Positions 1 through 46,601 of a stretch of DNA of 46,601 nt are shown here, in pieces (position 1 is the stretch's first letter; each line of letters opens with the position of its first letter). Source of the DNA: Burkholderiales bacterium (GTDB taxonomy: Bacteria; Pseudomonadota; Gammaproteobacteria; Burkholderiales; Casimicrobiaceae); NCBI GenBank assembly GCA_025354165.1, contig JANXNI010000020.1:1-46601 (forward strand). The letters are read 5' to 3'. Under the pieces are notes generated by a model. That model made no database searches. It saw only the letters and a program-made list of their open reading frames with translations, and had not been told where the DNA came from. The position numbers were made by a program, and so were the translations under genes.

Positions 1-1848
1 GGTGGTCATGCCCGCTGGCAGCGCATCCGCTATCGTGATCGCCGCTGTCGTCGGTCCATTCGCCACCGCTATGCTGATCGTGTAGCTCTGACCCGCTGCA
101 CCTACCGCAAACGCGCCAGGGGTCGAAGTCTTCGTGACCGATAAAGTAATACCATTCAGACAAGTATCCGGCGTTGAATTCACGGATACCACTGGCGCGG
201 CATTACCGCCAACCGTCGCACCAAAGCGGGAATATGCGCCCGCTGCAGGGTTATTCAGCCCAGGAATTCCGCCCGTGCCAGATTGCGTCGCTACCGTCGT
301 CCCGGTCGACAAACCAATTACACCTGCACCACCGCCGCCGCCTGGCCCTTGGGTTTCACTTGCCCTCAAAGGGATACCGGTTGAGCCGCCGTTACCGCCA
401 TTAACTGATAGCGAGAGACCGGCTATGTTCCCGGCAGCGGTTGCAATGTAAATAGAGCCACCTGCGCCGCCCGCGCCCGCAGCGTCGCGACCGCCAGGAA
501 GGCCGTTATCACCATTGGTCTTAATCTGCGAGTTTGTTGCGGTTATTGAATTCGCGCGAATAAAAATCGCACCGCCGCCATTTCCCCCTGAGCTTTGCGG
601 GACAGTCGGGTTATCGTCTGCATTGTTTGTGTCACCAGCACCGCCGCCGCCGCCGAGAAACAATTTTGTCGAGGTGACCACGTGCGCAGCACCACCGAAC
701 CCTCCCACCTGACGAGCGCCATCGCCGCCGCAGCCGAAATACGTGACCGTACCCGGCAAATCCGGCGCCAGCGCTACGCAGCCCCCAGTATTTGTAGCCG
801 AATACGTTGAATAGCTGCCGCCACCATTACCACCCGCAGCACCATTGCCGCCGCCACCGCCGCCAGCGTTATGTTGCGTTCCGCCACCGCCCGCATTGGA
901 AGGAGCCCCTCGCGCAAAATCTAACCCGCCTGGATATCCAGATGCGCCAAGGTTCGTTGAGGCAATGCCATTGACAGCAGCGGTCCCTGCTGGAGCCGTT
1001 ACAAACCGCGGAGTCCCAGCTGTGCCTTCGGCTTTGGGAGCGCCTGATGTGTCTGGGTTTCCACCCCGATCGTTAAGAACTACCGCGTAATTCACGACGG
1101 TACCGTTCGCTCTGGTCGAGTTGGTTACGGCTCCGCCGCCGCGGAATCCTCTGCCGGTCGCGTCGATCAAGTAATTGTTCATGGTGAGGGCGCCCGCCAC
1201 GTCCATCACAAAAACGCCGCCGGTCGTACCGTCCCATGCCGGAGGTTGAAACGCCGCGCCCGACAAGGTGAGTGACCTGAATTCTGGAACGCGCAAAACC
1301 TGAAAGCGCCGTTGCCCCCGCGCAGCAGTAGCCGCGGCGTTGGTGTAGGTATTCGCAAGGCCTTGAGTGAGCGTCAGTGTGGCACCAGCAACTGAGGCTA
1401 CGCGACGAAATTCGTAAGCGCCTGAAAAGCCCTGCGACGTGCTACCGCTCGCTACGGCACTCACTACGCCATCGCCGTATGCGTTCGTGTCCGTGTTGTC
1501 GATAGTCGCGTCCTGCATCTGAATGATGAAGATGAGATCACCGGCAGCTAACGCCGTTGAGCCCGCACCGGTTCCACTACGCGAAGCGCCGAGCGTGACC
1601 GATGTACCAGATGCCGTAACTCCTGCAAAGTAGGTATTTGCGATATTCGCCGCATTGTCGGGGATGCAAACCTGAGCTGTTGCCATGCTGGCCGCCAAAG
1701 CGACGCTCAAGAGCGCTGCGCCACGTGCGACCCATGCTGCAAGCACGAGATTTATCAGGCGCCAGCCGGAAAACCGTTCTGCCGTGCTAACGCGCAAATT
1801 GTTACAAAGGCCGCCCCGCCGCTGTTTAACGCAGTTCAATGTGTCCAC
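1..1848 (-). CDS. Large secreted glycine-rich protein with DUF11-type domain (C-terminus off window)
   Basis: Reading the minus strand leftwards gives one open frame with no stop to base 1, about 616 codons. The N-terminus has a basic stretch, a hydrophobic core (LINLVLAAWVARGAALLSVA) and a likely cleavage site after ASMATAQ, so a Sec signal peptide is probable. The middle (roughly residues 280-530) is rich in Gly, with runs such as GGGGGG and NGGNGG. The last visible segment (SVTKTSTPGAFAVGAAGQSY, then TISIAVANGPTTAAITIADA) matches the DUF11/conserved repeat domain of bacterial surface proteins. Function is unknown; an adhesin-like or cell-surface role is inferred. The start is uncertain. 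GTG 1848 is used; TTG 1839 has AGGGTGG five bases upstream and is equally good. A stronger AAAGGAGG lies at 1931-1938 but has no ATG, GTG or TTG at normal spacing. Confidence 0.8.
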   Translation of the reverse strand, partial: MDTLNCVKQRRGGLCNNLRVSTAERFSGWRLINLVLAAWVARGAALLSVALAASMATAQVCIPDNAANIANTYFAGVTASGTSVTLGASRSGTGAGSTALAAGDLIFIIQMQDATIDNTDTNAYGDGVVSAVASGSTSQGFSGAYEFRRVASVAGATLTLTQGLANTYTNAAATAARGQRRFQVLRVPEFRSLTLSGAAFQPPAWDGTTGGVFVMDVAGALTMNNYLIDATGRGFRGGGAVTNSTRANGTVVNYAVVLNDRGGNPDTSGAPKAEGTAGTPRFVTAPAGTAAVNGIASTNLGASGYPGGLDFARGAPSNAGGGGTQHNAGGGGGGNGAAGGNGGGSYSTYSATNTGGCVALAPDLPGTVTYFGCGGDGARQVGGFGGAAHVVTSTKLFLGGGGGAGDTNNADDNPTVPQSSGGNGGGAIFIRANSITATNSQIKTNGDNGLPGGRDAAGAGGAGGSIYIATAAGNIAGLSLSVNGGNGGSTGIPLRASETQGPGGGGGAGVIGLSTGTTVATQSGTGGIPGLNNPAAGAYSRFGATVGGNAAPVVSVNSTPDTCLNGITLSVTKTSTPGAFAVGAAGQSYTISIAVANGPTTAAITIADALPAGMTT

Positions 1849-2326
1849 CCTGATGCCCTCGACTGATGAGTCTGATAGTGACAATCGCTCCAAATCATCG
1901 TGTGCGATTTGTAAGACGATTCGTAATGTACCTCCTTTATCCTGCGTCCTGCAAACGAATTTCACAAAAAATAATTCAATCAAATCAATATCTTATGACG
2001 TCATCATAAGGCGATTTCGAAAAAAGTGACATGAATAGTCACATCCTCGTTCCAAAGCAGCTAGATGCCGAAAGACTTGTAAGTTAAGGGATAGAGCCGC
2101 ATATATTAGGAAGTCGACTTTACCCTTTTTTTTGAACTGGCCCCTATTTAATAGGCTTTTCGATAAAAAGCTGTTAACTTCGAAAAAATCGCGAAACTGA
2201 CAAAAATCGGCAAACTCGAACACCAACAGTGGGTCAAAAAACCGGCAACGGCGTCCGACCGGCGGTCACCGCGACCGTTGTAAAAGGTCCATTTTCTGTA
2301 CCGCAAACAAAAAGACTACGCTCGAA
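1849..2326. other. AT-rich intergenic region between divergent genes
   Basis: This 478-base stretch separates the leftward surface-protein gene from rightward nudC and is clearly richer in A and T than its neighbours. It holds AAAGGAGG on the minus strand (1931-1938), the perfect 10-bp palindrome ATGACGTCAT (1995-2004) and several A or T runs near 2125-2200. It probably carries both divergent promoters. I see no convincing gene in it. Confidence 0.5.
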
Positions 2327-3151
2327 ATGTTGAAAAGTCCTGCCGAATTCACGTTGCTCAGCCAAACCTCGCTTGAAGCTGATTTCGACGACACCACGGT
2401 TTTGCGTTTGTGCTTTCGTAATGCTGAATTGCTGGTCAGTGAGTCAGGAACACAGCCGGTCGCCACCTTGAGCGCGATCTCTGGCGCGGCGGTTGTGGTG
2501 GGCCGCTGGAACTCGCAATTAATTGCGGTTGAGCGTGTCGAGATTGACGCTCTGGTGCCGGAAGGTTCGCGCTGGGCGGGCTTGCGCAGCCTCTTCGGCG
2601 TGATGCCTGACGACCTTGTCGCCATTGCAGGCCGTGCTTGCCAGATTGCCGATTGGGATCGCACGCATCGCTACTGCGGGGTGTGTGCGACCCCCACGAC
2701 GCGGGAGGCAAACGAACGAGCCCGCCGCTGCCCGGCGTGCGGACACACGGCGTATCCCCGAATCTCTCCCGCGATGATGTGCCTGGTCACGCGCGACGAC
2801 GAGATTTTGCTTGCGCGAAACGTCAATTTCCCGGCGGGCCGGTACAGCGCGCTGGCCGGATTTCTTGAGGCCGGTGAAAGCATAGAAGACGCTGTGCACC
2901 GCGAAGTGGAAGAGGAAGTCGGCATCAAAGTGTCAAACCTGCGCTATTTTTCGTCGCAATCGTGGCCGTTCCCGCATTCGCTGATGATCGCCTTTACCGC
3001 AGAATATGCGGGTGGCGCATTAACGCCGAACGGGCACGAAATCGCTGAAGCCAGCTGGTTTGATGCTGACAACTTGCCACAACTACCGCCACGAATTTCC
3101 ATTGCGCGTGCGCTGATTGACGACACTTTGACGCGGTTTCGCGCGCGATAG
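2327..3151 (+). CDS. nudC: NAD+ diphosphatase / RNA decapping Nudix hydrolase NudC
   Basis: NudC hydrolyses NADH or NAD+ to NMN and AMP, and in E. coli removes NAD caps from RNA. The 274-aa protein has the expected layout: a variable N-terminal domain, a four-cysteine zinc ribbon (C117, C120, C135, C138), then a Nudix fold. The Nudix box runs from G178 (GFLEAGESIEDAVHREVEEE) and is followed by SQSWPFPHSLM, close to the SQPWPFPxS signature that marks the NADH-specific subfamily. Length is near the E. coli enzyme (about 257 aa). It starts at ATG 2327 without a clear Shine-Dalgarno and appears to be monocistronic. Confidence 0.93.
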   Translation: MLKSPAEFTLLSQTSLEADFDDTTVLRLCFRNAELLVSESGTQPVATLSAISGAAVVVGRWNSQLIAVERVEIDALVPEGSRWAGLRSLFGVMPDDLVAIAGRACQIADWDRTHRYCGVCATPTTREANERARRCPACGHTAYPRISPAMMCLVTRDDEILLARNVNFPAGRYSALAGFLEAGESIEDAVHREVEEEVGIKVSNLRYFSSQSWPFPHSLMIAFTAEYAGGALTPNGHEIAEASWFDADNLPQLPPRISIARALIDDTLTRFRAR

Positions 3152-3286
3152 TGGCGCGCTGGTTACCGCATTGGCCGCCGTCGCCACAGCCTTGACGTAG
3201 TATCGCGCCTGTCGCTGGAACCTTATCGGTCAAGAGCGTACTAAAATTCGAGACGACTTTGATACGACTTTCGGGATACCACTGAC

Positions 3287-4450
3287 ATGACCCTGTTCCG
3301 CATTTTTGCTGCCGAGAAGCCACTGCGCATCGCCGTGAGCGCAGCGCTACTCGCTTTCAGCTTGGGGGTCGCAGCGCAAACGGCTGCGCAAAGCGGTGAT
3401 TTGCAGGACATTAACCGGATGCTCAAAGCGGGACAGTCGCAACAAGCGCTCGACCGCGTCAATGTTTACCTGACAAGCAAGCCGAAAGATGCCGTCGGCC
3501 GCTTCATTCGTGGTCTCGCGCAGGCCGAACTCGGCAAGACCAATGATGCGATCACCACGTTTCAATCGCTCACCGAGGATTACCCCGAGCTACCCGAGCC
3601 CTATAACAATCTGGCGGTGCTCTACAGCTCAAAAGGGCAATTTGAGAAGGCCCGTGTCGCGCTTGAATTAGCGATTCAGACTCATCCCACCTACTCCACC
3701 GCCCATGAGAATCTGGGCGACATTTACGCCAAGCTCGCGAGTCAGGCCTACGACAAAGCGCTTCAGCTCGACAAAGGCAACGGCACTGTCGCCACCAAAC
3801 TCAATCTGGTGCGCGACCTGTTCTCGACCAACCCGAAAGCTAACACCGCGCCGCGCCCTGTCGCGAGCGCTACGACATTGACTGCCGCGAGCGCTGCTCT
3901 TCCGGCCAACCGCCCCGCTACGACACTTGTGGTGCCAACGGCACAGGCAGCGATGACGACGATTGCCGCGGCGACGCCGCCGAAAGCTGCCTCCACGCCA
4001 CCAGCGCCTGCTTCGGCCCCGCCGGCGACCAACGCTAAAGCGGAACCAGCCAAGGCTGTGCCAGCACCGGCTCCTGCGGCTCCGTCAGCCGTCGCCGCTG
4101 TGCCCGCCGACGGCAGTGCAGACGTACTTCGCGCGGTCAACAAGTGGGCGGCTGAATGGTCCGGGAAAAACGCCGACGGCTACCTCGCAGCCTACTCCAA
4201 GTCATTCAAACCAGAAGGCGGCTTGTCGTACAGCAAGTGGAGCGCCACGCGCCGTGACCGCGTTGCAGCGCAGCGAAACATCAAGGTTGAAGTGCTCGGC
4301 GCAATCGTTGAAATGAAATCTGCAACGGAGGCGAAAGTAACCTTCCGTCAAGCCTACAACTCGCAAACGCTGCAAACGCGATCACGCAAAACGCTGACCC
4401 TCGTCAAAGAAGGCTCGGCGTGGCTGATCACGCGCGAGCACGTTGGTTAA
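3287..4450 (+). CDS. Secreted TPR protein with C-terminal NTF2/SnoaL-like domain
   Basis: A 387-aa exported protein. Residues 1-30 form a signal peptide ending near LGVAAQTAAQ. Residues about 35-175 form tetratricopeptide-like helices (MLKAGQSQQALDRVNVYL, AELGKTNDAITTFQSL, YNNLAVLYSSKGQFEKARVA). A long Ala/Pro/Thr linker (about 185-275) follows. The C-terminal roughly 110 residues (VNKWAAEWSGKNADGYLAAY to WLITREHVG) look like a small NTF2/SnoaL-type domain. The next gene, an L,D-transpeptidase starting 18 bases downstream, ends in a related domain, so the two probably act together at the cell wall. Precise function is unknown; a scaffold or adaptor in the periplasm is inferred. Confidence 0.85.
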   Translation: MTLFRIFAAEKPLRIAVSAALLAFSLGVAAQTAAQSGDLQDINRMLKAGQSQQALDRVNVYLTSKPKDAVGRFIRGLAQAELGKTNDAITTFQSLTEDYPELPEPYNNLAVLYSSKGQFEKARVALELAIQTHPTYSTAHENLGDIYAKLASQAYDKALQLDKGNGTVATKLNLVRDLFSTNPKANTAPRPVASATTLTAASAALPANRPATTLVVPTAQAAMTTIAAATPPKAASTPPAPASAPPATNAKAEPAKAVPAPAPAAPSAVAAVPADGSADVLRAVNKWAAEWSGKNADGYLAAYSKSFKPEGGLSYSKWSATRRDRVAAQRNIKVEVLGAIVEMKSATEAKVTFRQAYNSQTLQTRSRKTLTLVKEGSAWLITREHVG

Positions 4451-4468
4451 TTTCTATCTTTGATCCGG

Positions 4469-5698
4469 ATGACCCGTTTTCCTCTGAACACCCGAGCCCC
4501 ATCGCGCTTCCAGCGCGTGGCGGTGAGGTTCGCGCAGATTAGTCTTGCCACGGTTCTGGTATCCCTGCCGTCCGGGGTGATGGGCGGTGGTGGTATTGGC
4601 TTCAGCGATGCAGAAACGCTGCTGTTAAAAGCACTGCACGAAGTACGACTGAGCAAGCTCGATCTTGCGCGGCAAACCATAGAAGAACTGCTCGTTCGTT
4701 ATCCCAATTTTCGCCTCGCTCACCTGGTTCAAGGCGATCTCTGGCTGGCGAAAGCAAAGCCTCTTTTGAGCCTTGGCAACACCAGCGAAATCGCCGATCA
4801 GTTGACCGGATTGCGTGCCGAAGCCACCGCTCGCGTCCTGCGCGAGAAAGACGTCGCCAAGCCCGAATTCGTGCCAGCGAATTTTTGGCGGCTCCCAGCA
4901 TCGCAGCAGTTCGCACTGGCCATTGACGTTGACAAATCGCGCCTCTACGTGCTCGAAAATCAGAACGGTCGTCTGATCCGAGTGGCTGATTTTTACGCGA
5001 CGATCGGCAAAGCAGGTGGCGGAAAGGTGCGCGAAGGTGACCAACGAACGCCGCTTGGCGCGTACACGCTGATGGGCACGATTTCTCCTCAAAAGTTGAC
5101 CGACTTTTACGGCGCCGGGGCGTTTCCTCTGGACTACCCTAACGCGTGGGACAAACGGCAAGGCCGCAACGGGTTCGGTATCTGGCTGCACGGTGTCCCG
5201 AGCGATACGTATTCGCGCGCGCCTCGTGCCAGCGACGGATGCGTCGTCGTGTCGAATCCCGATTTAAAGCTCATCGAAAAATTCATCACCCCGGGCCGGA
5301 CGCCATTCATCATTGCGCAAAAGGTCGACTGGGTGGATCGCGATGCGGCGGGTAAACAGGCGCAGGGCTTGCTTGCCGCTGTCGAACATTGGCGCAGCGA
5401 CTGGCAGGCGCTCGATACGCCTCGCTACCTACAACACTACGCGACGAACTTCGCCAGCGACACCCAGTACATCGCTGAATGGCGCACGCAAAAAACTGCC
5501 GTCAATGCCGCGAAAACGTGGGCAAAAATCGAACTCTCTGACCTGTCCGCGGTGCAATATCCTGGCGAAAAAAATCTGGCAATTGTCACTTTTGACCAAA
5601 ACTACCAGAGCAGCAATTTGAACGGTCAGACCCGCAAGCGCCAACTGTGGCAGCTCATCGATGGTCGCTGGCAGATCATCTACGAAGGCTCGGCTTAA
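4469..5698 (+). CDS. L,D-transpeptidase (YkuD fold) with C-terminal NTF2-like domain
   Basis: L,D-transpeptidases cross-link peptidoglycan or attach proteins to it using a catalytic cysteine. The YkuD domain is seen from FALAIDVDKSRLYVLENQNG onwards. The catalytic region has the His of IWLHGVPSDTY, and the Cys lies in SDGCVVVSN, a variant of the usual SHGC motif with Asp replacing His. An N-terminal signal peptide is present and TPR-like helices lie around residues 45-100. The last ~105 residues (VEHWRSDWQALDTPRYLQHY onwards) resemble the C-terminal domain of the preceding TPR protein. An alternative TTG at 4460 is in frame; ATG 4469 is preferred. The two genes form a likely operon. Confidence 0.9.
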   Translation: MTRFPLNTRAPSRFQRVAVRFAQISLATVLVSLPSGVMGGGGIGFSDAETLLLKALHEVRLSKLDLARQTIEELLVRYPNFRLAHLVQGDLWLAKAKPLLSLGNTSEIADQLTGLRAEATARVLREKDVAKPEFVPANFWRLPASQQFALAIDVDKSRLYVLENQNGRLIRVADFYATIGKAGGGKVREGDQRTPLGAYTLMGTISPQKLTDFYGAGAFPLDYPNAWDKRQGRNGFGIWLHGVPSDTYSRAPRASDGCVVVSNPDLKLIEKFITPGRTPFIIAQKVDWVDRDAAGKQAQGLLAAVEHWRSDWQALDTPRYLQHYATNFASDTQYIAEWRTQKTAVNAAKTWAKIELSDLSAVQYPGEKNLAIVTFDQNYQSSNLNGQTRKRQLWQLIDGRWQIIYEGSA

Positions 5699-5722
5699 CC
5701 TTTTCTTTCGACCATTAATACT

Positions 5723-6352
5723 ATGAAAACTCTTGCCCGCTTATTCACGACAGGCTTTGCTTCGCTTGCCGTCGCCGCCATTTCGGCAAACTTTGCGTTC
5801 GCTCAAAACGTCGCACCCGTTCCTGCACCCACGCAAGACAAGCCCCGTGTAGAAGTAAAAACCAGCCTCGGCTCGATGGTGATCGAACTGGATCCCGCTG
5901 CCGCACCAAAGACGGTGGAGAATTTTTTGTCCTACGTCAAGAGCGGCCAGTATGAAGGCACCGTGTTTCACCGCGTGATCAAAGGCTTCATGATTCAGGG
6001 CGGTGGCTTTTCCGCCGACATGAAAGAAAAATCAACCAAAGCACCGATCAAGAATGAGGCCGAAATGGCCCTCAAAGCTGGCGTTAAAAATGATCGCGGC
6101 ACCATCGCTATGGCACGCACCGGCGATCCTCACTCGGCGACAGCGCAGTTCTACATCAACCACGGCAACAACGACATGCTGAACTTCCCGTCGCGCGATG
6201 GCTTCGGCTACGTCGCCTTCGGCAAAGTCGTGAGCGGCATTGAAGTCGTCGACAAAATCGCCGAGGTCGCGACAGCGAACAAGGGCCAGTACCAGAACGT
6301 ACCGCAAACGCCCGTTGTCATCGAAAAAGTTACTCTCATTACAAAGAAATAA
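5723..6352 (+). CDS. ppiA: Periplasmic cyclophilin-type peptidyl-prolyl isomerase
   Basis: Catalyses cis-trans isomerisation of prolyl bonds in exported proteins. The 209-aa product begins with a signal peptide ([20 protein letters not shown], cleavage near NFAFAQ). The cyclophilin core follows: [26 protein letters not shown] with the active-site Arg and Phe, and [15 protein letters not shown]. It begins 24 bases after the transpeptidase stop and ends 10 bases before the cytoplasmic paralogue, so it probably shares their transcript. The gene symbol is by similarity of type and location signal. Confidence 0.9.
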
Positions 6353-6362
6353 AGGACGCCGA

Positions 6363-6872
6363 ATGGCCCTCGTTAAATTCACCACCAATCACGGCGACTT
6401 CACACTCGACATCGACGAAGTCAACGCGCCAAAAACGGCCGCCAACTTTCTGCAATACGTCAAGGACGGACATTACGACAACACGATTTTTCATCGTGTG
6501 ATTGACGGCTTCATGATTCAGGGGGGTGGCTTTGAACCCGGCATGAAACAAAAATCCGGACGTGAGCCGATTGAGCACGAAGGCGTAGCGACGAGCGCTG
6601 CTGGCCTCAAGAACACGATGTACACCGTTGCAATGGCCCGCACTAACGACCCGCATTCCGGGTCATCGCAGTTCTTCGTCAACGTGACCGACAACGCGTT
6701 CCTTGACTTCAAAGCAGCGAACGGCAACTCGTGGGGTTACACCGTTTTCGGCAAAGTGTCTGACGGCAAGGACGTTCTTGAAAAAATCAAGAATGTAAAA
6801 ACCAGCACCATCGGTGGACATCAGAATGTGCCTGTCGATGACGTCGTTGTGAGCAAGGCAGTCATCGTCTAG
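6363..6872 (+). CDS. ppiB: Cytoplasmic cyclophilin-type peptidyl-prolyl isomerase
   Basis: A 169-aa cyclophilin without a signal peptide, so it acts in the cytoplasm. Visible motifs are [33 protein letters not shown] and PHSGSSQFFVNVTDNAFLDF, the canonical cyclophilin B pattern. The frame is open further upstream, but ATG 6363 (MALVKFTTNHGDF) follows AAAGGA at good spacing and matches the family N-terminus. It lies 10 bases downstream of the periplasmic copy; the two share high similarity, as from a tandem duplication plus a gained signal peptide. Confidence 0.93.
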   Translation: MALVKFTTNHGDFTLDIDEVNAPKTAANFLQYVKDGHYDNTIFHRVIDGFMIQGGGFEPGMKQKSGREPIEHEGVATSAAGLKNTMYTVAMARTNDPHSGSSQFFVNVTDNAFLDFKAANGNSWGYTVFGKVSDGKDVLEKIKNVKTSTIGGHQNVPVDDVVVSKAVIV

Positions 6873-6949
6873 CACTTGTCACGCACCGCCGCGTTGGTTG
6901 TGCCAGTCGTGCAAATCGCGCGCTTCGAATTGCCTACCAGGTGATTTCG

Positions 6950-7693
6950 ATGCGCGCGATTTTCATTTCTGATCTGCATTTGAACGAGCCTGACGCGTCG
7001 ACTCAGGCGCGCTTTGACGCGTTCATGCAAAACGCTGTGCCGGGTGCAGACGCGCTCTACGTGCTCGGTGATTTGCTGCACGTCTGGCTAGGTGATGCGA
7101 TGCTTCCGGGCAATGCGTATGTGCAGCACATTGCCGCACAATTTGCCGCCGCGAGTGCAGCCGGAACCAAAATTTTCATCGCGCGCGGCAATCGTGATTT
7201 CATGATCGGTCGCGAGTTCGCAGCGGCGTGCGGAGCCACGCTGCTTCCCGAACAAACCGTCATCGAACTCGACGGACAACGCGTTCTTTTAATGCATGGC
7301 GACGAGCTCTGCATCGAGGACGTGCGCTACCAGCGCGCGCGCCGCATTTTGCGCACCAACGCCTTTCGCATCATCGGGAATTCACTGCCCACCGCGATAC
7401 GAAATTTCATCGCACAAACTCTGCGCGGCAAGAGCGAGGCGCACAAGGCCACATCCGCCATGACCATCATGGACGCCAACCCCGACGCCGCGCTGGCGGC
7501 GATGACCGCGCATCAGGCCGCCACGCTGATTCACGGCCACACCCACCGCCCCGCACATCACGCACTGCCCGACGGTCGCGAGCGCTGGGTCATGACAGAC
7601 TGGCAACAGGATTACGGCTACCTCGAATGGCAGCACGGAAAATTCACTGTCAAGCCGTGGCAGTGGCATAATAAAAATTCGTTGGGGGGGTAG
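6950..7693 (+). CDS. lpxH: UDP-2,3-diacylglucosamine diphosphatase
   Basis: LpxH removes UMP from UDP-2,3-diacylglucosamine to give lipid X in lipid A synthesis, as a peripheral inner-membrane enzyme. The 247-aa calcineurin-like metallophosphatase shows all metal motifs: SDLHL (D8, H10), GDLLH (D41), ARGNRDF (N81), the HGDE block near 117 and GHTHRP. GTG 6941 is an in-frame alternative; ATG 6950 gives the standard N-terminus [12 protein letters not shown]. The last codons are GGG GGG TAG. This TAG is at nucleotides 8-10 of the tRNA-Ala gene, so the coding sequence overlaps the tRNA by 10 bases. Confidence 0.92.
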
Positions 7694-7759
7694 CTCAGCT
7701 TGGAGAGCGCCGCGTTCGCAATGCGGAGGTCGGGAGTTCGATCCTCCTCCTCTCCACCA
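7684..7759 (+). tRNA. tRNA-Ala (anticodon CGC)
   Basis: A complete 76-nt cloverleaf can be drawn: acceptor GGGGGGG with CCTCTCC, D stem GCTC/GAGC, anticodon stem CCGCG/TGCGG around loop TTCGCAA (anticodon CGC), T stem GGGAG/CTCCT around TTCGATC, discriminator A and encoded CCA. The acceptor contains the G3:U70 wobble pair, the identity element for alanyl-tRNA synthetase, which confirms Ala. The first ten bases are also the end of lpxH. Confidence 0.95.
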
Positions 7760-7773
7760 CCGAACACAAAATC

Positions 7774-7798
7774 ACCGACCGCCTCAGGTCGGTTTTTT
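7774..7798 (+). terminator. Rho-independent terminator after tRNA-Ala
   Basis: Stem ACCGACC (7774-7780) pairs with GGTCGGT (7787-7793) around a six-base loop and runs into a T tract. It ends the lpxH/tRNA-Ala transcript and lies just before the convergent oxidoreductase gene. Confidence 0.85.
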
Positions 7799-7812
7799 AT
7801 TGCTCATTTTTT

Positions 7813-8859
7813 CTAAGCCGTACGAACAACCTGACCGGTTCTGGCGGCCTCAGTGATCGCTTCGGTAATACGCAAATTTTGCAACCCATCGCGGGCGCTC
7901 ACAACCGGAGCCACCTCACCACGAACGACCGCACCGAAATGCTCCATCTGGCGTTTGATCGGATCGTCGCGAACCATGCCGACGATGCCTTCGTCGAACG
8001 GCTTCCACCATGAGCTGTCTTCGCGGCGCGGATAGGTTTTCAGGCGCATGGTTGGGATCGACAGCGTACCCGCAGTGCCGCTAATGACATAGCAATCCTC
8101 ATCGTCGTAGCTCGGGTATGCTTTGTTCTCCTGCGAGGTTTGCTCCCAGCTGCGCGCACTTGCCGCTGTGTCCGACAATATGAACGTGCCCAGCGCGCCG
8201 TTGGCAAAACGGAGATTGATCGCAACCGTATCTTCCACGGCAAACCCGCGCACCGCGTTCGACGAAAACGCCTGTACCGCTACGATATCGCCGCAGAGCA
8301 TGCGCAGGTTGTGTACCTCGTGAATCATATTGAGGAGCACCGGGCCGCCGCCGATTTCACGCCGCCACGGACCATCAACAAAGTATTCATCCGGCTTGAA
8401 AAACTGTGCACTGCCCATGACTGAAACGAGTCGCCCGAGCGTGCCGGATTGCACAACTTCGAGCGCTTTTGCCATGATCGAACTATGTGCACGATGATGG
8501 CCGACAAGCAGTCGTACGCCCGATCTTTCAACGGCTTCGACCAGCGATTCGGCCTCAGCGACCGTTGCCGCAATCGGCTTTTCGAGCAATGTCGGCAAGC
8601 CTGCGTCGAGGCAGAGCATGGCGTGCGGCACATGCAGTTGATTCGGGGTTGCTACGACGACACCGTCCGGGTGATCCTTCGCGAGCATCTCTTCAAGCGA
8701 TTGATATAGGGCTACGCCCGCTTTCGCAGCCACCGCAACAGCTGCGGGTGACGGGTCGACAAGCGCACAAAGCGTGACGGTGCGGCTCGCCTGAGCGACC
8801 GCCATGTGCGCTTGGCCCATGTAGCCCCCACCGGCAACGGCGATACGCGTTTTGCTCAT
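7813..8859 (-). CDS. Gfo/Idh/MocA family NAD(P)-dependent oxidoreductase
   Basis: A 348-aa dehydrogenase of the Gfo/Idh/MocA family, which oxidises or reduces sugars, inositols and related polyols. The N-terminal Rossmann fold starts IAVAGGGYMGQAHM (GxGxxG-type), followed by the EKPIA motif near residue 93 carrying the conserved Lys. The C-terminal half holds the substrate-binding sheet, including GGGPVLLNMIHEVHNLRMLC with the usual catalytic His region. AAGGA lies six bases before ATG 8859. It is monocistronic; its substrate cannot be read from context. Confidence 0.88.
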   Translation of the reverse strand: MSKTRIAVAGGGYMGQAHMAVAQASRTVTLCALVDPSPAAVAVAAKAGVALYQSLEEMLAKDHPDGVVVATPNQLHVPHAMLCLDAGLPTLLEKPIAATVAEAESLVEAVERSGVRLLVGHHRAHSSIMAKALEVVQSGTLGRLVSVMGSAQFFKPDEYFVDGPWRREIGGGPVLLNMIHEVHNLRMLCGDIVAVQAFSSNAVRGFAVEDTVAINLRFANGALGTFILSDTAASARSWEQTSQENKAYPSYDDEDCYVISGTAGTLSIPTMRLKTYPRREDSSWWKPFDEGIVGMVRDDPIKRQMEHFGAVVRGEVAPVVSARDGLQNLRITEAITEAARTGQVVRTA

Positions 8860-8951
8860 GCTTGTCCTTGCGTTGGGTAGTGGTCAGGATGCTACTGTGT
8901 GGCCTATCGCAGCCGCGTGTGGCAGTACTTCAATAACCTCTATGACACCTC

Positions 8952-8982
8952 TTCACTTTTATCAAGCGTAGTCGCCTACAAT
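8952..8982 (+). promoter_or_regulatory. Putative promoter giving a near-leaderless transcript
   Basis: TTCACT (8952-8957) and TACAAT (8977-8982) are separated by 19 bases. The -10 is a good match but the spacing is long. The ATG of the following small gene is at 8990, seven bases after the -10, so the mRNA would start almost at the initiation codon. No Shine-Dalgarno is visible. Confidence 0.4.
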
Positions 8983-8989
8983 TGATCAC

Positions 8990-9265
8990 ATGTCACGAGA
9001 AAGAATTCACCCCGAAGGAACTGACGCCACCTATCGGGTACAGGAATCGCTGAAGGCGTTGGTGAAACAGGGCGGCGCGAGAAAGACTTTTCGGCTCAAG
9101 CCAGAGGCGAACAAAGCGCTGCAACAGCTCGTGCGGTTGCTTGATGCCGACACTGAGACGCAGGCTGTGGAAACCGCCATCATGACGCTGCGTGATGAGA
9201 TGGAAGCGGCGGCCGTTGCAAAAAAGCAACGACAACTTCGCGCTTCAATTCGGCTCGTCAAATAG
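8990..9265 (+). CDS. Small ribbon-helix-helix-like protein
   Basis: A 91-aa basic protein. Residues about 32-72 (RKTFRLKPEANKALQQLVRL and LDADTETQAVETAIMTLRDE) fit a ribbon-helix-helix DNA-binding fold: a short strand followed by two helices. It stands alone with its own promoter, with no toxin gene beside it, so it is more likely a stand-alone regulator than an antitoxin. The C-terminus is Lys/Arg/Gln rich. The family is not recognised by name and the target is unknown. Confidence 0.65.
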   Translation: MSRERIHPEGTDATYRVQESLKALVKQGGARKTFRLKPEANKALQQLVRLLDADTETQAVETAIMTLRDEMEAAAVAKKQRQLRASIRLVK

Positions 9266-9268
9266 TTT

Positions 9269-9297
9269 TTGACACGGCATTTGTAGTCGTACACAAT
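9269..9297 (+). promoter_or_regulatory. Sigma-70-type promoter of small gene unit
   Basis: TTGACA (9269-9274) is a perfect -35 box and CACAAT (9292-9297) a good -10, with the optimal 17-base spacer. It overlaps the stop region of the previous gene and points to the 74-aa ORF. Together with the terminator at 9639-9671 it defines a transcript of about 365 bases. Confidence 0.65.
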
Positions 9298-9387
9298 TCA
9301 GTCAACGATCAACCGAGCGGACGATTTTTTGTTCTCTCACATCGCCTCCCAAACCGACTTAACGAATTGAAGGAGCATGTTCCAACC

Positions 9388-9612
9388 ATGACAACCCAAC
9401 GCAATATCAACACCCAAGCCCTGCACCGTGCAGCGCGCTCGTGCGTGCTTGCCTTGCGTGCGTCGGTCATGAGTAGTGGCATGCAGCGATCTATGGCGAC
9501 CGTTGGTGGCTATCGCAGCGCACTGACCAGCCCGAAAGCTGGATCGAAATTTATTAATGGTCCTGGTGACCAGACGACTCGAATGTTTGTAGCAGGAGCG
9601 CCTAGCGCGTAA
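9388..9612 (+). CDS. Small hypothetical protein (74 aa) in its own transcription unit
   Basis: The predicted product begins MTTQRNINTQALHRAARS and ends FINGPGDQTTRMFVAGAPSA. No family is recognised. It is rich in Ala, Ser and Thr, has no membrane segment and has three internal Met residues. AAGGAG at 9370-9374 is 13 bases before ATG 9388, rather far; a closer ATG (9377) opens only a four-codon frame ending across the start codon. The ORF lies between a strong promoter and a clear terminator, so the transcript is probably real. Whether it acts as a protein or as a small RNA is undecided. Confidence 0.5.
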   Translation: MTTQRNINTQALHRAARSCVLALRASVMSSGMQRSMATVGGYRSALTSPKAGSKFINGPGDQTTRMFVAGAPSA

Positions 9613-9638
9613 AGCAGCAAACAGGTTTCACCCGAAAA

Positions 9639-9671
9639 CCCCGAGACGTCGAAAGACCTCGGGGTTTTTTG
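9639..9671 (+). terminator. Rho-independent terminator of the small gene unit
   Basis: CCCCGAG (9639-9645) pairs with CTCGGGG (9658-9664) and is followed directly by a T run. It closes the transcript that starts near 9304. Confidence 0.88.
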
Positions 9672-9762
9672 TTTTTTGGCGCTCATTTGCCAATTGAAAT
9701 CTGCAACGCGCCGCTTCACCCAGCACCCACAAACATTTACTCGTATTCAGGACTTTTCAATC

Positions 9763-9987
9763 ATGGTTTTAGTTGATTTCACATTGGTAGAACGATGGCG
9801 AATCTTTGGCGAAGTGTCGTTGCGTAGCGTGCAACGTACCACCCGCCCAGAGACCGCGATGGCTCAACCCACAAGTATCACAACACAAGAAACAGCACGC
9901 GTTACACGATACGTCACTGACATTGACCCACAGGAAAGCCCAGCGCGTCGACAGTCGGAAGCGGCATTGATGCAGCGGCTGTTGTAG
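9763..9987 (+). CDS. Possible small protein (74 aa)
   Basis: ATG 9763 is preceded by AGGA about ten bases upstream and opens a 74-codon frame starting MVLVDFTLVERWRIFGEVSL and ending SEAALMQRLL. The frame extends further upstream to 9676, but that segment reads through the region just after a terminator. It has the same length as the preceding small ORF but no obvious sequence similarity. No family is recognised and no promoter is evident, so it could be chance. Confidence 0.3.
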   Translation: MVLVDFTLVERWRIFGEVSLRSVQRTTRPETAMAQPTSITTQETARVTRYVTDIDPQESPARRQSEAALMQRLL

Positions 9988-10679
9988 ACGACCCCGCGGA
10001 TGACTCTCCCAGCACACAAATAGCGTGCGGGCGAGTCACCCGGAAGCAGTTCGACGCGCAATTGAGAGCGCTCAGAACGCCGGACGCAACCGGCACTTTT
10101 TCCGGTTCGATGCACTTCATCGTGCGTCAGACCAACCCGTTTTCAGGAAGACACGGCTACACCGTGTCACGCAACCGATCGTTGTTCGCACATCCAGAGC
10201 ACACAGGAGTGAACAACGTAAAGCTCGGCTGACGGACGCAGCGCCCGCCCCTCCTCCCCGTAGGTCTGGTTGCTGCTCCCGGTAAGTTCGCGTGCGCTAG
10301 AGGTGCGGCTAGTGCGCGAGGTGCAAGTCCTCACCTGAAATCCCTTGTGCGTTTTTTTTCAGCGTAAGCTGCCCACAGTTTTCGCGGCGCGTGCATGAAG
10401 GCAACCCAAAAGCACGCGGCAGCGTCGGACGCGACGCTGCCGAAATCCGAAGAATTGCCTTAGCGGGCGCGGCATTTTTGATGTCGCGATGGTGCAAGGC
10501 ACGTGTCTGCGAAACCCTCTATTCTGCTATCAGCTTTTCCATGAAATCCCTACCGCATCGGGGCTAAAGATGCTTTTACTCAAAAGTCGACATTAGTCGA
10601 TTATTACGTTCAGCCCCAGTACAGCGGCGCTTCCACTAAAAAGCTAAACTGCTACTTCCTCCCCAAGACACGTCGCGCA
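9988..10679. other. Gene-poor region with one strong hairpin
   Basis: I find no convincing gene in this 690-base stretch. The short frames on either strand lack ribosome sites and have biased composition. It holds a perfect 10-bp inverted repeat (listed separately), a C/T-rich patch near 10245-10262 and a short hairpin-prone segment around 10300-10343 (GAGG...CCTC). It could be a decayed gene or an untranslated RNA. Confidence 0.4.
10417..10442. repeat. Perfect 10-bp inverted repeat (hairpin)
   Basis: CGGCAGCGTC (10417-10426) and GACGCTGCCG (10433-10442) flank the six-base loop GGACGC. There is no following T run, so it is not a standard terminator. It may be part of a structured RNA or a protein-binding palindrome. 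Confidence 0.6.
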
Positions 10680-11450
10680 ATGACCACCGAAATCAACCTC
10701 CGCCGCCTCGAAGAAATCTCTCAGAACGCGTCGCGACCGGATCGTGGTTTGATGATTGACGGCTGGAGCGTGGGCCTGTCGCCGGGGCTCGCCAAGCGCT
10801 CACGCTGTGTTAACGCGTTCTATCCGTCGGCACGCCCGTTTGCCGTGAATCTGACCGAGACACGGGCTGCATTCGCCAAAGCCAACCTTCCGTGCGTTTT
10901 CCGCGTCACACCGTTCGTTGGCGACACTACGCTGGATGCACGATTGGAAGCGCTCGGCTACGTGAAGTTCGATCCGACTCTGGTGATGGTGATCAATTTG
11001 TCACACCTGCAACTAGCTCACCTGCGTCCGGCGACTGCCACTTACAAAAAGCAGGAAGATCTCTCGCTCGCCGCGTCATGGGTTGCCGACATGCGCGGCG
11101 ACGATGCGCGCGAGACGGCGGGATTGGCTGAGCGCTGGCGCTTGAGCGTGGTTGAAGTCAGCGCCTCGTTTGCCTTTGATGAAGCAGGTGTTCGCGTCGC
11201 GCGTTCCGTCGCAATTCGCGAGGATGACCACGTTGGAATCTTCGATGTCGGCACGGTCGCTGCCAGCCTTAATCGTGGCTATGCGAGCGCGCTTTTAGCA
11301 ACGCAGCTCATTGAAGCACGCCACTCCGGCGCGCGCGTCGCCTACCTGCAAGTGCGCGCAGACAATCCGGCCCGGCGCATCTATGAGCGGTTTGGGTTTC
11401 GCGACACATACGACTATTGGTATCGGGCGTTGCCCGCCGACGCGCACTGA
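10680..11450 (+). CDS. GNAT-family N-acetyltransferase
   Basis: A 256-aa protein whose C-terminal part has the GNAT acetyl-CoA fold: VGIFDVGTVAASLNRGYASALLATQLIE, where RGYASAL replaces the usual Q/RxxGxG/A loop, and the final VAYLQVRADNPARRIYERFG pattern that is characteristic of the superfamily. The N-terminal half (GLMIDGWSVGLSPGLAKRSR) resembles a second, degenerate GNAT lobe, so this is probably a tandem-GNAT protein. Substrate is unknown. It stands alone, with no clear Shine-Dalgarno, and is followed by a REP pair. Confidence 0.8.
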   Translation: MTTEINLRRLEEISQNASRPDRGLMIDGWSVGLSPGLAKRSRCVNAFYPSARPFAVNLTETRAAFAKANLPCVFRVTPFVGDTTLDARLEALGYVKFDPTLVMVINLSHLQLAHLRPATATYKKQEDLSLAASWVADMRGDDARETAGLAERWRLSVVEVSASFAFDEAGVRVARSVAIREDDHVGIFDVGTVAASLNRGYASALLATQLIEARHSGARVAYLQVRADNPARRIYERFGFRDTYDYWYRALPADAH

Positions 11451-11463
11451 AGTATCTCAGTCC

Positions 11464-11530
11464 TTGTAGGAGCGGCTTGCCGCGACCTAACGTGAACGCG
11501 GCCGTTGGTCGCGGCTTGCCGCTCCTACAA
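11464..11530. repeat. REP-type repeat pair
   Basis: Two 24-base units, 11464-11487 and 11507-11530, face each other as an inverted repeat. Each begins with TTGTAGGAGCGGC on the outer side and contains the small internal palindrome GCGGCTTGCCGC or its complement. The pattern (TGTAGGAGCGGCTTGCCGCG) is very like the intergenic REP sequences of Pseudomonas and other proteobacteria. It lies just after the GNAT gene. Confidence 0.85.
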
Positions 11531-11766
11531 AGTCCGTCTCACTCCGATCACCCGTCGCGCTCACGCAACGCCTGTAAGCGCCTACTGTCGTAAAACGATA
11601 CAAAGCGCGCACCCTGTGGCTACGGGGCGTATGATCGGGCCATGTTCTCTATCACGCCTTTGTTACAGCGTGATGACAGTTTGCAAAAAAAGCGCGCAAT
11701 CCCAACCAATGCGCCGCCCCGGTCGATGCGCACCCTCTGCGCGACCGTGCGAAGTAGTTCATCACC
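11531..11766. other. Intergenic spacer before the Na/Pi cotransporter
   Basis: No gene is supported here. A frame from 11505 crosses the repeat and the next gene and is a shadow. The region probably holds the promoter of the cotransporter gene, but I cannot point to convincing boxes. Confidence 0.4.
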
Positions 11767-13458
11767 ATGCTGACCCTCCTCAATATCCTTGCCGGTATCG
11801 CGCTCCTTGTATGGGGCACGTACCTCGTCCGCACCAGCATCCTGCGCGTTTACGGCGCTGAACTGCGACGCTTCCTCTCGGTTAACGTAGAAAACCGCTT
11901 TATGGCGCTGCTCGCGGGCTTGGGCGTGACAAGCCTTTTGCAAAGCTCAACGGCCACCGCGCTACTCACCACATCGTTCGCGGGCAGCGGGCTCATCGCC
12001 ACCGCGCCAGCGCTTGCCATCATGCTCGGCGCGGACATTGGCACAGCGCTGGCCGCAGTGTTCCTGTCGCGCGATCTGACGTGGCTGTCGCCGCTGTTGA
12101 TTTTCGTCGGTGTGATCGTTTTCCTGTCCAAACAACGCAGCAACGCCGAGCATCTGGGCCGCGTAAGCATTGGCCTCGGCCTGATGATGCTGGCGCTGCA
12201 ACTTATCGTCGCCGCCGCGCGACCATTGACGCAAACGGTTGGCGTCAAGGCCATCTTCACGACCATCTCCGGCGATCCGCTGCTTGATCTGGTGATCGCC
12301 GCAGCGGTCACCGTACTCGCGTATTCCAGCCTCGCCGTCGTGCTACTGGTCGCGACACTGACCGCATCACAGGTCATCGGTCTCGACACCGCGTTGCCGC
12401 TAGTGCTCGGTGCAAACATCGGGAGCGGCGCGCTCGCCGTACTGATGACACTCAGTTCGTCGTCGGAAATTCGGCGCGTGCCTTTGGGCAATCTTGTCTT
12501 CAAGTTGGTCGGGGCGTTGATCACCATTCCGTTCGTGCATCTGATCGCAAACTACGCGCGAGATTCAGGTTTCGGTGAAACTCAGGTAGTTATCGCATTC
12601 CACCTCATCTTCAACGTTGCGCTCGCTGCGCTGTGCATCCCGCTGGTTCACCGCGTAGCCGATCTGACGCATCGCTTCCTGCCAGCCGCACCGACGATAC
12701 AGGACGAAAGCCGGGCAAGACACCTCGACCCGCATGCGTTGCCCACGCCCTCGCTCGCGCTCACCTGCGCCGCACGAGAGGCGCTGCGAATCGGTGATTT
12801 CGTCGAGCAGATGCTGGCTGCGCTGGGCCGCCTGATGCGTGACAATCATCGCTCGTCCGCCGATGAAATTCGCCGACTCGATGACGTCGTCGATTCGCTC
12901 TACAAACAGGTCAAGTTCTACCTCACGCAGGTCAGCCGCACTCCGATGGGCGATCGCGAAAGCCGTCGCTGGACTGACATCATTTCGTTCACCATCAACC
13001 TCGAACAGGTCGGCGACATCATCGAGAAGAGCGCGAACGATGTCGTGCAAAAGAACATCGACCGCAACCGCAATTTCTCGGAAGCAGGCAAGCTGGAGTT
13101 GTGCGACTTGCACATGCGGTTGGTTTCCAATTTGCGTCTCGCGATGAATGTGTTCATCAACAACGACGTCAATGACGCGCAGCTTCTGATTGCAGAAAAA
13201 GTGAAGTTCCGCGAACTCGAACTCGTCAACTACGACAAGCACCTCGGCCGCCTCGCGGATCAGACCGTGCAGAGCATTGAAACCAGTTCGCTGCATCTCG
13301 ACTTGATGCGCGACCTGAAGCGCATCAATTCGCACTTCTGCTCGGTTGCTTATCCGATTCTTGAAAGCGCTGGTGTGCTGTCGCAGAGTCGCCTGCGTGC
13401 GGTTGAGCATGAGCGTGCAGAGGTAACGATTACGGGTAGCGGTAGCCAACGGGTGTAG
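11767..13458 (+). CDS. Na/Pi cotransporter family protein with PhoU domain
   Basis: A 563-aa inner-membrane protein of the NptA/YjbB type, which moves phosphate with sodium. The N-terminal ~310 residues hold the two inverted Na_Pi_cotrans repeats, seen as GLGVTSLLQSSTATALLTTS and, later, LPLVLGANIGSGALAVLMTL, the QSS and GANIG signatures. The C-terminal ~220 residues are a PhoU-like helical bundle (LDDVVDSLYKQVKFYLTQVS, INLEQVGDIIEKSANDVVQK). Full length for the family. It stands alone and has no visible Pho box that I can support. Confidence 0.9.
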   Translation: MLTLLNILAGIALLVWGTYLVRTSILRVYGAELRRFLSVNVENRFMALLAGLGVTSLLQSSTATALLTTSFAGSGLIATAPALAIMLGADIGTALAAVFLSRDLTWLSPLLIFVGVIVFLSKQRSNAEHLGRVSIGLGLMMLALQLIVAAARPLTQTVGVKAIFTTISGDPLLDLVIAAAVTVLAYSSLAVVLLVATLTASQVIGLDTALPLVLGANIGSGALAVLMTLSSSSEIRRVPLGNLVFKLVGALITIPFVHLIANYARDSGFGETQVVIAFHLIFNVALAALCIPLVHRVADLTHRFLPAAPTIQDESRARHLDPHALPTPSLALTCAAREALRIGDFVEQMLAALGRLMRDNHRSSADEIRRLDDVVDSLYKQVKFYLTQVSRTPMGDRESRRWTDIISFTINLEQVGDIIEKSANDVVQKNIDRNRNFSEAGKLELCDLHMRLVSNLRLAMNVFINNDVNDAQLLIAEKVKFRELELVNYDKHLGRLADQTVQSIETSSLHLDLMRDLKRINSHFCSVAYPILESAGVLSQSRLRAVEHERAEVTITGSGSQRV

Positions 13459-13516
13459 GTTGCGTTTTAACGCGCCATGAGTGCCTCGAAACACACCCTA
13501 CGCTATCCTGTCGCGG

Positions 13517-14191
13517 ATGAAAGAACACCCCCGCCTCCCGCTCGCCACCTACGTTGAACGCCCCGTCGCCGAGATGCAGGCGCGCGCCATCAAGTTCGCC
13601 GACCGCATGCAGCTTCGCCGCACCGTGCGCGACTTCTCGAATCGCCCGATTCCGCGCGACATCATCGAAAACGTCATTCGCGCCGCAGGCAGCGCACCCT
13701 CCGGCGCTAACCAGCAACCGTGGCATTTCGTCGCTGTGAGCAATGCTGACGTCAAACGCGAAATCCGCATCGCCGCCGAAGCCGAAGAGCGCGAGTTCTA
13801 CCTCAATAGACGCGCCGGTGACGAATGGCTGGGCGCGCTGGCGCATCTCGGCACCGACGAGCACAAACCGTTTCTGGAAACGGCACCGTGGCTCATCGTC
13901 GTGTTCGGTCAACGCTACGGCATCGATGAAAACGGCGAACGAATCAAGCACTACTACACGCCAGAGAGCGTCGGCATCGCGATGGGAATGCTCATCACAG
14001 CCGTGCATCACGCAGGCCTCGTCTCGCTCACGCACACACCCGCGCCGATGAAGTTCTTAAACGAAATACTGAAGCGCCCTGAGCACGAAGCGCCTTATCT
14101 GATTCTGGTGGTTGGCTATCCGGCGGAAGACGCAACGGTTCCGGTGATTTCGCGAAAAGCGATGGACGTGATTTCTACGTTTGTCGATTAA
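13517..14191 (+). CDS. Nitroreductase-family flavoprotein, iodotyrosine-deiodinase-like
   Basis: A 225-aa FMN-dependent oxidoreductase. The FMN-binding start QLRRTVRDFSNRPIPRDIIE and the SAPSGANQQPWHFV loop are standard for the superfamily. The following segment AEAEEREFYLNRRAGDEWLG and the KHYYTPESVGIAMG and SLTHTPAPMKFLNEILKRP blocks match the iodotyrosine deiodinase (IYD) branch, including the lid Glu and Tyr. The lid Lys position appears to be Ala here. Bacterial members reduce halogenated phenols; the real substrate is not known. ATG 13517 is chosen over the in-frame GTG 13481 because it fits the family N-terminus. Confidence 0.82.
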   Translation: MKEHPRLPLATYVERPVAEMQARAIKFADRMQLRRTVRDFSNRPIPRDIIENVIRAAGSAPSGANQQPWHFVAVSNADVKREIRIAAEAEEREFYLNRRAGDEWLGALAHLGTDEHKPFLETAPWLIVVFGQRYGIDENGERIKHYYTPESVGIAMGMLITAVHHAGLVSLTHTPAPMKFLNEILKRPEHEAPYLILVVGYPAEDATVPVISRKAMDVISTFVD

Positions 14192-14214
14192 ACGGAGGCG
14201 CGACGCAGAAATAC

Positions 14215-14241
14215 AAAGGGCCGCATATAGCGGCCCTTTCA
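14215..14241 (+). terminator. Hairpin terminator after nitroreductase gene
   Basis: AAAGGGCCGC (14215-14224) and GCGGCCCTTT (14230-14239) form a perfect 10-bp stem with a five-base loop, ending in a short T run. It follows the stop codon by about 25 bases. Confidence 0.75.
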
Positions 14242-14363
14242 TTTGGTGCATCTTTCAGCTTGTTCGTTCCCGGCGGGTTCTGCAAGTGCTCATTAGCAGA
14301 AGCGCTAGCGCCGTAAGCCGAACAATACATATGATTTACATGCACAATTAATACGCGTTAACG

Positions 14364-14666
14364 GTGATCGAAACCCCTTTGTTCCTACGCTACGCCGCAG
14401 CAGTATGGACAGACGAGCAGCCCGAAGATTTTGTGAGCTGGATTGCGGTCAACCCTGAGTCGGGCGAGGTGATCCCTGGCACTGGTGGGTTGCGCAAAGC
14501 GCGCGGGGCTCGTGCGGCAATGGGAAAACGCGGCGGCGTTCGGGTGATTTATTTCACTCGCTTGGCGCCCGGTGAGGTGGCCTTGATTGTGGAGTATGCG
14601 AAGGCCAAATTCGAAAACATGCCCACGGCAATTTTGAAGCAATGGAAGGAAGCTTTTGATGAGTAA
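14364..14666 (+). CDS. RelE/HigB-like toxin of a type II toxin-antitoxin system
   Basis: A 100-aa protein starting with GTG. The sequence GGLRKARGARAAMGKRGGVR followed by VIYFTRLAPGEVALIVEYAK fits the RelE/HigB-like toxin family that usually reads GxRKxRxxxxGxGKRGGxRVIY. These toxins cut mRNA at the ribosome. Toxin comes first and antitoxin second, as in higBA loci. Its last eight bases overlap the antitoxin start. An AT-rich leader (14325-14363) probably carries the promoter. Confidence 0.82.
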   Translation: MIETPLFLRYAAAVWTDEQPEDFVSWIAVNPESGEVIPGTGGLRKARGARAAMGKRGGVRVIYFTRLAPGEVALIVEYAKAKFENMPTAILKQWKEAFDE

Positions 14667-14904
14667 GTCAAGCAAACTAACGGCTACGATGGACGCTGAA
14701 CAGGTGCAGTTTGCAGCCGATGTGCTGGCGTCGATTCGGCAAGCCAGGCAGGGCGAATTTGCCCGTGTACACACGCCAGAAATGATCACGGCGCGGCGTG
14801 CTGGACGCCCGGTGGGTAGCGTGAAAACGTCAACCAAGCGGCCGACTACGCTGCGTCTGGATGATGAGGTATTGGCCCGCTGGCGGGCTTCGGGCAAGGG
14901 CTAG
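14659..14904 (+). pseudogene. BrnA-like antitoxin, apparently cut short by an amber codon
   Basis: The visible product is 81 aa, ending RPTTLRLDDEVLARWRASGKG and then TAG (14902-14904). This C-terminal ribbon-helix-helix segment is normally followed in the family by W-QTR and a final helix. Here the bases after TAG read QTRAAEVLASNAPPA and reach a second stop at 14950-14952. A single TGG to TAG change at the conserved Trp therefore explains the early end. ATG 14659 follows GGAAGGA and overlaps the toxin by eight bases. The helix that would be lost is part of the dimeric DNA-binding fold. It may still be partly functional, or read through by a suppressor tRNA. Confidence 0.65.
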
Positions 14905-14977
14905 CAGACGCGCGCGGCGGAAGTGTTGGCGTCTAACGCGCCTCCCGCTTAGCGTCGCGTACTTTGCGGTTCTACAA

Positions 14978-15005
14978 AAAGAAAATGCCCGAACTCGGGC
15001 ATTGA
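14978..15005 (-). terminator. Terminator of the secDF-dedA transcript
   Basis: On the minus strand AATGCCCGAG pairs with CTCGGGCATT in a near-perfect hairpin, followed by a T-rich tract (TTTCTTTTTG). It lies about 20 bases beyond the dedA stop. Confidence 0.75.
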
Positions 15006-15023
15006 GTTAGCGCAGCCGCTGCA

Positions 15024-15662
15024 TTACTTGCGCGAGTTACGCCATTCCTGGAAGACTTTAATCGCGACGGGCAGCACTGAAACCAGCACGATGGCGATCA
15101 CGAGCAGGCTCAGGTTCTTCTTGACCCACGGCACATTGCCGAACCAGTATCCAGCGTAGACGAGTGAGGCAATCCAGATGACGCCGCCGATGATGTTGTT
15201 CATCAGGAATATTGGGTAGCGCATGGGAGCTACGCCCGCGAGGAACGGCACGAAGGTGCGCACGATGGGTACGAAGCGCGCGAGGATGATCGATGTAGGG
15301 CCGTATTTGTCGTAGAAGGCGCGTGTGCGCTCCAGATAGATTGGCTTGAAGATGCGCGAGTCTTTGTTCGCGAAAGCGCGCTCGCCGAAGTAGCGGCCCA
15401 GCGCGTAGTTGACCGAATTGCCGACGATGGCAACGACGATCAACAACGCGACCAGACCGTGCAAATTGAGCCCAGCCAGCGCCACGATAGCACCCGCTAC
15501 GAACAGCATCGAGTCGCCAGGAAGAATCGGGAACAACACGATACCCGCTTCGACAAAAATGATCGTCGCCAACACGCCGTAAAAGAGATACGGCGAGTTT
15601 TGTGCGAGCGTCGTTAGCTGAACGTCTAGCGTTGTGAAAAACGCGAGGATCTCGCCGATCAC
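15024..15662 (-). CDS. DedA family membrane protein
   Basis: A 212-aa inner-membrane protein of the DedA/VTT superfamily, whose members act as lipid scramblases or flippases, for example recycling undecaprenyl phosphate. Visible hydrophobic segments include LFYGVLATIIFVEAGIVLFP, and the family signatures PGDSMLFVAGA (GD motif) and ARFVPIVRTFVPFLAGVAPM with the conserved Arg residues. Its ATG overlaps the secF stop by four bases (ATGA), so it is translationally coupled at the end of the sec operon, an unusual but simple addition. Confidence 0.9.
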   Translation of the reverse strand: MIGEILAFFTTLDVQLTTLAQNSPYLFYGVLATIIFVEAGIVLFPILPGDSMLFVAGAIVALAGLNLHGLVALLIVVAIVGNSVNYALGRYFGERAFANKDSRIFKPIYLERTRAFYDKYGPTSIILARFVPIVRTFVPFLAGVAPMRYPIFLMNNIIGGVIWIASLVYAGYWFGNVPWVKKNLSLLVIAIVLVSVLPVAIKVFQEWRNSRK

Positions 15663-16645
15663 GCCAGAATCTTCTCTGCTTCCAGAGGGTCTTTCGGCGG
15701 GCCTTCAGGCTTCACCAGATTCTCGCGCGACACGCCTAACCAGCGCACGAGGGGGGCCATCACGAGCACCGACGAGTAGATGCCGAAGCAGATACCGATC
15801 GTGAGCGCAAGCGCGAAGTAGTGCAGCGTTTCGCCACCAAAGAACAGCATCGAGAGCACCATGATCTGCGTCGAGCCGTGGGTGATGATGGTGCGGCTGA
15901 TGGTGCTAGTGATCGCGTTGTCGATGACGTGATCGACGCTCGCTTTGCGCATCTTCCTGAAGTTTTCTCGTACCCGATCCGCGATCACAACCGACTCGTT
16001 GACCGAGTAGCCGAGAATCGCAAGCACGCCCGCGAGCACCGGCAGATTGAACTCCCAGCCAAAGATCGCGAACAGGCCCAGAATGATGATGATGTCGTGC
16101 AGGTTGGCGATGATCGCGGCGACCGCGAAGCGCCATTCAAAGCGAATCGCGAGATACGCCATGATGCCTGCGATCACGAGGACGAGTGCCAGCGCGCCGC
16201 TCTCGAAAAGCTCTTTTCCGACCTGCGGGCCGACGAATTCGACGCGCTTCAATTCAATTTTTTCAGCGCCATCTCCGCATGCGGTTTTGGTGTCAGCAAT
16301 TGTGCGCGTGCCGCAAATCGCCTTGAACAGATTGTCGCTCACCTGCGCATTCGTGACGTCCTTCACGAGCGGCAAACGTACCAGCACATCTTGTGGCGTG
16401 CCGAAGTGTTGCACGACGGCTTCACCGGTCTTTAACGCCTCAATCGAGGCGCGGGCTTGCGCCATATCGGCTGGCTTGCTGTAGCGGAGTTCAGCGACGG
16501 TGCCGCCCGTAAAGTCAATCCCGTAATGCAAGCCTTTTGAGAAAAGCGCGCCGACTGCGATCAGGAAAGTGATGAGCGAAATTGCGTTGAAGATCAACGC
16601 ATATTTCATGAAGGGCAGGTCGCGCTTGAAGCGGAAAAATTCCAT
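15659..16645 (-). CDS. secF: Protein translocase subunit SecF
   Basis: SecF pairs with SecD to drive late steps of protein export using the proton motive force. The 328-aa protein has an N-terminal membrane helix, the periplasmic P1-like region with YGIDFTGGTVAELRYS, and the five-helix block with ILGYSVNESVVIADRVRENF, which is the family signature. Length agrees with E. coli SecF (323 aa). It follows secD by 23 bases and overlaps dedA by four. Confidence 0.96.
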   Translation of the reverse strand: MEFFRFKRDLPFMKYALIFNAISLITFLIAVGALFSKGLHYGIDFTGGTVAELRYSKPADMAQARASIEALKTGEAVVQHFGTPQDVLVRLPLVKDVTNAQVSDNLFKAICGTRTIADTKTACGDGAEKIELKRVEFVGPQVGKELFESGALALVLVIAGIMAYLAIRFEWRFAVAAIIANLHDIIIILGLFAIFGWEFNLPVLAGVLAILGYSVNESVVIADRVRENFRKMRKASVDHVIDNAITSTISRTIITHGSTQIMVLSMLFFGGETLHYFALALTIGICFGIYSSVLVMAPLVRWLGVSRENLVKPEGPPKDPLEAEKILA

Positions 16646-16668
16646 GTTTGTCTCCTGTACTTCTTACG

Positions 16669-18603
16669 TTACTTGGATTCGATGACAGCGGTTTCGCTGT
16701 CAACTGTAGGCACCGCTACGCCAGAACTGCCACCGCGCCAGATCGTGCCAATCGAAATCTTTTCGAGCTTTTTCTTCGTGCCGTAAACGAGGTTCACGAT
16801 GCCGCGTGAGAAGAACACGGCGGAGAACATCGAGGTCAGAATGCCTAAGCAATGCACGACTGCGAAACCCTTGATCGGACCCGAACCGAAAGTGAATAGT
16901 GCAATACCGGCGATCAGCGTGGTGATATTCGAGTCAAGAATGGTCGCCCAGGCACGGTCAAAACCCAGGGAGATGGCTTCCTGCGGCTTCGCGCCGCCGC
17001 GCAGCTCTTCACGAATCCGCTCGTTGATCAACACGTTGGCGTCAATCGCCATACCCAGCGTAAGCGCGATAGCCGCGATACCCGGCAGCGTCAGCGTCGC
17101 CTGCAACATCGACAACAGCGCGATGAGCAGCAGCAGATTCACCGAAAGCGCGAGCGTCGAGATCAGGCCCATAATCGCGTAATACAAACAGATGAATGCG
17201 GCCAGCACAACGAAGCCCCATGTCACCGAATGGAAGCCGCGATCGATGTTCTCTGCACCAAGGCTTGGGCCGACGGTGCGCTCTTCGATGATTTCCATCG
17301 GTGCGGCGATTGAACCTGAACGAATCAGGAGCGCTATGTCGCTCGTCTCGCGGGTTGACATGCGGCCCGTAATCTGAAAATTGCTACCCAATTCGCTTTG
17401 AATGGTCGGCGCGGTGATGACCTCGGCTTTGCCTTTTTCGATCAGGATAATCGCCATGCGGTTGCCGACGTTTTGCCCCGTGACCTCGCGCAATATGCGA
17501 GCGCCCTGACCGTCGGTGTTGATGCGCACAATTGGCTGATTGTTCTGTCCATCAAATGCGGGTTCGGCACCGTTGATGCGCTCACCCGTGATGATGTATT
17601 GCTTCTTGACCAGAATCTGACCGCCATCGCGATCATTCATGAGCTCGGTGCCGAACGGAACGTTGCCATTTTGCGCAGCTTGCAGTGACGCGCTGTTCTT
17701 GCTGGCGTCGGCCTCCACCAGACGCAGTTCCAGCGTACCAGTGCGACCAATCACGTCTTTCAAACGGGCAGGATCAGATGCACCCGGCACCTGAATCACG
17801 ATGCGATCCGTGCCCTGACGTTGAATGATCGGCTCGGTCAGGCCCAGTGCGTTGATGCGGTTGCCGAGCACCTTCTGGTTTTGCTCGATGGCGGCGTCGG
17901 CCAGTTTTTTCTTGGCCTCTTCCTTGAGCGTGACGATGAGGCGCAAATCCTGCGCCGCACCGTCTTCCTTGATTAGCAGATCGTTGTTGCTTTCGCCGAT
18001 GGCCCGCGAGCCTTTTTCGCGTTCGGCCGGATCGCTAAATTTGATTGCGATGGTGTCGCCTGCTTTGTCGACGCCGTTGTACTGAACCTTTTTCTCGCGC
18101 AGCAAGCCGCGAATATCAGCCGCGTTGCGATCTGCCGCACGATCCAGTGCGCCCTTCATGTCGACCTGCATCAGGAAGTGCACGCCACCGCGCAAATCGA
18201 GGCCCAGCGACATCGGTTTCGCGTTGATCGACTGCATCCAGTGTGGTGTGGTCGATTCGTTGGTGAGCGCGATGATGTAGTTGCCCGACCCGTCGGACGA
18301 ACCGGCATTCAGGTCTTGCAGAAGCAGCGCTTTGGCTTTCGACTGGGCATCGGTATCGCCACGGGCAAAGCGCACATGCACGCCATTCGCCGGATCAAGC
18401 TCGGAGGACGTCGGCGCGAGGCCAGCGCCCTTCAGCGTCTTCTCAACGCGTTCGAGCAGCGACGCATCGAGGCGGACGGACGGCTTGTTGGTCGACACCT
18501 GCACCGCAGGCACCTGCGGGAAGACGTTGGGCAAAGTGTAGAAAAGACCGATCACAATCGCGAAGATCATGACCAAGTATTTCCAGAGTGGGTAGCGGTT
18601 CAT
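16669..18603 (-). CDS. secD: Protein translocase subunit SecD
   Basis: SecD is the larger partner of SecF in the accessory translocase. The 644-aa protein starts with a membrane helix (LVMIFAIVIGLFYTLPNVFP). It then shows the LGLDLRGGVHFLMQVD motif of the P1 domain and QNVGNRMAIIL. The C-terminal RND-like membrane domain follows, with GMAIDANVLINERIREELRG, the site carrying the conserved Asp and Arg used in proton transport. Full length for the family. It lies downstream of yajC. Confidence 0.96.
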   Translation of the reverse strand: MNRYPLWKYLVMIFAIVIGLFYTLPNVFPQVPAVQVSTNKPSVRLDASLLERVEKTLKGAGLAPTSSELDPANGVHVRFARGDTDAQSKAKALLLQDLNAGSSDGSGNYIIALTNESTTPHWMQSINAKPMSLGLDLRGGVHFLMQVDMKGALDRAADRNAADIRGLLREKKVQYNGVDKAGDTIAIKFSDPAEREKGSRAIGESNNDLLIKEDGAAQDLRLIVTLKEEAKKKLADAAIEQNQKVLGNRINALGLTEPIIQRQGTDRIVIQVPGASDPARLKDVIGRTGTLELRLVEADASKNSASLQAAQNGNVPFGTELMNDRDGGQILVKKQYIITGERINGAEPAFDGQNNQPIVRINTDGQGARILREVTGQNVGNRMAIILIEKGKAEVITAPTIQSELGSNFQITGRMSTRETSDIALLIRSGSIAAPMEIIEERTVGPSLGAENIDRGFHSVTWGFVVLAAFICLYYAIMGLISTLALSVNLLLLIALLSMLQATLTLPGIAAIALTLGMAIDANVLINERIREELRGGAKPQEAISLGFDRAWATILDSNITTLIAGIALFTFGSGPIKGFAVVHCLGILTSMFSAVFFSRGIVNLVYGTKKKLEKISIGTIWRGGSSGVAVPTVDSETAVIESK

Positions 18604-18719
18604 AGGCTTGAGCCCTATGCGAAAGATTGGGTGCAGGTTGGGATGATTTGAGTCATCGCAACCGGGAAAGCTTCGTCATCCCACCCCGGTCGAAACCGGA
18701 GTGCCGGAGTCAGAAAAAA

Positions 18720-19046
18720 CTAGATTTGCTTCAGCGAGCCTTTGGGCAGAAGCGCCGTCACCGCATTGCGCTGAAACGCGATCTCGGTTGCGCCGCCCAC
18801 TTGCAGCGTGACGTAGTTGTCGTCGAGCTTGACGACCTTGCCAACAATGCCACCTGCGGTGACGCATTCGTCGCCCTTTTGCAGCGCAGCCATCATCGCT
18901 TTTTGCTCTTTCGCGCGCTTTTGTTGCGGACGAATCAGCAGAAAGTAAAAAACAACAAAGATGCCCACCATCGGGAGCAGTGACAGGAACTCATTCCCGC
19001 CCGCGCCGCCGCCAAACAGTGATTGCGCGTGTGCAGTACCAAACAT
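18720..19046 (-). CDS. yajC: Sec translocase accessory protein YajC
   Basis: A 108-aa single-span membrane protein that associates with SecDF. The membrane helix FLSLLPMVGIFVVFYFLLIR is followed by RPQQKRAKEQKAM, the family signature, and the cytoplasmic beta-rich part containing ECVTAGGIVGKVVKLDD. TTG 19064 is an in-frame alternative, but ATG 19046 gives the normal N-terminus and has GAGGG upstream. The normal upstream neighbour tgt is 2.8 kb away here because two other genes lie between. Confidence 0.94.
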   Translation of the reverse strand: MFGTAHAQSLFGGGAGGNEFLSLLPMVGIFVVFYFLLIRPQQKRAKEQKAMMAALQKGDECVTAGGIVGKVVKLDDNYVTLQVGGATEIAFQRNAVTALLPKGSLKQI

Positions 19047-19399
19047 GGGAGAAACCCTCGTCAAATCAAAAAGTTAACCTTGGATTGTAGCGGGCGACGG
19101 ATGGTTGCCCGGATGGACAGGTGACAAGCAACTTTTTTCTATAAGCGCCATCGAATGTGGGCTGGCGTCTGCATTCGCTATATGTCGACAAACGACAAAA
19201 TACCGATCCAGCCCCCGTGCAACCGACCTTTTATCGAAAAAGCCACTCATTGGCGACACACCGCAATTTCCGCCAGCGAGCACGACACTGCTCGCCTCCT
19301 GAACGGTTGGCGCAGCCTCTATTCTTTTGCGCTTCGCGATGGACTACGCGGCGGGCACGCATTTGCGCAACTTCGCGCCCTACAACCTGTCGGTAAGGA
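19047..19399. other. Intergenic region upstream of yajC
   Basis: About 350 bases between the PrpD-like gene and yajC, both leftward. No gene is supported. A yajC promoter is expected here since the operon is interrupted; on the minus strand TACAAT near 19080-19085 could serve as a -10 box, but the -35 is weak. Confidence 0.4.
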
Positions 19400-20776
19400 C
19401 TACGCCTGCGGCACGGCCAATCGCACCAATGCACGCACGTCGTGGGCGCTTTCCAATGCCCAGGATGCATCCATCAACGGACGCAGCGCAGCCCCACCGA
19501 GCACCAGCTCAACCAGCGCAGAAAACTTGCGCTCCAGATCGGCGTCGGTCAGCGGTCGTTGCAGCGAACCAATCGCGTGCTCCACGTGAACCGCTTTACG
19601 CGACCCGTCTTTCATCACAGCCACTGCGCGCACTTCGGCCTCATCAATCGACGGATCAACAGTCGCGACCACCTTGCGGCGGATCGCCACCACGTCCGCG
19701 CGATTGACCAGCGCATCGTCGAACTCGCCTTCGCCCGCGTGTCCGAACAACAAGCCCGCCGCGCAGCCGTGATAAACGCTGAACTTCGCTTCGAGCCCGT
19801 CCTTCGGCTCTTTTTTTCCGGTGAGTTCGAGCACCAACGAATGTACGGCGATTTCGATGCGCTCAACGTCGTCAGCGTTCACACCCGCCGCCCGAAGTTG
19901 CGAGCAGGCATCAATCGCCGGGTGAATAACAATGCCGCAGGCAAACGGCTTGTACGTGTTGAATGAAATTTCAAAGCGCGAGCCGAGTTCATCGGTGATT
20001 TCGTTCCAGTCACATTTGGTCGATGCCACCTGCATGAAACCGCGCGGAGCCTCCAGCGCGCGCTTGCTGGCCGTGAAGCCCTCACGCGCCAGCAACGCCG
20101 CAAGCAAGCCAGCGCGCGCCGCAGCGCCCGGGTGAAACGGCTTGGTCATGGTTCCGAATTGTTCGCGCAGACCGACGGGCGTGGACGCGGCAATCCCGAG
20201 CGCCATTTGCGTGTGCTCGGCATCGAGCTCGAGCAGGCGCGAACATGCGGCGGCTGCGCCCAGCATTCCAGTCGAGCCCGTGATATGCCAGCCACGGTCA
20301 TAGTGATCGGGATACATCGCATTGCCAACGCGACAGGCGACGTCAATGCCAAGCACCAATGAATCAATCACGGCGCGACCGCTGGCACCCGTCACTTCAG
20401 CCAGCGCAAGCGCCGCCGAGGCAACCGGCCCCGCCGGATGAATAATCGTTTTCAGGTGCGTGTCATCGAAGTCGAACGTGTGCGACGTGATGCCATTAAT
20501 GAGCGCCGCGCCCGCCATGTCGATGCGTTCTTTGCGTCCGAGCACCGTCGCTTGCGGCGCAGGCTGCATTATGGCCAGCGCACGCAGCGCAGCATCGGCG
20601 GCTTCGTGATGCGCCGCGCCAATGGCGCAACCGAGCCAGTTGAAAAACGTACGATGCGCCTCGTGATCCACCGCATCGCTCCAGCCTCGCGACGGATGAT
20701 TCGCTACGAATTCAGCGAGCGTTCGAGTGATGGGAGGCGGGTTGTGGTCGGCGGTGACCTGGGTGTTGCGTGCCAT
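19400..20776 (-). CDS. MmgE/PrpD family protein
   Basis: A 458-aa member of the MmgE/PrpD family (2-methylcitrate dehydratase and cis-aconitate decarboxylase type). Signatures include TFFNWLGCAIGAAHHEAADA, INGITSHTFDFDDTH with the conserved DFDDTH, and GFDVACRVG-like LVLGIDVACRVGNAMYPDHY. The HITGSTGMLGAAAACSRLL and FHPGAAARAGLLAALLA blocks are also typical. With the Bug protein just upstream (eight bases apart) this looks like a two-gene module for uptake or breakdown of a small organic acid. The substrate is unknown, since no methylcitrate synthase lies nearby. ATG 20776 is chosen over TTG 20779. Confidence 0.87.
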   Translation of the reverse strand: MARNTQVTADHNPPPITRTLAEFVANHPSRGWSDAVDHEAHRTFFNWLGCAIGAAHHEAADAALRALAIMQPAPQATVLGRKERIDMAGAALINGITSHTFDFDDTHLKTIIHPAGPVASAALALAEVTGASGRAVIDSLVLGIDVACRVGNAMYPDHYDRGWHITGSTGMLGAAAACSRLLELDAEHTQMALGIAASTPVGLREQFGTMTKPFHPGAAARAGLLAALLAREGFTASKRALEAPRGFMQVASTKCDWNEITDELGSRFEISFNTYKPFACGIVIHPAIDACSQLRAAGVNADDVERIEIAVHSLVLELTGKKEPKDGLEAKFSVYHGCAAGLLFGHAGEGEFDDALVNRADVVAIRRKVVATVDPSIDEAEVRAVAVMKDGSRKAVHVEHAIGSLQRPLTDADLERKFSALVELVLGGAALRPLMDASWALESAHDVRALVRLAVPQA

Positions 20777-20784
20777 CAAGTGCT

Positions 20785-21759
20785 CTATGTATTAATTTCA
20801 ATATTGCGTTCGCGAACCAGTTTTGTCCAGCGATCAACCTCGGCCGCAATGAATGCGGCAAATTCCGCACTGGTCATCGGCATCGGTTCTAGCGCCTCAG
20901 ACGAGAGCCGTTCACGCAGTTCAGGCGTGCTGATTGCTTTGTTGATTTCGGCGTTCAATCGCTCAACGATGGGCGGGGGCATTTTTGCTGGCCCGACGAT
21001 GCCGTACCACTGCACCGCCGTGAAACCTCTGTAGCCCAGCTCTTCAAACGTTGGTACGTCGGGCAACGCCGGGTGGCGCTTGCTTCCAGTCACGGCAAGG
21101 GGTCGCAATTTGCCACCCTTGATGTGCTGCAAGGCGGCGGCGAGACCGGGCATCATGAATTGGGTTTGTCCACCGAGCACGTCAGTGATGGCAGGCGTGA
21201 TGCCACGATACGGCGCGTGTGTGGCCTGAAAGTCAGCTGCGAGTTTGAACTGCTCAACCAGCAAATGTGTAAGCGAGCCTTGCCCCGAAGTGCCAAAGCT
21301 AAGCGGCGATTTCTTCGCAAGCGTCACGAAGTCTTTGAGCGTGTTCGCCGCGACGCCCGAACCTACTACGAACACGTTTGGCGTGCCCGCCACCATCGCA
21401 ATCGCAGTGAAATCCTTCACTGCGTTGTAGGGAATGTTCCTCATCGCGGGATTCGTGCCGTGCGTTGCGACGTAGCCCAGCATCAAGGTATAGCCATCGG
21501 GTGCGGCGCGTAGGGTTGCCTGTGATGCGATCACGCCACCGCCACCGCTCATGTTGTCTACGATGAATGCTTGTCCGAGCGCCTTTTGCAGGCGTTCTGC
21601 GACTGTGCGCGCGACGAGATCGACGCCGCCGCCAGGGGCGACGGGCGCTATGATTTTTACGGTGTGTGTTGGATAAGCGGCTGGCTGCGCGCTGCCATAC
21701 CCGCTAGCGGTGACTGCGCATACTGCGAGCGCGCTCTTAGAAAACTGTCGGCGATTCAT
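20785..21759 (-). CDS. Bug/TctC-family periplasmic solute-binding protein
   Basis: A 324-aa exported binding protein of the Bug family, very abundant in Bordetella and related Burkholderiales, which bind carboxylates. It has an N-terminal signal (MNRRQFSKSALAVCAVTASG) with a twin-arginine-like RRQFSK motif. The body shows the family patterns VKIIAPVAPGGGVDLVARTV and FAAFIAAEVDRWTKLVRERN. GGAGG lies five bases before ATG 21759; the upstream in-frame extension is encoded by a REP-like repeat and is not real. No TctAB permease is next to it. Confidence 0.9.
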   Translation of the reverse strand: MNRRQFSKSALAVCAVTASGYGSAQPAAYPTHTVKIIAPVAPGGGVDLVARTVAERLQKALGQAFIVDNMSGGGGVIASQATLRAAPDGYTLMLGYVATHGTNPAMRNIPYNAVKDFTAIAMVAGTPNVFVVGSGVAANTLKDFVTLAKKSPLSFGTSGQGSLTHLLVEQFKLAADFQATHAPYRGITPAITDVLGGQTQFMMPGLAAALQHIKGGKLRPLAVTGSKRHPALPDVPTFEELGYRGFTAVQWYGIVGPAKMPPPIVERLNAEINKAISTPELRERLSSEALEPMPMTSAEFAAFIAAEVDRWTKLVRERNIEINT

Positions 21760-21799
21760 CTTGCCTCCAAAACTACTTTTATGCATGAACTTTTCAACG

Positions 21800-21861
21800 G
21801 TAGGCGCGGCGAAAGCCGCAAACCCGGTGACCCGAGCATTAGCGGTTTTCGCGGCGCCTAC
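21800..21861. repeat. REP-like inverted repeat between tgt and the Bug gene
   Basis: GTAGGCGCGGCGAAAGCCGC (21800-21819) and its imperfect inverse GCGGTTTTCGCGGCGCCTAC (21842-21861) form a long hairpin with a few mismatches. The outer GTAGG(C/A)GC resembles the REP unit at 11464-11530. It sits at the junction where the Bug-PrpD pair separates tgt from yajC. Confidence 0.7.
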
Positions 21862-21874
21862 AGAGGATTCGCAT

Positions 21875-24027
<2,153 letters not shown>

Positions 24028-24164
24028 TTGACCGGCGCTCCATGAAAAATAAAGGAAACCCCGGGCTTCGCTCTACGTCGAAGACGGCGCCTGCGAGAGC
24101 GAGCGAAACCATGAATCGGGGTGACCTGAATTGTATTCGCCGCCCGATTCATGGCGGCGAGGCG

Positions 24165-25106
24165 CTACTTGTTGGACTCAGCGGGCGGCGGCGTTGGCAA
24201 AGTGCGCACGTTGCCGATTTCGACTGAACTACTCTGGTTGGTCACCGCTTTGAGTGCAGAGGTTTCAACAAAGCGCTCCACATGCGCCGCGAGTTCATCC
24301 GGTGTGAATGCCGCCATCACGTCAAGTGCCGCGGACTCCTTGTTCACAATCTTGCGAAAGTCGTAGCGCGACTCTGACTTGATCACTTTCATCGTTTTGG
24401 CGTCGAGCGTCGTCACCTGAACATAGAAAAATGGCGCAACAAAACGGCGCGATCGGGTACTCTCGCGGTCGGTGGTCTCAGCCTCATCCGGCATCAGTCC
24501 ATCATCGAACGCAGACTCCATGAGCGGCCCCAGAGGTTGCACGTAAATGCCAATCCCCGCGAGCTTGCTGCCCATGCCCTGACGCTCCGCCATCAGCCAT
24601 TTCGGGATCACGACGATGATCTGGTCCCAGTCTTTCCGCGCAGGGTTTGTCTCCATCAAATCGAGCACGCGTTTCATGGTCAGCGCCTCGCGATCCTGCG
24701 GCAATGCAGCCTGAATCGCCATGTCCGCGCGCACCGCAAGGAACACGCGATTGGAGTCGGGATACTCGGCCGCGACCGCGCGATCCAGCCCGCGCAGCAC
24801 GGCGTGATTCAGCGCCTGGTCAGGCACGGTTAGTGATTGCCGAGTGAAGTTTTCGAGATGCGAGCCGACCTGCTCTTTTTGCCGCACCATTTGAAACTGG
24901 TCGCCCACAGCGGAGACCAGCGCGAAGGTCTTTCCAGTTGCGGGCGCGGTAGGCGGCGCTGTTGCGGGTACGGTCGACGGCGATGACGGCGCGACCGTTG
25001 TCTGCGCGTTCGCGGCCGGAAACGTGGCGAGCGACATCAGCACAGCAACGGCGCACATTGTGCGACGTGCGCGGTCAATCGTGCGGGAGAAAGAGGGTTG
25101 CTGCAT
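24165..25106 (-). CDS. Exported protein of unknown function
   Basis: A 313-aa protein with a signal peptide (basic MQQPSFSRTIDRARR, hydrophobic MCAVAVLMSLATFPA, cleavage near ANAQ) and a Pro/Thr/Ser-rich linker. The mature part contains DRAVAAEYPDSNRVFLAVRA, RKDWDQIIVVIPKWLMAERQ and RFVAPFFYVQVTTLDAKTMK, with no motif that I recognise. The family is unnamed to me. ATG 25106 has AGGA at good spacing; an upstream ATG (25142) is less likely. It reads in the same direction as queA, 137 bases upstream. Confidence 0.75.
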   Translation of the reverse strand: MQQPSFSRTIDRARRTMCAVAVLMSLATFPAANAQTTVAPSSPSTVPATAPPTAPATGKTFALVSAVGDQFQMVRQKEQVGSHLENFTRQSLTVPDQALNHAVLRGLDRAVAAEYPDSNRVFLAVRADMAIQAALPQDREALTMKRVLDLMETNPARKDWDQIIVVIPKWLMAERQGMGSKLAGIGIYVQPLGPLMESAFDDGLMPDEAETTDRESTRSRRFVAPFFYVQVTTLDAKTMKVIKSESRYDFRKIVNKESAALDVMAAFTPDELAAHVERFVETSALKAVTNQSSSVEIGNVRTLPTPPPAESNK

Positions 25107-25529
25107 GGCGTGATCCTTTATCTGGCGACGTGCGGTTTTCATTGGTTGCCAGTGTCGGAGAAACCCATGTGAACTGCATCCGGTGTGCGACGAACGACGG
25201 TAAAGACGCCGCCAGTCGCATATTGGTTGCCAAATCACCGGCCGCTGGCTGCCAATGCAAAATTTTCACGAATGGAAAATCAACGCGGTGACGTGAATGC
25301 TCTGCTTGATGCCGCGAAAGAAACGGATCCGGTCGTCGCAACATGGGTGAAAGCACTTTTTCGTCACTTCTGGCGATAATTATCGAAATCAAAAGTGGTG
25401 AGCAAATGTTTATCAGCTTTTCAACACAATGGTGTTTTCACGAGGGCTATAAGCAAATATGGCAACAAGTCGGTTTATGACATTTATCGGCATTATGCCC
25501 CTAGTGGACGCCATTTGCTGCAAAAGCTG
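25107..25529. other. Intergenic region with a doubtful small frame
   Basis: About 420 bases between two leftward genes. The only protein-like frame is + strand 25272-25379, 35 codons ending TDPVVATWVKALFRHFWR, without a ribosome site; I do not call it. The stretch 25370-25500 is AT-rich, and a small hairpin (AACAC/GTGTT near 25422-25435) could weakly end transcripts. Confidence 0.35.
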
Positions 25530-26660
25530 TTAAGCCGAGCCCCACACTTCACGCGCTGTTTCTACCACCAGCTGCAGCTTGGCGCGCTGCGCTTCCACCG
25601 CAATATCGTTGCCATGCACGGTGCTGGAGAAACCGCATTGCGGCGACAGCGCCAACTGGCTCATTGGCGCGTACTTTGCTGCTTCATCAATCCGGCGCTT
25701 GAGATCGTCCTTGTTTTCCAGCACGCCAAGCTTGGTGGTGACAAGCCCGAGCACGACGGTCTTGCCTTTTGGCAAAAATCGCAACGGCTTGAAGTCACCC
25801 GAACGCGCGTCGTCGTACTCAAGAAAATACGCATCCACATTCATCTCGGACAGCAACGCCTCCGCCACCGGTTCATAGCTGCCAGACGCGGCCCAGGTGC
25901 TTTTGAAATTGCCGCGACAGAGGTGCACCGCCAGCGTCATACCTAGGGGCTTTTGCGCAACGACTTTGTTGATGAATGCGGCGTAGCGGTGCGGCAATTC
26001 GTCGGGATCATCGCCGCGCGAACGGGCGGCTTCGCGCATTTTGTCGTCGCAGAGGTAAGCAAGGTTGGTGTCATCCATCTGCACATAGGTGCAACCCGCC
26101 GCAGCGAGCGAGCGCAGCTCGTCGCCGTACGCCTGCGCGACGTCGTCGTAGAACACCGGATCAAGCTCGGGGTAGTGCTGCTTGCTGATGCCCGCACGAC
26201 CGCCGCGAAAGTGCAGCATCGTCGGCGACGGGATCGTCACTTTTGGCGTGTTGCCCGCACCAACTTGGCTCTTCAAATACTGAAAGTCCGCGAGCTGAAT
26301 GTCTTTCACATGGCGCACTTTGTCGACCACGCGCATCACCGGCGGTGCAAGTTCCATCGTGCCGTCGGGCTTTTGAATGGTGAACGGTTCCGCGGTATCG
26401 ACGCCCCCCAGCTGCGCCAAAAAATCAATGTGAAAGTAGGTACGGCGGAACTCACCGTCGGTGATGGATTTGAGACCGACACCTTCCTGAAAAGCAACGA
26501 TGTCGGCGATTGCCTTGTCTTCAACGGCGCGCAATTCAGCGGCACTGATTTCGCCTTTTGCTTTTTTCTCGCGCGCATCGAGCAGAAATTTGGGGCGTAA
26601 GAAGCTGCCGACGTGGTCGTAGCGGGCGGGAAGTGCAGAGGTGTTTGCTGTGTTTGTCAT
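25530..26660 (-). CDS. MetE C-terminal-domain-like cobalamin-independent methyltransferase
   Basis: A 376-aa protein of the short YxjG type, equivalent to the catalytic C-terminal domain of MetE (5-methyltetrahydropteroyltriglutamate-homocysteine methyltransferase) without the N-terminal duplicate. Zinc ligands are visible: HLC in VHLCRGNF, Glu in YFLEYDDARSGDF and Cys in LSPQCGFSS. Substrate-facing blocks SITDGEFRRTYFHIDFLAQL and YVQMDDTNLAYL are also present. AAGGAG precedes ATG 26660. It is divergent from vanA, and a VanR-like palindrome lies at 26711-26720, so it may be co-regulated with vanillate demethylation. Confidence 0.87.
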   Translation of the reverse strand: MTNTANTSALPARYDHVGSFLRPKFLLDAREKKAKGEISAAELRAVEDKAIADIVAFQEGVGLKSITDGEFRRTYFHIDFLAQLGGVDTAEPFTIQKPDGTMELAPPVMRVVDKVRHVKDIQLADFQYLKSQVGAGNTPKVTIPSPTMLHFRGGRAGISKQHYPELDPVFYDDVAQAYGDELRSLAAAGCTYVQMDDTNLAYLCDDKMREAARSRGDDPDELPHRYAAFINKVVAQKPLGMTLAVHLCRGNFKSTWAASGSYEPVAEALLSEMNVDAYFLEYDDARSGDFKPLRFLPKGKTVVLGLVTTKLGVLENKDDLKRRIDEAAKYAPMSQLALSPQCGFSSTVHGNDIAVEAQRAKLQLVVETAREVWGSA

Positions 26661-26710
26661 GATGATTTCTCCTTCGGGCGATCATAACAGCGTACCCATT
26701 TAGGACATTG

Positions 26711-26720
26711 ATGTATACAA
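26711..26720. promoter_or_regulatory. Putative VanR operator, distal copy
   Basis: ATGTATACAA contains the perfect palindrome TGTATACA (26712-26719), a good fit to GntR/FCD-type operators. It lies about 50 bases upstream of the divergent methyltransferase gene start. Confidence 0.6.
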
Positions 26721-26773
26721 AATAAGGCTGCACACAAAAATATTCGGTCGTATTCGCCACAAAATCAGATTTG

Positions 26774-26783
26774 TTGTATACAT
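26774..26783. promoter_or_regulatory. Putative VanR operator, vanA-proximal copy
   Basis: TTGTATACAT, the inverse of the distal copy, with core TGTATACA at 26775-26782. The two cores are 63 bases apart (about six helical turns), placing them on the same DNA face. This copy ends ten bases before the vanA ATG, so binding would block transcription. Confidence 0.65.
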
Positions 26784-26792
26784 TGCGTATTC

Positions 26793-27899
26793 ATGAATGA
26801 CGCAAATTCCTCTTTCCCACAAAACGCTTGGTACGCCGCCGCCTACGACGTGGAGATAGGACGCACGCTGCTCGCCCGCACGATCTGCAACGTGGCGATG
26901 GTGATGTTTCGCAAGCTGGATGGGGCGCTCGCCGTGCTGGAGGACGCTTGCTGGCATCGGCTGCTGCCGCTGTCGATGGGGCGACTCGACGGTGACGAGT
27001 TGACCTGCGGCTATCACGGTCTTGTGTACAACGCGTCGGGTCGCTGCACCCACATGCCGAGTCAGGAGACATTGAATCCGTCGGCCTGCGTGCGCGCTTT
27101 TCCGGTCGTGGAACGGCACCGACTGGTGTGGGTGTGGCCGGGCGATGCGGCGCTGGCCGACCCAGCGCTGATTCCCGACTGGCACTGGAACGACGACCCG
27201 GCGTGGGCGGGTGACGGCAAGATGATTCATGTGAAGTGCGACTATCGACTGGTGGTCGACAACCTGATGGATCTGACCCACGAGGCGTTTGTGCACGGCG
27301 GAAGCATTGGTTCACGTGAAGTCGCGGAAGCGCCGTTTCAGGCGACGCATGGCGACGGCACCGCCACCGTCACACGATGGATGGAGAACGTTCAGGCTCC
27401 GCCGTTCTGGGCCGGGCAGATCAAGCGTGCCCGACAGTACGACGGCGCGGTGGATCGCTGGCAGATCATCCACTTTGAAGCACCGTGCACCGTGACCATT
27501 GACGTTGGTGTCGCCGAAGCGGGCTGCGGTGCGCGCGAGGGTGATCGCAGTCGCGGCGTCAACGGCTATGTGCTCAACACCATCACCCCCGAGACCGACA
27601 CAACGTGTCATTACTTCTGGGCATTCGCCCGCAATTACTGCGTGGGCGAGCAACGCCTGACCCATGAACTTCGCGAAGGCGTCGCTCACATTTTTCGCGA
27701 AGATGAGGCGGTGCTCGAAGCGCAGCAGCTCGCGATTGACCGACACCCAGATCATCGCTTTTACAACCTGAACATTGACGCTGGATCGATGTGGGCACGG
27801 CGAAAAATTGATGACATGTTGGCGCGCAAAGCCGCCCCAATTTCAGCCCACTCGACCGTGGCCACCCTTCCAATGATTCCAATCAGGCGAGTCGCATGA
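26793..27899 (+). CDS. vanA: Vanillate O-demethylase oxygenase subunit
   Basis: VanA is the Rieske non-haem iron oxygenase that converts vanillate to protocatechuate and formaldehyde. The 368-aa protein has the Rieske cluster ligands in CWHRLLPLSMGRLDGDELTC and GYHGL (CxH, then CxxH), and the mononuclear iron site in NLMDLTHEAFVHGGSIGS (Asp and two His). HVKCDYRLVVDNLMDLTHEA is typical of VanA. It starts shortly after the operator and overlaps vanR by four bases. The reductase partner vanB lies just beyond vanR. Closely related oxygenases act on other methoxylated aromatics. Confidence 0.88.
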   Translation: MNDANSSFPQNAWYAAAYDVEIGRTLLARTICNVAMVMFRKLDGALAVLEDACWHRLLPLSMGRLDGDELTCGYHGLVYNASGRCTHMPSQETLNPSACVRAFPVVERHRLVWVWPGDAALADPALIPDWHWNDDPAWAGDGKMIHVKCDYRLVVDNLMDLTHEAFVHGGSIGSREVAEAPFQATHGDGTATVTRWMENVQAPPFWAGQIKRARQYDGAVDRWQIIHFEAPCTVTIDVGVAEAGCGAREGDRSRGVNGYVLNTITPETDTTCHYFWAFARNYCVGEQRLTHELREGVAHIFREDEAVLEAQQLAIDRHPDHRFYNLNIDAGSMWARRKIDDMLARKAAPISAHSTVATLPMIPIRRVA

Positions 27900-28696
27900 A
27901 AAAAAATCTCACCATCGCATCACCTAGTGCCGATAGCGTCGTCGATGCAGCGGGCAAAGACACCAGCCCTTCGCAAACCGTGCGAGCGCAACTTCAGTTG
28001 CGTGAGCTGGTGCTGTCGGGCGAATTACCGGCCGGCGTGCGCATCGCCGAACTCAGCATTGTCGAGCGACTTGGCATGTCGCGCACGCCCATTCGTGCCG
28101 CGCTGGTGCAGCTTGAGCAGGAGGGTTTGCTGGTCGCGTTGGCGCACGGCGGCTATGCCGTGGCCTCGTTCTCAGAGCGCGAAATTGCGGACGCAATTGA
28201 ACTGCGTGGCTGTCTTGAAGGCCTGCTAGCGCGGCTTGCTGCCGAGCGCGGCGCAGCGCCCGTGGTGATGAATGAGGCTCGTGCGGCGCTGCGTGAAATT
28301 GATGAGTTGCTGCGTCGTCCGATGCTGACCGACGAGACGTTTCCGATTTATGTGGATGCCAACGAGCGCTTCCATGCGCGCCTCGCCGAAATGGCCGACA
28401 GCGACGTCATTGCCCGCCAGCTTGAACGCGTCAATCGGCTGCCGTTTGCCTCACCCTCCGCTTTTGTCATTGCGCAATCGAGCTCGGCTGATTCGCGCGA
28501 CATGCTGGTGGTTGCCCAGTCGCAGCACTGGCAGGTACTCGACGCCATTGATCGACGCGAAAGCGGGCGCGCAGAGGCGATCATGCGCGAGCATTCACGC
28601 ATAGCGCAGCGCAATTTGCGGGCAGCGGTCAATGATCACCACGGCCACGCCGCCCTGGAGCACCCGCCCGGTGTCCAACTCATTCGTCGCCGCTAG
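27896..28696 (+). CDS. vanR: GntR/FCD-family repressor of the van genes
   Basis: A 266-aa regulator with an N-terminal winged-helix domain (QLQLRELVLSGELPAGVRIA, ELSIVERLGMSRTPIRAALV) and a C-terminal FCD effector domain (ELRGCLEGLLARLAAERGA). Regulators of this type repress vanAB until vanillate is present. Its ATG overlaps the vanA stop, and vanB starts 28 bases downstream, so it sits inside the operon that it probably represses through the TGTATACA sites. The symbol rests on context. Confidence 0.82.
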   Translation: MKKNLTIASPSADSVVDAAGKDTSPSQTVRAQLQLRELVLSGELPAGVRIAELSIVERLGMSRTPIRAALVQLEQEGLLVALAHGGYAVASFSEREIADAIELRGCLEGLLARLAAERGAAPVVMNEARAALREIDELLRRPMLTDETFPIYVDANERFHARLAEMADSDVIARQLERVNRLPFASPSAFVIAQSSSADSRDMLVVAQSQHWQVLDAIDRRESGRAEAIMREHSRIAQRNLRAAVNDHHGHAALEHPPGVQLIRRR

Positions 28697-28724
28697 CGCG
28701 CTGACCCGATTCGGAAACCCTCGT

Positions 28725-29717
28725 ATGCGCATGCCGCAACACTGGCAAAACGCCACCGTCACGGCGCTCGCCGATCTCACGCCCACCGTGCGCGAGTTTT
28801 GCATCACACCGGACACGCTCGCGGTGCAACCGCAAACCCCCGGTTCGCACCTGCAAGTACGACTGCAAATTGCCGACGACGACACCCAGACCCGCTCGTA
28901 CTCGTTAGTCGGCGAACCCAATGCCGCTAGCTATCGAATTGCGGTCAAGCGCATGGACGCGGGACGTGGCGGCTCGCGGCACATGTGGCAACTCACCACC
29001 GGTGACCGACTCATCATCAGCGAACCGAACAATTACTTTCCGCTCTCGTTTGACAGCGATGACTATCTGCTGATCGCGGGCGGCATCGGCATCACGCCCC
29101 TGATCTCGATGGCACAGGCATTGGCCAGACACGTAGAGCGTAGCCATGCTCGTGTGCGCTTTTGCTACGGTGCGCGCAGCACAGACGAACTGGCCTATCG
29201 CGACGTGCTAGAAGCTGCGCTCGGTGAGCGCCTTGCACTGTTCACTCGAGACGCCAATCAGCAGATCAACTTCGACGCTGAAATTGCGCGGTTGAGCGCG
29301 ACGGCGCAGGTGTATTGCTGCGGCCCGGTGCCGATGCTTGATGCGCTAACTGCCGCGTGGCGGGCGGCGGGACGACCGCTACAAAACCTGCGCTTTGAAA
29401 CCTTCGGCAACAGCGGTCATGTTGAAACGCAAAGCTTCACCGTTCGATTGCCGCGTCACCAGCTTGAACTGCGCGTAGCCGCTGCTTGCAGTTTGCTGGA
29501 TGCGCTGGAGACCGCTGGGGTTCCGGTGCTCTACGACTGCCGTCGCGGTGAATGCGGACTGTGCGCAATGGATGTCATCGCCGTGGAGGGCGAGATCGAT
29601 CATCGCGACGTGTTTCTGAGTGCGCACGAAAAGGTTGCCTCAACGCGTATCTGTGCCTGTGTCTCGCGTGTTGTTGGAGGCATCACGCTGGATTCGGCTT
29701 ATCGCGCGACGGCCTGA
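28725..29717 (+). CDS. vanB: Vanillate O-demethylase reductase subunit
   Basis: VanB passes electrons from NAD(P)H to VanA. The 330-aa protein has an FMN/NAD oxidoreductase part (TRSYSLVGEPNAASYRIAVK, LLIAGGIGITPLISMAQALA, YCCGPVPMLDA) and a C-terminal plant-type [2Fe-2S] ferredoxin domain with YDCRRGECGLCAMDV and a later Cys (TRICACVS). This order is the phthalate dioxygenase reductase class. ATG 28725 (MRMPQHWQ) is chosen; the frame is open upstream within vanR, and ATG 28731 is an alternative. Confidence 0.88.
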   Translation: MRMPQHWQNATVTALADLTPTVREFCITPDTLAVQPQTPGSHLQVRLQIADDDTQTRSYSLVGEPNAASYRIAVKRMDAGRGGSRHMWQLTTGDRLIISEPNNYFPLSFDSDDYLLIAGGIGITPLISMAQALARHVERSHARVRFCYGARSTDELAYRDVLEAALGERLALFTRDANQQINFDAEIARLSATAQVYCCGPVPMLDALTAAWRAAGRPLQNLRFETFGNSGHVETQSFTVRLPRHQLELRVAAACSLLDALETAGVPVLYDCRRGECGLCAMDVIAVEGEIDHRDVFLSAHEKVASTRICACVSRVVGGITLDSAYRATA

Positions 29718-29786
29718 GCGGACTACAAATATCCGCCCGTCATCACAACAAAATTTCTACGTCACGCATCACAACAAGGAGGTTTC

Positions 29787-30917
29787 ATGAAGGTTTTAAA
29801 ACTCGCAGGTGCCATAGCACTGGCACTGTCGACCGGTCTGGCAACCCACGCATCCGCGCAATCCGCCAACGTCACGCTCTACGGCATCATTGATGCGTAC
29901 GTTGCCAGCCTTGGCGCTGGCCCCGGCGGCGTCAACGCGCTCGACAAGCGCACCACCCGTGTCGAAGGCGGCGGCATGAGCACCAGCCGATTCGGGTTGA
30001 GCGGTTCCGAGGATTTGGGCAACGGCCTGACCGCGTCGTTTGATCTGTCCAGTTTCTTCCGCAACGACACGGGCGCTGTGGGTCGCAACGATGCCATCGG
30101 CGCACCTGTCAACGTAGCCGCCGATCCGTTTTTCTCGCGCGCGGCATGGGTCGGATTGAGTAGTACCTCGTTGGGTCGCATCCGGGTGGGCAACATCACA
30201 ACGCTCATGTTCTTGAACTCGATTACCTCGAACGCATTCGGTGACTCCACCATTTTTTCGCCACTCAACGTAGTCGGCTTTGTCGCCTCGCCACTCACGG
30301 GTGGTACGGCCTGGACCGACTCGGTTGTGTACGACACGCCCAATTTCTCAGGCTTCACCGCGAGCATCGCTCACGCGCTCTCGGAAAATCGCGGGGGCTA
30401 CAACACCGGCCTGCGCGCGGCCTACTCAGGCGGCCCATTCGCTCTTTCGGGTGCATGGCAAACCGCCAAAAAGAATCCGCTCACCTTTGCCGATGGCACC
30501 TCTCCGAACAACACGCGCTCGTGGCAAGTCGGCGGTTCGTATGACTTTCAGGTGGTCAAGCTTTTCGCGCATGCCGGCGAGATCGTCAACAAGGGTACCG
30601 AAACCGCGCCCGCCAACATCAAGTACCGCCTCTACGAGGCAAGTGCCCTCGTCCCACTGGGCGCAGGCAATGTGCTCGTCGGCTACGCCCAGCGCACCAC
30701 TGGCGATGCCGTGGGTCTGGTTCCCGCCACCGGCACCGGCGGCAACAAAGAGCGAAAAATGTTCACGATCGGATACGACTACAACCTGTCCAAACGCACC
30801 GACGCGTACCTGATGGTAAGCCTTGACAAAACACTCACCAACACGTTGCCCGGACCGGGAACATTGATCTCTGCTAAAGCCACCAACGTGGGCCTTGGTG
30901 TGCGCCACCGTTTTTAG
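29787..30917 (+). CDS. Gram-negative porin
   Basis: A 376-aa outer-membrane porin of the beta-proteobacterial type. It has a signal peptide (MKVLKLAGAIALALSTGLAT, cleavage after HASAQ), the first strand NVTLYGIIDAYVASL, alternating beta-strand patterns, the SRFGLSGSEDLGNGLTASFD motif near residue 65, and the terminal Phe (GVRHRF) recognised by the BAM machinery. GGAGG precedes ATG 29787. Its place between vanB and the feruloyl-CoA genes suggests uptake of the aromatic acids degraded here. Confidence 0.9.
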   Translation: MKVLKLAGAIALALSTGLATHASAQSANVTLYGIIDAYVASLGAGPGGVNALDKRTTRVEGGGMSTSRFGLSGSEDLGNGLTASFDLSSFFRNDTGAVGRNDAIGAPVNVAADPFFSRAAWVGLSSTSLGRIRVGNITTLMFLNSITSNAFGDSTIFSPLNVVGFVASPLTGGTAWTDSVVYDTPNFSGFTASIAHALSENRGGYNTGLRAAYSGGPFALSGAWQTAKKNPLTFADGTSPNNTRSWQVGGSYDFQVVKLFAHAGEIVNKGTETAPANIKYRLYEASALVPLGAGNVLVGYAQRTTGDAVGLVPATGTGGNKERKMFTIGYDYNLSKRTDAYLMVSLDKTLTNTLPGPGTLISAKATNVGLGVRHRF

Positions 30918-30939
30918 CCCCTCTCCTCGCTGGGCATCT

Positions 30940-30965
30940 GCAGCACCTTCGGGGGCTGCTTTTTT
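30940..30965 (+). terminator. Terminator after the porin gene
   Basis: GCAGC (30940-30944) pairs with GCTGC (30955-30959), with inner pairs closed by a TTCG tetraloop-like turn, followed by a T run. It separates the van/porin unit from the ferulate unit. Confidence 0.8.
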
Positions 30966-31053
30966 CCGCCGAAGCATGACGACGCTGCCGCGACAGGCCC
31001 GATCCCCAGTAAAAAACGATTGTCCTTCAGCTCTCTTGCGCATACCGGAATAT

Positions 31054-31074
31054 TTAGTTACCATACATAACTAA
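31054..31074. promoter_or_regulatory. 21-bp inverted repeat, probable MarR operator
   Basis: TTAGTTA (31054-31060) and TAACTAA (31068-31074) are perfect 7-bp arms around CCATACA. The size and shape are those of MarR-family operators. It lies 20 bases before the crotonase ATG; a MarR gene sits at 35035 in the same cluster, so feruloyl-CoA-responsive repression is likely but inferred. Confidence 0.65.
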
Positions 31075-31094
31075 TTGACAAAAAAGACATCACC

Positions 31095-31874
31095 ATGACA
31101 TCCAAAAAGGATGAGGTTTCGGTTGAACTGCGCGGCACAATTGCCGTTGTGACGCTCAATCGACCGGGCAAACGAAACGCGCTGTCGGACGGACTGATGG
31201 CGCAGATCGAGGCGGCGTTTGCCAGTTTGCCGGATACCGTCGGAGCGGCGGTGCTCAATGGCAGCGGCGATCATTTTTGCGCCGGCCTTGACTTGAGCGA
31301 GCTCAAAGATCGCAATGCTGTTGAAGGCGTCCATCACTCGCGCACCTGGCACCGCATTCTGAGCGGGCTTGAATTTGGTCGCATTCCTATCATCGCGGCG
31401 CTTCACGGCGCGGTCGTCGGTGGCGGGTTGGAACTGGCCAGTAGCTGCCACATTCGCGTCGCCGATGACACTGCATTTTTCGCACTGCCTGAAGGCTCAC
31501 GCGGCATCTTTGTTGGCGGTGGCGGTTCGGTACGCATACCCAAGCTGGTCGGCACGCATCGCATGATGGATATGATGCTGACCGGTCGTGTTTACAAAGC
31601 CGCCGAAGGCGTGCAACTCGGCTTTGCGCAATATCACGTACCAGCAGGCTCGGCACTCGAAAAAGCGATTGAAATCGCCACGCGGGTAGCGAGCAATGCG
31701 CCGATGACAAACTATTCGCTGATGCACGGCCTGCCGCGCATCGCCGAGCAGCCTGCCGATCACGGATTCTTCACTGAGGCCCTGCTGGCATCCATCGCTC
31801 AGAGCGCACCGGAAGCCAAAGCGCGGGTTCGTGATTTTCTGGAAGGGCGCGCGGCCAAGGTCAAAGCGTCATGA
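31095..31874 (+). CDS. Enoyl-CoA hydratase/isomerase family protein (feruloyl-CoA pathway)
   Basis: A 259-aa crotonase. Visible are the first oxyanion-hole segment HFCAGLDLSELKDR and the second ALHGAVVGGGLELASSCHIR, with the Glu of GGGLELA and a second in ALPEGSRGIFVGGGGSVRIP, the catalytic loop. In ferulate degradation this family hydrates feruloyl-CoA and may cleave it to vanillin and acetyl-CoA. Its stop overlaps the start of feruloyl-CoA synthetase by four bases, so the pair is coupled. Whether it is the hydratase-lyase or a beta-oxidation hydratase cannot be settled from sequence. Confidence 0.8.
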   Translation: MTSKKDEVSVELRGTIAVVTLNRPGKRNALSDGLMAQIEAAFASLPDTVGAAVLNGSGDHFCAGLDLSELKDRNAVEGVHHSRTWHRILSGLEFGRIPIIAALHGAVVGGGLELASSCHIRVADDTAFFALPEGSRGIFVGGGGSVRIPKLVGTHRMMDMMLTGRVYKAAEGVQLGFAQYHVPAGSALEKAIEIATRVASNAPMTNYSLMHGLPRIAEQPADHGFFTEALLASIAQSAPEAKARVRDFLEGRAAKVKAS

Positions 31875-33757
31875 GCACCGCCTCCGAAGTAGCGAAGGCG
31901 AAATACCGCGCGCTTGATTTCGGCATCACCCGTGTAGCTGTGGAAGAGCGCGGCGGCAACAGCTATCTGCGCGCCGATCAAGCACTGGAGCCGTTCGCCC
32001 ACCGCTTGACCGATCGCCTGGTGCATTGGGCAGCCAATGCACCGGATCGAACCTTCATTGCTCGTCGTGCGCTGAACGCCGATGGCACGCGAGGCGACTG
32101 GCAACACGTCACCTACGCCGAGGCGCTGGACGCCGCGCGCAGCATTGGGCAGGCGTTGCTTGATCGCAAGGCAAGCGTTGAGCGCCCGGTCGCGATCCTC
32201 TCGGAAAATAGCATTGAGCACGCGCTGATTGCGCTCGGTGCTCTGTATGTCGGTGTGCCGTATTGCTCGGTGTCGACCGCTTACTCGCTGGTCAGCAAAG
32301 ACTTTGACAAGCTGCGCCACGTCATCAATGTGCTCACTCCCAGCGTCGTGTACGCGAGCGACATGGCACGCTATGGTGATGCGATTGACGCGGTCGTGGC
32401 GGAAGATTGTGAAGTCATCACCGACACGCTGTCAGGACGCGGTCGAAAGCACGGAAAGCTATCGACTCTATCCGACTGGCGCATAACGACTGCGACCGAT
32501 GCCGTTGATGAGGCGATGCTGCAAACCGGCCCCGATACCATCGCCAAATTTTTGTTCACCAGTGGCTCGACCAAGCTGCCGAAGGCGGTGGTCAACACCC
32601 AGCGCATGTGGTGCGCTAACCAGCAGCAGATGCGGCAATCGATGCCTGTGCTCGCTGATCCGCATACACCGCCGGTGCTGATCGACTGGCTACCGTGGAA
32701 TCACACCTTTGGCGGCAATCACAACTTTGGCCTCACCGTCTACAACGGCGGAACGCTCTACATCGACGACGGCAAGCCGACACCCGCGCTGATCGGCGAG
32801 ACACTGCGCAACCTGCGTGAAATCGCGCCCACCGTTTACTTCAATGTGCCGACAGGATTCGAGTCCATCGCCACGGCGATGCGTACCGATGATGCACTGC
32901 GCAAAAACCTGCTCTCGCGAGTGAGGATGTTTTTCTACGCTGGCGCAGCATTGGCGCAGCCGGTTTGGGACAGCCTGTTCAACGCAGCGGAGCAGGAAGT
33001 CGGCGAACGCATCGTGATGACCACCGGCCTCGGCATGACGGAATCCGGTCCCTTCGGTATTTTCGTGACCAGTCACAACGTGAAAGCCGGTGATCTTGGC
33101 GTACCGACGGCCGGGCTGGAGCTAAAGCTCGTCCCTTCGGGCGACAAAGTTGAGGTGCGCTATCGCGGGCCGAATATCACTCAGGGCTACTGGCGGAATC
33201 CTGACGCAACGGCCGAGGCGTTCGATGAAGAAGGCTTCTTCTGCACCGGCGACGCAGTGAAATGGATCGATGGCGACGACTTGCATAAAGGTCTCGCATT
33301 CGATGGACGAATCGCAGAAGATTTCAAGCTCGGCACCGGGACCTTCGTCAGCGTCGGTCCATTGCGTGCAAGGATCATCGGAGCTTGCGCGCCCTACGTA
33401 CAGGACGCAGTCATCACCGGCGTGAATATGAACGAAATTGGCGCGATGCTGTTTCCGATTGTGCCCGCCGTGCGCGCGCTGAGTGGCCTGCCCGCGAGCG
33501 CATCGCTGGTTGAAGTGCTTGCCGCGCCAACCGTCCTGGCACATTTTCAGAAAGCGCTCAATGGCCTTGCCGCGACCGCCACGGGCAGCGCTACGCGCGT
33601 CGCACGCATGTGCCTGCTCGCAGATCCACCGTCGCTCGACAAGAGTGAAATCACCGATAAAGGCTCGATCAATCAGCGCGCGGTGTTAACGCATCGCGCC
33701 GCATTGGTCGATGCGTTTCACGCGGACACGCTGATCAACACGCTGAAACCCCAGTGA
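31871..33757 (+). CDS. Feruloyl-CoA synthetase (AMP-dependent)
   Basis: A 628-aa acyl-adenylate-forming enzyme that activates ferulate or related hydroxycinnamates to the CoA thioester. The AMP-binding loop is FLFTSGSTKLPKAVVNTQRM, followed by WLPWNHTFGGNHNFGLTVYN, GLGMTESGPF, FFCTGDAVKWIDG and a C-terminal Lys region EITDKGSINQRAVL. The pattern is typical of the feruloyl-CoA synthase (Fcs) group, including the LTDRLVHWAANAPDRTFIAR N-terminus. It is coupled to the crotonase (ATGA). I leave the gene symbol open because fcs and ferA are both in use. Confidence 0.87.
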   Translation: MSTASEVAKAKYRALDFGITRVAVEERGGNSYLRADQALEPFAHRLTDRLVHWAANAPDRTFIARRALNADGTRGDWQHVTYAEALDAARSIGQALLDRKASVERPVAILSENSIEHALIALGALYVGVPYCSVSTAYSLVSKDFDKLRHVINVLTPSVVYASDMARYGDAIDAVVAEDCEVITDTLSGRGRKHGKLSTLSDWRITTATDAVDEAMLQTGPDTIAKFLFTSGSTKLPKAVVNTQRMWCANQQQMRQSMPVLADPHTPPVLIDWLPWNHTFGGNHNFGLTVYNGGTLYIDDGKPTPALIGETLRNLREIAPTVYFNVPTGFESIATAMRTDDALRKNLLSRVRMFFYAGAALAQPVWDSLFNAAEQEVGERIVMTTGLGMTESGPFGIFVTSHNVKAGDLGVPTAGLELKLVPSGDKVEVRYRGPNITQGYWRNPDATAEAFDEEGFFCTGDAVKWIDGDDLHKGLAFDGRIAEDFKLGTGTFVSVGPLRARIIGACAPYVQDAVITGVNMNEIGAMLFPIVPAVRALSGLPASASLVEVLAAPTVLAHFQKALNGLAATATGSATRVARMCLLADPPSLDKSEITDKGSINQRAVLTHRAALVDAFHADTLINTLKPQ

Positions 33758-34008
33758 GCGGACTCATATTTTTGACGATGAACACGATGAAAAGCGTACC
33801 AGTAGTAATGCTGTTGCCGCTCGTGAACCGGGACGAAGAAGGCGTTGCACAGGGTGCGGTGATTGCCATTGTGCGCTTACCCGAAAGGCGCGAAATACAG
33901 CGGCACGGGCGACAAGGAAGGCGCCGAAAACTTCAGCTGCCAATAACGTTACGTTGAAAAACACCGCAGCCCGACTGCGGTCACATACTAACCATCAAGG
34001 AGATTTTC

Positions 34009-35001
34009 ATGACATCCCGTCGCCAATTTCACACCGCCGCCCTTTCAGTTGCGGCGCTGGGTGCACTGCGCCCGTTTGACGCTCTCGCGCAAGCAGTCGA
34101 TCAGGTCAGGATTTTCTACGGCTTCCCCCCAGGCAGCGCGGGTGACGGTGTGTCCCGTCGTGTCGGCGAAAAATTCGTGGGCTCGGCCTACACAAAAAAT
34201 GCAGGCGTCGTTGAAAACAAGACCGGTGCCGGAGGCCGCATCGCAATGGATTCGCTCAAAGCCGCGCCCGCAGATGGCAGCGCGCTTGCGCTCTCGCCGT
34301 GGTCAGTCCTCGCGATTTACCCGCATATTTACAGCAAATTGAGCTACGACCCAGTCAAGGACTTCCTGCCGGTGTCCATCGCGGCCATCATGCATCACGG
34401 GCTGGCGGTCGGGCCGCTGGTGCCCGCCAGCGTCAAGACAGTAAAAGACTTTCTGGTGTGGGCAAAGGCGAACCCGAAAGACGCGAGCTACGGCTCCCCC
34501 GCCGCGGGCTCGCCACCGCACTTCATCGGCGCATTGCTCGGTATCAATAACGGTGTTGAATTGAAGCATGTGCCGTACCGCGGATCGGTGCCGGGCGTCA
34601 CTGACGTGGTCGGCGGACAGCTTGCCGCAATGGTCACGCCGAGTGGCGATTTTTTGCAGTATCACCGTGTCGGACGACTGCGTTTGCTCGCCACGTCGGG
34701 GCGCGAGCGATCACCATTTTCGCCGGATGTCGCGACTTTTGCCGAGCAGGGTTTTCCGGAGCTGACGACGGAAGAATGGTTCGGTTTTTATGCCCCCGCA
34801 AAGACGCCGACAAGCATTGTTGCCGCTGCCAATGCGGCCATCAACGCGGCGCTGAAAGAAAAATCCGTCATCGAGAGTCTCGCGGTCACGGGTCTCATCG
34901 CGCGAGGTTCGAGCGTTGAAGAAATGGCTGCGTCGCAGAAGACCGAGTTTGATCGCTGGGGACCACTGGTCAAGAAGATCGGATTCACCGCTGAGTCCTG
35001 A
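34009..35001 (+). CDS. Bug/TctC-family periplasmic solute-binding protein
   Basis: A 330-aa exported binding protein of the tripartite tricarboxylate transporter (Bug) family. It has a signal peptide with twin-arginine-like start (MTSRRQFHTAALSVAALGAL), then VRIFYGFPPGSAGDGVSRRV and VENKTGAGGRIAMDSLKAAP, the usual ligand-facing loops. GGAG precedes ATG 34009. Placed after feruloyl-CoA synthetase, it may bind an aromatic acid rather than a tricarboxylate. The permease genes are not in the window. It is a distant paralogue of the one at 20785. Confidence 0.88.
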   Translation: MTSRRQFHTAALSVAALGALRPFDALAQAVDQVRIFYGFPPGSAGDGVSRRVGEKFVGSAYTKNAGVVENKTGAGGRIAMDSLKAAPADGSALALSPWSVLAIYPHIYSKLSYDPVKDFLPVSIAAIMHHGLAVGPLVPASVKTVKDFLVWAKANPKDASYGSPAAGSPPHFIGALLGINNGVELKHVPYRGSVPGVTDVVGGQLAAMVTPSGDFLQYHRVGRLRLLATSGRERSPFSPDVATFAEQGFPELTTEEWFGFYAPAKTPTSIVAAANAAINAALKEKSVIESLAVTGLIARGSSVEEMAASQKTEFDRWGPLVKKIGFTAES

Positions 35002-35034
35002 TAGAGTCCGGGCCGGTAGGGCCATAATCTGCTC

Positions 35035-35520
35035 ATGACTCGTCGCATCCGCACCTTCAGCCGCCAGACCACCGATTCGCCGGGCAGCGAGGCGGTGGTC
35101 GACACCTCGTTTCTGGAGTCACTGCTGGGGTACAACGCGCGGCGGGCGGCGCTGACCATCATCGAAGTATTTCTCGATCGCATGTCGGTTTACGGATTGC
35201 GTCCGGTGGATTTTTCGCTGTTGTCACTGGTGTCGCGCAACCCCGGAATCACGTCACGACAGTTGTGTTCAACGCTTGGAATCCTGCCGCCGAATCTGGT
35301 GAAGCTGGTCGCCGATCTCGACAAGCGCGGCCTGCTGCAACGCAAGCCGCACCCTACTGATGGCCGCGCGATTGGGCTGCATCTGACCGTAGACGGACGC
35401 AAGATGGTGCGAGAGGCCGAGGTAACAGCGCGTGAACTGGAAGACGGCGTGGCGGCGACTCTGACAACCGAAGAACGCGAAGTGCTCATGACCCTCCTTC
35501 GAAAAATTTATAAACAGTAA
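35035..35520 (+). CDS. MarR-family transcriptional regulator
   Basis: A 161-aa winged-helix protein: helix bundle (YNARRAALTIIEVFLDRMSV), recognition region ITSRQLCSTLGILPPNLVKL, and the wing LLQRKPHPTDGRAIGLHLTV with the conserved D-R pair. Members next to hydroxycinnamate genes (FerC, FerR and CouR types) are repressors released by the CoA thioester. The inverted repeat at 31054-31074 is its probable operator. A CATAAT box lies seven bases before the ATG, so the mRNA may be nearly leaderless. Confidence 0.85.
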   Translation: MTRRIRTFSRQTTDSPGSEAVVDTSFLESLLGYNARRAALTIIEVFLDRMSVYGLRPVDFSLLSLVSRNPGITSRQLCSTLGILPPNLVKLVADLDKRGLLQRKPHPTDGRAIGLHLTVDGRKMVREAEVTARELEDGVAATLTTEEREVLMTLLRKIYKQ

Positions 35521-35605
35521 GCACGGCGGCGACGCTGACGATCGCATGTGGAACCCTTCACACAGATGAACTGCCCCGAAAACACACTCGCACACAAAGC
35601 TCACC

Positions 35606-37758
<2,153 letters not shown>

Positions 37759-37765
37759 CCGCGAG

Positions 37766-37914
37766 CGGCACGTTGCTTGTGCTCATCAACCGGCAGGAGG
37801 TTGGAGCATTGGGCTGTTCACATTAGACCCAACAGCGCATTCGGCACGTTGCTTGTGCTCACCAACCGGCAGGAGGTTGGGGCGTTGGGCTGTTCACATT
37901 AGACCCAACAGCGC
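37766..37914. repeat. 76-bp tandem direct repeat (two copies)
   Basis: Copy 1 (37766-37841) and copy 2 (37842 to about 37914) differ at only about three positions before the final bases diverge. Each contains CCAACC...GGTTGG-type and GTTGGG...CCCAAC hairpins. It starts just after the pobA stop. Confidence 0.85.
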
Positions 37915-37929
37915 TTATGGCGCTGTTGG
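37905..37929 (+). terminator. Perfect 10-bp hairpin after pobA repeat, possible terminator
   Basis: CCAACAGCGC (37905-37914) and GCGCTGTTGG (37920-37929) flank TTATG. There is no T run, so termination would be weak; the site might bind protein instead. It overlaps the end of the second 76-bp copy. Confidence 0.5.
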
Positions 37930-38001
37930 TACGAGGGCGTGTCCCAAATGTTGCGCGCAAACAACGTTTTCAAGCCATTTCGGAGCTCGCTCAATTATTT
38001 T

Positions 38002-38027
38002 ATGCCCCCAATTGTGCCCCCATATGC
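38002..38027. repeat. attL: 26-bp direct repeat, left copy
   Basis: This 26-base segment, starting ATGCCCCCAATTG and ending CATATGC, recurs exactly at 45653-45678. The flanks diverge at once on both sides. It marks the left junction and contains the motif GCCCCC twice. Confidence 0.9.
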
Positions 38028-38077
38028 GCTTGCTTGGGGGTCTTGCCGGTGACTGGTCGCTGTGCCAAACTATTTGA

Positions 38078-38836
38078 ATGGGGGAATCAAAGCGAATCGC
38101 AATCGTTGACTGTGAAACAACGGGACTACGCGAACACGATGAGGCAATCGCTATCGCGGTCGTGCTGTTGGACGTTGACGCGAAGGGTAACGCAACGCGC
38201 ATCAGTGAGTGGTTGGGTAAGCAGTATCCGAAAGCAGACATTCACCCAATGGCGGCGCGCGTCCACGGGATGACAAAGGAATCGCTCGCTGGGTCGGTAT
38301 TTGACGTTGAAGGTCTGCGCGCTTCTCTGACGCAAGCGCAGTGTTTAATCGCTCACAATGCCGCTTTTGATGCGCGGATGATTGGCAAGGTCGTACCTCA
38401 AGTTCTAGACGCCGAATGGCGATGCACGTATCGCCAATGGCCGTGGCCAAAATTACAGAATCGCAAGCTTGATTCGGCTTGCGGTCACTTCAGTGTGGAG
38501 CGGCCAAAAGTGCATGACGCTATGGCCGATGTTGACGCATTGATTGCGGTTCTGTCCCAGCGATCAGGGACGACAGATCGCAGCTCTACTTACCTTGGCA
38601 AACTGCTAGCGCGTGAAAATTTTGCGGTACGCGCCGAAATTGAAAATCAGCAATCGCGATCAAGCGTTGGGCCGTCGTACGAGGCGCATATTTATGTCCA
38701 CCTCGGGACGACAGCCCAAAATCCCGCGCCTGTTTCCTCTCCAGTCAGCACGAAACGCAAGGGCAAGACGATGCTGTATTTCTGGATAGGCGTTGTCGTT
38801 GCGATAGTGCTTCTCGTTAATCTCGGGAAGCGTTGA
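38078..38836 (+). CDS. DEDD-type 3'-5' exonuclease with C-terminal membrane anchor
   Basis: A 252-aa protein. Residues 1-170 are a DnaQ-like exonuclease domain: IAIVDCETTGLREHDEAIAI (Exo I, DxE), LIAHNAAFDARMIGKVV (Exo II, HNxxFD) and KVHDAMADVDALIAVLS (Exo III, HxAxxD). The remainder is a Ser/Pro-rich linker and one hydrophobic C-terminal helix (MLYFWIGVVVAIVLLVNL), a tail-anchor-like segment not usual in DnaQ proteins. It is the leftmost cargo gene of the element. A defensive or regulatory role is possible but not shown. Confidence 0.8.
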   Translation: MGESKRIAIVDCETTGLREHDEAIAIAVVLLDVDAKGNATRISEWLGKQYPKADIHPMAARVHGMTKESLAGSVFDVEGLRASLTQAQCLIAHNAAFDARMIGKVVPQVLDAEWRCTYRQWPWPKLQNRKLDSACGHFSVERPKVHDAMADVDALIAVLSQRSGTTDRSSTYLGKLLARENFAVRAEIENQQSRSSVGPSYEAHIYVHLGTTAQNPAPVSSPVSTKRKGKTMLYFWIGVVVAIVLLVNLGKR

Positions 38837-38966
38837 CGCTTTCGTAGCTCGCGATCATCATCAGCATTTCATCGCAACCATCCTTGCGCTGCATCGCGTC
38901 ATTTAGCTCCGCAGTCCACTTATCCCGAAGCTGCATTTCATGGCGCAAGCTGAATAAGTTCAGCAC
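38817..38966 (-). CDS. Possible small protein (49 aa), convergent with the exonuclease
   Basis: GTG 38966 opens a 49-codon frame: LFSLRHEMQLRDKWTAELND, then AMQRKDGCDEMLMMIASYES. It is amphipathic and protein-like and overlaps the exonuclease 3' end by 20 bases. There is no clear ribosome site, and an upstream TTG is an alternative. It could also be a remnant. Confidence 0.3.
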   Translation of the reverse strand: MLNLFSLRHEMQLRDKWTAELNDAMQRKDGCDEMLMMIASYESVNASRD

Positions 38967-39176
38967 GATGGCAAGTGACGAAGTGTGGCGCAATGTAATT
39001 CTTCCGAACTGGAAACGACGTCTACATTAAACGATTGCGCGGAACCCTCAATGTGACGGCATAATGGGGAACGGAGCCGCAAAAGCGATTCGCACCGATG
39101 ATGATCTGTAAGGCGGTCGCTGAATGGACATTGAAGTGTTCGGACAGAGAATAAAAGTTTGGCAAGGGGAAAATTT
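38837..39176. other. Spacer between exonuclease and secreted-protein gene
   Basis: Apart from the doubtful small minus-strand frame (38817-38966) nothing is called. The right part (about 38990-39170) is probably the promoter region of the following gene. Confidence 0.4.
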
Positions 39177-40058
39177 ATGATTTCGATAAGGTCGGTTGCG
39201 GCGCTAATTTGCGTTATCGTGTCGGCGCATTGCGCGGCGTATACAGTGAAACCTGTGAACGGCTTATGGGCGGCAGATTCGGAGCTGTCACTGAGCGTCG
39301 GGCGAGCAATCAACATTGAAACTGGTGGCGATCTTGTGGTCGTTACTTTCTACAACTACACCACTAATGGCGCCCCCACTTTTTACGTGGGCGCTGGCGC
39401 GATCACCGCCACAAATACAGCAAACGTATCGTTATCTGAACCGCAAGGCGGGACGTGCCTCGGATGCAACCCGACATCAGGTAGTTTGCGCTCCTCGCCG
39501 GGCGTGGCTTTTTTTGAATTTATTACTCCTACATCGGGGTTTGTGACTCTGCCCGGCGAGCAGCGCAAAGCGATTTCCAAGGGGCTAATTACCCGTCCGG
39601 CGGCACCTGACGGACTAATGGGATTATGGGTTTGGGCGCGCATCGCTCCATCGGTTCAAGCGGCATTTGGTGACTACATGCTCCTTAGTCAGCGTGCCGC
39701 CGCCACGAGCAATGGCAATGGCTTAGTAACAAGCGCGGACGGTCTTTTTGGATGTGAATTGCAGGTAAGGGGAAATGCCGCAGGACAAGTGCTATGCCTT
39801 TCGATAACCAGTGCAGGATCGATAAATTATTTTGCTCTTAGCAAGTGGTTTGATGCCGATATGGACGGTCTCTGGCAATACTCGACGGCAAGCACGACAG
39901 TAAACGTTTTCACTGCAAAACGCTTGGTTGACGGTCACGGAAATTACGAGACCTTGAAGAGCGGAATTAGCAGCTCTCCCATGCTTGAAGCGGCATTCGC
40001 GGTGTACTCGGAACAGCTAGCAGGGAGCGCCGTTTTACGATTAACTTCGCCACCGTAA
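39177..40058 (+). CDS. Secreted protein of unknown function (element cargo)
   Basis: A 293-aa exported protein. It has a signal peptide (MISIRSVAALICVIVSAHCA, cleavage near CAAYT), then VKPVNGLWAADSELSLSVGR, LVVVTFYNYTTNGAPTFYVG and a second module beginning DGLMGLWVWARIAPS. The pattern GLW...SxGR..NIE...LxVxxYxYxxxGxPxxY recalls a repeated beta-sandwich or lipocalin-like module of secreted proteobacterial proteins; this is a weak resemblance. Four Cys residues occur in the mature part. AAGGGGA precedes ATG 39177; an upstream TTG is in frame. It is the second cargo gene of the element. Confidence 0.72.
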   Translation: MISIRSVAALICVIVSAHCAAYTVKPVNGLWAADSELSLSVGRAINIETGGDLVVVTFYNYTTNGAPTFYVGAGAITATNTANVSLSEPQGGTCLGCNPTSGSLRSSPGVAFFEFITPTSGFVTLPGEQRKAISKGLITRPAAPDGLMGLWVWARIAPSVQAAFGDYMLLSQRAAATSNGNGLVTSADGLFGCELQVRGNAAGQVLCLSITSAGSINYFALSKWFDADMDGLWQYSTASTTVNVFTAKRLVDGHGNYETLKSGISSSPMLEAAFAVYSEQLAGSAVLRLTSPP

Positions 40059-40490
40059 CTTGCGCATGACCGCCTTGCTCGTCTAACTGCGCCGCCGCTT
40101 CGCGCGCGCGAAGGGATTTAACTTTTTTAAGGTTCTTTATGATAAGAACGGTACACATTTGATTTCTGTGTGAGACGTTTCGGAGATTCACGCCCCTTAT
40201 CCCCTCCGTGTTTTTTGGCATTTTGGGAGTTTGCGTTAAATCAATTGCACGCACTTGGTTTCTAGCAATGAAGTCGGGGCGATGCGATGTACCCCGCGCC
40301 GTCCCAACGCTCTCAATGAGGCGCACGCAAATCAATTTTCTAGCTTGGCTGCGGAAAAAAACGGGTCGCCTTGGTGTCTAGTTCGAAGCGGCGCAGAGAT
40401 TTAGTAGGCATACGGGGTAGGCGGTGCCATTGATCTCACGGCGCTTGCGAACGAGGGCGTGCAATCTCATTGCGCAGATTAGCCGGGTCA
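40059..40490. other. Convergent non-coding region of the element
   Basis: A 430-base stretch lies between the rightward cargo gene and the end of the leftward operon. It contains the perfect 16-bp palindrome CTTCGCGCGCGCGAAG (40098-40113), followed by an AT-rich segment. A 122-codon minus-strand frame (39967-40335) is only partly protein-like and overlaps the cargo gene, so I do not call it. The region may hold terminators or an origin of replication. Confidence 0.4.
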
Positions 40491-41069
40491 CTATGCATGT
40501 GGTGTGAATGCCTTGCATCGCGTGGCGACACTCCAATCCACAATCACACTCGCCAATGCGTCATCATGCTGCACCACTCCATCTGGACTGACGCAATACC
40601 GCACCACGGCGTTGTTGTTGCGGCCCCGGTGGTGGTCGCAGTCCCGACAATCGCGTATAGGCTCTGGTGACGACGTGGGCGCGACTCGCTCAATTTCTTC
40701 CAGCAGGTAGTGAATGTCGCCGTCAATCCTGTCCGGTGCCATGCGTTTGCGTACTGCCAGCAAGTCATCACGGCGCGCTTGATCGTCGCCACGAACATCG
40801 CAAAGCTCGTGAATCAGCAAGTCGCACCAGTTGATCCGGTCGATTAAGTTTGACCAGAATATTTTCGATTCTTCGGATTCGTCCTCGTTGGCCGCGTCAG
40901 ACGATAGCGCGGCAAGCGATGCAACGATCTCCGCTTTGTGTTCGCGCAATCGCGGTGCCCACCTTTCAGCCGCAGCTTTTGGCCCGGTTAGCTTGATCAT
41001 TCGCGATGGTGTCAACGCCAACCGCAAGCCGTCCATTTCCGCGTCGTGAATCAGAGTTGCAGCGCTCAT
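40491..41069 (-). CDS. Element protein of unknown function (192 aa)
   Basis: The N-terminal ~40 residues (LRLALTPSRMIKLTGPKAAA, ERWAPRLREHKAEIVASL) resemble the TubC-like N-terminal module that occurs in many phage and island proteins. The middle is acidic and helical. The end has a Cys/His cluster (CRDCDHHRG, VRYCVS, TRCKAF) that could bind zinc. It is the last gene of the leftward operon, and its ATG overlaps the ATPase stop by four bases. Function is unknown; a replication accessory role is inferred from position. Confidence 0.75.
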   Translation of the reverse strand: MSAATLIHDAEMDGLRLALTPSRMIKLTGPKAAAERWAPRLREHKAEIVASLAALSSDAANEDESEESKIFWSNLIDRINWCDLLIHELCDVRGDDQARRDDLLAVRKRMAPDRIDGDIHYLLEEIERVAPTSSPEPIRDCRDCDHHRGRNNNAVVRYCVSPDGVVQHDDALASVIVDWSVATRCKAFTPHA

Positions 41070-42283
41070 AACTCCATCTCCGTTTCTGTTGATTCCGCCC
41101 GAAGGCGCTCAACTTGTTCGAAGGCGCTCACACTTTTTTGGTGAGCATCTTCGGTGTTTGGTGAGCATGTTCGCAACTCCAACATCCAACAGCCTTTCAT
41201 CGCGGACTTCACCGATTTGACTTTGAGCTGCTTTTTTGCCCGCCTTAAAGTCGCAACCGAGATACCCGCTGCCTTCGCCTCTGCTTCCACTTCTTTTGAG
41301 GGAACTTGTCCATTGGCGAGCGCGTTTTGTAGGAACTCAACCGCATCGTCGACGATAGTTTTTTCGTCGTTGTGGCCGTCGGTGTTTTCCGCTTCGTTTA
41401 ACAATGCCAGCGCTGAACCGGTGATTGCACCCCCCCATTGCACGCCCTGTGCCCAGATGCCGGGTTTGATTTCGGACCGTTCGAGAAAGAACTCGAAACC
41501 GCCGTCGTCTGCCGAAATGTTTGATTTCGCTCGAGCAATAATTCGGGTGAGCTTGCCGCCCTCCGGGTCTTCAACCTTTGACGCCACCAACACCATGCGG
41601 GCGAGCGCAACAAATGCCTGTGAGCCGATAACACGCTCTGCCGGGTCGGTTGCGCTTGATCCTTTCCTAAAGTGCGTGATTCCGAGTACGGCGATATTGC
41701 GAGCTGATGCCATATCAACCACGGCCTGTAATCCGCGCCGTGTCTCTGCGGCTTTGTGCGAGTCACCGCCCACCGCCGATAGCACCGGATCAAGAATCAG
41801 AAGGCGCAAGTCGGGGATGGACGCGGCCTGCTCTTCCAGTGCCCCAATGTCTTGCGCCGGATCAAACGCGCGTCGGTTTCCGTCTGCGTCTACAAAGCCC
41901 GTCACGAATTGGACACGCGACAAGTCTGCATTCATCGCCATCAAACGCGGGACAAGTGTTGTGTCCATCGCATCCTCGCTTGACCATATCAGCACTGAGC
42001 CTGGGTTGTTCATCGGCGTGCCGTCTGGCCATCGGCCTGCGTTGGTAATGGTTGCCGCCATTGCCAATGCAAGCGTCGATTTGCCGCACCCCGGAAGACC
42101 CGCCAGTAGCGCCAACATGCCGCGCGGTAAGTAACCCTCCCACAGCCAATCTATCGGCTTGACGGTCACGCTATCCGCGCCCGTGAGCACGATGCTTTGG
42201 TGAGCGGACTTTGCATCTGCGCTACGTTCAGGCTTCGCTGTAGCCGCGTTGATTTTTTGGGAGAGTTCCGGCACGGCGATCAT
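41066..42283 (-). CDS. RepA/DnaB-type AAA ATPase (replicative helicase-like)
   Basis: A 405-aa P-loop ATPase of the RepA/RecA-like AAA_25 group found in plasmids and satellites. Walker A is LLAGLPGCGKSTLALAMAAT; Walker B is LRLLILDPVLSAVGG; ITHFRKGSSATDPAERVIGS is the typical following block. The C-terminal part (VATLRRAKKQLKVKSVKSAM) looks like a winged helix. An in-frame ATG at 42313 exists, but ATG 42283 overlaps the primase stop (ATGA), matching the other junctions of the operon, and has GAGGTG upstream. It probably unwinds DNA at the element's origin. Confidence 0.85.
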   Translation of the reverse strand: MIAVPELSQKINAATAKPERSADAKSAHQSIVLTGADSVTVKPIDWLWEGYLPRGMLALLAGLPGCGKSTLALAMAATITNAGRWPDGTPMNNPGSVLIWSSEDAMDTTLVPRLMAMNADLSRVQFVTGFVDADGNRRAFDPAQDIGALEEQAASIPDLRLLILDPVLSAVGGDSHKAAETRRGLQAVVDMASARNIAVLGITHFRKGSSATDPAERVIGSQAFVALARMVLVASKVEDPEGGKLTRIIARAKSNISADDGGFEFFLERSEIKPGIWAQGVQWGGAITGSALALLNEAENTDGHNDEKTIVDDAVEFLQNALANGQVPSKEVEAEAKAAGISVATLRRAKKQLKVKSVKSAMKGCWMLELRTCSPNTEDAHQKSVSAFEQVERLRAESTETEMEL

Positions 42284-43131
42284 GCGGCACCTCGCATGTC
42301 GTTCCAGTCGCACCCGGCTATCGGCGGTATCGCGACCAGACCATCTATCGCCGTTGCCGCTGCGCTCGCGTAGCGTTGACCAATTTGATTCACGTCGTTA
42401 TCGGCGTAGAGCGTGATTTTTGCATCTGGAAAACTTACTCGCAAAGCGGTTGCGACTGCCAGTAAATTACCCGCAGAAAATGCCGCGAACATGGCGACGG
42501 TCGGTAGTGTTTCAGCGAGCGTTGCGCCTGTTGCATAGCCCTCGCAAATACCGATTCGCTGCTCTGCATTCACCCAAAAATCTGGCATGTCCGCGAACGG
42601 AAAACAACCGCCGCTAACACGTCCGTCGGTCAACATCTTTTTGTTGCCGTCAGCGTCGATCATCTGAACGGTTTGCAGCTTGCCGGTTGACGCTGAATAA
42701 ATCGGGATCACAAGCAAGCCGTAACCGTTGACTCTCACGGTATGCGGTTGAATGCCCTTGCGCACGATGTAGGCGTGCTCTGTAGCGTCGCGCGTTGCCT
42801 GTTCAAGCATTTGCCTCGCCCTTATTGCTGCATCGCTGTGGGTGCGTTCCTGAGCCTCTGCGCGTGCGTGCCGTTCTTGTTCGAAGCGATCACGGTCGGC
42901 TTGCGTGAACGATGCGCTCTTTTGGTCAGCTCGCCACTTGCCAGAAATGCCGCGTTTGTTGCATCCGAAAGCACCAGCGGGATAGTTGCCGTCGTGCAGC
43001 ACGTACCATGCGTTGCGCGTTCCAGCTTTGTCACCGTCAACGTGTGCCCGATGCAGTTTTCCATCGGTGATGATCTCGTCGTTAATTGGAATGCCAGCTT
43101 CGTGAATGGCTCGGATGAAATCTGCGCTCAC
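42280..43131 (-). CDS. TOPRIM-domain primase-like protein
   Basis: A 283-aa protein of the type that pairs with RepA-like helicases in plasmids and satellites. The N-terminal part (AIHEAGIPINDEIITDGKLH) is the substrate-binding or zinc-free N-domain. The TOPRIM core follows: RIGICEGYATGATLAETLPT with catalytic Glu, then KITLYADNDVNQIGQRYA (DxD), and a final GCDWNDM. It starts with GTG 43131 and shares GTGA with the upstream gene. It would make primers for element replication. Confidence 0.85.
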   Translation of the reverse strand: MSADFIRAIHEAGIPINDEIITDGKLHRAHVDGDKAGTRNAWYVLHDGNYPAGAFGCNKRGISGKWRADQKSASFTQADRDRFEQERHARAEAQERTHSDAAIRARQMLEQATRDATEHAYIVRKGIQPHTVRVNGYGLLVIPIYSASTGKLQTVQMIDADGNKKMLTDGRVSGGCFPFADMPDFWVNAEQRIGICEGYATGATLAETLPTVAMFAAFSAGNLLAVATALRVSFPDAKITLYADNDVNQIGQRYASAAATAIDGLVAIPPIAGCDWNDMRGAA

Positions 43132-43412
43132 AGTTTGCCTCCGATCATCGCGAAGAATGCAGCGACCGCCTCAAGACTTTTCATCTCTCGCACCATGCCC
43201 CAGCGTGACGCTAGATACAGAATTGCACCGTCAGCGCTCGCCGTTCGATAGAGGGTATGACCGCAGATTGCGTATTTGGCTTGCCACGTTGAAAAGCACT
43301 TTTCAGCGTCTCGATTCGTGGCAGAATTCGCTATGTGCTTCGTTGTGGTTGCGCCGAAAAAGCCCTGCTTGAACGGGGCTTTTTTTTGCGTGTCGTTTGG
43401 GCGGGCGTTCAC
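43128..43412 (-). CDS. Small element protein (94 aa) with hairpin inside its coding sequence
   Basis: The start GTG 43412 shares GTGA with the AlpA stop, like the other junctions of this operon. The frame is also open to GTG 43448, but that start lies in AlpA. The product begins NARPNDTQKKAPFKQGFFGA and ends SLEAVAAFFAMIGGKL; YAICGHTLYRTASADGAILY and LASRWGMVREMKSLEAVAAF look like a real domain. Residues 8-17 or so (KKAPFKQGFF) are encoded by a terminator-like hairpin. No further function is recognised. Confidence 0.65.
   Translation of the reverse strand: MNARPNDTQKKAPFKQGFFGATTTKHIANSATNRDAEKCFSTWQAKYAICGHTLYRTASADGAILYLASRWGMVREMKSLEAVAAFFAMIGGKL
43357..43387 (-). terminator. Bidirectional terminator-like hairpin inside a coding sequence
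   Basis: AGCCC (43361-43365) and GGGCT (43376-43380) with flanking A and T runs form a rho-independent-type signal on both strands. It lies 22 bases beyond the AlpA stop, within the 94-aa frame, so it could act as an attenuator between AlpA and the replication genes. Confidence 0.65.
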
Positions 43413-43618
43413 TTCAAACCGCCTGTCGATTTGCGGGATGCAATCCACTCATTTACGTCGGATTCAAGCCAACCGACTGCGCGCTGAGAGAGTTGCACCG
43501 GGGCCGGAAACTCGCCCTTCGCTACCAACACATACAGCGAGCTTCGCCCTAGGCCGATTGCCTCTTGCACTACCGGACGGCGCAAAATTCGCGGCGCATT
43601 TGTTTTCAATTCCATCAT
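43409..43618 (-). CDS. AlpA-family transcriptional regulator/excisionase
   Basis: A 69-aa helix-turn-helix protein of the AlpA/MerR-like type that activates int or promotes excision in P4-like elements. The motif RPVVQEAIGLGRSSLYVLVA, then KGEFPAPVQLSQRAVGWLES, and DVNEWIASR are canonical. Two adjacent ATG codons occur (43618, 43615). It is the first gene of the leftward operon and lies below a region rich in palindromes, probably its own operators. Confidence 0.92.
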   Translation of the reverse strand: MMELKTNAPRILRRPVVQEAIGLGRSSLYVLVAKGEFPAPVQLSQRAVGWLESDVNEWIASRKSTGGLK

Positions 43619-43628
43619 TTACTTTCTC

Positions 43629-43709
43629 GGAACCAATCGTTCCGCGTTGGTATCCGCGAAGGCTTCGCGGAACATGATGGACGTTTTATTTAGGCGAGAT
43701 ATATCGCCT
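43629..43709. promoter_or_regulatory. Cluster of three palindromes upstream of AlpA gene
   Basis: Within 81 bases there are GGAAC-CAATC-GTTCC (43629-43643), CCGCGAAG-G-CTTCGCGG (43654-43670) and AGGCGA-GATATA-TCGCCT (43692-43709). They occupy the gap upstream of the AlpA-led operon and are likely operators or part of an origin. Confidence 0.65.
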
Positions 43710-43719
43710 GTACTGTGCG

Positions 43720-44346
43720 TTATTTTTGTTTGCGCGGGCGCGATGCTGGCAAAAGTCCTTCACTTTTTAGCGCGCGACGAACGGCCATGATTCCGACTTT
43801 GTAGTCCCGTTGAATAAAGATTGCGTGTAGTGTTGCGGGGATATTTCTCCGGTCTTTTCCAGCGTCGCTTAAGCGCCCAAATTCGACCACAAGGTCGCGG
43901 CGATCCTTGCTACCGGGAGGAAACACACTCGCCGCCTCACGATTCTTTTTGAGCGCACTTGCACGGCTATTTTTTGCAATGCTGTATTTCCTTAGGGTCT
44001 GAAAATATCGCTCAGTTTCGGCAATCATCATCGCTCGTTCTAGCGCAAGCATCGCAAAATCGGCCGGGTCGTTTGCGCTTGTAAAAGTGAAATTCTGCGC
44101 CTCTAAGCGTTTCTGAATGAAAAGCAATTCGTCATCAAATTGGGGAAGTGCGGCCGCTTGCACCTGAGTCACCAGTCTCTTAAACCGTTCGGGTGGTGCA
44201 GCGGCTTTCAATAGGTCAAGAAGCAATTCCGGCGTAACGTCGTCATCGTCGTACGTAACTGTTTCGCCAGTGACTAGACCCAGCCGATATGCCGTGCGAG
44301 TCCCATTTCGGGCCACTTGAGGGGCGGATGGTTTCTTCTTCATCAT
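43720..44346 (-). CDS. Element protein of unknown function (208 aa)
   Basis: A basic, Lys/Ala-rich protein starting MMKKKPSAPQVARNGTRTAY and ending RRALKSEGLLPASRPRKQK. The middle (LFIQKRLEAQNFTFTSANDP, LERAMMIAETERYFQTLRKY) is helical, and the last 60 residues (IFIQRDYKVGIMAVRRALKS) resemble a small DNA-binding or winged-helix-like region. The frame is open to 44457 inside int, but ATG 44346 is the sensible start, 42 bases past the int stop. It lies between int and the AlpA operon. No family is recognised. Confidence 0.7.
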   Translation of the reverse strand: MMKKKPSAPQVARNGTRTAYRLGLVTGETVTYDDDDVTPELLLDLLKAAAPPERFKRLVTQVQAAALPQFDDELLFIQKRLEAQNFTFTSANDPADFAMLALERAMMIAETERYFQTLRKYSIAKNSRASALKKNREAASVFPPGSKDRRDLVVEFGRLSDAGKDRRNIPATLHAIFIQRDYKVGIMAVRRALKSEGLLPASRPRKQK

Positions 44347-44387
44347 TGCTATCGTTGGGGATATGCGGCCGACGGCCTGCCAGTGTT

Positions 44388-45620
44388 CTATGCGGCTTTC
44401 GGAGCGAAGGGAATCACGTTCCCGCCCGCTGCGATTGCGTCCAAATAGTCCGCCCAACGCTGCATCATCTTGCGGCGCTGTTCGATATGACTGGTGCGGT
44501 TGTAGGCTGTGCCCAATGCATCGCGCACCGCGTGCGCTAGCTGCGCTTCAATGACGTGGGGAGGCTCTTCCAGCACTTCATCCAACAGCGTGCGGGCCAT
44601 TGCGCGAAAGCCGTGGGCGGTCATCTGCTCTTTCGAGTAGCCGAGCGAGCGCAGCGCAGCAGTAACGGTGTTTTCGCTCATCGGGCGATCATGGGTGCGC
44701 TCACCGGGGAACACATAGCGCCCGTGCCCGGTCATTGGTTGAACTTTTCGCAGTGCGTCGACGGCTTGCGAGCACAGCGGCACCAGATGCGGCACGCCGT
44801 TTTCTTTGTCCTCTTTTTTGCGCTTCATCTTCGCGCTGGGGATAGCCCACATGCCCGCGTCAAGGTCTAGCTCTGACCATTCGATCATGCGGATGTTGCC
44901 GGGACGTTGAAACGTGAGCGCGGACAGCACGAGCGCAGTACGGACAACAGGCCCGCCGTTGTAGTCGCGAATGGAACGGATCAGCGCGCCCACTTCGCGC
45001 GGGTCGGTACGCGTGGCCGCGTGCTTCACCATCATCGGCTTAATGGCACCGCGTAACGCGGGCGTCGGGTCGTTTGCAGCTCGTGCGGTCGCTACCGCAT
45101 AGCGGCACACTTGACCCACAACGATGCGAACGCCGTGGGCTATTTCCATGTCGCCGCGTTCTTCAGGCGGGCGAATCAGCGCGAGCACGTCCGCAGACGA
45201 TAGCTGTGCAATGGGCTTGGTGCCAATGGCCGGGAAAACGTGAAGCTCCAACCGGCGAAGCAATTTGTGGGCGTGCGTTTCGGACCATCCCGGCGAAAAC
45301 TTTGCGTGCCATTCGCGGGCGATTGACTCGAACGGGTCAACGCCCACAGCCGCTTGCTTATCGGCCTTGCGTGCCGCAATGGGGTCGGCACCGGTCGCGA
45401 CGTGTTCGCGGGCGATCATCGTGGCTTCGCGTGCCGCAGCGAGCGTGACCGCCGGATAGACGCCCAGCGCCGCCCGCTTCTCTTTTCCGGCTAGGCGGTA
45501 CTTCAGTCGCCAATATTTGCCGCCCGCTGCGGTGACTTCCAGATACAGGCCGTCACGGTCGTACAGCCGGTAGGTCTTTTCGGTGGGCTTCGCCTTGCGA
45601 ACTTCGGTGTCGGTCAGCAT
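44388..45620 (-). CDS. Tyrosine integrase with DUF4102-type N-terminal arm-binding domain
   Basis: Site-specific recombinase of the P4/DUF4102 integrase group (410 aa). The N-terminus MLTDTEVRKAKPTEKTYRLY is the arm-binding domain. The catalytic residues are visible: Arg in LSALTFQRPGNIRMIEWSEL, HGFR in MTAHGFRAMARTLL, and Tyr in ALGTAYNRTSHIEQRRKMMQ. The preferred start is ATG 45620; in-frame upstream starts (ATG 45674) fall inside the attachment site. It reads away from attR and lies beside tRNA-Leu. Confidence 0.93.
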   Translation of the reverse strand: MLTDTEVRKAKPTEKTYRLYDRDGLYLEVTAAGGKYWRLKYRLAGKEKRAALGVYPAVTLAAAREATMIAREHVATGADPIAARKADKQAAVGVDPFESIAREWHAKFSPGWSETHAHKLLRRLELHVFPAIGTKPIAQLSSADVLALIRPPEERGDMEIAHGVRIVVGQVCRYAVATARAANDPTPALRGAIKPMMVKHAATRTDPREVGALIRSIRDYNGGPVVRTALVLSALTFQRPGNIRMIEWSELDLDAGMWAIPSAKMKRKKEDKENGVPHLVPLCSQAVDALRKVQPMTGHGRYVFPGERTHDRPMSENTVTAALRSLGYSKEQMTAHGFRAMARTLLDEVLEEPPHVIEAQLAHAVRDALGTAYNRTSHIEQRRKMMQRWADYLDAIAAGGNVIPFAPKAA

Positions 45621-45686
45621 TTGGGGGCACATTCCGTGGGGGCACTTTGCAGATGCCCCCAATTGTGCCCCCATATGCCCCCGGCT
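45621..45686. repeat. Cluster of GGGGGCA-type repeats at the integrase end
   Basis: Within about 65 bases there are five copies of GGGGGCA or its inverse TGCCCCC. Two read GGGGGCAC on the + strand (from 45623 and 45638), and three read TGCCCCC or GTGCCCCC at and just beyond attR. They could be integrase binding sites (arm or core type). Confidence 0.65.
45653..45678. repeat. attR: 26-bp direct repeat, right copy
   Basis: Exact copy of 38002-38027. The sequence beyond it (towards tRNA-Leu) is chromosomal. Recombination between the two copies would release a circle of about 7.65 kb and leave one copy. Confidence 0.9.
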
Positions 45687-45786
45687 TCAACCGGACGCCT
45701 ACAAACGAATACGGACGCCGAAGCGTCCGTAAGTCGTTGTTCACTAAGGGAAAAAAGACGTTTTCGGATGTTCTCGAATGTCTTCT

Positions 45787-45873
45787 TGGTACCGAGGGCG
45801 GGACTCGAACCCGCACGATGTCACCAACGGTGGATTTTGAATCCACTGCGTCTACCAATTCCGCCACCCCGGC
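45787..45873 (-). tRNA. tRNA-Leu (anticodon CAA)
   Basis: On the minus strand an 87-nt class II tRNA is seen: acceptor GCCGGGG with CCTCGGT, D loop AATTGGTAGACGC, anticodon stem GTGGA/TCCAC with loop TTCAAAA (anticodon CAA), a long variable arm (CGTTGGTGACATCG), T arm GCGGGTTCGAGTCCCGC, discriminator A and encoded CCA. The long variable arm supports Leu. Confidence 0.95.
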
Positions 45874-45905
45874 TTTGTGAACAGCTTGAGAAGCGTAGCC
45901 TTAAA

Positions 45906-46394
45906 TTATAACCAGCGCGCGAGTTCGGTGACGTCTTCATCAAGCAGCTCGCCCGCTTCGACCTGTTTTAGCTTGCCGTCGCGGCCGATCACCCAGATCA
46001 CGGGCAGGCCTTTGATGTCGCCCAAAACGCGCTGCCATTCGGGCGTCATCATCGCGGCGTTGAACGTGTAGCCACGCGCCTTCATGTACTTCGGCACTTC
46101 CGCCGCGTTCTTGTCGATCGACAGCGCGAGCACTTCGAGGCCGTTTGCTTTGTTGGCGCGCAGCAGTGCGTCCAGCTTCGGGTTTTGTACTTTGCAGAAC
46201 GGGCACCACGTGGCGAAACGTTCGACGACGAGGACTTTGCCGCGCCAGTGGTCGGGCGCAAGCACGGTACCGTCAATCAGCGTGGTGGCGGGCACGTTAA
46301 TGACATCACCGATTGCGGCGGCGTCCGCTTCGTAGGCGAGCATGGGCGAGGCCAGCGTGAGCGCGATTGCCTGGGCAAAAGTACGGCGATTCAT
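45906..46394 (-). CDS. TlpA/thioredoxin-like exported protein
   Basis: A 162-aa thioredoxin-fold protein that probably exchanges disulfides in the periplasm. It has a signal peptide (MNRRTFAQAIALTLASPMLA, cleavage near YEADA) and the active site FATWCPFCKVQNPKLDALL (CPFC). The cis-Pro segment GLPVIWVIGRDGKLKQVEAG follows. AAGGTG precedes ATG 46394; the frame is open further upstream but without support. The TlpA/ResA type is more likely than a peroxiredoxin. Confidence 0.88.
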   Translation of the reverse strand: MNRRTFAQAIALTLASPMLAYEADAAAIGDVINVPATTLIDGTVLAPDHWRGKVLVVERFATWCPFCKVQNPKLDALLRANKANGLEVLALSIDKNAAEVPKYMKARGYTFNAAMMTPEWQRVLGDIKGLPVIWVIGRDGKLKQVEAGELLDEDVTELARWL

Positions 46395-46466
46395 AGGTAC
46401 ACCTTTTCTACGTAATGACCACTGCATTGGGGCTGTACCGATAAATAGGCAATAGTCGACACCTGA

Positions 46467-46601
46467 TTAGCAAGCTGTCTCAGGAAGCCTTATTTTGCGT
46501 AGTGGCTGAGGGCTTGAGGCAACGGCGGCGTGCAACAGTCTGGGCAGCATCGCCTTCAGGTTTGATCGCCGATTGAATCGATAGGCGAACTCCGCCAGAT
46601 A
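46467..46601 (-). CDS. C-terminal end of ISXO2/IS1595-type transposase (cut by window edge)
   Basis: The minus-strand frame reads in from the right edge as YLAEFAYRFNRRSNLKAMLP, then RLLHAAVASSPQPLRKIRLP and stops at TAA 46467-46469. The EFAYRFNRR and LPRLL patterns are hallmarks of the C-terminus of ISXO2-like DDE transposases. The frame has no start in the window. Just beyond the stop, GGCAATAGTCGACACC (46448-46463) may be part of the terminal inverted repeat. Confidence 0.75.
   Translation of the reverse strand, partial: YLAEFAYRFNRRSNLKAMLPRLLHAAVASSPQPLRKIRLPETAC

Follow-up and report, generated by a model that had tools for sequence, protein, structure and literature searches.

Where does the mobile element in this stretch of DNA end, and what has its insertion done to the gene in which it sits? 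The window, i.e., the whole stretch analyzed (46,601 nucleotides of a Burkholderiales bacterium), had been described as holding a 7.68-kb integrated element bounded by an exact 26-bp direct repeat. The repeat is real, since ATGCCCCCAATTGTGCCCCCATATGC is found without mismatch at 38002-38027 and 45653-45678, and Pfam and PHROGs scans confirmed the tyrosine integrase, AlpA, primase, and helicase claimed for the element and identified a DnaQ-like exonuclease in its cargo. The island as delimited here is larger (about 7.86 kb), its exact cut being predicted at the boundary between tRNA nucleotides 69 and 70, and three rather than two operon proteins are without an assigned family. The nine main open reading frames (ORFs) were scanned with Pfam, PHROGs, and NCBIfam, and eight further frames were scanned with PHROGs. 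The features are as follows.

37927..37939, minus strand: attR, 13 nt that repeat the tRNA 3' end (CGCCCTCG-TACCA) but lack one G (position 70 or 71)
37933..45793, no strand: mobile island, 7,861 bp, DNA between tRNA nucleotide 69 (in the copy) and nucleotide 70 (predicted cut)
38002..38027, minus strand: distal 26-bp repeat, tandem integrase arm sites, 62 bp from the tRNA-end copy
38078..38836, plus strand: DnaQ-like DEDDh exonuclease, cargo (PF00929, E 4.9e-11; PADLOC DEDDh, E 1.5e-22, and PDC-S48, E 8.4e-17)
39177..40058, plus strand: 293-aa cargo protein with a signal-peptide-like start (by eye)
40491..41069, minus strand: 192-aa protein, last gene of the operon, without family in Pfam and PHROGs
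41066..42313, minus strand: AAA_25 (RepA/DnaB-like) helicase (PF13481, E 5e-34)
42280..43131, minus strand: Toprim_3 primase (PF13362, E 2.2e-14; phrog_2249, E 6.1e-52)
43128..43448, minus strand: 106-aa protein, overlapping the alpA and primase genes, without family in Pfam and PHROGs
43409..43618, minus strand: AlpA (PF05930, E 3.1e-17; phrog_2790, E 7.3e-13)
43720..44346, minus strand: protein without assigned family, 208 aa if read from the ATG and 245 aa if read from a TTG farther upstream (weak match to phrog_2570, E 0.094)
44388..45620, minus strand: tyrosine integrase, P4 type (Arm-DNA-bind_3, Phage_int_M, Phage_integrase)
45622..45644, plus strand: pair of inverted arm sites immediately ahead of the integrase gene, where P4 has an annotated inverted copy
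45653..45678, minus strand: proximal 26-bp repeat, integrase arm sites in tandem, with 108 bp between it and the tRNA end
45787..45873, minus strand: tRNA-Leu(CAA), target gene (Rfam RF00005)

With up to 3 mismatches allowed, the 26-bp sequence had a mean of 0.00 matches in 100 shuffles and occurs in the 4.7-Mb assembly at these two places only. Phage P4 (X51522), whose integrase belongs to the same family (39% identity), carries TGGGGGCA tandem arms on both sides, an inverted copy at the start of int, and a core in the end of a tRNA-Leu gene. In the island, too, TGGGGGCA tandems flank a core formed by the 3' end of the tRNA gene adjoining int, an inverted copy precedes int, and a third copy of the arm motif follows the proximal repeat at 45676-45682. 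Because motif and layout match the arm sites annotated in P4, we read the 26-bp repeats as paired arm sites for a P4-type integrase rather than as the island ends. The proposal that the repeat is the crossover core, and that the site is intergenic and downstream of the tRNA, is hardly credible: a perfect identity of two copies that are the only ones in the genome would suit it, but the bases that separate the right-hand repeat from the tRNA are conserved in islands of genomes G012 and G013, which involve two distinct tRNA-Leu genes (scores of 139 and 125 for the 108 bp), these bases are absent from an empty site, P4 arms share motif and layout, and a copy of the tRNA end lies outside the left repeat. 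Annotators should bear in mind that a long perfect repeat beside an island of this kind may consist of integrase arm sites rather than mark an end.

The empty site is found in the same-genus genome G001. The outer flank of the left end of the island aligns with the sequence 3' of the tRNA in G001 over 121 columns with a score of 125 (the maximum in 500 shuffles was 32), whereas the int side gives a score of 18, which is at chance level and amounts to no alignment. Since the 108 bp align with their counterparts in G012 and G013 and the int side has no match at the empty site, the comparison assigns them to the island. On the 54.5-kb G001 contig with the empty site, no integrase of the island's family was found. 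In G001, 50 kb separate pobA from tRNA-Leu, so that only the stretch adjoining the tRNA serves as the empty site. By the refuting outcome named in the preliminary description, an unoccupied site that does not match the 26-bp core, this site speaks against that core but leaves the island itself standing. The 13-nt attR copy, taken alone, is moderately significant (an equally good match was obtained in 11 of 1,000 flank shuffles). The preliminary description had not named the tRNA-Leu(CAA) 3' end as the insertion site.

Taken together, the island is probably a small satellite-type integrative element that entered the 3' end of tRNA-Leu(CAA) by means of a P4-type integrase and has an attR that is one base short. 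Site and layout are established by the anatomy of the locus and by the empty site; as to the action of the enzyme, we infer that the integrase, bound at the tandem arms flanking the core, inserted the island. The island would thereby restore the last bases of the tRNA, of which the final 7 nt (45787-45793) would be of island origin. AlpA is the likely excisionase and regulatory switch, and the primase and helicase would, judging by their families, copy the excised circle. The displaced host fragment at the far end has a small deletion 3 bp upstream of the discriminator, the lost G being 70 or 71. Because this fragment has lost a base, the predicted result of clean removal is a tRNA-Leu that is one base short and hence broken. 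This outcome has been demonstrated by others for the related island CP4So of Shewanella oneidensis, for which PMC5148205 describes an excision that leaves the RNA gene one base short and breaks the tmRNA. CP4So resembles the island in the small deletion of the displaced fragment and differs from it in being a 36-kb cryptic prophage in ssrA, as against a 7.9-kb island in tRNA-Leu.

The same kind of damage was then surveyed at other integrated sites. Among 143 integrase loci, 124 had an upstream tRNA or tmRNA gene, 44 of these had a distal arm pair, and 31 had a recognizable core (none was recognized in the other 13 arm-bearing loci). In this strict arm-anchored set, the displaced cores were short of 1 to 4 bases in all cases (31/31), namely, 1 nt in 22, 2 nt in 3, 3 nt in 5, and 4 nt in 1. 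A deletion start at nucleotide 70 was compatible with 30 of the 31 cores, the deletion in L178 starting at 71; the core of L087 passes only at the threshold (score of 8). The targets were Val, Met, Gly, Ala, Arg, Leu, Thr, Phe, and Asn tRNA genes and tmRNA. Decoy tRNA ends passed in 5 of 1,420 cases, and 2 of the 5 were deletions. For this group of integrases, small deletions that begin at 69|70 are the norm once an element is integrated. Outside the strict set, one clear intact integrated site was seen (L164, with arm sites present and 15 nt intact), and eight further ones were judged intact by eye (L644, L656, L543, L563, L565, and the ssrA-type L549, L554, and L561), all of which were read by spacing or sequence with the target gene out of view. 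The Islander report (PMC4383910) describes "islands with damage" as those whose displaced fragment carries a small deletion lying 3 bp upstream of the discriminator, and counts 148 of them among 3,919 islands of all integrase types, a rate far below that found here for the P4-type group. Attachment-site damage is hence already in print, and its generality in this integrase group may be new.

Several candidates were set aside in the course of the survey. The idea that a given integrase has its own fixed deletion size was rejected, since close relatives differ in this respect; on the tree, the one-base label shows only weak clustering (9 changes against a shuffled mean of 11.5, with 49 of 500 shuffles as low). 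An insertion-type match at L127 was judged to be due to chance, arm sites being absent beside it by eye, and Escherichia coli CP4-6 was dropped as a control, its integrase lying at the far end from thrW.

Free attP sites gave a different picture. Intact cores were found in 11 of 12 (Fisher P of 2e-9 against the 31 integrated cores) and in 6 of the 7 with integrases at least 44% identical (P of 2.5e-6), in a comparison of sets that differ in kind, the free sites being mostly phage-like contigs and the integrated ones islands of less than 20 kb. The single exception, L535, was scored by the script as 3 nt short because the wrong CCA was chosen; it is intact by eye but still counts as a miss in the 11 of 12. 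For four of the 12 (L216, which is P4, L218, L601, and L612), the match to the tRNA library spans just 11 nt, which leaves their true target uncertain. The attP core of P4 is intact at position 70, as judged by spacing, unlike that of the island's attR. The circle contig L611 is intact, whereas its integrated relative L540 is one base short relative to its own tRNA-Thr; the left ends of the two differ. The viral thrW-type sites L540, L571, and L586 were rejected as short attPs and are read as junctions of tandem elements, given that their inner arm motifs differ from the outer ones by eye. Among the matches listed in single-arm pattern scans of viral contigs, most sites lacked an integrase behind them and at least three had one.

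Given that integrated sites regularly carry the deletions and that almost none of the free attPs examined does, the deletions probably arise at or after integration. A base that was already missing from the element's own attP, and that reached attR through heteroduplex segregation and selection for an intact tRNA, would likewise yield an intact attL and a short attR, and the variation of deletion size between close integrases is in keeping with such inheritance; we consider it unlikely because 11 of 12 free attPs of the wider family, though not from the same elements as the integrated sites, are intact, as is the L611 circle. A broader proposition can be put forward tentatively, at somewhat less than an even chance: attachment-site damage would be neither an infrequent mishap nor peculiar to ssrA, and the usual outcome of integration for a whole group of P4-type integrases, across at least nine tRNA isotypes and tmRNA, would be the loss of 1 to 4 bases from the strand-cut boundary 69|70 with the circle core left intact, so that the island would hold the tRNA gene hostage. 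If so, curing the island would break the tRNA gene, while exit in a lytic, helper-driven cycle would cost the island nothing. Were such damage routine, (i) island loss would be punished without any toxin, (ii) exact-repeat finders would miss or misplace such island ends, as happened here, and (iii) the position of the strand cut could be read from genomes. The island itself is ordinary, another small element with a P4-type integrase, this one from a betaproteobacterium and with operon genes that form a new set; the rule to which it led is the point worth a second look.

As to its class, the island is an integrated mobile element with replication genes and AlpA, for which satellite-like or plasmid-like, as originally proposed, is a fair description. 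The reported lack of structural genes was upheld in the nine ORFs, and neither these nor the eight further frames yielded a match to a terminase or capsid family. A stronger form of the preferred explanation, not exclusive of it, is that of a helper-dependent satellite resembling phage-inducible islands (PICIs or PICMIs) and packaged by a helper phage, a view for which we hold the chances to be evenly balanced; spread by a helper phage is plausible. In PICMIs (PMC10803314), the order is int, an int-adjoining gene, alpA, a small gene, and primase, with few genes and none structural, and the same order is present here, the 208-aa protein occupying the place of the PICMI iolg/icg gene. PICMIs differ in their fis site, their DUF3987/DUF5906 primase, and their Vibrionaceae hosts, as against a tRNA-Leu site, a Toprim_3 primase with a separate AAA_25 helicase, a host outside the Vibrionaceae, and no known helper. 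Gram-negative PICIs, according to their description (PMC6092414), share int, alpA, and replication genes without structural or lytic genes; they typically measure 12 to 15 kb (7.86 kb here), and no TerS was found in the island. PICIs are further characterized by phage-dependent induction and packaging and by an attachment site that prophages never use. Further support comes from a same-genus sibling of about 7.1 kb in G013 (L061), which shares with the island the type of integrase, the arm sites, and an attR lacking one base, here a 22-nt copy of its tRNA-Leu(TAA) end, and which encodes a terminase small subunit (phrog_57, E 9.6e-22; the same protein is without a Pfam match). It differs from the island in this subunit, in its tRNA-Leu(TAA) rather than (CAA) target, and in a single fused 931-aa primase-helicase. 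Against packaging by a helper stand the lack of a TerS or capsid-changing gene among the island frames scanned, the lack of a match to Pfam Phage_portal (PF04860, the one family searched) in the 97-contig host assembly, and the outcome of a search raised in the preliminary description, in which no P2/P4-type cos motif was found in the window at up to 3 mismatches. P4 carries psu, sid, and delta (PMC8628076), the genes by which a P4-like satellite would be recognized, and none of them was found in the nine main ORFs (Pfam and PHROGs) or the eight further frames (PHROGs); P4 also has alpha (X51522), which was not found in the island. Nor did the nine ORFs contain a relaxase (Pfam, PHROGs, and NCBIfam), as would be expected of an integrative mobilizable element. 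An origin by decay from a larger prophage or plasmid, with loss of structural or transfer genes, is improbable: related primase-helicase genes occur in phages and plasmids, and the pair of cargo genes and the 430 bp at 40059-40490, where no gene was recognized, would fit a remnant, but the reading frames of the operon are open and for the most part overlap, the two 26-bp arm sites are identical, the ends are in place, and the G013 sibling of similar size has the same kind of ends.

The island's primase had no match in the viral contigs, and relatives of the 208-aa protein were confined to its own genome among 300 genomes of the order. The DEDDh exonuclease, which has a C-terminal hydrophobic segment by eye, is possibly a defense gene, and relatives of the 293-aa cargo protein were present in 14 of 99 other genomes searched. 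The G+C content of the island is 55.4%, compared with 58.0% for positions 1 to 37000 of the window.

An exact 26-bp direct repeat had been proposed to mark the ends of the element. The repeat is present at both places, far above chance (mean of 0.00 matches in 100 shuffles), and an assembly scan found it in the whole genome only at the island locus. Its role as element boundary is nevertheless contradicted by the conserved stretch between repeat and tRNA, which aligns with the islands of the same-genus genomes G012 and G013 (scores 139 and 125), and by a copy of the tRNA end beyond the left repeat. The features concerned are as follows.

37927-37939: island far end (attR), copy of the tRNA 3' end, 13 nt long and one base short
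37933-45793 (approximate): island, 7861 bp
38002-38027: left copy of the 26-bp repeat
45653-45678: right copy of the 26-bp repeat
45787-45873, minus strand: tRNA-Leu(CAA) (ARAGORN), 108 bp outside the right-hand repeat

In G012 and G013, the start of the integrase, the arm region, and the arrangement at the tRNA are the same as in the window, the G013 island being located at another tRNA-Leu gene (TAA). The search for an empty site in related genomes, suggested in the preliminary description, did yield an unoccupied-type locus, in the same-genus genome G001, and this locus contradicts the repeat as ends: the flank beyond the left repeat matches the sequence just behind the G001 tRNA-Leu gene (121 columns, score 125; maximum of 32 in 500 shuffles), and the integrase side does not align with that locus (score 18). 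A tblastn search (E 1e-3) of the 54.5-kb G001 contig revealed no integrase of the island's family, and we take the locus as a putative empty site. The tRNA-end copy and the alignments with G001, G012, and G013 thus place the island at the limits listed. At the same tRNA-Leu(CAA), locus L060 (G012 contig C59, shared with L074) carries an integrase 72% identical to that of the window, followed by a large ORF that by eye resembles a type III restriction subunit, hence the same docking with other cargo.

The phage P4 record annotates tandems termed "attP arm sequence repeat" that flank the core on both sides, with an inverted copy at the start of int; these contain the TGGGGGCA motif, as does the 26-bp repeat, with similar spacing. 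We found 218 integrase relatives and kept 80, and among the 30 whose int-upstream region was inspected by eye, most have tandem TGGGGGCA or the variants GGGGGTA, GGGGGAACA, and ACGGTATC ahead of int. Because the motif is shared with the P4 arm repeats and these relatives, the 26-bp repeat is read as a pair of arm sites, to which the integrase presumably binds.

The genes named for the element were borne out by ORF and family scans. Encoded between the repeat copies are a tyrosine integrase of P4 type, AlpA, a primase (Toprim_3), a helicase (AAA_25), and three, not two, operon proteins without an assigned family; the cargo comprises a DnaQ-like exonuclease and a protein of 293 aa whose start resembles a signal peptide. 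The claimed absence of structural genes also held, as none was detected among the nine ORFs scanned and a PHROGs scan of eight further frames gave no match. The gene adjacent to int is an orphan, found in 1 of 300 genomes, its own. Helicase relatives in phages are distant (all <30% identity among the 25 of 92 records listed), and the best of 12 plasmid records reaches 47% identity across half the protein. The gene order of the island recurs in the Caballeronia locus L108 (int, 330-aa protein, AlpA, 383-aa protein, AAA_25 protein). As to known satellites, (i) PICMI satellites have their genes in the same order (int, x, alpA, x, primase) but differ in attachment site, primase type, and host (PMC10803314); (ii) psu, sid, and delta, given as marks of P4 satellites (PMC8628076), had no match in the scanned ORFs of the island; and (iii) the island agrees in gene content, but not in size, with the PICI criteria (PMC6092414). 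A link to a helper phage is plausible for the group, because the sibling island in G013 encodes a terminase small subunit by PHROGs (phrog_57; no Pfam match for that protein).

The missing base at the far end is not confined to this island. The far end in G013, a 22-nt tRNA-Leu(TAA) end, is likewise one base short. In an unanchored scan, 90 tests gave 20 matches, namely, 18 one-base deletions, 1 exact copy (L164), and 1 insertion (L127); 914 decoys gave 29 matches with 3 deletions, and 90 reverse-strand scans gave 2 matches and no deletion. An arm-anchored scan covered 143 loci: the 80 kept relatives, 60 of 136 further matches hand-picked by score and room on the contig, and G000, G013, and G084. 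An upstream tRNA or tmRNA gene was present in 124, a distal arm pair in 44 of these, and a core in 31. All 31 cores had lost bases (1 nt in 22, 2 in 3, 3 in 5, and 4 in 1), with L087 accepted just at the score threshold; tmRNA was the target in 8. A start of the deletion at tRNA position 70 is compatible with 30 of the 31, including L125, where bases 70 to 72 are all C and the script gave 71 and 72 alone; in L178 it begins at 71. Only 5 of 1420 decoys passed, 2 of them as deletions. Beyond this strict set, L182 lacks positions 70 to 73, L173 and L213 each lack one base, and L164 is an intact integrated site with arm sites. Judged by their spacing or their sequence, further attR-like sites seem intact (L644, L656, L543, L563, and L565, and the ssrA-type L549, L554, and L561) and count against a simple deletion rule. 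In the four-base losses of L192 and L182, CCA alone remains past the gap in the displaced fragment.

Free sites were defined as viral contigs or phage records with an integrase (34 to 53% identity to that of the window), arm sites on both sides, and no full tRNA upstream. The core was intact at 11 of 12; the twelfth, L535, was scored short by the script, by eye an error. L477, L513, and L525 also seem intact by eye. With integrases at least 44% identical, 6 of 7 free sites were intact (Fisher p 2.5e-6), a comparison limited by the different kinds of sample that free and integrated sites represent. One pair is closely related: L611, a complete circle (77-bp terminal repeat), has an intact core, and L540, 98.8% identical to it across 1.4 kb including the integrase, is integrated at tRNA-Thr with an attR one base short relative to its own tRNA end.

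We propose that strand exchange during integration would occur near tRNA position 69|70, that the island would supply the final tRNA bases, and that the host's own tRNA end would be pushed to the far side, losing one to four bases there. Excision between an intact attL and a short attR would then release a circle that is intact and leave a tRNA that is short. The genome showed a single close match to the tRNA-Leu(CAA) gene, and therefore loss of the island would hit the only copy seen; other Leu tRNAs might still read its codon. The predicted outcome, a broken RNA gene, was shown for CP4So, where ssrA loses a U at its 3' end upon excision and tmRNA no longer functions (PMC5148205). The Islander article terms such fragments "damaged," places the damage 3 bp ahead of the discriminator (position 70 in our reading), counts 148 damaged islands among 3919, and cites Williams 2003 on the subject (PMC4383910). 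In a literature search outside which most subscription journals lay, none of the papers listed states, in its title or the opening of its abstract, a near-universal deletion for this integrase group across tRNA genes. The damage may be produced by the integrase, or it may be selected since it punishes loss.

Several minor observations were made. Apparent tandem islands (L148, L186, L191, L213, L167, and L194, and the viral L540, L571, and L586), recognized by common sequence or a second integrase right behind the short copy, have a damaged tRNA copy between the elements too. In the window, two 76-bp tandem copies, 93% alike, lie behind pobA (37766-37917), and a hairpin adjoins attR; G001 has related copies behind its tRNA-Leu gene, and the region is perhaps the original tRNA terminator region. 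Gene order differs in G001, where pobA and tRNA-Leu(CAA), the island's neighbors in the window, are about 50 kb apart on contig C132 (L062, L155, and L063). At the right contig end (46436-46601), a repeat of about 138 to 166 bp recurs with 96 to 99% identity on five other contigs and probably explains why the contig breaks there.
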